Assembly: GCF_030253575.1 (NCBI RefSeq)
Contig: NC_080568.1
Coordinates: 3,650,501 to 3,714,500, forward strand
DNA: 64,000 nucleotides
Direction of reading: 5' to 3'
DNA from: Rhododendron vialii
Lineage: Eukaryota > Streptophyta > Magnoliopsida > Ericales > Ericaceae
Shown: one piece after another, positions 1 through 64,000 of the stretch
Numbering within the stretch: the first letter of the stretch is position 1
How the letters are laid out: each line of letters begins with the position of its first letter
Position numbers and translations under genes: made by a program
The notes under the pieces: generated by a model
What the model saw: only the letters and a program-made list of their open reading frames with translations
What the model was told of the DNA's origin: nothing
Databases searched by the model: none

Positions 1-364
1 GGTTCTTTTCAAAGAAATCCTTAAAAACTGGTAATTTGTCAGCTTCTATCATGTATTTTTTTGGTTGATTTTTGTTCCTTATACTTCTGTTTATCAAATT
101 ACCAACTTTAGAAGTTTTGCACGCAATGTGTGACGACATATCTTAAACTAATGGTTATTCATTTTGTTTTCTAATGTTTGAGGATATAAGACATGAGATT
201 TTCATCGGGTTTTTTTCTAAACAGGATTTTTTTTTTGGCTGGTAATGATCATTGCTATTGTGATATTCTAGGCTTTTCTTTTTGTTGATGCTGATTTTGA
301 AGCTGTTCCTTTTCATTTCAGGGGATATAATGTTAGATTAGAGTTTTCGCGGTGAACGTGAATC
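1..364 (+). other. 5' leader and UTR intron of the U-box gene
   Basis: No ORF is seen. A T-rich tract ends in an AG at 320-321, about 43 bases before the ATG at 365. This looks like the acceptor of an intron in the 5' UTR whose donor lies left of the window or in its first bases. The transcription start is not visible. Confidence 0.45.
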
Positions 365-3300
365 ATGGATATTTCTGAGGTTGAAGAAACTTTGTTTATG
401 ATTGGGGATGCAAAGGTACGTACACAGAACATTCTAAATACTCGTGTATTTCTTTATCCTTTATTTCGATTTTCTGGTATACACTAGGTCTTCTTGCCTG
501 GCTGCAATTGGAACAGTCTGCATATATGGAAAACATGTTGAATTGGTAGTCTATGGTGGAAGTCTGATTGTATAACTTGAAACTTTGTTGTACTTTTGAG
601 GCATGCTGGTTCTGATTTTTCTGGCTTTGGCATTATTTCAAGTTTGCTTAAACTTTCTGGTAATTAAGGTTTTGGGCTTGAAAAATGCAGTTACATGGAG
701 ATATGTGCAAGACACTGTCTGCAATTTATTGCAAAGTGCTAGGAATTTTCCCTCTTCTGGAAGCCGCACGGCCTAGGAGTACAACAGGTATTCAGGCGCT
801 ATGTTCTTTGCACATAGCACTTGAGAAGGCCAAGAATATTCTTCAACATTGCTGCGACTGTAGTAAACTTTACCTGGTATGATTCTCCCTCTTTTCAACT
901 TACTTTGTGTAGGCAGTAATAACATTTAGTACTGAGAATGGGCTATTCATTTGCTAATGTTTCCTATTCTTTTGGACGTCTAAATGTTCGATATAGCATT
1001 GGAGTATCCATACTGTTGTGATTGTTGCTTTGTTAATAACCTATGCGTTCACCTTTCAAGCCTCAGAAGTCAGAATAGTTAAATTGTGCCAGTAATGCTT
1101 ACTTTTGGGATTTTATTGAGTCTGCTGTCCCAATTGATGTTAGTATAGCTCCGATAATAACCTATGCATTCATCTATAGAGCCTCAGAGCTGTTAAATTG
1201 TGCAAATAATGCCTGCTCTTAGGAATTGTCCACTGTTCAGTCTACTCCTTCCAACATTCCACATCGGGGGGAACTTAAGGTAATGACCTCTTAATCATAG
1301 TTTCATAGTAGCGTATCGATAAAGTTTCAACTTCTTGCTTGCAGACACTGTACATGTAAATGAGTACATGGACATAATTTGTAATGTGTATGTGTGGGTA
1401 TGGGATTTTGATGGAATCGAAGCATGTAGATTATAGTTTGAGGTTAAACGCATAAAGGAATGGCAGCAATACTATAACACATGTTCTTGGTTTGGTGTGG
1501 TTGAAAGGTTTATTTTTTTGTGTATGTTGACTTTGTATATGCCCAGTGTTTATTGATGTAATCATCCTTACATGCAGGCTATTACTGGGGAGTCTGTTGT
1601 TCTGAAATTTGAGAAGGTAAGATGCGCTCTTGAAGATAGTCTTAGGAGGGTGAATGATATTGTTCCTCAAGAAATTGGCTGCCAGGTATGTTAATTGAAT
1701 TTCTCTTTGCTATCTGCCTTCCAGTATTCTAAGTTTGACAGTTGAACAGGTTTTGATAGTAGTTTTTGGACTTGTGCTTGCCATGACTAGTAGGCAGTAG
1801 CAGCAGGGTTTTTTTCTCATTGCCACCCTGCACAATATAGATGATTTGCTAGATGTAAGTGGATTGTTGACAACTGCTGGCGTGGACTATATCAAAAACC
1901 ATCATTTTAGTGGTGGAAAATGTTGACTGTTCTAGTTGAAGCAAAACCCATGCTCAAGTATATCCCCAATATGACTGTAATTTCCACCTTCCGTTGGTGA
2001 AGGAAGCTCTAGCCATAATTGACAAAATAAAACGGGAAAATGGTTCTTCAATCTATGGTTGAATCAGTGATGAATGATTATGCCAGAGCTATTGTGTTCT
2101 ATGTTAGAAATAGGGATTTTTTCTATTCTGGAATCGCAAACAAAGGCATGAAATCAATTGTGCTATTTGTAGATGGATTATGGAAACACCAAATAAAAGG
2201 GTAATTAGAGCAATTTGTCTAGAATTTAGGGTTCAACTTTGGTGGGGTTTTTTTTGTAAGCTTTTTAAATGACATTTGCCTCTTCTCTGAATCAGTCCTC
2301 CAAATGATCCATGAGCACTTTTCTGTACTAGTGGTTCCTATACTATTTCTCTTTCCTGGATGGGATATGTTTTCTTCATTTGCGGTTGGTAGTTGATATA
2401 TTGGCCTATGATGAATAATTGTAGTTTTTCAAAGGCATTTGAATTTATTGAACATCGAATACTGGTTCTTTACTGTAACTTCGTGTGTTTCAGATTTTGG
2501 AAATTTTGGTTGAGCTTGAGCAGATCAGGTTTTCACTTGATCCGTTGGAGAAGCAAATAGGTGATGATATAATTGTACTGCTTCAGCAAGGGAGGAAATT
2601 CGACAGCAACTGTAATGACAACAATGAACTTGAATCTTTTCACCAGGCTGCGTCTAGACTTGGCATCACATCTTCCAGGGCAGCTCTTAGAGAGAGAAGG
2701 GCTCTGAAAAAACAAGTATCAAGAGCACGGATTGACGAAGACAAGAGAAAGGAATCAATTGTGGCTTATCTTTTACACCTCATGAGAAAATACTCCAAGC
2801 TATTTAGAACCGACTTTTCCGATGATAACGATTCGCAGGGTTCAACACCTTGTTCCCCTACTGTTCAGGGCTCTTTCACTGACAGCGGTGTCGATAGCTA
2901 TGCCTTTGATCGACCATTGTCGAAGCTCAGTTCCTTCAGTTTCAAGCCAAATTTGAGGAGATCAGGGCAAATGCCCTTCCCTCCAGAAGAGCTGAGGTGT
3001 CCAATATCTTTGCAGCTCATGTACGATCCAGTCATCATTGCTTCTGGGCAAACATATGAAAGGATTTGTATTGAAAAATGGTTTGGCGACGGGCACAACA
3101 CGTGCCCAAAGACTCAGCAACAGCTGTCCCATCTTTCTTTGACTCCTAATTACTGTGTAAAAGGTCTTGTGGCTACTTGGTGTGAACAGAATGGAGTTTC
3201 TATCCCTGATGGCCCCCCGGAGTCTCTTGATCTCAACTACTGGAGGCTGGTGTTGTCTGAGAGCGAGTCTGCAAATTCAAAGTCAATGGACAGTGTAGGC

Positions 3301-5039
3301 TCCTTCAATAAGAGGGGTGTAAAGGTGGTTCCTTTGGAGGATACTTGTGTAATAGACGAAGCTGAAGGAAATGAAGTGGACGACGTGTCTGTACAAGAGG
3401 AAGAGTTTGATCAGAATGTGGTTGAAAGATATGATGAGTTTTTGATGATTCTGGAAAGAGAGGAAGATTTGTTGAAAAAGTGTGAAATTGTGGAACAGAT
3501 ACGGCACTTGCTAAAGGACGACGAGGAAGCTAGGACCAATATGGGGGCTAATGGGTTTGTTGAAGCACTGTTGCGGTTTTTGGAGTTGGCTGTGCGGGAA
3601 AGGCATGAAATGGCTCAGGAAATCGGAGCAATGGCTCTCTTCAATCTTGCTGTTAACAATAACAGGTTTGTCTTTATACTTGCATAAAATGGAAAATATG
3701 GCATTTAGGATAGTTATAGTTGGAATGTGCGGCTCCTTTGAGGGTTGTAAAACGCATTTGTTCTCGTACACAAAGGCTCTGCATGCACCAGCTCTCCTTC
3801 CCTCACCTATCTTGTTAAAGAAACACGTAAAGACTGCTAAAGAAATACTCCAAAGCACTCTATATGCCAGATACTTGGATATGATAACAACCAAGAACAT
3901 GCTATTCTCTCGTCTAAAGAACTCTTATTGATAGGTTCAGGAGGTGAAACTAAGCAAATTAAGCTTCTCATAAGCTGGTTAAGTGCCTTGCATCAGGTTC
4001 TGTTGTTTTGGCGGGGGTGTACCAAAAGACCTTTTTTTTTTACTTGCATTGTAAGAGGACAGAAAAATGCGTAGCGGTGTGTGTCCCAAAATACCTTTCT
4101 TATATTGGTCGACCTTTTCATGTAGTGTGTGTGATGTCAGTAATTAGGCAACTTGATTTTCTATTGCACCTTCCCGTCATTTAAACCACGAATATGGAAT
4201 GTAACTCTAATAAATGTATCTTTCTTGTTTCTGTCTAATTTGCATTCAGAAACAAGGAATTGATGTTGTCAGCAGGAGTACTTCCATTGTTAGAGGAAAT
4301 GGTTGCCGGGTCCAGTTCTCATGTATCAGCCACGGCACTTTACCTGAATCTTTCCTGCTTTAATCAAGCCAAGCCCATCATTGGCTCAAGTACAGCTGTC
4401 CCTTTCCTAATCAACTTCCTTCAATCTGAAACCGATCCCCAATGCAAACTTGATGCTCTCCACACCCTCTTCAATCTCTCTACACACCCCTCCAACATTC
4501 TGTACCTTCTCTCATCAGGAATCATCAATGGACTCCTATCGCTGGTAACAGACTCGAGTGACCACCATGCATGGACAGAAAAATGCGTAGCGGTGTTTAT
4601 AAACTTGGCTTCATGTAAATCAGCAAGAGATGAAATGGTATCGTCTGTGAGCCTAATTAGTGGGCTTGCGACCATATTGGACGTGGGTGAGCCTGTTGAG
4701 CAGGAGCAAGCTGCAGCTTGTCTTCTGATTTTGTGCAATGGGAGTGAGAAATGCATCCAAATGGTTTTGCAAGAAGGGGTAATTCCGTCGTTGGTGTCGA
4801 TATCAGTGAACGGGACTATGAGAGCGAAACAGAAAGCTCAGAAGCTTTTGATGCTGTTTCGAGAGCAACGGCAGCGGGACCCGTCTCCTGTTCGGACGCG
4901 TCCGATGCCACCAGAAGAAAGTGAGGACGCGCCAGATTTGGAACCGAAACCACTATCGAAATCAATCTCAAGAAGAAAGGTTCCTAAAGCTTGGAGTTTT
5001 TGGTGGAAGAACAAGAGCTTTTCTGTATACCAGTGCTGA
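365..5039 (+). CDS. PUB45: U-box/ARM-repeat E3 ubiquitin ligase, PUB45/PUB6/PUB7 type
   Basis: Exons by hand: 365-415, 691-876, 1578-1685, 2494-3665 and 4250-5039. All introns are GT-AG, giving 2307 nt and 768 aa, the family's usual length. The N-terminal UND-type region reads LEAARPRSTTGIQALCSLH. The U-box lies at about residues 276-350 (PEELRCPISLQLMYDPV, GQTYERICIEKWF, CPKTQQ). ARM repeats follow at about 435-720 and the protein ends FSVYQC. U-box proteins recruit E2-ubiquitin through the U-box, and the ARM repeats bind substrate or partner proteins. The substrate here is unknown. Start and end both agree with Arabidopsis PUB45 as recalled; PUB6 and PUB7 are close paralogues, so the exact orthologue is less certain than the family. 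Intron 4 carries a 24-base exact copy of exon 5 sequence at 4057-4080. Confidence 0.95.
3666..4249 (+). other. Intron 4 of the U-box gene, with copied exon fragment
   Basis: The intron runs from GTTTGT to a TTCAG acceptor. It is open in two frames over 3551-3931 but resembles no protein I know. Bases 4057-4080 are identical to 4573-4596 in exon 5. Confidence 0.7.
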
Positions 5040-7200
5040 ATTCTGTCATTTATGGTAATCTGTAAATTTTTTATTGTATCTCCTTTTCCATGGGCGGCCG
5101 GTTGATTGCCTTAGGCTTCCGCAGAAGATGAAATGTACAGGCCCTTGTAACCAAGGTTATCCCTTTTTTGCCCTCTTGCTTTCCACTTCTTGGTTGGTAT
5201 ATATGTATCGGGTACGCTATAATTTAAGACTTTGATCCGCATCTTGAAGGAAACCCAGTTCATCTCATTTCTGGAAATACAGGTTTTGAGCTCCACAAGG
5301 AACAGGAAAATTCCAATATCAGAGATGGTATGCAGCATTTTTTCCCACCTAGTCAACTGTTTGAAATATTGGACTATGATGAGAAATCAACTAGGGAAGA
5401 TCTAGGAGTAATAGGTTTAACCAAATGCTTTTCTTCGTTTCTAAATTTTCTTATTTTGTGGTCATGCTAACCAACCGTCCAGTGGGCGATAGTTAAGGTG
5501 TAGACAATGCCAAAACGTAAAGAGTTTCTATAATAATATATAGATTCTTCATATATTTTACGTATAGGTTTCATATGACTCGATATCACTGTTTTCACCA
5601 GACAGTGATTAGTGTTTTCGGTCGAAAATTGTTGTTTCGCACTTCTCTCTCTCAGAAAAAGAAGGAACTTCTCTGGTTGCCATTATTCAAGGCGCTGTTG
5701 ATTCTTTATGATGTGACTAATAAATCTCGAAGTGAACTACTCCAATGCTCGATTGTGAAAGCTGTAACAATATGAGATGGGATCTCACCCACCCTCCAAA
5801 CATTTGAACGGGCGGTACGGGCTCTCTCTCACAACCTCAAAAGGAGATTTCATCGAGATTTAGATTTATGATTTATATTACATATTTTTTAAATTTTATT
5901 ATTTTTAAGCTTGAAAATAAGTACTTATTTTTTAAGTATTTATTTTGAAAATTGGAACCAGGCCTATTTTGAAAAGATGTACAAGACTCACATTTGTGAC
6001 ACAACTTTAACAACAGTGCGATAGTCACTGAAAAAGATCAATTTCTCTAAAGAGCATTCGGTCATTGGGCGCTTAATTTAACCCATGGGATTCTGTGTTA
6101 TGGGTAAGTCTTTGGTCCACAAATTTAAATGCAACATTAAAATATTTATATTGGATACTTACAAATAATATTTATATTGGGCGCTTAACATTAAAATCTT
6201 AATTTAACCCACGCTTTAATCGTTTGACTTATTTTTCTAGGATAAGCAACCAAAACTGTTTTTCTTATTCAACACAATAACTCAAAATTAATCTTGGTTC
6301 ATCTCATCTACGTAGTACTACTATTCAATAATCTTTGCTATCATTTGTGGTCGTGTTCATGTGTTGTGGCATTTTTGAGAGGTTATTGGTGAAGTAAAAA
6401 GCAATTTTATGACGGGGGCGGAGCTTTGAAGGGGCTTGTGACACGGGCATGCCGAGTCGTAATCTCCCAACATAAAGTCACTGCTTCTTTGGGCACCCCT
6501 AATTAATTTTAATAGCTATTTTTTAAATATTGTTGATGGATGATTAACCCATGAAAAACTAATTTTTTTGGTATTATATTTGAATAATTTTAGAACACGT
6601 ATACTGTTTTTGGTATTAAATACTCATTCCGTCACAAGAAGATGGTCCAGTCAGCAAAACGAGAACTTAAAAAAAATACATTTTGGTTCAAAAATTTTAA
6701 AAAAGTTATCCGCAAGATCCTAGATATCAACGAGTTCTTTTAGTTTTTTGAGAAAAACTTTGAATTTGTTCGAATACAAAATACATTATTTTCTAAAATA
6801 CATTCTTTTCTAAGTTTTCGGTTTGACCGATTGACATTGTTCAACGAGTTCTTTTAGTTTTTTGAGAAAAACTTTGAATTTGTTCGAATACAAAATACAT
6901 AATTTTCTAAGTTTTCGGTTTGACCGATCGACATTGTTTTTGTCGGTGAGAGCGTATTGATCTTTTTTGATGCTACCTCCAAGTTCAAATCCCGACTCCA
7001 CACTCAAGTAAAAATTTCTTCGGAAATTTCATTATCTCTTGCTAACTGACGATGTTTAGAAAAAGTCCTCGCATTTTTTCTGTAAATTTTTGTTAGGCAA
7101 AGGTAATAGGATATTGAGATGAAGAGAATCAAATAGCAACAGATGAACTCCTCATGCTCCAGCGAAAAGACTCACACCTGACAAATTTTGTTATATCCCA
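5040..7200. other. 3' UTR and intergenic region with repeats
   Basis: The first few hundred bases are the likely 3' UTR of the U-box gene. The rest is AT-rich with no convincing gene. It contains a dispersed repeat at 5776-5860 that recurs near 21118-21200, and a direct tandem duplication at 6728-6935. Confidence 0.5.
6728..6935. repeat. Direct tandem duplication of about 95-113 bp
   Basis: Both units contain CAACGAGTTCTTTTAG, TTTGAATTTGTTCGAATAC and a segment reading GTTTTCGGTTTGACCGAT. The first unit runs about 6728-6840 and the second about 6841-6935. The first is longer because of a short internal repeat of TTTTCTAA. Confidence 0.8.
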
Positions 7201-7205
7201 GAGAG

Positions 7206-7255
7206 TACCACATCGACCAGCTTTTATAGATTACACAAGGAGGGAACTATAAGTA
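7206..7255 (+). promoter_or_regulatory. snRNA promoter of U1 copy 1 (USE and TATA)
   Basis: A diverged upstream sequence element, TACCACATCGA, begins at 7206, about 74 bp before the RNA start. A TATA-like ACTATAAGTA lies near 7247, about 30 bp upstream. The plant consensus is RTCCCACATCG plus a -30 TATA box. The first bases of this USE differ from consensus, unlike copy 3. Confidence 0.7.
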
Positions 7256-7279
7256 AACATACCCAAGCCACCGTACAAC

Positions 7280-7442
7280 ATACTTACCTGGACGGGGTCA
7301 ATGGGCGATCAATTAGGCCTATGGCCTAGGTTGGTGGCCTCCATTGCACTCAGGAGGAGTACCCGCCTAAGGTCTACCCAAGTGGTGGAGCCTACGTCAT
7401 AATTTGTTGCCGAGGGGGCCTGCGTTCGCGCGGCCCCTGCCC
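7280..7442 (+). ncRNA. U1: U1 spliceosomal snRNA, copy 1
   Basis: The 5' end is ATACTTACCTG, the region that pairs with 5' splice sites. Then come GACGGGGTCAATGG, the loop segments CCTCCATTGCAC and GCCTACGTCAT, a Sm-like AATTTGTTG, and a terminal hairpin GGGGCCTGCGTTCGCGCGGCCCC. The length is about 163 nt. U1 snRNA selects 5' splice sites in the nucleus. A plant 3' box of the AGTNNAA type follows (AGTTAAAC near 7448). It is the first of three tandem copies. Confidence 0.93.
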
Positions 7443-8900
7443 ACCTCAGTTAAACAATTGTCTCAGTTTTGTTGGTATACTTTCTATGGAAGTTTGGTTG
7501 CCTCTTTGCTGTTCGGAAAAATGCCCACAGTTAAACTGGTTAAAATTTGTATACTTCGAGCACAGCCCGAATGAGAATTATACTGGTCTGCCTTTAAAAT
7601 GCTTGACGAAATGTCCAACTGAGTTTCAACACAAAATTCCTTCCAAGTGCTTCTATTTTGTTGGTTTCAGAGCTCTGACATCTTTGCGAGAACTGGTTGG
7701 TTGTGTCTGCCATCCATGAAGGATCGTGGGCGTATTCTTTGGTGATTTGTTGTGGTCGCCTTCACCTTGCGGTATGCGTTAGTGACTGTCCAGTATGTGG
7801 ATATTCTTTCCTCTGCCATGGGCATGAAGAACGCGGGACGACGACGAGACTCTTTTTACCTCCATTTCATGGCTTCATATACAAGCTTTGCCTGATGCAG
7901 TTCTTATGTTTGACCCTCCTCTGCGATGCCTTCGTTGCTGTCATTTTCATCATTCCCACTTACCACCCAACTTTTCTCTTGCTATTGGCTTTTACCATTA
8001 CCTTCATAAAGCCATCTTCTTCCTCATCTGTGGTGTCCTAGACATAGAATACTTCAAACGCGATGTCGGGCGGATCAAATACCCAACCTAAAAATGGAAC
8101 TTTTTGTATAATTATGGGGTTTACTCGTCCAACATATCGATCAAATTTTCTATGTAGAGAGTCTCGAGAGCATGAATGCAATCCTCATGTTTGTCGAATA
8201 ATCAAGTTGTTGGTGGCAAAAGGGTCTCCGATTTTTTTTTTCGACGTTTCACATCTAGAATGTGATCATCTTCAAAGGAGAAACTGCTAGCCATCATTTT
8301 ATCATCGATACAATTGTTCCAACATATAGCATCATCCGCGAAAAAGAAACTACAGGGCATCATTTCACAATTGATACAATCAGTCCATTCAATCGGTTTT
8401 GTTTCTGAATTCCAACATCTAGGATATGATCATTCCAAATTTTACTCAAAATAGCTCATGAATCTTAAGTTTTTTGTGGGCACTTTCCAGGAAATTGCAA
8501 AGACTGAAGCTCCACAAGTATGGCCAAACACACGAAGTAAAACTCATATATAGCAGGGCTCAGATAAAAGCCTATGCTAAGTTTTTGCTTGTACGGGGAA
8601 ACTTCCCTAAAGGAATGGTTGCGTTAGCAACTAACGGATTCTCTGTTGGTTTACAAGCATAAGATTTTACCAAACAAAGCCGACCATCTACGTTATATGG
8701 TCACGGGGTGTGTATTTAGGGGTCGAACACATCAAAAGTCCAAAAAAGAAAACAAAAACTCAAAAGCTTATGTTTCAGAAGACACAGATTGGATCATTTC
8801 TGGAACACGTGTTGTGCCGTTTCAGTATCGACTCCGGGTACTTGACCAAAATTAAAGAGTCCGTGTAACAAAGCTGACGAGCTACGAGACTTTCACACTG
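7443..8900. repeat. U1 spacer, part of a duplicated U1 unit
   Basis: This spacer recurs in diverged form downstream of U1 copy 2. Shared pieces include TTGACCCTCCTCT (7909 and 9722), GGCGGATCAAATACCCAACCTA (near 8068 and 9993) and several ACATCTAGGATATGAT blocks. Small ORFs here are not conserved in frame between the two units, so no protein gene is called. Confidence 0.7.
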
Positions 8901-8901
8901 T

Positions 8902-8953
8902 GTCCCACACTGGAAATGGGATGAAAATACCCCAGTACGGACTGTATAAAATG
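8902..8953 (+). promoter_or_regulatory. snRNA promoter of U1 copy 2
   Basis: The USE reads GTCCCACACTGG, with two changes from the consensus core. TATA (TGTATAAAATG) lies at about 8943. Spacing to the RNA start at 8977 fits plant Pol II snRNA promoters. Confidence 0.75.
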
Positions 8954-8976
8954 TTGGACATGAGGTACATTCAAAC

Positions 8977-9139
8977 ATACTTACCTGGACGGGGTCAATG
9001 GGCGATCCATAAGGCCCATGGCCTAGGTTGGTGGCCTCCATTGCACTTAGGAGGGGTGCCCATCTAAGGTCTACCCAAGTGGTGGAGCCTACGTCATAAT
9101 TTGTTGCTGTGGGAGCCTGCGTTCGCGCGGCCCCTTCCC
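8977..9139 (+). ncRNA. U1: U1 spliceosomal snRNA, copy 2 (variant)
   Basis: The 5' ATACTTACCTG and the body match copies 1 and 3. The last hairpin is altered: GTGGGAGCC replaces GAGGGGGCC, and the 3' end reads CCCCTTCCCA. The Sm-like AATTTGTTG is kept. The 3' box is weak (AGTCCAGC). It may be a functional variant or on its way to becoming a pseudogene. Confidence 0.88.
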
Positions 9140-10429
9140 AATCTAGTCCAGCAATTAATCTCCTTTTCGGGTGCCTCAAAACTGTTGAAGATAAAATGCC
9201 CCAACTGATGTTAAACTGGTTAGAAATTGCAAGTAATGCGGACCCATCTGTTGGGTGACCTATGTTTCACGGTGGTCTGCTACATTTCGTGGTGTTGACG
9301 CCTTCGATGGATTATGTTCTCTGCCTTTGCTTGACATGTCCGACTGAGTTTCAACGTTCGACAAAATTCCTTCATTCCAATGTTGTTGTCAATCACCTTC
9401 GCGAGGTTTGGTCTTTTGTGAGTGGTTTGTCGTTCATGAAGTACTCATGCCTCAACTATGTATAGTTGTGGGCATTGATTGTCTGCCTCAATCTGTTTGG
9501 TAAAATTCCCAACAATGTTTCAAGAGTTCAGACTTTGCCAGAACTGGTTGGTTGTAGGCAATCATTGATGCGGGTGCATTTGTTAAAGATTGAGCGTTAG
9601 TGAAAGTCGAGCATGCTTACTATTTCTTCTGTCGTGGGTAAGAAACCATATACCGAAACGAGCCTCGTTTACCCCCTTATCCTGGATTCTTATGCCAGCT
9701 TGCCTATTTTAGTTCTTATATTTGACCCTCCTCTCCACTGCTTTCATCGCTTTCGTTTCCATCCTTTCTACTTACTCTCCCATCTGGGTGAGTTAGCCAA
9801 AGCTTTTGTTTCCATCCTCTCCAATGCTTTCATCGCTTTCATTTCCATCCTTTCTACTTACTCTACCAATATGGGCGAGTTAGCCTTACTGATTCTGTTG
9901 CATCTTTTCTCTTGCTAATGTCTGCAAAATTACCTCAATATTGTTATCTTCTGTGGTCTCCTAGACATAGGATACGTCGAACATGATATCAGGCGGATCA
10001 AATACCCAACCTAGATATGGAACGTGTAGTGTAAACGTAGGAATGTTTGTGGAGCACATCAATCGAATTTTCTGTGTAGAGTCTCTGCAGTATGAATGCA
10101 ATCGTCAAGTTTGTCGAATAGCCGAGTTGTTGGAGGGAAAATGGTCTCAGCTTTTTCTTTTTTCGAAGTTCCATATCTACGTTGTGATCATCCGCAAAGA
10201 AGGAACTGCTAGCCATCATTTCACCATTGATACAATTAGTCCATGATCATCCGCAACATCTAGGACATGATCATCCGCAGTGGAGAAACTGCTGGGTATC
10301 ATTTCACCGTTGTTATATATAATTAGTCCATGGTGTCAGGTTTTTTGTTTCCGAATTACCAACATCTAGGATATGATTACTTCGATTTCCTTTCAATTAG
10401 CAGATGAAACTACGAGGCTTTCACACTGT
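9140..10429. repeat. Second U1 spacer, diverged copy of the first
   Basis: The spacer is homologous in blocks to 7443-8900. It has an internal repetition of a segment with GCTTTCATCGCTTTC (around 9739 and 9829). No protein gene is supported. Confidence 0.7.
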
Positions 10430-10480
10430 GTCCCACATCGGAAATGGAATGAAAATACAACAGTGGAAACTGTATAAAAT
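10430..10480 (+). promoter_or_regulatory. snRNA promoter of U1 copy 3
   Basis: A perfect USE, GTCCCACATCGG, starts at 10430. TATA (TGTATAAAAT) is at 10471, about 33 bp before the RNA start. This is the most consensus-like of the three U1 promoters. Confidence 0.88.
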
Positions 10481-10503
10481 GTTGGACATGAGAACATTGG
10501 AAC

Positions 10504-10666
10504 ATACTTACCTGGACGGGGTCAATGGGCGATCAATAAGGCCCATGGCCTAGGTTGGCGGCCTCCATTGCACTTTGGAGGGGTGCCCGCCTAAGGTCTA
10601 CCCAAGTGGTGGAGCCTACGTCATAATTTGTTGCCGAGGGGGCCTGCGTTCGCGCGGCCCCTGCCC
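10504..10666 (+). ncRNA. U1: U1 spliceosomal snRNA, copy 3
   Basis: It shares the 5' ATACTTACCTG, loops, Sm-like AATTTGTTG and terminal hairpin with copy 1. A good 3' box follows (AGTACAAAA near 10674). With a perfect USE and 3' box, it is the copy most likely to be expressed. Confidence 0.95.
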
Positions 10667-11219
10667 AATGTAGTACAAAATCTAGATTAGATGCTAGCGA
10701 ACTATTTTTGTCTGCATCCTTCTGTGAGGGACTGAAATGGTTCAATGTTGCCTCTTAGTTGCCTGACAATGCTTAGAGATGATTTTACATGCTGATATTG
10801 GGGTGGCTGGAAGTTTCTGGTCTTCAAACTGTTTGATAAAATGCCTCAACTAGGGTTTAGATTTTTCTGTAAATGTATTCCGTCTGTCTTCAAACTGTTT
10901 GATAAAATGCCTCAACTAGGGTTCAGAGTTTAGATTTTTCAGTTTCAGTAAATGCCTGCTTATCATGGACTTAGCTGTAGTTGAGGCTTTCGAACGATGT
11001 TTTGATTTTGTTTATGTAGTCTCTATTGGCTCTGTTTGGTTGATCATTATGTGGGTCAGGGGTGGCCTTTTTTTTTTTTTTTTTCCTTTAGAAGGTCCAT
11101 GGATTAAACCAAATTGTGCTTCCAAAAGATTGACCACTATGGTATCCCTTGGTCTACCAGTTCCCCCATCGATTGCTGGCACTCTTGGCGTTAAAAAACG
11201 AGCTTTGCTTTGAATACGA
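10667..11219. other. Region 3' of the U1 array with a short direct repeat
   Basis: No gene is seen. A segment reading CTGTTTGATAAAATGCCTCA followed by ACTAGGGTT occurs twice, near 10828 and 10888. A poly-T run lies at 11069-11085. Confidence 0.5.
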
Positions 11220-12290
11220 AGCCCAGCCTCTTAGCTAAGACAAGATAAGCCAAAAGTTTGGTTTCTATAGCCGTTGAGTAGTGTCACACCATGCATTTTC
11301 GGTATTTAAAGAGTCTATCCAACTTGAAGGCGAGGAGAGCAGATAGAGAGATAGGAAAGAATGGGATTCTGTCTCGAAACGTGAGTAAAGTAGCTTCTAC
11401 TAGTTTTTACCCGGAAGGGTTTTGGTACAAGAGCAAACGGAAGGGGATTCAAAGCTTGCTCAAATAGATTAGACTATCACAGCAAAGGAAGAAGGAAGCA
11501 AGGGACAAGATCGTAGTTGACTTGAAGAGGGAAAGGAGAATTCGTATAGAAGGCTGGTTTCGTATGAAGAAAGCGCAGCCCCTGGATTATCTCTGGGAAC
11601 CTGTGGATGCCAACACTATACGCAAACCAGCATCCAATCCTAGGATCACTTTGTGTATTGAAGTGGGTCGCGGACAACCTCCACTTAGATTACTTTCAAA
11701 CATTAATACAAACGGGAAATGAGCTCGATAAGGACCAAACCTAGGGCTATTCCTCTCTCACATCAAGATCTCGAAGAAAGATGACTCAGTCTGACTTCCT
11801 TCTTTCCCTTATTTATGGGAAAGCGAGCTCTATAGCAGCAAGGGAGTCACTCTCCAAACGAGTATGTGTTGATACTCAAGTTAGACTATCCTTTCTTAAG
11901 AGATCCGCGGACAACCTCCACTTAGAATACTTCCAAACATTAATACGAACGACACAGCCAGAAATTCTCTGCTATTCCTTCTGGTGGTATTCTGATACGC
12001 GACATGGATGACAAATGGGATGCTCTTCACCATAAGGTTGGGAGGCCTCTGTGCTTTGCGGCAGAGGTTTGGAGAGATGTTGAGACCTCCACTAGGTTCT
12101 CTTTTTTGTTCAAACATTAATAGCAATGGCGCAGCCGAAAAATTCCTCAGGCATTCCTTCTGGTGGTGGTCTGGTATGCGACGAGAATGACAAATGGATG
12201 CTCAGTTGCATCATGAAGTTGGTGAGCCTCGGTGCTTTTCAGCAGAAGTTTGGAGAGATATTTCTCAACATGGCAATGGGCAACAAGCCT
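11220..12290. other. Possible organelle-derived DNA with degenerate repeats
   Basis: Base composition is more balanced than in the neighbours and purine-rich (for example GGAAGAAGGAAGCAAGGG). It resembles plant mitochondrial spacer DNA, but I cannot match a gene. Three degenerate units share ACCTCCACTTAGA, TTCAAACATTAATA and, in two of them, CATTCCTTCTGGTGG and GGTTTGGAGAGAT. They start near 11670, 11907 and 12080. Short ORFs of 60-90 codons are probably chance. Confidence 0.35.
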
Positions 12291-14319
12291 AAAAGGCTAA
12301 AACCTCATCAACATTTTGCCAGTATAAAATCTGATGTCACTCTAGTTAAACTAGTCCTTGTGCATGAAACCAATTCCAAACTCATCTGTTTAAAAGTCTG
12401 ACTAGTGTTTTTTATAGCAGGATTCCGGTTAGAGCGGTTAGGGACATCGATGGCTGATCATATCCACGGAGAAGCAAATTACTGCGTAGATGCTCTTGTA
12501 AAACCTGCACTATGGTGTTGAAGAATGTGATCTTACAATGTGCGTTTATAGAACTTTCGAAAAGAAAGGGGAAATAGTTAAGAGAGAAATGATAAGGAAG
12601 TTGAATATTTCTTTGTTCGATTTTGAGAAGAAAATGAAAGGGAAATAAAATATACTCCTCCCCTCTCCATTTCTTTCCATATTTTCAAACAGAGCCTTAA
12701 CTTTTGATAACAGTAAGAGCAGCTAGCTCGGCCCATTATTGGATACTCCAAGAGTACCATGTGACATTGTCATGTGGTACTTTCTGCAAATAAAATATTG
12801 TCACTATACAATGTGGGTCACCCCTTGTCTCTCAACCACTCAACAAAAGTGAATGATAATGTCTCTGCTGGATAAGTTACTGCGTAAATAGTTGGGAGTA
12901 CCACACAGTACGGAAACGCTAAAAAACCCAAGCATCTCCACTGAAGGTGTTACACATTAATCTTTAAAAAAAATCGACATTTCTAAATTTGAACCGAAAG
13001 TAGGAGATGTTAAGAAACTTTCATCGTCATAACCTTTGTTATCTTAATATTTTAAGCTAACTCCTTGTGAAAATATGCAAATACTCGTAGAGCGCAAAAA
13101 GAAAAAGAAAGTGAAAAGCCATAGGGAAAACGAAGAAATTATAGATGCAAGTGGGTTTTCAAGAAAAAAAAAAAAAAACTCACTACTTTTCATACATACA
13201 TTTTTATAACTTAGCTCTGAAGCCAATTTATACGGCTATTGACTAATTATTCTAATTATCGAAGAATAATTCCATCATCCACGAATGACCCAATTAAAAT
13301 AGGGATGAAATCTCGAATAGCCTGATAAGATTGATAGCTTATGAGATTAGTCATGTCGAGCCATTTGGGCCAAACCCAAGTGGTGAGAACTTGGACTTTC
13401 ATCAGGGAGGTCTTGATTTCGAACTTTGTTGTATGCAAGGTGCTCAAAATCTCGCCCAATTGGGGCTGTTAGGGGCCGTGAGATCCACTGTCCGACCCCC
13501 TCCGGACAGGAGCCTGTTCGACACCTTCTCGCCTGTTGATTTCGCAAATCAACGGTTAAGATGAGCCGAACACTTTTTGTTCCAAAACGACGCCGTTTTG
13601 AGAAAAAAAATGTTCATCCCATCTCAGTCGTTGATTTATGAGATCAACGGCCAAAAGGGGTGGGACAAGCGGGTTGGACAGGGGATCCGGACTCCTGTTA
13701 GGGTTGATCTTGCTCTGTTTCCCGTATACTTAGGCTAGTGTAGGACTCGACAATTGTCAAGAAAGGAATTAGGACTTGATAAAGCTCGAGCTCAAGTTTT
13801 AAACTCGTTTAGTAAACTAGCTGTACTCGAGTTACTTGTAACTTGCCTCCTATGTGACAGTTCGACACGTTCGTAGAGACTCATTTAGTAAACAAACCAA
13901 GTTTAAACACCTCGACAATAAGACAAGTTATCTGTGCTTATTGGCTCTACCCGAGCTCAAGCTCTAGGATAGTTTTGAACGAGCCAAGTTCAAACACTTT
14001 AAACCCTGTTGTTTGCAACTCTACCGGTACCGGTGTGGTACTATGTGATGCCCGCTCGGCGCATTCGGATTGTCAATTTTGGTTTTGGACAACTCGGATT
14101 TATAGAGAGAAAAAGGAGAGAGAGTGGTGGAATAAGAGGAGAGAGATTATTTAAATCTGAGCCGTTTAACACACTTTTGGATGCCCCGAATGGATTACTC
14201 AGACACTACATGGTACCCACCCGGTACCCAAATATTTCTCCATGAATAGACACAAATCCGTACCTCGTTGTTACCGGGAAAAGGAGAAAAAAACAGAAAC
14301 ACAGAATCATCGCTCGACG
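12291..14319. other. Intergenic region upstream of the TAF1C-like gene
   Basis: No coding gene is supported. At 13470-13700 there is inverted-repeat material: GACAGGAGCCTG versus CAGGGGATCCGGACTCCTG, and two copies of TGATTT..GATCAACGG. It is centred on the palindrome AAAACGACGCCGTTTT near 13585 and looks like a small degenerate inverted-repeat element. The last 100 bases before the ATG at 14320 are purine-rich leader. Confidence 0.45.
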
Positions 14320-17300
14320 ATGTTAGACTCATCAGAAGAATGGAAGTCCATGTGGCCCATCTCCTCCGTCTTCTCCCCTCCCCTCCTCCTCTCATGCGCC
14401 GCCGCCGCCTCATCTCCTTCCTCCAAAAAACCCACATCATCGCAAGAACAAGAACTAGGACCCCTCATCTTCAACCCCTCCCCCGAAACCCTAACCGTCC
14501 TCCTATCCTCCCCCGCCTCTCTCTCTCCTCACCTCCCTCCCCCCTTCCCCCACCTCTCTCTCGCCCGCTTCCTCTACACCACTCCCTCTGTCACCCATCC
14601 CTCCTCCCTCCCCCCCTCCACCGCCTCCTCCGTCGCCGCCCAACTCCCCTCCCTCTCCTCCCCCTCCTCCGAGGCGGTCCGCCACAACCGCCTCCAGTTG
14701 CTGCGGTGCCCCGGCTCGAGCTCGGTCTTCGTGTTCTTCCCCACTGGTGAAAACTCCGACCGGGTCGGGTTCGTGGTGGTGTCGGCTGAGCATTCTGAGT
14801 TGGGTGTCAGGAGAGGAGATGGGTACGGGGATGATAGGGATGGAGATGGGGGTGGGCTTTTGGTTTCCAAGGAGAAGTTTGACAATCGGATTCTTAGGTT
14901 ACTGGTTAACCCTGTGCCACATTCTTGCTCTGGTTCAGGTGATTATTGTACTACTACTGTTGGGTTTTTAATGTATGATGTTCATTGGTTTAGAATTAGA
15001 ACTAGCGTCCTACTCCTGCTAGCAAGAAAAGTATTCTGTTATGTTTAATGTTATTTATAGCTCCGGGTAAAATCTTGATATGTTTTTTACCCCTGTTATT
15101 TATGATTTATCATTAGATGTAAAAGTTTTAATGAGAGAATGTTTGAACATGAAAGGAGGTTTGAAAGCTTCTTTTTTTAAACCTTTTATATTTAGCTTTT
15201 GGTATTTGTAAAAGTGTAGAAAAAAAAGAAGAAAATGAATTTTATTAGGAGAATGCCCATTGCCCACATAGGAGAGAGAATTAAGGACGGAGCTTGATTT
15301 TTTTTTGAAAACTACACGTGCTTAGTATATACTCCGCCCCATTAGAATATGCATTGTGTATGTTTCAAATAGGGGTGTTTGGGGGCCAATATTAGTATGA
15401 TGGAATTCCTTATTTGGTTCCACATGAGAAACCTGCACTAATATAACTTACATGTCCAATTAAAAGTATTGAACTACAAGCTAGAAGTCTTTTGACTTTC
15501 GTTTGGGCCACGGCGGGCAGTGCTCCTAAGATAGTAGAAGCAATGCTGTAGAAAAAGAAGATTTGTTGCAATTTAGCTCCATCGGAACCATAAATAGAAA
15601 CACGTGAAATATTAGCAGAAATGGAGATTTTAGGCGCAATAGAAAGGAATGCTGTAACCGGGTGGGTCTCATAGATATCAGGTGCCCACATATATAGAGT
15701 CAAAAGAGATACGGAGTCCAAAAGGGAGTGGTGTTTTCTCCGTGTTTCAGAAAATGGTTAACCAACATATTAACTAACCGATAAAATCTTATTCTGTTAA
15801 AATGCATTCTTAAACATGAATTTTGAGAATGCATAATCTAAAATCCATGCCCGCGGGAGCTTTTTGATTCTCATTATGCATTCAGTCACAACATATTCTC
15901 AGATTATTAGTTAACCCTGTGCCACATTCTTGCTCTTATTCAGGTAAATATTCTACTACTACAATTGGGTATTTAATGGCTAGCACAATGTATGCTGTTC
16001 ATTGGTTTAGAATTAGAATCAGGGGACTTGGTCCGGACTTCGAGAGGCCGCCGTTTCTAGATTTTCGGGGTAGTAAATTGTTTAAGAGTTGTTCTGTTGT
16101 GCATTGTTGTTGGAGTCAGCATTTGCCCGAAGAGAGCGCGGTGCTCCTAGATAGCGGTGAATTGTTCTTGTTTGATTTATTGGATTATTGTTCTAATAAG
16201 ACTCGGGGTTTGAACAGAAGAACTAGTGGGAAAAGGATACGAATATCGTGGAAAGATTGTTCCAATAGTTTGGAAAAAGGCGGGTGGTTGAGCTGTGAAT
16301 TTAGTTGGCATCCAAGAATCTTGATTGTTGCTCATTCTTGTAATGTTTTCCTTGTTGATTTGAGGGTTGAGGGATGCAATGTGAGTTGTTTGCTGAAAAT
16401 CGATACGTTGGTAATGAATATTGCTGTACAAACTGATCGATTTGTTGCCTTCTCTAAGGCAGGCTCTGATGGGTTCTGTTTTGTTGTGGCCTCTAACCAT
16501 TGGCTGCTTCTTTGCGATGTGCGCAAGCCATTTATGCCGTTGTTGCAATGGGCCCATGATCTTCCCAACCCATTGTGCATTAACGTGTTTTCACTTTCTC
16601 AGTTGAGGTCACATTCTAAGGATGATCATTTTAAGTGGGCTGCGGACACTGGATATTGCATTGTGATGGGCTCGTTTTGGAACTGCGAATTTTGTCTCTT
16701 TTGCTATGGGCCACCCCTTAGAGCTTCGGAGATTTCAAGTTTGTGTAAATCATTTTATGCATGGGACCTCCCTTCAGAGCTCTCACTGTCCGATCGCGAG
16801 TGTCATTGCGGAAGTTGTCTTGTGAGAGAAGAGTTCTCGAAGGATGCTCTTCCTAAATGGGTGGACTGGCAGCAGAAGAAAGATATTGTTCTAGGTTTTG
16901 GCATCCTTGACAAAGACCTACATAGTGAGTTGTCGTCTGAAAAAGATGGTTTTGGTGGGTTCACACTGATTCGGCTTATGTCCTCTGGGAAGCTTGAGTC
17001 ACAGAGATACTGTGCCTCATGGGAATTCACAAAAGTATTGGAAGGACCGCACAAAGAGTCATCTCTTCATTTCGAAGATTCAGTATTGTATGCAATGGGT
17101 GAGGAGGATTTTAAATTTCGCAAGAGATTTAAGTATCTGACACTTCATTACCTCAATGAGTTCATGCACGAAAATCTTTCTAAAGTTCTTTTCACAAAAA
17201 TTGAAAAGCTTAGCAAGGATGCTCGTGAAAAGAGTTCCTTCAGTGTGGGTTTCCATCAATGTATTTGTGAGAAGTTAAGGGCATGTGGGCTCAGCAAATT

Positions 17301-18078
17301 AACGTCACCTCCGCTTGTATCTGATGTATTAAAAGACACTCGATTCCTAACCAGCATTCATGAGGTTGCTTTAAGGAGAATTTGGGCAGTTTTACCCATG
17401 GATCTTTTGCAGTTGGCATTTTCTTCGTATTCGGAGTTACTCGAAGTTCTTGAAGACCAGAAGAAGGTGTCCTTGGAATTCCTAGATGTCCCCAGTCAAC
17501 CTCAGCTGCCTCCTTTTGTCTTTCGAACGCCTTCCCGCCGTAGCACTAAGTGGTCGCAGAAGGTGCAGCCTAGTACTGCTTTTGTGGGTCCCGTTGTTCC
17601 TACTCCTGTTCTTTTCACTCTTCGCAACCTACGTATGGAAGAAGAAGAAGCATACATATTGTCAGCTAATGCTCAAGTCAATAACCTGTGCAATGAAGTC
17701 TTGGGGGTGGCCAGTGAAATGGCTACACCTGGTTCTGTTTCACTTTCTGATGATAAAGATACATCATGTTACGGTACCCTGAAAGAGAATCCTTTCTCTT
17801 TACATAAACCAGCGGCGCTATCTTGTGAGTTTTCTAGCATGGATCCTACGCAGGGTGATTCTGTTTGTAACAAAGAAAATTTTACTACCTTTGTTTCCAA
17901 AGCCCCTGTAAAGGAGCTTGTCTCCAATAACAGAACAGAGATGGTTGGTTTAGAACTCTTTAATTCTTTGTCACCACTAGACTTGAAGTTTGACGATTGT
18001 ACGATAAATTTTGGGCCAAAAGAGTTGAAAGCGCTCAAAATGTTGACAACACAGTACTCAAAGTTTTTGCAGGTTTAA
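14320..18078 (+). CDS. TAF1C-like RNA polymerase I initiation factor subunit
   Basis: Model: exon 14320-14938 joined to 15944-18078 (2754 nt, 917 aa). The start is MLDSSEEWKSMWPISSVFSP, which resembles the start of the plant proteins annotated as TBP-associated factor, Pol I subunit C. An upstream in-frame ATG at 14242 looks like leader. The N-terminal part is Pro/Ser-rich. The large exon reads as a folded WD/beta-propeller-like body (SWHPRILIVAHS, VYLVDLR-type strands) with an acidic or Ser-rich tail. The intron has donor CAG|GTGATT and acceptor ATTCAG|GT, and joining gives a split Gly codon. Without splicing the frame stops at 15048. The C-terminus is uncertain: the ORF ends FLQV at 18078, but AG|GT at 18072 could be a donor into exons I cannot identify. 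Family assignment is from memory. Confidence 0.7.
14889..15001 (+). repeat. Exon duplication, copy 1 (spans the splice donor)
   Basis: It runs from about ATTCTTAGG through AGAATTAGA and encodes a segment around NPVPHSC and VHWFRIR. The splice donor at 14939 lies inside it, so its right part (14939-15001) is former coding sequence now inside the intron. It pairs with 15895-16018. Confidence 0.85.
15408..15692 (-). pseudogene. nad2: Nuclear copy of a mitochondrial nad2 fragment (NUMT)
   Basis: The - strand encodes MWAPDIYE, then VTAFLSIAPKISISANIS, QQIFFFYSIAS, QTKVKRLLA and GFSCGT. This is the conserved core of NADH dehydrogenase subunit 2, a proton-pumping subunit of complex I. It is about 95 codons of a protein of nearly 490. 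It has lost several residues after DIYE and gained some near SSILLIGHV. It lies antisense inside the TAF1C-like intron and cannot be functional there. Serines stand where the mature edited protein has Phe or Leu (ISISANISRVSIYG), so the transfer was of unedited mitochondrial DNA. Confidence 0.92.
15895..16018 (+). repeat. Exon duplication, copy 2 (spans the splice acceptor)
   Basis: It is homologous to 14889-15001, with an extra 12 bases around GCTAGCACAATG. The acceptor AG at 15942-15943 lies inside it. Its left part (15895-15943) is former coding sequence that now serves as the end of the intron. Confidence 0.85.
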
Positions 18079-21000
18079 TACATATGGGAAGATATTTTTT
18101 GAGTTGCAATTTCACGAAACAAGACGGGATTTTTCTTTTAGTTTATTTATTGGCGCCTAGAATTATTAGGAATGGCAAGTTACTGGAGGTAGAAGTTACC
18201 ACGGATCCTTTCTCTGTACAGATGAGATCTCCAAACAAGGAAGCTCCATTACTTTTGGAAATCAGCGAATTTATATAATGCACCCTTTTTTTATATCGAA
18301 GTCAAATGTTGTGTTCCACACTCCCTATAACTGCTTTGTTGTCTGTTTCACATGCACCAAAAACGGCACATAGCTTGTTTTCACCCTTAAAACCAAAAAA
18401 GTAGCAAGATGCAAGATGCATAGCTTGTTACCTTGTGTTCCTTTTAGCATTTGGAGCAAGATGCATAGAGAGAGACTTCTAAAACAAATGTGCTCTTTAA
18501 GAACGAAAGAAGGCGATCCTGTATGTTTGCTTGAAATGCAGGCTATGTGTTTGATTGCAACAGAAGACGTGGACGGCTAAGTAAGCGAACTACTTCCTGT
18601 TCCAAGTAAGTTCATCTTTTCTTGTATATGGTGTCTGCAATTGGAAGTTTTTATCTGTAGGTTAAACCTTGTATTTAACTTTTTTTTCGAAGAAACATTT
18701 ATGTAACTCGCAGCCAAGTACTACTTAACTCAGAATACATTCTGCTCAGGTTTAATTCTATTATGCATGTGAGTTTGCTGACTCTGCGCTATATGAGGAT
18801 TGTGAATTGCCTCTTTCAAATTTCTGTGCGTAGTCAGATTTTGTAATGTTTAGTCCAGTTTATTTATTAGTTTATTTCTGGTTTAAGTCAACACATTTGG
18901 GTGATGCAAAACAGAGAAATATGATGTTTAATTTTCCAACTTGGCTCTTCAAACTTGCAGATGCATTTCCCCTTGAACACATTCCATTTCACTAGTGGTT
19001 GCCCTTTTCCTTTGATTAAACCTTCCCGAACTATCAGCTATAGCTTCCCTTGGGCACACTGATGAAACCAAAAGTTCGAGTCAGTCAACGAAGTACTTTA
19101 TTCTTCAACTGGAAATTCCGAACAGCATGAAGAGAAATTGATCGCATTTTACATTGGATTGACGAAGTTGGTTGTGGCAATAGGATCTTGGACTATGAAA
19201 GAACGAGAAATACTTTCGTTGTAGGAATTGTAAGGATAACTCCAAATTCTCTGAGGGTCTCTCTTTATTTCTCTCTCACACTCGCAATTACAGATAGAAA
19301 TGTGGTTTCAGCCTTGCACCATTTCAAGCTGGTTCTATACATAGCAACAGAGCATGAGATGTTGCCCGTTCCCTATTCTGAAATGCAGAATTATCTTGGT
19401 GATCTTTTCCCATTTCCATATTGTTCTCGTGATTGTTTAATTTGGTCGCAATTGCGAATCTCAAATTGGATGCTTTACTACTACTGCAGATGACACCAAG
19501 GGATTGTCTTCTACTTTCGAAAAATTGGGAGGCTTCTCCATTGTAGCATTGAATTAGTAGAACCAAGTAATGGTTAAGTTTAAGTTTTCAGTACTTATTG
19601 AAGCACTTTTTGTAACAGCACATTGTGCCATTGCAAAGGGTCCAGTACTAACAATGGTGGCTACTTGCAGAAAGACACTTCATACTAGTTTTTTTCATCA
19701 TTTGACAAGCATTTTGCTTGGTTAAGTATCAATAACTTTCGACCATGTACTTTCGAAATAATCATGCTGTGGAATTTTTACCTGTGATGTTTGTTCAGGC
19801 ACGCCACCATTGTAGGTATATGACACACCAATGCCATGGTAAAGCGACGGGAGCCACACCGCTTATCTTTTACCTATGTATACCTATTATCCTATATGAT
19901 AAGCGAGAAGGAGATTCTGGTCTCCTTTCCTTCTGAATAACTTTTCGGCGCCAACTTTGACAAAATCACAAGCAATTCGTCAATATGCATCAGATCATTC
20001 GCGTGGAGCCCAGTAAAGAAAATTTCACAATACGTCGTCATAAGTAAAAAGTTCTTTTGCTTGAAGGAGATTTTGGTCTCCATCCTCTTCAATAAGTTTT
20101 TGACAATATTAGGAGCTAAAAAAGATGACTCACTCAAGAAGAAGGGTTTGTTTATTACATAATAAGTAGGGGGGTTGTGTACTAGGTTTTTATCTTCTTA
20201 ATGCATGTATTCCCTCTTTGAGAGGAATCATCCAAATCCATTGGAGAGATCTCCACCTGATGTTTTGCCTCTGTTTTCTTGGAGGGTACCATGAAAATTC
20301 TTAGGACTGCCATAAAATCCTCTACAAACTGCATGTAATGTCTTTCTTAGAGCATCCACGCCCATGAATGCCGTTTTGCCATTGTCATTGTCATTTTTGG
20401 ACAATGAATAGTGTCATTTTGCTGGGAAAAAAAAATATGGCAAGGATGTTGCACCCATGTTTTGCTATTTTTTGACAAAATTAGATTTTACATTTTTTTG
20501 TTCAACAAACTTTTATACCTAACTTTTTAACTACCAATTTTTGCACTCCTCGGATCCTACATAAATGATTGAACCGTTCATTTTTATCAAAATATTTTCT
20601 AAGGGTCTTCACAAAAAAATCAACTCAATCGGATCTTGGCAAAGATTAATTTATTGATTTGAATTTTGGTCATTTCATTTCATTTCATTTGTCTTTTTTG
20701 GGGGTCTTTGGTTGTTATCCTATATGGGGCCAAATATCGAATTAATTAAATGAGGACCCTTATTGACACCTAATTGAGATGATTTTTTACCGGTACCTCT
20801 CGCAAAATATTTTGATAAAATCCTTTAGCTAGCTAGAATAACACGAGAGAGAGCTGGGTGCGGAGGGGAGTGAAAGACTACTTCACCAGTAGGCAGTAGG
20901 CGCTTGCTCGGCCGAATTGTAAGTCAAATCAGAAGGGAAACTGAAGCGGGATGGGGCACCCAATTCACCTTGTGACTCAATCCTTCGGTCGAGCGTTCTT

Positions 21001-21413
21001 CAGATGTTATCAATCTTCGGGTAGTCCCTCTAAAGGGAAGCGAACGCCTTAGTTAAAGCTTATACAGGTTGGACAAAAACTCAAAACAGCTCGAATAGTT
21101 TATGCGAGACTCCAAACTGGGTCTCACTCATCCACCCTCCAAACTATATTTGAACGGTCAGTAAGGGCTCTCTCTCTCAACCTCAAATTGGCAATTCTGC
21201 CGTATATCACAAATGAATTGGCTTTTGTCAAATTTGAGACCCAATTTGCCTTCTCTTTTTTTTTTTTTTGGTCGATTTGGAGGAATGAAAGGAATTCTAC
21301 CTGCTTTGGTCTGTGGTGTGGATGCCCATAGCCTCTTAACCTCCATTTCAAGATCACTCAATGTGTATCTTTATGAATTGCGTATGTACAAGATACTCAT
21401 ACACTGAACTCCC

Positions 21414-21417
<4 letters not shown>
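18079..21417. other. Intergenic region downstream of the TAF1C-like gene
   Basis: No complete gene is recognised. ORFs of 60-101 codons near 19188-19566 and 19892-20137 have no recognisable domains. A possible acceptor (AAATGCAG at about 18541) precedes a short open stretch reading RRRGRLSKR in one frame, but its phase does not fit the donor at 18072. At 20349-20470 there is a motif of the common plant dispersed-element type (AGAGCATCCACGCCC). At 20880-21060 the DNA looks organelle-like (GGCACCCAATTCACCTTGTG, AGTCCCTCTAAAGGGAAGCG), unproven. The repeat at 21118-21200 matches 5776-5860. Confidence 0.4.

Positions 21418-21456
<39 letters not shown>
21418..21456 (+). repeat. (GA)n microsatellite abutting the U2 copy 1 promoter
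   Basis: An uninterrupted AG tract of about 39 bases runs directly into the USE. U2 copy 2 has the same arrangement. Confidence 0.95.
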
Positions 21457-21458
<2 letters not shown>

Positions 21459-21506
21459 CCACATCGTGTATAACAGAGAAAGAGGAGTGCTAAGTTGGCA
21501 TAAAAC
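21456..21506 (+). promoter_or_regulatory. snRNA promoter of U2 copy 1
   Basis: The USE GTCCCACATCG is a perfect match at 21456-21466. A TATA-like CATAAAAC lies at about 21499, near -30 from the RNA start at 21532. USE to TATA spacing fits Pol II-type plant U-snRNA genes. Confidence 0.9.
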
Positions 21507-21531
21507 AGGCGGCCCGTTGTACTAACAATTC

Positions 21532-21727
21532 ATACCTTTCTCGGCCTTTTGGCTAAGATCAAGTGTAGTATCTGTTCTTATCAGTTTAATATCTGATACG
21601 TGGGCCATTGGCTCACATGATATTAAGTTAATTTTTTAAGGGGGAGAACTCATTACAGTAGCTTGCTGCTGGGGTTTCTCGTGTGTCGCCTTGGCGTTGC
21701 ACTGTTGCCTCGGCCCGGCGCACCCCA
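21532..21727 (+). ncRNA. U2: U2 spliceosomal snRNA, copy 1
   Basis: It begins ATACCTTTCTCGGCC and carries the branch-site pairing segment GTGTAGTATCTG and TTATCAGTTTAATATCTG. The Sm region is AATTTTTTAAGG and the RNA ends GGCGCACCCCA. The length is about 196 nt, as expected. A 3' box AGTCGAAA follows at about 21738 (consensus AGTNNAA). U2 snRNA pairs with the intron branch site in the spliceosome. Confidence 0.95.
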
Positions 21728-22684
21728 CCCAATTATAGTCGAAATTTATCTCTACGTAATACACCGATTACGAAATGTAAGGCCCGATTCGTTCAAATGC
21801 ATCTCGTTTATCTCATGCTGAGAATGAATTGTGTCATTCTAGGCATAAGCAGCAACCCCTGGAAAGAGATGACAACTGGGTGGTTGTTGGTTTAACCTTG
21901 TGAGCCTCACGAAGCCTATATCACAGGCCTATTTGTTGATTGCGGGAGGAATCGCTGTATACAATCTCAGGAGCGTAACATGAAAACTTATAGAAGGCTT
22001 TTTGTCGTAAAAAGGATTGTGTGACTGCTGAATCCCACTTTTCGTCTTCCGACTTGGTCAAGAAAACCCACACCATCTTGGTATATCCTTGGAGCTGGTT
22101 GATCTCAAAATCTCACATGTTGATCAATCAAAGAGATTCAACAATGCCCTTTCGGGAAGGTTGTGAGCGAGGGGGATTCAAACCACCGACACCGTGGTTT
22201 CTAAGCCACGTGCTCTACTCTTCTGAGCTACATGCCCCTCTATGGTTGAAACAATCGGAGACCTGGGAGTTTGTGGTTTTCCCAAATACAAAATCATTGT
22301 AAGAGTGCAGAGATATAAATTGTAAACCCAAAGACAATAGAAATGAGTAAGATGACACCAAAGATCAGACTTTAGTCTAGAATTACGGTGTACTTTCTCC
22401 TTCCAAAAACGATTATGTTCGCCTTTGTCAAGAATCCCAAGCATGTTTTTGCTTAACCCGAACAAGTTGAAATTTCAATTCCATGACTAACTTCTCTGAT
22501 GATGTTCGTATAAACAGCTTTGTTGCTTGTCCTCCAAAAGTAAAAGCTACCCGTATGCACAAATGTCGGGAACTACACAACCTTCTGGGGAGGATTTTGT
22601 TCTGCTCAAATGGGATAAGCAATTCAATTTGATTCACCAGTAGACAGAATTTTGGATACCTAATATTTATGCTTGTATCAAAAC

Positions 22685-22686
<2 letters not shown>
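21728..22686. other. Spacer between the two U2 genes
   Basis: Apart from the plastid-like tRNA remnant, no gene is seen. The ORFs on both strands are short and have no recognisable domain. Confidence 0.5.
22164..22238 (-). pseudogene. trnR-ACG: Plastid-like trnR-ACG remnant
   Basis: Read on the - strand it gives GGGCATGTAGCTCAGAAGAG, AGAGCACGTGG, CCACGGTGTCGG and TTTGAATCCCCCTCGCTCA. This aligns along its length with plastid trnR-ACG as recalled. The anticodon loop is changed (CTTAGAAA, eight bases, in place of CTACGAA), so it should not work as that tRNA. The following bases (CAACC..CCCGAAAGGG) also recall plastid sequence, which suggests a slightly larger plastid insert. Confidence 0.6.

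Positions 22687-22714
<28 letters not shown>
22687..22714 (+). repeat. (GA)n microsatellite abutting the U2 copy 2 promoter
   Basis: About 28 bases of GA repeat run directly into the USE, as at U2 copy 1. This suggests the two genes arose from one unit that included the tract. Confidence 0.95.
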
Positions 22715-22717
<3 letters not shown>

Positions 22718-22765
22718 CCACATCGAGAATGAGAGAGAAAAGGCAGTGCTAAGTTGATATAAAAG
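22715..22765 (+). promoter_or_regulatory. snRNA promoter of U2 copy 2
   Basis: There is a perfect USE (GTCCCACATCG at 22715-22725). The TATA box GATATAAAAG at 22756 lies about 30 bp before the RNA start. Confidence 0.92.
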
Positions 22766-22790
22766 AATCGGCCCGTTGTACTTACAAATC

Positions 22791-22986
22791 ATACCTTTCT
22801 CGGCCTTTTGGCTAAGATCAAGTGTAGTATCTGTTCTTATCAGTTTAATATCTGATACGTGGGCCATCGGCTCACATGATATTAAATTAATTTTTTTAGG
22901 GGGAAAGTCCATCACAGTAGCTTGCTGCTGGGGTTTCTCGCGCGTCGCCTTGGCGTTGAACTATTGCTTTGGCCTGGCGCACCCCA
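22791..22986 (+). ncRNA. U2: U2 spliceosomal snRNA, copy 2
   Basis: It is near-identical to copy 1 through the first 90 nt, with scattered changes in the 3' half (for example GTTGAACTATTGCTTTGG). The end GGCGCACCCCA is intact and a 3' box AGTCCAAA follows near 22996. The promoter is consensus, so it is probably active. Confidence 0.95.
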
Positions 22987-23209
22987 CCCAAATCTAGTCC
23001 AAATTTAGCTCTACCTATCTGACTCAACTCCCTTGTAACAAAGTTTACGAACACAATAGTAGCCAAATTACCCAAAATTAATCTGGGTTCATCTCTAATT
23101 ACGTAATAAACACGACGACGATCATCCTAATTGCAAAATCCCTCACTAGTCAACATAGGAGCCAGATCGAGAGTTGCAGTGCAGAAGCGAGTAACCTTCT
23201 TGAATTCAC

Positions 23210-23850
23210 TCCGGGCCGTGTTTTTTTTTTTTTGAACGGTGAATTTTTTTAATTAATCTATGAACAAGGTACAAAGATTAATAGAACAAGGAAAATATGC
23301 TGAGTCCGATACCCAATCCCTTAATTGGCAAGAAGCCAACCAAAGAACAACCCAACGAGACAAAACCCAAACTCCTAAAAGGCTAAAAGCCAAAAAAATT
23401 AGGACAAGCAATTAAGCCCAAATCAAACCCTAACAAAACCCTAGATTGCTGGCAGCCGCCCCATCCGAACAGCATCAACCTGGATCCGAAATGCCGCCGC
23501 CGCGAAGACTGCCGTGAACCCGCCGTATGTCACCGGTCCCAAAAACGCTCAGAGAATTGTCGCCGGTCCCAAAAACGCTCAGAGAATTGCCAGCCGCAAA
23601 CACCTCAGCTCCTGTTGCTGCCTCCGCCCTGCTACCACCAACCCATCCCAGATCGGCAGATCACCACCAACTCCTCCACTGCAACCACAAGCAGCAACTG
23701 CCATCACAGCCGCAGCACCCCTGAATCCTTCTCCCTTGCTGCCACCCAAACCCCAAAATCCGCCATACAATATAAAGCTCCTGTTGCTGATTGATTTATC
23801 ATATTTCAGAGAGAGAGAGAGAGAGACTGAGAGATTATGATCCGATATCA
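23210..23850 (-). mobile_element. Possible 5'-truncated non-LTR retroelement or retro-insert
   Basis: A poly-T run at about 23219-23232 (a poly-A tail on the - strand) starts a block whose composition differs from its flanks. It has CC/AA-rich text up to 23500, then GC-rich sequence with a 23-base direct repeat (GTCCCAAAAACGCTCAGAGA near 23536 and 23566). It ends in a GA tract at 23810. No reverse transcriptase motif and no clear target-site duplication are seen. Confidence 0.3.
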
Positions 23851-24655
23851 ATATAAAGCCCCGTTGGATGACAAGAACTTTGAGGAAGAATGGGAATGTA
23901 ATTTCATATTCCCTTAATTCCTATGCGTGAAATAGGCTGGAAATGTGATATATCTTTCAGATTTCCACATTTGAAACAGGCTGGAATAGACATGTGGTTG
24001 CAGTTGAGTTAATCCAATCAAGAATCACGTTTCCAACCTAAGGGAGAATCTCGTCCCTTCTCTCTCACATAGTAATCCTCGATACCTCGCTCATTTTGTA
24101 AATAATGAAAATTTTGATGCCCGATAAATTTTCAAACTAACGTTTCCCCGATAAGTTTGCTAAATTAATGCAAACGTTGGGATGAATTATTTTCAGGTAA
24201 AATCAAGTTATCATTGCTACCTGAGATTATTAGCATCCAAACATAACCACCTAAGGATTAAGACGAGCATTCAAACATAGCCTAAGGAACAAACAACCAA
24301 AAAACGGAGCAGTCTAGGATCCTGTTCCGCTAAGGTTCTTATTTTTTAAGTACTCATTTTCCGCTTTACGAGGCAGGTCATTCTCTCACAACACATCAAC
24401 TTTAATTCAAAAAATAAGTACTTGTTTCCCTTAGCGGAACGGGAAATATGAGATATGTTCATTAGTAGGTAATGATCTCGATTTCATTATTCTGGAAGCA
24501 GGAGTCCCAGTTGGAGAGTTATCACAATGCTCCTAATATATGATACAGGAAAAAAGCTAGGAGCATTATTTCTTCAAATGTAATGACCTCAAAAAACAAA
24601 ATACATAAAGCAAGAAGTATATATACAAATACGTACTTAAATGACGAAAGTTCTT
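23851..24655. other. Intergenic region 3' of the NT-C2 gene
   Basis: No gene is seen. It includes a small inverted-repeat element at 24317-24445, listed separately. The left end of the - strand gene's 3' UTR lies at its right edge. Confidence 0.5.
24317..24445. mobile_element. Small inverted-repeat element (MITE), CCGCTAAGG subfamily
   Basis: The ends are inverted: CTGTTCCGCTAAGG and CCCTTAGCGGAACGGG, with TTCTTATTTTTTAAGTACT answered by AAAAAATAAGTACTTG inside. It is the same subfamily as 32550-32677. The target duplication is unclear here. Confidence 0.8.
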
Positions 24656-27600
24656 CTATTCACCATCTTTCCATACTTCGCGTAGAAGCTGATACCTCAC
24701 GATATTTCGACCACTCTTTGGCATAGAGGTGAGTCTCGTTGAAGAAGGGGAAATCCTGGAGTTGTCAATGATGATAGAAGTCATGGGTGAATCCAGCTCA
24801 TCAAGCTCATCGTCACTGGTATACGATTTTCTGAGTAGCGAAGACCTGCTTGTCTGAAGAGTTTGGCTTCCCACTTCTCCTATAAACCCCGCGAGTGAAG
24901 CTGCTGGAGGCGGTGAATAGATTGTAGGTGCTGCAGTGCATGGAAAGGTGACCAATTCTCCGGTAGCATCCTCCTCAGCATCCTTAATTAACAAGTGCCA
25001 AAATATAAGGGGAAAAGTGTGTTCATTAATTAGAGGCAACACGGTTAAGCACGAATGCGGGTGAATGATATGCTAATATCTAAAAAACTCGGATATGGGT
25101 ACAACAACGATACATCAACAGTAAAATGTAGTCTAGTATTTTGCCAATAAAAGTATAGCTATGAGAAGCTAACCACTTGAAGAGATGGACTTCTCGTTTT
25201 TTTTTCTTTCTTCTTTCTAACACCGATTCAGATAAGGAACATGTAAGGAAAATTAAAGGACAAGTCAAACGAATAAACTGAAAGGTAGAGACCGTAGAGT
25301 ATTACAATTAAGCTTTAAACTCACTATATTATTGTTCGCTGGGAAAAGTAAGCATTGGAAAACTATTTGCGTATTTGTCCCGTCAACTAACTCTAAGACC
25401 ATTCGATAATTGATATAATCTCTAGCGCTCAGTGGAAAAGATATCCGAACCATCTCAAAGCTAACAAAATAAGTTTGCAATAGGAAGCACCCTACACATA
25501 TCTCAAGTATCTCAGATATTACTCCCTTGCAGAAATATCTGTGCTTCATAGGTGCACATTCTCAATTAACATGTGGGTAGAGATGCATTAACAAACAGAA
25601 CCAGGATGAACCAACCTCAACATCCAGGGCCTCAAGTACAGCAGCTGGAATTGGGTGCGGAGAGAACTCATCCGGAACAAAGTTGCTGAGGACCCTCTTG
25701 ATCAATGATGCACAGAACGTAGGGCAGACCTACAAACAGTAGGATTTCAAACAGTGAATCAGATTCATCAAGGAACAGAACAGGACACATGAAAAGGGAA
25801 TCAGAGTCATCAAGGACTTACCTCTTTTCTTATGGAGCTATCGCCAAGCATTTCAGTTGGAAGCATCATGAGATCGCTCAATGCATTGAGCAGACGGAAA
25901 GCTTTGAAAGATTTTACACATTTCATTTCACTGTTGTCATCATGATTGGTCTCATCTTCAGCTGAGTCATTATCCTCAATGCCAAATAGATCCGTAAGCC
26001 ATCTAGACCAGTTCCCAATCTACCAGCCAGAAAACCAAAATAAGACCCAATAAGGAGAAGTAGTCACTTTTGGTTATTGATACGTAGTTCAAATAAGTCT
26101 TGCAGTTTAGAGATTGATCAGAAGTCCAAATATGATATGTAGTACAGATATAGAGAATCAATTCTCTTCTTTTTCTTGCTAACAAATTATTTCTGCGTTT
26201 GTGTAGTGCTTACTCTCAAACTTTTGTGTAAGCTTACGGAAGAGCAACACTTATGTATCTTTTACCAAAACTGTAGAGTCGACGCTGGATGTATAAAACT
26301 TATCTTATATTGCATCCAATCAAAGCATTCCAATCCTTATTCTGTTCCTTTTCAGGAACTTTTCCCAGCCCCTTGTTTAGGCTAGGAGTAGAAGGGGCAT
26401 GAAGCAACCGATTGAATATGATTGCTTATCTAAATCATCTGTTCCTCTATTGTGATTCTCTACGTCAAATCCGTCAATCATAAGTGATTGATTTGTACTT
26501 AAATTTACCTGCTAATTGTATTGTCAAATGTACAGGAAAAGAAATATTAGGTGTTGGCAAATTAATGAGTGTTGCTATATGTACCGACCACGGGGAGGGA
26601 AAACGTACCGACGGCCGCCGGCGGGCCGTCTCCGGCCACCGGACGGCCGATCCGAGCCGTTCAAAAATTCTAAAAAATAAAACCGAGGGGGTCAACGCGG
26701 GAATCAAGGGCATCCGAGGTGTTTAGGGTGCTTGATCAAAGCACCCTTTTTTCGTGTATATATGTGTGTGTACATATACACACGAAAAAAGGGTGCTTTG
26801 ATCAAGCACCCTAAACACCTTGGATGCCCTTGATTCCCGCGTTGACCCCCTCGGTTTTATTTTTTAGAATTTTTGAACGGATCGGATCGGCCGTCCGGTG
26901 GCCGGAGACGGCCCTTTCTCTCCCCCAATGGTCGGTACTCATAGATTTTTCGCAAATTAATTCATCATATTCTCATATTTTTGCAATAGAGATCCAAATT
27001 TGAAACAAGAAATGACTCCAACAACAAGATTCTCATATAATACATTCTGGACCCAGTAATCATGTTATCCCAAAGCACGAGTATCTGAAATAGAAAGATA
27101 TGACAGGTCACTATAGTGGTCTCCATGAGTAGGTAAACTGTTAGCATCCTTCAACGGATTATAGATAAGCATGCCAGTTTGTTTTACTCACAGCATTTTT
27201 TAGTAGTGCACCAGAACCAAAGCTTGATCGACAAGCAAGAATTGGAAGCACCCTAGGATCGCTAATCGGGTCAGAGACAGGATCTGTTGGTATTTCTTCA
27301 GCTGATTCACGAAGAATGGCATTGAACATCGCAACATCTAGTCTATCCACCAGCTGCTCCATTACCTACAAAAATAATGAAAAGGTGTCAGACATTAACA
27401 AGGAGTCTCACCCATCTGCATGAAATATTGTCCATACATTCATATTACGTGACTTAACAAACATGCAAAATGTAATCCTGCCTTGCTCCAGTACTCCAAA
27501 TGAGATGTCGCAAAATAAACCAATGGTTAGTCTGTATTTCGGAATGGTGTTCTACATTATTGTGGTATTCGTTCGTGTAGGACTAATAACTACATATGGT

Positions 27601-30600
27601 CTTTTGGATAAACGCCAGACTCTGACAATGTTTTCCGCTCCAATTTAAAAACAAAATTTTTTTTGGCCTGGGAATTCAAGCAATTTACAAATCAGAGCAA
27701 GTTATCAATGGATAAGCGCATGTCATAGTGAGTTCTCAACATCAAGAGCAAAGGGATTCCAAACATCTGTTGGAATTGTTCCAGTACTTTTAGGGAGATT
27801 CTCATGAAAGATAACTGCATTTTTGTATGAAATGGAAAGATAATTATAACTAGCTAACGAGACTTAATATGTATGCATGAAGTTTTTGCACTTCGGCAGA
27901 AACAAAAATAGATGTAGTTCTGTGTTGCCATGCAAATGAATCATGTCACAAGTTTCCACATCTAGACCAGAAGTAATTTTCGTGCAACAAAACATAAATT
28001 TGAAGCACATATTAATCACGTTATAAACCAATCATGAACTGCGGACTGAGGAATACAATTGCAGTGCACAAACGTACCAATCTAGCAAGCAGAGGCAAGC
28101 AACCACACTCGTGCCCTCCGGCTCGAATGGGACAAAGCCTTTCACAGGCATCTTTAAAAGCCTTTTTCCAAAGCTCTATAGAAAAATTCCCCTGCTCTTG
28201 ATCACCTGCAGCGTATTTACTTCTCCTTGAGCTTGAGCTTGAACTTCTAGTCTTCGTTGCAGCGGACTGCATATGTGGAGTTAGAGTCTGCATAGGAAAA
28301 GAATAGATCAGTCAGTAAAAGTAATGGCATCTGACTTAAAACACTTCCGATGCCAAAGAAGAAGAAGAAGAACTGGGCAGAACCTGCCACCAAACTGACT
28401 CAACAATTCGGGAGAAGATCCAAGCTTCAATTCTTTCCAATGCAACCACAAATGTTTGTGGGTTTTCCCAGTCCCCTAATTCTTGCAGTGGTTGATTCTT
28501 TTTTTTCGTAGTGGAAGAGAACGTATTCCGTTTCAAAGAGGATCTTCCAGCTGACCCCTTCCTACCGCCATTGGTTTCCTGAACTGACTGGTTGGCAATT
28601 GCTCTTAACATGATAGAATTTGACAACCAGAAAGTTAACCTACAAAAAATTAACAGGAGATTCAGCTGAAATGTCCAACAAGAAAGAGGGGCATATTGGT
28701 AAAGGAAAAGGAAGAAAACCTAAACACCCTAGAGAGGAACACCACCAAAAGTGCAAAAAAACAAGCTAATAGCCAAGTCTACCAAAAAAAAAAAAAAGGA
28801 GCTAACCAAAAATAAAACAAAAAAGGAAAAAAGAAACAAAAAGAGAAACAAATTAAGAAAATGCAGGGAAGAGGAAAAATTAATCCACTATCCAGGTCTA
28901 CCGAAGAGCTATTAAGTACATTATTGCCTCCAACTTATATTTTGACCAAGATAAACTTAAACCAGTCAATTGCACTATCCACGTTTTCAAACAAGTGCCA
29001 TGAGATTCCCAGGTGATACCATTCAGGGGGCTTTTGCTGACCTCTCCAGCATGTGATTCATCTCACCTATTGATGACAAACTTTTCAGAGCTACTATTAA
29101 GAGGTCCTTCTAAATTTCGTACAATTTGCATAATTTATGGAGGGAAACATAGTTGTCTCAATTATCTGCAATAACTGGCTGCAATAATCAGCATATCTAA
29201 GTGCTGGAAGTAAATAATTGATACCTACCTCGGGACATCATTTCCACATGATTTAGAAACCAAAATTAATCCTGAGACAGCCGCACTTGCTGCACTTGCC
29301 CTTTTAGCATGGGACATGGTTTTGCAAGCATGAAGATAGAATCTAGAGAGACGCCGAGCCGGAGCATGCACCTTGATCATGGAACTGCCATGCTCAGCAA
29401 CTACCGAATAAAGAGCAGCTTCAACAACTGCAGCTTCTCTCAATTCTTCCTCAAGCATCTCGACTCTGGACTTCCATTCAAATTTGTTGTCAGAAAAACC
29501 ATCACTAGGTTTATTTCCTTCAGTAGCTGCATTAGATGAACCATTGTTATAAGCACTTTTTGGTTTATGTACTTCCTTTGCTTTTTCCGTATTCTGGCTT
29601 CGGTCAGAAAATTCACCAGTTTTTCCTGAGCTTAGAGGTCGCTGAACAGAATTCGTAGGCCTTAGCTTATTACTGGTTATGGCGGTGCTCTCCACTCCCA
29701 ATTTGCTGTCAGAAAAACCATCGCTACGTTTCTTTCCTTCAGTAGCTGCATTGGATGTGCCATTGTTATACACACTTTTCGGTTTTTGTACTTCCATTCC
29801 TTTTTCCATATCCTGGATTCCGTCGGAAAATTTACTGGTTTTTGCTGAGGTAAAGGGTAGCTGAACTGAGTTCGTATGCCTTAGCTTATTACTGGTTATT
29901 GCGGTGCTCTCCACTCCCAATTTGCTGTCAGAAAAACCATCACTAGGTTTCTTTCCTTCAGTAGATGCATTGGATGTGCCATTGTTATACTCACTTTTCG
30001 GTTTTTGTACTTCCATTCCTTTTTCCATATCCTGGATTCCGTCGGAAAATTTACTGGTTTTTGCTGAGGTAAAGGGTAGTTGAACAGAATTCGTATGCCT
30101 AAGCTTATTACTGGTTATGGCGGTGCTCTCCACTCCCAATTTGCTGTTAGAAGAACCATCGCTAGGTTTATTTCCTTCAGTAGCTGCATTAGATGTGCCA
30201 TTGTTATATGCACTTCCTGGTTTATGTACTTCCTTTGCTTTTTCCGTATTCTGACTTCTGTCAGAAACTTCACTGGATTTTGCTGAGATAAAAGGTAGCT
30301 GAACGGAATTCATATGCCTTAGCTTATTGTTGGTTAAGGCGGTGCTCTCCACTTCATATGCTCTTCTGCTGAATGGAATGGTCTCACTCCTTGGCATAGC
30401 ATGCTTTCTGGTAGCGTCAAGTGACGATTTATTTTCCAAAAAACTCCTCATCTCTTTCACACTTGGTTTTTCCTGTCCATATTCTCGTAGTTCCGTTTTC
30501 TCCGTGCCATCCACTAGACCGGCATGGACCTCATTAACAGTTGTGTCCAGCTGGCTATTTTTCCTATGTGTCACAACTTGTTCGTAGGGATGTCCATTGG

Positions 30601-32081
30601 CTTGAGAACCAATGAAGCTTGCAAGGGAACCCTTCTGAATATATTCATCCGAGGATGCAACTTCTGATGCAATTTTTTCAACATGGTCTCTAACAGATTG
30701 TTGAGCCTTCTCTTGATTTTTCCCTTTTCCATCAGCAACCTGTAATGAACAATCATCTGTGATATTTCCCTGTTCCAGCTTTTTCATGCAGTCGGTAGAC
30801 CCAATCATTAAATCAAAATCACAATAGGCAGAGAAACAAGATTAAAAAAGGTTAAACGCAATAATTTTCTCCTAGAGAAAGTTTAACAGATAAGCATGAT
30901 TTGGTTATGAAATCCCCTAAATCTGGGACAAGGCTGCTGAAAATAAAGGGTGTGAACTCGCATTCAGCTGTTCAGTCGTTTTGTTGCTGCTGAATTCACC
31001 AATTACACTCTAAAACATTAAACAGATTCTTTTCTACTCCTTCTGTGCAATCTTTTCCTGATTTTGATTCATTCAGCAATCTTTTCCTGATTTTGATTCT
31101 CTCCCTGCATTCACATTTAGTTGGGCTAGTAATCTTACTCTCAAAAGTGCATTGAAGCTAGTTATTTTAGTTGTATAATCTAGGATTTCCATTATGAATG
31201 CTCACCATTACATTTCAAACCGACTATAAGCACGTATGGCAATCTCACATATACAATTTGGACTAAATTAACGGAGGGACCAATTTGAAGCATGTGTCAA
31301 AGGCCTGGTTGTAAAGATACGATTCTGTTCAATAAACGTTGCGAAAAATGAGCAAAGATAAAAATTGGTATTTCCCTGAAAGGAAGATAGAAAACTAAGA
31401 CTTGCGTACCTCTTTATTCTGAGATAATGAACCCTTATTAGCCTCAAAAGCAGAAGAGGAAGTGGTTCGTGAGGAATGCGAGGACCCATCATCATCCGTA
31501 AAAGAAGCAATCTCAAGTTCATCATCGTTTACTTCCTTCATCAAGTTTGAAACCAATTCTCTATGCTTGTCTAGTGATATCTCTTTTGATAAGCTTCCAT
31601 TTGGTGATTGGGGGTAGCTCTCCGTATCAATTGGCCGCACACTCACATACAAAACTGGTTGAGCTGCATTCTTAGAACTCTTCTTGCAGTTCACAAGAGC
31701 ACTGATGGTTAAATTTTCTTCAATAATTCCATAATCTGCCAGATTTATTATGGCGGTTCCCAAGTGTTGACCGGCTTTGTCCTTTCGAGATTCATACAAG
31801 TAGAACTCCAAGCAGTTCTTCTGGAAGTGATCGCTGTCCCTCTTTTCTTGACATAGCGTCACCGGAAGCGCAAAACATTCGTTGAAGTCAATGTTGTCGT
31901 TGCCCACAACAGAAGCAAAGGACCCGATATTCTGATCACCGTTTTCCCATTGCAGAAAAACAGATTGAACAGATTTGAGAGACTTTGATGGGGGCCAAGG
32001 CTTAATCTCGTGCACGGTGACAAAGTAATCAACTTGAACAGAACTACCTTTTCGGTTTTTCGATCTCAGCCCAAATACCAT
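24656..32081 (-). CDS. NT-type C2 domain protein, gar2-related/DIL-like family
   Basis: Exons in coding order: 32081-31410, 30778-29229, 28639-28384, 28287-28078, 27365-27192, 26019-25822, 25729-25616 and 24982-24656. They total 3501 nt, 1166 aa, with phases agreeing at every junction. The acceptor of exon 2 (30779) is the least certain. Residues about 8-155 form an NT-type C2 domain (VDYFVTVHEIKPWPPSKSL, GSFASVVGNDNIDFNECF, KDKAGQHLGTAIINLADY). The middle has four 73-residue repeats at about 367-658. The C-terminal half is helical and DIL-like (RLTFWLSNSIMLRAI, SFGSGALLKNAIGNWSRW, HPIPAAVLEALD). Arabidopsis relatives are annotated only as nucleolar gar2-related or NT-C2 proteins. NT-C2 domains suggest membrane or cytoskeleton contact, but the function here is not known. 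Confidence 0.88.
26581..26938. mobile_element. GC-rich foldback element in an intron of the NT-C2 gene
   Basis: This is a 358-bp near-perfect palindrome. The ends are GTACCGACCACGGGGAG and the inverse of CTCCCCCAATGGTCGGTAC. Arms of about 170-175 bp meet at a TATATGTGTGTGTACATATA centre near 26770. The RNA would fold into a long hairpin. It lies in the intron 26020-27191. A related element is at 61694-61948. No transposase is present. Confidence 0.9.
29476..30351 (-). repeat. Four in-frame 219-bp repeats in the NT-C2 gene
   Basis: The segment encoding VESTAxTxNKLR recurs at spacing of about 219 bp (73 codons), near 30340, 30120, 29900 and 29680. The two middle copies are nearly identical; the outer two are more diverged. 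Each carries KPxSxYNNGTSNAxTEG and SDGxSDxK. The units are polar and probably disordered. Confidence 0.92.
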
Positions 32082-32082
32082 A

Positions 32083-32219
32083 CTTGGAGATAAAATGACT
32101 AATCACAATGCTTTAACTGGATTTGGATCACCCACAATGCCTCTTAAGTTGATGAACTATGATATTATAACTGAAAGCATATGAAGAAAACAAAATCAGA
32201 ATCAGAAAAGTTTCATTAC
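32083..32219 (-). other. Probable 5' UTR intron of the NT-C2 gene
   Basis: On the - strand there is a donor CACCTCAG|GTAATG (32220/32219) and an acceptor ATCTCCAAG ending at 32083, one base before the ATG. This fits a short leader intron. Confidence 0.5.
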
Positions 32220-32549
32220 CTGAGGTGAAAATATGTGAGGAAAAAACATAGAAAGGTCACTTCAATTCACATTACACGGCCCAGATGGCGAAAAAGTGAG
32301 CAGAATATGAACATAACCAAAATGCACTAACGGCGAGCATATAGAGAAACCAGAAACAGAAGCAGTACAAGTACGTAACATAGAAAATTACGGTTACATA
32401 TGAAAATATAGAAGGAACAAAACCAAAGTGATCTGAATTTGGACATAACCAAAGCGAAACTGAAAACATTGTAGAGAAATCAGAATCGGGAAAAAGCACA
32501 TTATCACAGACGATCAAACATCGATATTGGATAACATAACAGTCAATTA

Positions 32550-32677
32550 GGCTCCGTTCCGCTAAGGTTCTTATTTTTAAGTACTTATTTTCTGCTTGTA
32601 AGACAGATCATTCTCTCCCAATACACTACCTTTAGTTCAAAAAATAAGTACTTATTTTTCCTTAGCGGAACGACGGC
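32550..32677. mobile_element. MITE with TTA target duplication, CCGCTAAGG subfamily
   Basis: The ends are GGCTCCGTTCCGCTAAGG and the inverse of CCTTAGCGGAACGACGGC. TTA flanks both sides (32547-32549 and 32678-32680). A 3-bp TTA/TAA duplication is typical of PIF/Harbinger (Tourist-like) elements. It sits about 470 bp upstream of the NT-C2 start codon. Confidence 0.88.
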
Positions 32678-32760
32678 TTAAATTCACATCTCAAAGCCCA
32701 GATGCAGAAAAAGTGATCTGAATTTGGACAAAATGTGGCAAAACTTAGTTCGTTCAACAA

Positions 32761-33168
32761 GATCAAACTAATATTGGAATTCCAGATTAATAGTAAAGTC
32801 ACTACAACAAATTACTGAGCCTTTTGGGTCTGCCCCACCCTACCCAATCTGACCAATTTTCTCTCAAGTTCAATTTATGAATTTTATGGTAAAATGGGCT
32901 AGTTGCGGGCCAATCTTCGTGCCATCTCGCTAATCTGAACCGATCATCTTGTCGGGTCTGTGAAGATCAAACTATTATTGGATTCCCAGACTAATAGTAA
33001 AGTCACTACAACAAATTACTGAGCCTTTCGGGTCCGCCCCACCCTACCCATTCTGACCAATTTTCTCTCAAGTTCAATTTATGAACTTTATGGTTAAATG
33101 GGCTAGTTGCGGGCCAATCTTCGTGCCATCTCGCTGATCTGAACCGATCATCTTGTCGGGTCTGTGAA
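32761..33168. repeat. 204-bp direct tandem duplication upstream of the NT-C2 gene
   Basis: Units at 32761-32964 and 32965-33168 are highly similar. Both hold AAAGTCACTACAACAAATTA, GACCAATTTTCTCTCAAG and CTTGTCGGGTCTGTGAAG. It is a recent duplication in the upstream region of the - strand gene. Confidence 0.92.
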
Positions 33169-34663
33169 GAAGATCTTTCATGCAAAATCAATAGGCTTTT
33201 GAGCTGAACCAACAAGAGGAATGGTTGGATCACCAAATTGTGATTGGAATAGGTCCAAAAAAATTGAGACATACAATAAGTTCAATGAGCAATAGATACG
33301 CAATTGAAATCAATTGAACTCAAACCTGGGATTGTGGTAAAAAAAACATTGATTTGCTTCACTACCATCAGAAGTCCTAACCAGCAATCTAGTTGCTAAT
33401 CTAAGAAAATGTAAAGCAAAAAGCAAAACTTTCCTAGTCAGCAATCCAATATAAAGTAGAAATCTCAGGCAATGAAAGAACAATGCCTCAAACAAGGCAT
33501 GCGGCCATTGTAAAGCACCAAATCTTCAGTGTGTAAAAAATACGTACAGATGGATATAACCCAGATTGAGAATGCGTGTTGGGTTATGCTTTTCTTTACT
33601 TGTGATGGGAGGAGAAAAGCAGAGGAAAGCGGTAATCACTATGTTCTTTACTTCTCAGCTGCTGCTGCTGCTGCTACTTTTCTCTTGTCTTTGTGTTTTT
33701 CAATTTTATTCCCTTCTTGTGTGGGGGTCGTAGTCTGAAAAGGAGAGAGTAATTACAAAAGTGGAGAGATAGAGAGAGAGAGAGAGAGATGGGGAAGAAG
33801 ATGATCCAATCCTGAAAAGTGTGTATTTGAGAGAGTACATGTAGCTCACACGGATTCTTCTGAATGTATGTACACCTAAGGCGAGGACAAAACAGTAATT
33901 CTTGAGATTTTTATGGTGCATGCACGTGCACCCAGAAAAAACAAAAACAAAAACAAAAACAAAATATAGGAAAATGAGATTTTTCATATGCTAGAACTTG
34001 CCCTAGTTGGTCTTCTCATTTTCTTGGAACTTAGGAAAATGAGAGAAAAGGGAAAAAAAAAATTGAGGAAAGTGGAAGGATATAAAGGAAAAATTTTACT
34101 GTGCAGAAAATTAAATTAAATATTTCTTTTTCTTTCTTTTCTCTTTCAAGTTTTTTTTTTTGATAGGCTTTTCTCTTTCATAATTTTCAAACAAACCCTT
34201 AGTTCAAGTAAAGTAAGAAACTTTATGGTATCTATTTCTATTTCTTTTTCTTAACTTTTTGTCCCCATAAATTTACTATATGAATATAGTTCAACATCTT
34301 AACATGTGAAAAATCTCATTTCCTTTACCTCCATATTTCTTGCGAGTAAATGTGTTAGCTAATGGGATTGTTTTCTTGATAATCGGATATTCAGGTTAAC
34401 TCATGCACTCATCAATAAAATTTCGGAGCCTTGAAGTTAATGATTAAGAAAACCTTCACTGGTCTTAAGGTTTGGAACGTTTGGTCTTCGTGAGATTCAG
34501 CCTTGCGACTCCAAGCTCTAGGGTATAAGCCCTTTTGTTTGATGTCCCATACTACTTGGCCAAAATCCAAGTCCGATAGCTAATGGGATTGATATCGATA
34601 ATCTCCAATCAGATCGCAACTTTACATAACATCGAATATCACCTTTGTAATTTCCGACATACC

Positions 34664-34696
<33 letters not shown>

Positions 34697-35254
34697 TATA
34701 TCACCTTTGGTTGGTGAATTTTGTTTCCTTTTTAATGCCAAAGTAATTCGAGTCACTTTGCGTGTATCTTGAATAGTTTCTGGACCTCAAAATTTACTAC
34801 CTAGTATTAAATTTCTAATGGTCCCAATAGTTTTTTTTTTTTTTAGGGCGTGACTCAAAATAAATTCCGTTTTGCTTGACATTAGTTTCATAGTTTTTTT
34901 TTTGGTAATGCAGGGTCTCAGACTAGTTTGTGCGAATCTCGGATTAGTCCCTACAGCCTCTCTCACAGCCGTTTCACACGCTTACGTGAGATAGTGAATT
35001 GGCTCGAAGAGTTGTATAAGCAAGAAGAATTAAATCTGAGACCTTGTGATGGACTTATATTTCAGACCAAGACCATTTAATCAACCACTTGGGAATCATT
35101 AGTTTCATACGTAGTTTATTTGTGTTTGCTTGAGTTTGGATGATTACAATTTTCATTTGTCAAAGATTCGGTAGTTGTAGCTTATTATTGGGAGATCACA
35201 GTGTCTGGTGGGTACTACTTTTCCTCATATAGGTTTTTAACCAGTTTCCTTTGG
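33169..35254. other. Intergenic region: simple repeats, no gene
   Basis: It includes a GA tract (33770-33790), an (AAAAC)n stretch (33937-33962) and poly-A followed by (TA)n (34664-34700). Poly-T runs are also present. A dispersed segment beginning about 34960 is duplicated near 37490. No protein gene is supported. Confidence 0.5.
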
Positions 35255-35256
35255 TG

Positions 35257-35424
35257 AGCCGTCAGGATTGTGCATTCGACGATTCGGATCTCATCTCGAC
35301 AACCAACGATCGAGAATCGTTCATTGCCGATATGAGATCCAAGCTGTCGGATGCACGATCCGATAGCTCGGAGGTGCGCAGCACGGTGCTGCTCAAACCA
35401 CTGCACAACACCTTCCTCCAATTC
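35257..35424. mobile_element. Small element with 9-bp target duplication
   Basis: It is flanked by CCTTTGGTG on both sides (35248-35256 and 35425-35433). It contains an imperfect inverted repeat (GTGCATTCGACGATTCGGATC against GATCCAAGCTGTCGGATGCAC). The related segment at 37640-37805 lacks it, giving an approximate empty site. Confidence 0.7.
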
Positions 35425-35463
35425 CCTTTGGTGTCTTGTCTTTGTAGTTGCATATATTGTGAT

Positions 35464-35872
35464 GGACTGGGGGAAGGTGCTACACAGCGTGTTGTGGACG
35501 ACAAATCATCGCCACTCCGGTCTCGCTTTGACGATTGGAATCGTTCATTTCGTAGAGCTCATCGAATAGAACATTTGAACTATAATCAGGTCGATCAGAT
35601 ATCATTAAGTGCCTCATCCGAGCATTATTATCTTGAAACGAATGGATCCGAAATACTAGATAAAATCCACTGTTTTTTGGGAACACTTAATAATTCAAGA
35701 TAATCATGTTTGGATGAGACACTTAATGATATCCGATCGAATTGATTTTTGGTACACTTGTTCTACTCGACGAGCTCTATAAAGTGAACGTTTTCGATCG
35801 GCGGAGTGGCGGCGTTTTGCTGTGTACAGCACGCTGCGCAGCATGGGTCTGCGCAACACCTTCCCCCAGTCT
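35464..35872. mobile_element. Mutator-like foldback MITE with 9-bp target duplication
   Basis: The element is 409 bp with arms of about 175 bp. The left end is GGACTGGGGGAAGGTG; the right end inverted is AGACTGGGGGAAGGTG. It is flanked by TATTGTGAT on both sides (35455-35463 and 35873-35881). The 9-bp duplication and long inverted ends fit a non-autonomous Mutator-type element. No transposase is seen. Confidence 0.88.
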
Positions 35873-35881
35873 TATTGTGAT

Positions 35882-36439
35882 AAGGAAATATTTGTTAGAA
35901 TTTCTGTAAACAAAAATAAATGGAGACAACCACAAAAACAATAAGATGTTGAAATAATATTTTAGGTAGAGATATAGGAGAATAGAAAAAACTTATTGAT
36001 CGAGCATAAAGAGTAGTCCTAAGAGAAGATATGTCCCCGCTTGTACTGAATTGTGTGACATTCCCCTCCCAAGATAAAATGATCCTGGGAAGCTTTGTGT
36101 GCAGCCCCGTGAACTAAGAACCGCTCGTATGCTTAAAATACTAGATACTCAAAACTATATCTCACTTTGCTTGTAAAACAACACAAGCTCTCTACCACTT
36201 ATGATTTTTCACACCCATATATATAGGCCAATTATCTACATAATAAAGGAGAACGATTTTTGAATCTTATCTTTCTATAAATCCTAACCATTGATTTGCT
36301 CATAAATCCTATGGCGCTCTCTCTCTTTCTCAAACAATAGTAATTACACAATTGCCACTAATTAGATTTCACGTTCAAAATTCATATCTCACTCTCTCCT
36401 CCTCCCCCTCCTCCCCTCCTCCTCCTCCTCCTCCTCCTC

Positions 36440-36497
<58 letters not shown>

Positions 36498-37130
36498 CCC
36501 CCCTTTTTTCCCTCTGTTTAAATGGCTATTTCGATTGCAAAACTCCCACCATTGTCCAATCTGTAATAGGATTGTCTACATTTGGATCGAGGTTTGATTT
36601 TGCAATGAATACCTTCCCCGCTCCCCCAAAAAAATAATAATAATAATATTAACTAAACGTTCCATATTCTTTGTGTGTGTGTGTGCTATTTTGAAATTTT
36701 GAACGACCCCTTCGTGTTATATGAACAGGTTGATACTTTGTTCACGGTTACAATGTTGATTTGCACGTGTGCTGATTGTTTGATCCGCGTCTTCGGGTAC
36801 GAGCATGCATTAAAAGAACTTTGTTTGAACTGAATTTAAAAAGAATTATTCCAGTAGAAATCAATTTCGTTGGCGGGGATGGTCAATAGTTTCGTAATTC
36901 ATTTTAATTGTGTTCAAAATGCGTTGCGTTGCTCTGTACCTTCAGGCATGAACAAATCCTAGTATATCAATACTCCAATCAATATAGAACATAAAAGCCC
37001 ATGATTATACGTGTGGGGAGTTACAAGAAGGAAGTTAAAATAATATATAGTTTCACATTATAAGGGTGCATGTAACCTCCAAATAAAATAAATCATTCTA
37101 ATTAAGTTTTTTAAAACTTTTTTCCCACAA
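35882..37130. other. Intergenic region with CT-rich microsatellite
   Basis: No gene is seen. At 36393-36500 a (CTC)n then (CT)n tract of about 108 bases ends in a C run. The ORF across it is a product of the repeat. Confidence 0.6.
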
Positions 37131-38132
37131 TAACCGCATATGTCCGGGCCATTTTTGCGCGCACCTCGATTAATTTCGGGGTCTTGAAGTTAACAATCGA
37201 ACAAATCTTCCAGCGGCCCCAATGATTAGAATATTCGGCCTCCGTGGAGTTTGAACATGCGACCTCATAAAAGACAAACACTTACAGTATTTTCTTTTTC
37301 ATGGCCACTCGGCCATTCCTTTAGATTGTTATTGTTGCACATATTTCATACCAAGGAGGATTCGGGTTGAGAGTGTGTACGGAGTCTATTGACATGTATT
37401 ATGAGGTTAAAAGTCACACATTACGTAGTTTGATAGATGAGATAACATAGCAGTTGAATTTAAGTGCGCACCTCGAACTATTCTCAACGGCCTCTCTTAC
37501 AGCCATTTCATATGCTTATGTGAGAGGGTGAATTGGCTAGAAGAGTTGTTGGCAAGAAAAATTGAACATGAAACCTTAGCATGGAGCAAACATTTATATC
37601 CCAAATCAGGACCACTTGGCCAACCCTTTCAGATTCATTAGTTTCATAGTTTATTTGTGTTTGCTTGAGTTTGGATGATTACAATTTTCATTTGTCAAAG
37701 ACTGGTAGTTGAAGCTTATTATTGTGATCTCATTGTTTAGTGGGCACTACTTTTCCTCGTATATGTTTTTAACCAGTTTCCTTGTCTTGTCTTTGTAGTT
37801 GCATTCTTGATAACCGCAGATGTGGGGCCATTTTTGTGCGAACATTCATTAATTTCGGAGCCAAGAAATTAACAACCGGACAAATTTTTCAACGGTCCCA
37901 AGGATTAGAATGTTCGGCCTCCGTGGGGTTCAAACATGTGATCTCATGAAAGACAAACACTTATTTTCTTTCTCATTGCCACTCTGTCAAATTCCTTCGA
38001 GTTGTTATTGTTGCACATTTTCATACCGAGGAGGATTTGCGTTGAGAGTGCGTATGGAAATGTATTATGAGGTTAAAAGTCACACGCTACATAGTTTGAT
38101 AGATGAGATAACATAACAGTTGAACTTAAGTG
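37131..38132. repeat. Two 330-bp direct repeats flanking a 340-bp interior
   Basis: Units at about 37131-37468 and 37808-38132 share GCGCAC/GAACAT..ATTAATTTCGG, TTCGGCCTCCGTGG, GACAAACACTTA and TATTATGAGGTTAAAAGTC. The interior (37469-37807) is homologous to 34960-35460. It could be an old small terminal-repeat element or a tandem segmental duplication. No primer-binding site or polypurine tract is evident, so I leave it unclassified. Confidence 0.6.
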
Positions 38133-40285
38133 CGTCCCTTTTTTGTACGTGGCCGCAAGATCAAACCTGCTTATAATAATTGTCCTGCTAACGAGGTTAC
38201 GTTAAAAATTATTTTATTCTGTTCACATCACAATAGAGCACTAAAAATCTACGAATGATTGATCCCGCGCCATGGGATCTAGAATCCTATGATCAACAAC
38301 CAGGTCGGTTGCCATTTCCTCCCCCTAATTTGTCCGGAAGCGGGGGGCTGCTGTCCCCTTGGGGACAGCAGCGTGAAGCAATTGTCCACGAAAAAAGCGA
38401 AGCTAATAATAGCTTTGTTGAAATGAAAGGAAACCTACCAAAAGGTGTTGTTGGATGATGAGTCATGTCTACAACCCTGGACCATTGAACGAAAATGGTC
38501 AAGTTGATGTGAAAGAATCATCTTTCTCTTTCTTTCTTTCATTTCTTCATTAATAATGCATGATTCTCAGGCCAGTTTTGAGTGCTTATCGGACTAGTCC
38601 CTACAGATCATCTCAAGATCGTTCTACACGCTTACGCATGCAATGGGGTGATTCCAAAAATTATTGGCGGATGTAAGTACTCAGAAGAGAGCGAATCTCT
38701 AATGCCTTGTTTTAAACACTTTTTGAAAGTATTTTTTAAAAGATTTCTCTTAAATTTCTTTTACTTTCAATAATTTCTCTCTTTATCTCTTTCCATTTAT
38801 TATCTTTACTGTTTTTTTAAATTTTTTTTTAAAAAGTGTTCCAAACAAGGCATAAATCTTCTGTCAAGACCAGTAGGCCACTTCTTGGGTTTCTCCTTCA
38901 TTAATTTATTCCCTTTCTTTCTATTTTCAAAGAAAGGTACCATCTTTTTCAAAATTATATATTAAACCATGAGTTTAGACTTGGGTTGTCTACTCTTCCC
39001 CTATGTATTTTCTAGGTGAATAATAATGGCTTTAATAACTACCTAATCGTCGTGTTGAAAAGTCCACATCGAAACCCAAGGCGTTGAAATTATATAAACT
39101 ACTATAGAAGCAAAAAAAGGAGGTTTATTTATTTTATTTTTTTGATCAAGGGGGAGGTTTATTCAGTAATCTCTAATAAGACTTCTTTTCAACCAAAATT
39201 GGTACAGGAATCCCATACTTCGTAGTAGAGAAGGTCAGACTTGTTTTTACCGGTAAGAGTCACATATTTTGTAATGGAGAAAGACCGTGGAGAACCATAT
39301 AGCGGTGCTCGATTGCTTGGTAATTTTGTAAGTTTCAAACATCTGCGTCTGAGTTTTTTTCTCTCGTTTTTTCTTTTCCCTATTTTCTCCAGTTTTTCTT
39401 AATCATTCTCTTTTTCTCAAGTGACAATTCATTTTATCAAGAAGTCCTAGTCTCATCAACCACCACCGTACGTGGAATCTCTTTTTATAATTCTTCACAG
39501 GCACCGTCAACCACCAAAGATTTCACCGCCACCTTGCAAATTGGCAATTGGCTAAACCACCACTCCAACAGCATTTTTTATTTTATAACTTAAGCGTCCG
39601 GGCTAGTATCGCACCTCAACTAATAATGAGGGTTCAATTCTAGTACCGCCCACTTGCGGAGCTCAAATTTGGATTGGCTCCGAAAGAATTAATAGCACCT
39701 AAAAGATTTTGAAAATAAGACCTTATTGACAATATATATATATATATATATGTTGTGAAAGGGACCATTCATTTTGGCAAGTGAATGAAATAACGTGACT
39801 TTATATATTGATTGGATGAATGATGATGTTAATGTTCTACGATTATTTGCACATCAGGGTTACAATTTAGATCATCAAGGGGGAGTCTTTGGATGATTGG
39901 CTGACTTTGTTTTTATGAGTTATTAGCCAACTGGTGCTAGTTGCTCATGATCAAAAAATACCAATGAATGCTAGTTTAATTGGTCACTTTTGTATTTTCC
40001 ACTTATAGATCAATCTATGAGTTAAATTTAACTGATAGATGTGGTAGACTGATGGGTGTGGACAGGTTAAAATGGGTCATAGGTCATATTGGAAGAATAA
40101 GATCATCCGATCATAATCGATTGCATCGGCTTTCAGGTTTCCGACTCATAGATTGTTCGAAGGCCATCGTGAGTCGTGGGACTCATAGGGTTCAAGTTGG
40201 AGAGGAGGTCGTGTAGGTCATGGGCTTCGTTTTCCCTCTTGAATATTTTCCTTTACTTTCTTTCCTCAATTTTCAAACAAACCCC
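38133..40285. other. Intergenic region, no gene seen
   Basis: Only short ORFs are present. It includes a MITE at 38703-38852 and a (TA)n tract near 39732-39750. A block at 38570-38640 echoes the CTAGTCCCTACAG text of 34947. Confidence 0.5.
38703..38852. mobile_element. MITE with TAA target duplication
   Basis: It is 150 bp with ends TGCCTTGTTTTAAACACTTT and the inverse of AAAGTGTTCCAAACAAGGCA. TAA flanks both sides (38700-38702 and 38853-38855). It is Tourist-like by duplication length and differs in sequence from the GGCCCCGTTCCGG family. Confidence 0.85.
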
Positions 40286-42760
40286 CGGAAAAAACCGCCA
40301 TAGCTCCAAGAGAATAAGCGGGGGATCAAATTGGTTGGCAAAGCTTCTTTTGTTTGTTACAGAATGGTGTTTGGACCTCGATATCGTTGTTTACTTATAT
40401 ATAGGCCAATAATGGTTAATATATGGCTATATCAAAGATAACGTTGAGCTCCCCTTTCGTCAAAAAGAAGAAGAAGATAACGTTGAGCTCCTCGATACCG
40501 CAATTTAAAACCCTATTTGAATACAGTGCAGAGGGTACCATGTTTTTTTCTTCTCTCAGACACTTGAATTAAGTTGTATATCTAATTTTATAAGAGTTTA
40601 AACTGTACTCCATTTTTCTCTCTGAAACACTTCCTTCGAAACATTACAAGTTGGTAATTTCAGAAAAAAGCATTTTTTAGACCCTTTTTTTTTTTTTTGG
40701 TAAGTAAAAATTTTATTGCACAAAAAACCGTAGGAAGCTACAAAACCTCACAAGGGCATACCCCTGGCAAACCTATACATCAGTTTCAAAACGAAAAAAT
40801 ACAGACTCTTATTTACATGAAAAAAAACAGACTCCTTAAGTACAATAATGAGTGCTTGCTTGCTTAATATTTGTTCATTGCTCATTGTTGGAAGGAGGCA
40901 ATTTTGTTAATATTTCCTTTCTCCTCATCTAGACGTTAAAAAACAAATAATTTTGTAAGTTAAATATGCAAAAAGTTCACTAAAAAGAGATTTTTCAAAA
41001 AAGGTAAGCAAATAAACAAGAGAAACTAAACACACATTAGAATCGTTGTTGTTTTTGAGTGTAATTTTTCTTTTTTTCATATCTTATGTTGACTATTGAA
41101 TTTTTTTTCTTCTTAAAAGTGTGTTTATCGGTGACCCCGCTCACATGGCTACACCACTGACCGAATTTACAGATGATTGTGCATACATCCAATTACAAAT
41201 TATGTGCCCCTGAATCGTTTAATACTAGCAAATGCCGTTGTCTGAAGGCACGAGTGAACATGGCATAATATTGCTTCAATTGACAACACCATCTAATAAC
41301 ATCAATTGCTAAATCCTGATCATGTCAACGTACAAATCAAATTTAAATCCATCAAATCAAATTCTCCATCGAATTTAACATGCAAAATGGAAATGAACCA
41401 CCAAAACATGTGTTAAATCTTTTAAAGATTTAGCCGCAAAGAGTATTCCCAATAAAATAGAGACTAAAGGCGCATAAGTGAAAAAGTCATGAACATGTTG
41501 TATTTCTCGCTCCCTTGACGTTGAGGTTGCATTCTTTTTCCGTTGTAACTATTCATGTTCTAGCAAATTTTTCAGTACCTAAAAAGCAACCAGGCCCCAG
41601 AATCTCATCTTATGCCTAGATATATAACTACATAATACACAAAGGAGTTCAAATAGAAGATGGTTAAACCCCAATAGTTGGCCCAGATTTCAGCTTCCAA
41701 ACTTGAGATGCATGTGAACTTTGTCGCAGTAACTAAGGAGCCATTTGCCTTCTCCTGTTTTGAAAAGACCACCAAAACCTCCTTTTCCTTTACTTTCATA
41801 CCAATTGCCATCAGTGTTTAGCTTCAAAGTACCTGCACCAGGAAGATACCATTTAACTAAAATAGGATAAGTAGCAAGAGGATTTGGGGGAGGGGGAATT
41901 TAAATGCATCAATACATTTAGAACACATATGCAGGTGTTAAAACGGTAAATGTGGAGGATAACTCCAAGAGAATAAGCGAGGGAGCAAATTGACTGGCAA
42001 AGCATCTATCATCTGTTACGGAATGGAGTTTGGACCTCGATATCGTTGTTTACTTATATATAGGCCAATAACGGTCAATATATGGATGTATCAAAGATAG
42101 CGTTGAGCTCCCCTTTTGTCAAAAAAAAGAAGAAGAAGATAACGTTGAGCTTCTCGATACCGCAATTTAAAACTCTATTTGAATATAGTGCAGAGGGTAC
42201 CATGTTTTTTTCTTCTCTCAGACACTTGAATTAAGTTGTATATCTAATTTTATAAGAGTTTAAACAGTACTCCATTTTTCTCTCTGAAACACCTCCTTCG
42301 AAACATAACAAGTTGGTAATTTCAGAAAAAAGAAGAAGCATTTTTTAGACTTAAGTACAATGAGGGCTTGCTTGCTTATTATTTATTTGTTCATTGCTCA
42401 ATGTTGGAAGGAGGCAATTTTGTTAATATTTCCTTTCTCCTCATCTAGACGTTGAAAAACAAATAATTTTGTACGTTAAATATGCAAATAGTTCACTAAA
42501 AATAGATTTTTCAAAAAGGTAAGCAAATAAACAAGAGAAACTAAACACACAGTAGAATCGTTATTGTTTTGAGTGTAATTTTTCTTTTTTTCATATCTTA
42601 GTTTGACTAACACGGCTACACCACTGACCAAATTTACAGATGATTGTGCATAGATTCAGTAACAAATGTGCCCTGAATCATTTAACATATGGGCGCAGGT
42701 GCCAAAAGGTAAGTGTGGAGGATAAAAACAATGAAAAATTTGGAACACATTTATATTCGG
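40286..42760. repeat. Direct duplication of about 0.8 kb upstream of DEAH4
   Basis: The segment 40306-41100 is repeated at about 41966-42605, offset near 1.66 kb. Shared markers are TGTTTGGACCTCG/AGTTTGGACCTCG, ATATATAGGCCAATAA, GTGCAGAGGGTACCATG and GTTGGAAGGAGGCAATTTTG. Copy 1 carries an extra block at about 40683-40838 that starts with poly-T, absent from copy 2. The first 60 bases resemble the DEAH4 leader at 43738-43800. Confidence 0.85.
40683..40838 (-). mobile_element. Retro-insert in copy 1 of the duplication
   Basis: It is present only in copy 1; copy 2 reads straight through at about 42343. It starts with a 14-base T run then GGTAAGTAAAAATTTTATTG, so on the - strand it ends in poly-A. 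This fits a short LINE- or SINE-type insert; the family is not identified. Confidence 0.5.
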
Positions 42761-43476
42761 AACCGTGACCATATTTTTTTTTTGCAGAGAGGCAAGAGGA
42801 TAATTTCACTTGACTACTCACTCAGGCAATTGTTAATTAGGAAGGGCTAAGATGGATCCTTTAAACGCATACACACATAAACCCAAACTCCCAATATGGG
42901 GGCCGGCCCCACAAATAGAAGCCCAAGAGCCTCACCCCTCCTTCGGACGGGCCCGATGTCAAGGTTTGGCCCATATTTGTTCCCCGCATTTTTTCACTAT
43001 ATGAAGCGAAATAAAAATGTTACGATATATGACATTCAGAATATAAAAATGTCCATGAAATAAAATGAACGATCTAGATTCACAGCAGTAACCTGTGAAT
43101 CCTCAGAACATGAAAGTGTCCATAAAACAAAACGACCGTTTGTTTGTGAATTTGTAACGTTCCTTTTGTTTCATTGACATTGTCATGTATAGGTCTGTCA
43201 ATGGATCGGATCCGACAAATCCGAATTCGATTTAAAACAAAATACAACTTCTTAAACTTTTTTTTTTCAAAATAAAAAATTTACATTTTTCTTAAAAAAA
43301 AATTAAAAATAAAGTTCAGATAAGATTGATAACAGATTTAATCCGATCCGTTCCGTATTTGGATTACCGGATTATCAGATCTACTTTGTCTGATTCAGAT
43401 TGAATTTTTTAAGTCGAATCCTTAATCGAATCCGATCCATTGACAGGCGTAGGCGTAGTCATGTATAATACATTTA
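42761..43476. other. Upstream region of DEAH4, no gene seen
   Basis: AT-rich DNA with poly-T and poly-A runs. A degenerate inverted pair lies around 43195-43450 (TCAATGGATCGGATCCGA against TCGAATCCGATCCATTGA), which suggests an old foldback element of about 255 bp. Confidence 0.5.
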
Positions 43477-43715
43477 GGCCCCGTTCCGGAAACGGAAATA
43501 AGTACTTATTTTTTAAGAAGACAATTTTAAGCTTAAAAATCATGTATTTATGTAAATAATTTTCCTATCAATATGGATCTTGTTTGATAGATCTCATTGA
43601 GATCTTTTATACGGTGAAAAAAAAATTAAAAAATTATTTTTGATTTATATTATTTTTGAGTTTAAAAATATAAAATAAATACTTATTTTTTAAGAATGTG
43701 TTCTGGAACGGAGTC
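43477..43715. mobile_element. Tourist-like MITE in the DEAH4 promoter
   Basis: It is 239 bp with ends GGCCCCGTTCCGGAA and the inverse of TTCTGGAACGGAGTC. TTA flanks both sides (43474-43476 and 43716-43718). It ends 147 bp before the DEAH4 ATG. It is the same family as the nested copies at 61304-62189. Confidence 0.9.
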
Positions 43716-43862
43716 TTATACTACTTATCTAATAAGCGGAAAAAACCCGACATTGACCCCGTGAGAACAAGCTGGGAAGCAAATTGGCGGGCAAAGCACT
43801 TACGAAGTTAAAAACCCTAGAATTGCAGTGTTTCATCTCCAACCTCAGAACCGATTGATCCA

Positions 43863-52155
<8,293 letters not shown>

Positions 52156-52480
52156 AGCACTGCAAATTTGGATCGGCTAAGTGGCTGGTGAACTCTCTCG
52201 GTAAAAAGCACGTTGTTGTAGATGTGGCCGGAATGATGCCATCTGAAGCTCCATCTGTTATGTTAGCCTCATTAGTTGCAAATGTAGGCTCCAATTGTTT
52301 GGCAGAAAAGAGCCAAGTCCACAATTACGAAGGGTAGCTCACATGAATCCGTACAGTTTTTGTCCGACAAGAAGTTTACTTATTGAACCTGCGGGTTGTA
52401 TTACGTGCACTCGTAAACTTTAGTGTGTTCTTAGGATGTAAACACTGGTTCTGTATATTTGGTTAATTGGTGGAAGAACT
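52156..52480 (+). other. 3' UTR of DEAH4
   Basis: No ORF of note on the + strand. It probably includes the 3' end; no clear single polyadenylation signal was picked. Confidence 0.5.
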
Positions 52481-52499
52481 TGTACAAATTTATCGAAGC

Positions 52500-53890
52500 T
52501 TCTCTTTCCCAAACATATTCATGCAATCGGAGTACGATATCCATTTTTTATTTTCAAGAAAAAAAGCCTTCATCTTGTTGTGGCTCAAACAAAGGATGCC
52601 AATCTTAGGAAATCTTATTGTTGTGACTCAAACAAGCATGAAGTTTACGTTGACGAGAAATTGTGTCGATTTTGAGATTCTAGCTTCTCAAAATTAGTTT
52701 AGAGTGTTTACAAAAAATTCTAGATAATGTATTTTAATAACAATTGTGACACTCTCCGGGTCCGTCTAATGTGGAACAGCAAGTCAATGACAATTTAATA
52801 AGCTCAACAATTTAATAATGGTTGTGATATTTAGTGGTTCTGTCTAATGTAAGATGGCAAGTCAATGACAATTTAATAAGCTTAGCGATTCGCTGAGTCA
52901 CACCTTGAATCTTGTCTAATGTGCCACTTCTCAAATTCAGTCTAAAATATTAGACAACAAGTCAATAACAATTTAATAAGCTCAACATTTCAATAATGTG
53001 TCACTTCTCGGGTGCCACTCTTCGGGTCCTGTCTAATGTGCAACTTCTCGAGTCCCTTCTAATGTGGGACAACAAGTCAATGATAATTTAATAAGCTCAA
53101 CAATTCAATAATGGCAATGCCAAGGACTTGTTTTCTGCAAGTCTACTCTTATATCTTTTTCTTTTTTTCCCCTGTCTTATTGCTTCTCCAACTCATTCTT
53201 CGTTCGTTTCCCAAACATATTCATGCAATGGGAGTATGATATCCATATTTTGTTTTCAAGAAAAGTCTTCATCATCTGGATCTCAATACAGGGAAATCTC
53301 ATTGTAGTGACTCAAACAAAGGATATGCCAATCTTTGGAAATCTCATTGTCGTGACTCAAACAAGCATGAAGTTCATGTTTACCAGAATTTTTTTTGGCA
53401 TATTTTGAGATTCTAGCTTTTAAGAATTAGTTTAGAGTGTTTACAAAAAATTCTAGATAACAGATTCAATACCAGTTGTGCACTCCCCGGATCCGTCTAA
53501 TGCGGGACAGCAAGTCCATGCCAATTTAATAAGCTCAGCAATTCAATAATAGCTGTGAGCAGGTCCCGTATAATGTAGGATGGCAAGTCATTTACAATTT
53601 AATAAGCTTAGCGATTCACAGAGCCATTCCTTGGTTCCCATCTAATGTGCCACTTCTCAAGTTCAGTCTAATGTGGGAGGATAAGTTAACGACAATTTAA
53701 TAAGCTCAACAATTCAATAATGTGTGACTTGAATTTAATAAACTCAACAATTCAATAATGTGCCACTCCTCGGGTCCCGTCTAATATGGGACAACAAGTC
53801 AATGGCAATTCAATAACGGCAATGCCAAGGACTTGTTTTCTGCAAGTCTACTCTCTTTTTTTCTCCGTCTTAGATTGCTTCTACAACTCA
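52500..53890. repeat. Complex repeat field: two 0.7-kb copies of short repeats
   Basis: A block starting at CAAACATATTCATGCAAT (52513 and 53212) is present twice, offset about 700 bp. Each copy contains several units of roughly 60-90 bp built on GTCTAATGTGGGACAACAAG, GACAATTTAATAAGCTCA and CAATTCAATAATG. Both end with GGCAATGCCAAGGACTTGTT and TTTCTGCAAGTCTACTCT. No coding capacity is evident. Confidence 0.9.
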
Positions 53891-55409
53891 ATTCTTCGTT
53901 TGTTTCCTCTCAACTTGTCTCTCTCAAATTCTTTAAATACAGCCAGATGATCGTCCAAACTCTGGTATTAGCTGCAATCTGTGACTACATCAAAGCAAAA
54001 GCCATCAAAATCGGCCGGAGTTATCAAATTATTGTTTGCCCAACAAGGCAAAAAGTTAAAGATAAGAGCTCTTGATTTTCCCTTTATTGATGATTTTGGA
54101 CAGAAAACAGCAATAGAGAGTTACTCAGTACCATATTTTATCGCGCTGTTAAGTACTTACATCTCAATTTCGATAAAGTCATTTAGAGAAAGGACATGTT
54201 ACACTGCCAATTTCATCATAGTTTTAGCTATATTTCAGAGTAAACTCTTGAGGTTTTGTGTGTGTGTGTGTGTGTGTAAAGAGTAGGGCATATTATGTAC
54301 CATTGATACCAGTCTTAATTTATCAAGTGACAATATATAATATGATTCTCTTTACGTTTTCTTTTCTCAATTTTTTTCCCAGTATAAAATCACAAATAAC
54401 CATCTAACAAAATGATTAATAGAAGGGTGACAAAAATTGAATAAACTTACAAACCCCTGAAAATTGAATACCATAACAGTTTTTAAATTGTCTTTCTTTC
54501 TCTTTTATTTTTTTAATTACAATGCCCGAACAAGATTAAGTCCATCCACTTAGAAGTTGTGGGTGCCATACAAGAGGAAGAGGAATTTTGGTAGGTGAAA
54601 TACAAATATGTACGGAGGCTATTTGAGAGCTAGGTGGTGACGTCACATAATGCACGGGCGTGCACTGATGCAGGAGTGTGAGCAAAAGCATGAAAATGTC
54701 TTTCGAAAGACCAAACAGCTAATTCGCAAGTGCGAGGATTGAAAGCGCGAACCTCAACGAGAATTGAGAGCAGGAACGAAGACCATTGTAAAAGATTATG
54801 TGACTAAGGCCGGGACACACCAATCTTAGTCTGCCACCGACTCTAGCTGGACCCCATGAACACATGCATAGACTAACATAGACAGATGGTTCATTACAGA
54901 TTGTGCCATGGCTACAATTTTGGTGGCTGTGTAGGGGAGAAGGATAATATTTCTTTTTCCTCGTGAGAATAGGGTTTGCCACATCTCTCCTAGGCAAAAA
55001 TTTCAATGAGAGTTCTCATTTCATCCGACACATCCATGTAACGTAGAGTGAATATTAGTAGTATTTCTTTTCTGATTTGAACAGGTTGGGCAGCTCATTT
55101 GCCTAGGTTGAGCACATGAACAATTACCCTTCGAAAAGGGCTCTCAAGATATTACTAGATATACGTACATATATTTATTTATTTATTACAAACAGTATAA
55201 GTATTATATCAAACCAGAAACAAATCCACAATCATCATCCAACCCAAACTAATAGCGCCATCAAACCCAAACTAATTGCGCCATCAAGGGGGGAAAAAAT
55301 TTAAACAAATACAGGAGAAAAAACATCCACACACAGATTGGGAGATTTGAACTCCTAATCTCCTAGTGATTATGAGAATAACAACCGCACAGAAGTGACT
55401 ATCTTGAAG
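53891..55409. other. Intergenic region between DEAH4 and the 4CL-like gene
   Basis: No gene is recognised. It has a (TG)n tract at 54259-54277 and poly-T stretches. ORFs of 60-101 codons have no domain I recognise. The 3' UTR of the - strand 4CL-like gene lies at its right end. Confidence 0.5.
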
Positions 55410-58400
55410 TCATAACTTTGAGGAAACACCGGATAATGCGAGCTTGATCAATTCTTTCCTCAAGACCTTACCAGGAGCATTTTTCGGTAGTGAACCAATG
55501 AACGATACCCGCCTTATTTTCTTATAAGGAGCAACCTACAAACATTTATTTTCCAGAAATGGCGGTTAAAAGTAGGTTAGTTAAAACCGAAACCGAAAAA
55601 CATACAAATATCCAGGCCAGTAAGCTTTTTCCATCAACAAATAAATTCTACATCCTACGCGTAACTAGGTAAGAAACTACCTGTCTAGCAACAAAATCCT
55701 TTATGTGTGATTCGTCTATTATGCTCTCTGGCCGTTTTACGATAAAGGCCATGGGCACTTGACCTGCTTCCTCATCAGGGTACCTGCAAATTTGTTATTT
55801 ATTCAATTTTATGCAGTGCTGATAAACGAATCAAGCTAATAGAGCTCATCAAAAGAGCTTGTTTCTTATCGATTAGTTATATAAACAAGCCACGCTTGAA
55901 CATGCTATTAAAAGTCATTAATTTTTCAAACCAAGCTTGAAAAATCCATCACTTGCCTTGATAAGATTATGATGTTGAATAACATTCAATCTACTCGAGC
56001 TCGACTCTTGATCGGCTCATTTAAATCTCGTTTGAGATGAGCTCGCCCAGTAACAACCCAAGCGTGTAAAGCTAAAATGATAGCTTCTCCATATTTGTTG
56101 GTATTAGTAACTTTGTAATTTATTTTCAGGCCCAAAACAGAAACAGAAGTGCGAAACAAATGCCTAGAAAGCATTTGTGCTTGGGAAGTTTTCACAAACA
56201 CAACAAGCAAAATAAAACAGTTTTGAAACAGCCAGCAAGCATAAAGTGGGCTTAATACTCACGGAACTACAGCCACATCAACAATGTCTGGATGGGTTTG
56301 AAGGAGATTTTCCAACTCCACTGGAGCAACCTGTAAAAATGGAATGCAAAAAACATGCCACGCGCATTGTTAGAAGCATTCAAAAAGAATACTACCTCCG
56401 TCCCACATTGCTTGTCCCTTACAAAAAGACATGAGTTTTCGCGCATCATTTGTTGAACTTATTTGCACCAAATTAAAGTACGTGATGAGTTTTTTAATTA
56501 GAAAATTAGTCTTAGGTCCATTATGTGAACTTCATAAGCTCATAAGTCCCCCTATTAATTTTGTAAGGCTTCAAGTCCATTTTAGGGTACCCTAGAGTAG
56601 GATAGGGTACCCTAGGGTTCAGGCACTTTCATAAGATTTTAGGGTGCACTTTTTTATTATAGGATGGGGTAGCCTACGCTAGGGTACCCTAGGGTTTAGG
56701 CACTTTTATTGGGTTTTAGGGTACATTTTCCTATTATAGAGTTTTAGTGGTTTCAGCACTTTCATAGGGTTTAGGGTTTTAGGCACTTTCATAGGTACCC
56801 TAGGGTTTAGGTTGTGTGGACCTGTGACTTTACAAAACTATTAGGTGGACTTGTATGCTTATCAAATGTCTATAGTTGACCTATCACTAAATCTCCCATT
56901 TTTAATTTGGCGTAAAAAAAGTTTGAAACTTATGCACGGAATTATTTTATTTTTCAATCCAAAATTCAATGACTTTTTGTAGGGGAGAAGCAATCTGGGA
57001 CTGATGGAGTACATAACAATTAACGTGAAGGGAAGAAGATAAAAATTACATGAATTTGAACTTGCAAAATAGTAAAAACTAAAAACTGAAAGGGGTATAT
57101 GATCATGTAACCGGATAGCCTTTGTACTTGATTAACTCCTTAAGACGGTCCACAACATATAAGAATCCTTCACTGTCAAAATAACACAAGTCCCCAGTTC
57201 TTAGCCATCCCTCTGAATCCAAAATGGCTGAAGTTGCTTCTGGGTCACCCACATAGCCTACATTAAAACAAGAAAAAACCCATTAAAATCTGGTCTACAG
57301 GACTTTTGGAAATTTAGTCAGGACCTTCCTTGAAATTTTGTCAAAATTTGCTCAAAAGGTCAAAAGTTTAACTTTTCTCCGGTTGTCTTGAATATTCAAC
57401 ATCGGCTAAGTAAAAACAAATAGGTTTTTGGCTCATTTTTAGCTGTTTTGTTGTCCTAGGAGGTATTTTTAGAGATATGGCTCACATTATTTACTTCAAC
57501 AATTTCTCTGGCCAGGACAAACTGGAAAATTACCAAATTTTCAAATCCATGATCGAGACAGTCTTACAAAATTAAATGATGACACACAAGAATGAATAAG
57601 GAAATTACCCTTCATTACGGATGGGCCTCTAAGCCAAAGTTCCCCTTGCTTGAAAGGAGGTAAACTCATGCCAGTCTCAACATCTACTATTTTCGCTTGG
57701 CAATATGGCACCAGACGGCCTGACGCCCCAATTTTTTGGCTTTCAATTGGATCCACCATTCGCGAGATCCCGGCAGTTGATTCGGTCAATCCATATGCCT
57801 AATGCAGATTGTGGTAACAACATCATCCAAGACGCACATACACAGAAACAGACACAATTAGGCACAGACACAGATAATGCCAAAGCTAAAACTATGAGTA
57901 TCAAAATATTTTGCTTCACTAATGTTAGGTGAGATTTACCCTAACCATTTTGCTTCACTAATGTTAGGTGAGATTTACCATAACCAAATCAATAGGAGCG
58001 TAGGAACCACTGGGTAATGTAAAGTTTGGCAATGTCAAAACTGTTTGACACAACCACGGAATTGCCGATTAGAAAAAAGAAGCATAACCATGTTTGTAGC
58101 ATTGCTCTTAGGTAAATTGAAAATCATTGAGTGTCTGCTCAGAGCATTCAATTCTTCATCTCAAATTCAAGATGCTTAAAAACGGGGCGTCAAGTTGATT
58201 TTTTGCAAGCTAGGCTAAAAAGTCAAGTTTTACAAAACGAATAATTATGGTTATCCATGCAGGACTTCAGGGCAACAAAATAAACAGTAAATCAATCTAA
58301 AAAAAAAAATCATATAATTAGGTAGATTAAATTTCCGAAAGTATTGATTATTACAAGAATGCAAAATTATCACTTAAATATAACTTTTCTTATATTTTTA

Positions 58401-61255
58401 GAGACAAACGTAATAATTACGCAAACATTGTGGCATTATTTGTTATACCTAGTACAACACCCAATGTAATTAGGGGGTCCCTAATTTAAAAAAAAAAAAT
58501 TGGGACCCAAGGCGCAAGCCTTCCTCTCCTTTCCTCGGGGACAGCCCTTCGGGACTCGACGTAAGCATCACCGAAAAGAGAACTATTTATCTCCTTTTTA
58601 AGGGTTAAAGAAATGGATAATGCTGGAGATTCTAACTATTCGTCCATAGACCTAGATAGAGATTTGTCCAAAACCATTAGATGCACGTGGACTCCACACA
58701 ATATGTGTAAAACCAACACGAATTGGAGTCCAGATCTATGCCCGGGTCATCTATGTAGCAACCATATTCGGAACAAAATAGCTTCACCCAATCAGGGAGT
58801 AAAAGTGCACTGCACTAACCTGCGGTAATAGGACTCTAGGAAACCTCTTCTTAAACCTCTCGATCAACGCCTTTGTAAGCGGAGCTCCAGCGGACACCAC
58901 CACCTCCAATGAACTCAAATCGTGACCGTTCGTCCAATCACAAACGTTCACCATACTAACGATGACAGGTGGGGCCACCGCCACGTGAGTGACCCTGAAC
59001 CCTTCAATTGCTTTGATCATCTGCACTAAATCAAACTTCCCAATTGACACCAAACTCTCACCCATCATCACCGACCTCACAGAATAAAGAAACCCATAAA
59101 CGTGGAAGTAGGGGACAGCACACAGGATCACCGCCGGCGAGGGTCTCACCGTCCGAACAGCTTGGCCTCCGGCAAGTGACGAAATGAAATTTCGATGGGT
59201 TAATTCCACGCCTTTGAATTTCCCGGTAGTACCTAGAGGGGATTTATCCTGGGATCACTATCATTTCTCTGAACTAAATAAACAAGTAACATGCATTGAT
59301 CGATTTGAAATTTCCTCTTTTCCTTTCTTGTTGCATATTTCAAACAAAGCCTACAATGTGTACATGAATAGTCTTTTGAACAATATGTACTTAAACAGGT
59401 TTAACGTGACATGCACCTTTTGCTGCACGTGTGTCAAACGCTTTCGGACACACCTACGTCAAAATTTGAATTTTAGTCAAATTTCTATTCATAACAGGAG
59501 AGACTTAATTTTTTACCCACACAGCCTATTTTGTTCCTCCTAAATTTACAGCCATTAATGAAACTTTTACTCAAATTAACTGCTCTAAGGAGAGATTAAA
59601 AACCAAAAGTTGAAAAACTAATCAACAAAAAGCTAAAACATATTCAAACTTAAGTTTCCACAAGTACCAGAAGAGTACAGAATCGGATCTAACCGATATC
59701 GAAGCAGAAAAACTCCTCAGACTGAGTCATCATCATCAAATTGAACTCCAACGAGTCAAGAAGAACCGTACGCCGGAAGAGCGAGACTATTCCACCACTC
59801 GCCTCAGCAGTCACAAAAGCTATAACCGGTTTCCACAGCTCAATTTGGCACGAAATTTCCAATTCCATTGCATTCGGATTCAAAGGCGAAATGACAACGC
59901 TGAGCAAGAACAGGGCGAGGTAGAGAATCGATAAAACCCCCTAAAAACTCTCATTTTTTGCCCCGCGCGAAAGCTATTTGCAGAGAAAGTCAGAACTTTT
60001 TCCACACATAAAAGCATCTCCAGCTCGGAGATTTTTTCAGCCAAACACAAAATTTATATAAAACCTCTCCAAAATTAACTTCATGACTCAACCATACACC
60101 TCAAAGCACCAAATTAAGTTTTACTTAAAAACTTTCACTGAAATCAGGAGAGACTAAAATTTTACAAGGTTATTTTTTTCCCTGCCAAATGTACAATCAT
60201 GTCAAACCTTGACTCCAAGGTAAACAAAATCGAGTTTTACTCAAATCTTTACTCAAATTAACTGGGTTTACAGCTAAACCCGTTGCCACTTGAGCTACCA
60301 TTGGGGTTGAATATTGTCTTTCCACCTATGTGTATTTTATTTTATTAAAAAGAAAAACATGAGTGTGTGATTATCAAAATATGTAGCGCCAAAATTATTT
60401 TTATATTTTTACTCAATTTAGGAGCTAAATTTTGCAAGGCGATTTTTTACTCCCAAATTTACAACCATGCAACTGACAAAGCTTTGTCGAATTAACTTGC
60501 CAAATATTTTACACCAAACGACACTCAAATTTGGGTAAAAAATAGAGCTCTAAAGAAGAGATAAAATAATCAAAAGTTGAAAAACGAATCAAAAAGAGCT
60601 AAAAACGCATTCAAAAAACTGAATTTGTACTAGTACCAGAAGAATACAGGATAGCGGCCGTATCATTCTGACCAACTTCGATTCGGACAAACTCCTCGCA
60701 CCGAGCCGTCATCATCGACTCGAACTCGGACGAGTCGAGACGAATCGTCCGTCTGAACAGCGATACAATTTCCTCATTGACGTCACCGGTGACGAAGGCA
60801 ACAACCGGTTCGCACAGCTCGATCTGGCGCGATACTTCCGAGGGCGTGCTGCTCGGATTCGAGGGCGAAACGACGACGCCGAGGGAGAACAGGGCGAGGT
60901 AGAGAACCGGGACGCGGGCCGAGTTGGCGGAGAGGACGAACGCCGAGTCGCCCCGGGCGAGGCCGAGTCGGCGGTGCAGGGAGGTGGCAAGGGTTTTGGT
61001 GAGGGTTATCAGTTCGTGGTAGGGAATGCTGCGGCCGGTGGCGGCGTCGATGAGGGCGGGTGGCGTGGGGGTTGGAGGCGAGGGGTTGTTCTGGCGGAGG
61101 AGAGAGAAAGTGAAGTCGGTGACGGAGAGAGAGAGGGATTGGGGAGGTAGAGGAGGGTGGGGTCTGATGCTGTGGTAGGTTTTGGTTTGGGAGCAGAAAC
61201 CGCTGTGGGGATCAACTGAGGATGGAAGAGAGTGGTTTGAGTTTTGGTTCGCCAT
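55410..61255 (-). CDS. 4-coumarate:CoA-ligase-like acyl-CoA synthetase, peroxisomal
   Basis: Exons in coding order: 61255-60637, 59232-58820, 57798-57609, 57257-57112, 56330-56263, 55783-55681 and 55535-55410. They total 1665 nt, 554 aa, with phases agreeing throughout. Family motifs: the AMP-binding P-loop [10 protein letters not shown], split across exons 1 and 2; [40 protein letters not shown]; and [13 protein letters not shown] with the catalytic lysine. The C-terminus is SKL, a type 1 peroxisomal signal. The enzyme should activate a carboxylic acid to its CoA thioester through an adenylate. Closest by memory is the At5g63380 (4CLL9) group, linked to peroxisomal acyl activation; the substrate cannot be read from sequence. 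The N-terminal exon is GC-rich. Confidence 0.93.
56570..56830. repeat. Irregular GGGTACCCTAGGGTTTAGG repeats in intron 4
   Basis: About seven partial units of TTTAGG(G), GGTACCCTAGGG and GGCACTTTCATAG are scattered in the 4CL-like intron 56331-57111. They resemble degenerate telomere-type TTTAGGG text but are not a regular array. Confidence 0.6.
59582..59929 (-). pseudogene. Partial duplicate of exon 1 inside intron 1 of the 4CL-like gene
   Basis: The - strand encodes [23 protein letters not shown] and [15 protein letters not shown]. This matches exon 1 ([38 protein letters not shown]), and 60545-60907 is the source. The copy includes the exon end and the start of intron 1, but has no ATG and a 4-codon change near its left end. 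It lies in the intron 59233-60636 and would normally be spliced out. Confidence 0.9.
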
Positions 61256-61405
61256 TTCTGGAGCTCTGTTTTGCCTGGGACCAAGTTTCAGTAATTAGGT
61301 TAAGGTCCTCCGTAAAATAAGTAATTATTTTTTAAGAATGTAATTTTAAGTTAAAAAATAATATATTTACGTAAATAATTTTTCTACCGATATGAATCTT
61401 ATTTA

Positions 61406-62056
61406 GGTTCCGTTTCGGAAATTTTCTTAAAAAATAAATACTTATTTTGCCACTTCTAATTCAAAAATAAGAAGGGGCATTTCACAAAATCCTTCTTAAA
61501 AAATTCATTTCACATTTTCAAACTCAAAAATAATGTAAATGAACAAAAAAAATTCAATTTTTTTTGCACCGTATTAAAGATCTCAATGAGATCTATCAAA
61601 CAAGATTCATAATAGTAGGAAAATTATTTGCGTAAACACATGATTTTTGAGCTTGAAGTTGCCTTATACAAAAAAAAAAAGACTTGCTATGATAATGGGC
61701 GTTGGCGGAGGGAAATCGTACCGGCGGCAGCGCCGGGCCGTCTCCGACCACCGGACAGCCGATCCATCATATATACACGGAAAAGGGGTGCTCGGATCAA
61801 GCATCGTACACACCTCGGATGCCGTTGATTCCCGCGAAGGCCCCCTTGGTTTTTTTTTTTAGAATTTTTGGACGGCTCGGATCGGCCGTCAGGTGGTCGG
61901 AAACGGCCCGGCGCTGCCGCCGGTACGATTTCTCTCCCGCCGCCCATTGGAATCTATATAAATTCTACCAAAATAATTACCCTCCTTCTTATTTTCCGGA
62001 ACAACCCTTCTTATTCAACAAAAAATAAGTTCTTTTTTTGTTTCTGGAACCCAGCC
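61406..62056. mobile_element. Inner Tourist-like MITE nested in the outer copy
   Basis: The ends are GGTTCCGTTTCGGAA and the inverse of TTTCTGGAACCCAGCC. TTA flanks both sides (61403-61405 and 62057-62059). It is the same family, inserted in the opposite direction, and itself carries the GC-rich foldback element. Confidence 0.88.
61694..61948. mobile_element. GC-rich foldback element, innermost of the nest
   Basis: It is 255 bp, with ends AATGGGCG..GGCGGAGGGAAATCG and the inverse. The arms hold GTACCGGCGGCAGCGCCGGG, GCCGTCTCCGACCACC and GCCGATCC, the same family as 26581-26938. It contains GGTGCTCGGATCAAGCA, where the other copy reads GGTGCTTGATCAAAGCA. Confidence 0.88.
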
Positions 62057-62192
62057 TTAATAGATCTCATCAAGATCTTTAATACAGTGCAAAAAAAAAT
62101 TAAAAAATTATTTTTCATTTATATTATTTTTAAGTTTGAAAATATGAAATAATCTGCTTATTTTTTAAGAAGGTTTCTGGAACGGGGCCTAA

Positions 62193-64000
62193 AAAACTTG
62201 TGAACAGTGCATATTTTTTATTTTACCTACGTACATTTCTTTCAACATTATACCAATATTATTTATTTAACATATCCTCTATTAAAATATATTTTCTTTC
62301 TTTCTCCAACAGTGCACCAAAGTGCAGTTTTTAAAAAAAAAAGAAGAAAGAGGAAGAGAGAGGGACGGAGAGAGAAAATAATGTTATAAATTACATACAT
62401 GATGAATAGTGAATAGATAAAAATGGCTAAGCACTATTCATAAATATATTTTACCTCTATATTTACCTATTTTGCTGTAAGTGTACTTTTTCCTTTTTGG
62501 TGAGCTAAAATAGCTATAAAGCTATTTTTGGTGAGCTAAAATAGCTATAAAGCTATAAAGCTATTTTAGCTCTGCGGGTAAACTTGTTATGAGGTTTGGG
62601 ATGAAGCCCCATCTCCTGAACCAACCATTGAGTCTATAGGGTAATTATGGTAAAAAAAAGTCTACACACATCTTTGAACCACAACCTCAGGGACAGAAAT
62701 GCCACTGGAGCCGTTCGATACATGAGAGCACATAATTTTGAACCATAACCTCGGAGACAGTGTCTCCGGTGTCGTTCAATTCATGGAAATCATGTGGGTT
62801 GAATGGCACCGAATGCTTGTAAAAAAAAAAAAAATGACACCAAATACAATTGTGTTCAAAATTGTCTTTTAAGGTTACGGAGGAGTACTTGGTAGCATTG
62901 CTCAATTATTGTGTGGTGTGCGGAGAGAATTTAATCTCAAACTGGAAATGATGATCGTAAGTGTACGAAATTGAGAATAAATTAATCAGGTTGAGACAGA
63001 AACACTCTCTATCTCTCACAATTGTCTATGGTACATTTTTGAAATAAAATGAGAATTTGTAAAACTGTATAGATTATAATGTGCAGGGTAGTTGGTAGTG
63101 AGTAAATTTGTATTGAGATAAAAAATTAAAAAAAAACTCTTTCAAAAGTGATTCGAAAAAAAGAAAAAAAAAACAATCTTTCAAAAGTGATTCGAAAGTA
63201 ATTTTTGAATTTCGCAATCTTTCAATTCATGTTTCTCGCAATGCATTTTAGCATAATTCATACCTGAATTGGCTCTCAAATCAAATTGTTATAGTGAAAA
63301 CGACGGCCAATAACGTATTTCGATAATTAATACACATTTTTAACGAGTATTAATTATCAAAACACGTCATAGACCATCATTTTCCCAATGTTTGTTATAA
63401 GGGGGCTGCCAAACACCCTTTAATTTAATCCAGACCTTCAGTGGTTGGTAAATGGCAAGGCCCACAAATTCGGTGCAATAAAAACTTGGGTAAACTTTCA
63501 TAATTGGTATGTTCAAAAAAAAAACTTTCATAATTGGTTCCTTTAAAATTATGATGACAGCTCTGTTTATATCATGAAGCCTAACACCTTGTTTGGTTGT
63601 CAGTTTTGGTATAGATTTTTGAGATGAGCCAACTCTTTTGCTAATATGTAGAAAAGCTAGCAAATAGTTAGAGCATCTCCAACGGCCTCCTCAAACATTC
63701 ATCCTCGCCTGATTCTCGCCTAAGAGGTGAGCATACCGTCAAATTCCATGACCCAGCAGCCTCGGTACAATCCTCGTCTCTTTCTTGTTTGCTACAGTAA
63801 CTCGCTGGGGCAAGCGAGCTACTGTAGCACCCGGCAATGTCCCATCAACGTCTTCTTCTTTTTTCTCTCTCCGTCGTCCCCCGTCTGCTTTTGGATGTTC
63901 GCCGTCATCATCGGTTGATTTTTGCGTTCGGTTTCTGGGTTTAGATTTTACAGAAAATGGATTTCTGGGTTTCTATTTCAGAGAGAGACAGAGATGTACT
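62193..64000. other. Right-end region, no gene seen
   Basis: AT-rich DNA with a short tandem repeat at 62505-62565 (GGTGAGCTAAAATAGCTATAAAGC twice) and a direct repeat of TTTCAAAAGTGATTCGAAA near 63141 and 63178. At 63671 GAGCATCTCCAACGGCC begins text typical of a common plant dispersed element. The last 100 bases, GA- and T-rich with GGGTTTCTGGGTTT, could be the edge of a gene leader beyond the window. Confidence 0.45.

Follow-up and report, generated by a model that had tools for sequence, protein, structure and literature searches.

A predicted spliceosomal intron between duplicated exon segments of a Rhododendron TAF1C-like gene, with a Helitron and mitochondrial nad2 DNA inside it

One exon segment on both sides of the interruption

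According to PMC4974935, the source of a gained intron has been identified in only a few cases. A TAF1C-like gene of Rhododendron vialii, located in a 64,000-nucleotide stretch of contig NC_080568.1 (the window, whose numbering is used throughout), raises the question of where the block that parts its coding sequence came from and in what order the components of that block arrived. In this case the predicted splice sites can be traced, as can a transposon and the mitochondrial filler, and the exact target of the transposon helps to order the events.

The gene lies on the + strand. Without splicing, its computed translation stops at 15048 and comprises 242 aa. When 14320-14938, which runs from the ATG to the predicted donor, is joined to 15944-18078, a computed translation of 917 aa results, with a Gly codon split in phase 1 (G|GT). 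This bears out the proposal of the initial annotation that joining donor 14939 to acceptor 15943 restores the frame. Exon 1 rests on this spliced frame, 100% of which is covered by homologues such as P0004 and P0005, and exon 2 is delimited by the spliced frame, by homologues and by a search of the assembly (532,647,506 bases in 13 contigs). In that 532.6-Mb search the exon 2 stretch 16019-18078 had a single full match, and so no second, intron-free copy of the gene was found in the assembly with this stretch as the query. The only other match was a 64-nt fragment on a different contig (L035, G000:C3:13540051-13540114), which matches a portion of the end of exon 2 at 87% identity.

Of the 270 homologues of the predicted protein that were found, the 120 listed were aligned together with 4 from a search for block-retaining ORFs, in 124 rows. 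The name TATA-box-binding-protein-associated factor RNA polymerase I subunit C or taf1c is carried by at least 7 of those 120. With the Pfam model TAF1C_beta-prop (cutoff 27.1 bits), the window ORF scored 23.2 bits, R. simsii P0001 22.6 and the relative P0003 25.3, all below the cutoff, and Actinidia P0005 scored above it at 28.3; a search for PDB relatives of the ORF gave none at E up to 1. Downstream of VDLRVEG, identity extends to 559/574 residues in P0001, 563/573 in R. griersonianum P0002 and 494/568 in P0003. The last of these is contiguous across the intron site, and its template may be genomic or cDNA. Two details concern the ends of the gene. The C-terminal codons at 18067-18078 read TTG CAG GTT TAA, which is a possible unspliced donor, and P0001, P0002 and P0003 likewise end in FLQV. 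At the other end, the P0001 model starts, by eye, with residues encoded from 12126 (+), which places its start ~2.2 kb before the ATG (14320), and is possibly a fused or mis-started gene model.

The initial annotation reported about 110 bp of coding sequence on either side of the interruption, and a direct repeat of 112/124 nt does indeed frame it. Copy 1 (14890..15001, + strand), recognised from the repeat alignment and polarised by outgroup proteins, is exonic at 14890-14938 and would continue as an intronic relic at 14939-15001. Copy 2 (15895..16018, + strand), recognised from the repeat alignment, comprises a putative intronic relic that carries the predicted 3′ splice site (15895-15943) and an exonic part (15944-16018). 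The repeat consists of two blocks, 14890-14973 against 15895-15978 (84 nt, 86% identity) and 14970-15001 against 15987-16018 (32 nt, 97%), and a single gapped alignment with a 12-nt gap spans both, at a BLAST E of 1.5e-28 within the window. Differences occur at 13/112 ungapped positions, 6/49 to the left of AG|GT and 7/63 to the right. The 12 nt are missing from copy 1, between two AATG words, a pattern that a deletion between short repeats would be expected to leave. Homology beyond these limits is unconvincing, both to the left of 14890 (P 0.048) and to the right of 16018 (P 0.98; 2000 shuffles each). The copies are 893 bp apart and not directly adjacent today, and the DNA between them may be a later insertion.

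Translation of the two copies confirmed that copy 1 reads on past AG|GT and that copy 2 has text of the upstream exon before it, as had been noted earlier. Across AG|GT, the protein text of copy 1 is ...ILRLLVNPVPHSCSGSG-DYCTTTVGFLM-YDVHWFRIR and that of copy 2 is ...ILRLLVNPVPHSCSYSG-KYSTTTIGYLMASTMYAVHWFRIR. Since homologous text runs unbroken across AG|GT in both, neither copy derives from an exon that was interrupted there. The internal text of the copies, together with the protein homologues, supports an ancestral exon that was continuous at this point, as the initial annotation had supposed.

These observations bear on whether the intron could be old, shared with other eudicots at this place rather than gained. 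Three homologues break off within the loop that holds the site, as they might if an intron were present there: P0123 is from Smallanthus, and P0122 and P0124 both lie nearest to Cinchona P0117. Their endings may reflect introns or frameshifts. An old intron, however, would not leave uninterrupted text across the site in both copies, and the loop in which the site sits is of variable length among the 124 aligned homologues. We consider an old, shared intron highly improbable.

The predicted splice junction and the side of constraint

The predicted new spliceosomal intron (14939..15943, + strand) is 1005 nt long, of GT-AG type and in phase 1, with a GC content of 0.349, lower than the 0.603 and 0.423 of the two exons. 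Its predicted donor GT, at 14939-14940, belongs to copy 1, and its predicted acceptor AG, ending at 15943, belongs to copy 2. The presence of the exonic AGGT segment at both ends thus supports the earlier suggestion that the AGGT of the two copies supplies both sites. The branch-point consensus is yUnAy, and the relic part of copy 2 contains a branch-point-like TTAAC with its A at 15914, 29 nt before the acceptor. Pyrimidines make up 13/17 positions of the tract in copy 2 compared with 12/17 in copy 1, and copy 2 has a GG to TA change. With donors at 14850-15048 and acceptors up to 16300, 161 GT-AG pairs keep the frame; among them we preferred the 14939/15943 pair because of its AG|GT context and its agreement with the homologues. 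We predict that the block is spliced out at the AG|GT of the two copies.

Gene models from two other rhododendrons cross or leave the exon at this point. That of R. simsii (P0001) crosses the predicted junction and reads SGSG|KYSTTTIGYLMASTM, a SGSG|KYS hybrid that agrees with copy 1 on the left and with copy 2 on the right. It is a deposited gene model, and its reading would be identical had R. simsii no intron. The R. griersonianum model (P0002) exits the exon right after SGS and rejoins it far downstream, losing conserved residues. A Camellia sinensis model (P0121) also exits right after SGS, into other text that looks retrotransposon-like.

Splicing at AG|GT predicts that constraint changes sides there, from copy 1 to copy 2. 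We polarised the differences between the copies with 122 rows, the 124 aligned homologues minus P0001 and P0002, with partial and paralogous rows kept. To the right of AG|GT, outgroups have the residue of copy 2 for S vs C (34:7) and for Y vs F (103:11), and four ASTM columns are gapped in 4/122 rows, with the D of copy 1 found in 0/122. The exception is one site, at which the D of copy 1 is commoner in outgroups than the K of copy 2 (36:4), and at a further site V and I tie at 54:54. Counted by hand, 6/7 of the right-hand differences change a residue, as expected of a relic. To the left, copy 1 looks ancestral, with G in 6 and Y in 1 of 122 rows (among Ericales, G in 4 and Y in 0 of 10), a weak comparison because the loop is poorly aligned and most rows have neither residue. 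The left-hand differences are synonymous in 4/6 cases, again by hand, which is not as predicted for a free relic. The expected switch of constraint at AG|GT is therefore indicated strongly on the right and weakly on the left.

A block that stays in, so that the gene is broken here or its transcript is spliced in some other way, would account for the distant rejoining and lost residues of the R. griersonianum model, and the unspliced frame does stop early. Against it stand the intact 917-aa frame, an identity of 97-98% to two species downstream, the single-copy state of the gene and the constraint switch at AG|GT. When Rhododendron ORFs retaining the block were sought, four proteins were obtained, one from Camellia, one from Smallanthus and two nearest Cinchona; the search is weak because its clusters are at 90%. 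We judge retention of the block to be very unlikely.

Transposon remains and mitochondrial DNA within the block

Immediately next to copy 1 lies a non-autonomous Helitron (15002..15331, - strand), antisense to the gene. It belongs to a dispersed family with at least 42 other matches at ~39 places in the assembly, as counted from 40 scored of 112 candidates. Plant Helitrons insert at an A|T target, start with TC, carry a hairpin near the 3′ end and end in CTRR. The family found here resembles them in its A|T target, TC start and dispersed copies, and apparently in a hairpin near the 3′ end: at 27 loci, T follows 21/21 of the 3′ ends found and A precedes 17/18 of the 5′ ends found, and the consensus has a CCGTGCATAGCACGG hairpin. 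It differs from the CTRR rule in ending mostly in CTTG (19/21 of the 3′ ends found, with a search word that favoured CTTG). The window copy ends in CTAG, shows 26/315 differences from the consensus, has its hairpin partly deleted and is without ~7 nt at its 5′ end, so that the TC terminus is absent. Its 3′ terminus (CTAG|T at 15002) meets copy 1 at 15001/15002, the exact base at which homology between the copies stops. The equivalent of this junction in the exon is A16018|T16019; since the exon reads AA|TC there, the A|T target rule of the family holds at this border.

The truncated 5′ end of the Helitron is followed by what appears to be the left terminus of a second element. In the stretch 15332..15397 (+ strand), CTCCGCCCCATTAG sits at a TA belonging to the Helitron 5′ end, and the text beyond it runs on to the firm nad2 edge. 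Stowaway elements have a characteristic terminus, terminal inverted repeats and a TA target, and another member of this Helitron family, L022 (G000:C5:15069950-15070600), has a whole Stowaway-like element nested in its 5′ end. The stretch 15325-15400 is single-copy in the assembly, and in the window only the left end of a Stowaway-like element is present. The assignment of the 15332 terminus to a Stowaway-like MITE is for these reasons a lead, short of proof.

Mitochondrial DNA occupies 15398..15757 on the - strand, as delimited by tblastn of 28 nad2-like ORFs. One tblastn row (P0148) extends to 15766, and the true edges may lie further out. The earlier report of nad2 DNA inside the intron was confirmed by Pfam (Proton_antipo_M, 3.5e-17), by plant Nad2 chains (E down to 2.5e-36) and by tblastn. 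A chloroplast origin was rejected on comparing the best chloroplast chain (4.5e-11) with the best plant Nad2 chain (2.5e-36). The piece consists of nad2 exon text (15398-15691), which we take to be exon 4 preceded by intron 3, and of preceding text that appears unspliced (15692-15757). The text before MWAPD is common to the window and 6/28 nad2-like ORFs (P0130, P0138, P0145, P0147, P0148 and P0151, the last with an equivalent of MWAPD). In two Papaver ORFs (P0126, P0133) the corresponding text is LFKIT-VPFH instead, as would fit a spliced exon junction. The piece thus apparently spans an unspliced mitochondrial intron/exon border, and with the border unspliced it would derive from DNA or from unspliced RNA. 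It retains S where some plant chains show F or L, which fits unedited DNA.

Within the nuclear genome, the nad2 piece sits on contig C12 of 13, between exons of the gene, and has decayed, with a stop, indels and 14/91 residues changed. The same nad2 border is carried elsewhere in the assembly by L033, one of the three short nad2-like pieces (L031, L032, L033) that were all we found in a search of the assembly for a larger mtDNA stretch. A search for a source of the mtDNA among viral contigs gave 19 stretches that fitted a pattern, of which 0 were confirmed. Rfam detected no group II intron when 15000-15950 was searched with E values up to 1, even though six nad2 ORFs share the text ahead of the exon.

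Between the nad2 piece and copy 2 lies filler (15758..15894, no strand assigned), for which a search with 15745-15900 returned only itself in the assembly. It contains an imperfect palindrome (P 0.001). A 14-nt inverted match links 15334-15400 with 15740-15894 (P 0.008 by 1000 shuffles, uncorrected for the seven comparisons made), and the stretches flanking nad2 are possibly two ends of one element that encloses it. Continuation of the exon, from either side, was sought in 15334-15384 and 15758-15894 and none was found (P 0.23-0.81 in 4 comparisons of 1000 shuffles each).

These positions allow us to assess whether a single event made both the repeat and the patch. In the initial annotation, a single staggered double-strand break was filled in, which made the direct repeat, and organelle DNA patched it during that repair. 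Gained introns of Daphnia are on record both with direct repeats and with mtDNA (excerpts of PMC4202315; PMC3443670), and as far as the excerpt of PMC4202315 goes, the repeats between exon and neointron there are 4-12 bp long, compared with 112-124 bp here. The firm edges of the nad2 piece lie 396 bp from copy 1 and 137 bp from copy 2, and the mtDNA touches neither. Because it is the Helitron terminus that meets copy 1, at the family's own A|T target, and because nad2 reaches neither copy, the single-break proposal loses its main support and is in our view unlikely. The broader claim of intron gain by AGGT duplication fared better: the AGGT segments, the frame and the continuous exon speak for it, with the corrections that the copies are not adjacent today and that a patching of the duplicating break by the mtDNA is not supported.

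Order of events and comparison with known introns

The reading we favour, at a probability of about 0.5, is that the intron was born by duplication of the exon segment, that the Helitron likely then entered the relic of copy 1, and that nad2 was likely captured later still. Duplication of the 112/124-bp segment with its AG|GT would have yielded a first neointron that was short and purely exon-derived, as in the classical AGGT route. After insertion of the Helitron, a break inside the resulting transposon nest would have led to capture of the nad2 piece and the filler, and its repair may also have deleted the Helitron 5′ end and any further copy 1 text. The present size of the intron would then be due to ordinary insertions after birth. 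If duplication came first, copy 1 text beyond the equivalent of 16019 must have been lost, and none was seen in the intron stretches compared. Divergence does not separate the ages of the components (13/112 for the copies, 26/315 for the Helitron and 14/91 aa for nad2; Fisher p 0.21 for copies vs nad2), and the order rests on the logic of the junctions.

The same junctions admit another order, which takes fewer steps. The Helitron may first have entered the intact exon at A16018|T16019, leaving a broken allele, and a later break inside it may have been end-joined, with uptake of nad2 DNA and other filler, to the sister or homologous chromosome, within an intact exon and at a point ~124 nt upstream of the insertion. 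One repair would in this way make the duplication and both AGGT sites. Copy 1 would then end exactly at the Helitron 3′ terminus, at the A|T target of the family, with no lost remainder of copy 1 to be explained; the filler side would lack both the 5′ end of the Helitron and the other end of the MITE, as it does; and the divergences of the copies, the Helitron and nad2 would be alike. However, a broken allele of a single-copy gene would have to persist, ends from different chromatids would have to meet, and no intermediate was seen. Were this order true, the intron would have been born as a scar left by the rescue of an exon that a transposon had disrupted, with mtDNA as filler. We regard an insertion of the Helitron before the duplication as a tentative possibility. 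Duplication before the Helitron is the most likely order, because a lasting null allele of a single-copy gene is required at none of its steps. Published Rhododendron genomes make the order testable, with duplication, Helitron and nad2 each present or absent per species.

Introns born by AGGT duplication and introns that hold mtDNA are already known; among the matches listed, their combination with a Helitron at the border of a copy was not described. Curtis and Archibald reportedly described, in 2010, introns of Bigelowiella that hold mitochondrial DNA. A Daphnia neointron contains mitochondrial 16S DNA, according to excerpts of PMC4202315 and PMC3443670. The predicted intron resembles these cases in placing mtDNA within a spliceosomal intron of a nuclear gene, and differs in that its splice sites come from exon copies, its mtDNA is antisense and lies amid transposon remains, and part of that mtDNA appears to be the end of a mitochondrial intron.

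AGGT duplication introns are on record in vertebrate ATP2A1 (Hellsten 2011) and in fission yeast SPOG_01682/SOCG_00815, as told in the excerpt of PMC4974935. Like them, the R. vialii gene has an exonic AGGT segment on both sides, with the GT of copy 1 and the AG of copy 2 as predicted sites, and a protein left unchanged by removal. Unlike them, it has 893 bp between its copies, made up of a Helitron, a Stowaway-like end, mtDNA and filler, and splicing here is predicted. The excerpt of PMC4974935 also describes a potato RdRp intron gained through tandem duplication and documented with RNA-seq and outgroup DNA. This too is a duplication-born intron in a plant gene whose copies differ at about ten sites; in potato the duplicated stretch spans a pre-existing intron-exon border, from which its signals are inherited, whereas the duplicated text here is purely exonic. 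Among the matches listed, none reported this intron or one in which an exon duplication is combined with a Helitron and mtDNA.

Several small RNA genes occur in the same window. A tRNA match at 22164-22237 (- strand) scored 33 bits against an Rfam threshold of 29, and ARAGORN found none. Three U1 snRNA genes (7280-7440, 8977-9137 and 10504-10664) lie on the upstream side of the gene with the predicted new intron and two U2 snRNA genes (21532-21728 and 22791-22987) on its opposite side, all on the + strand.
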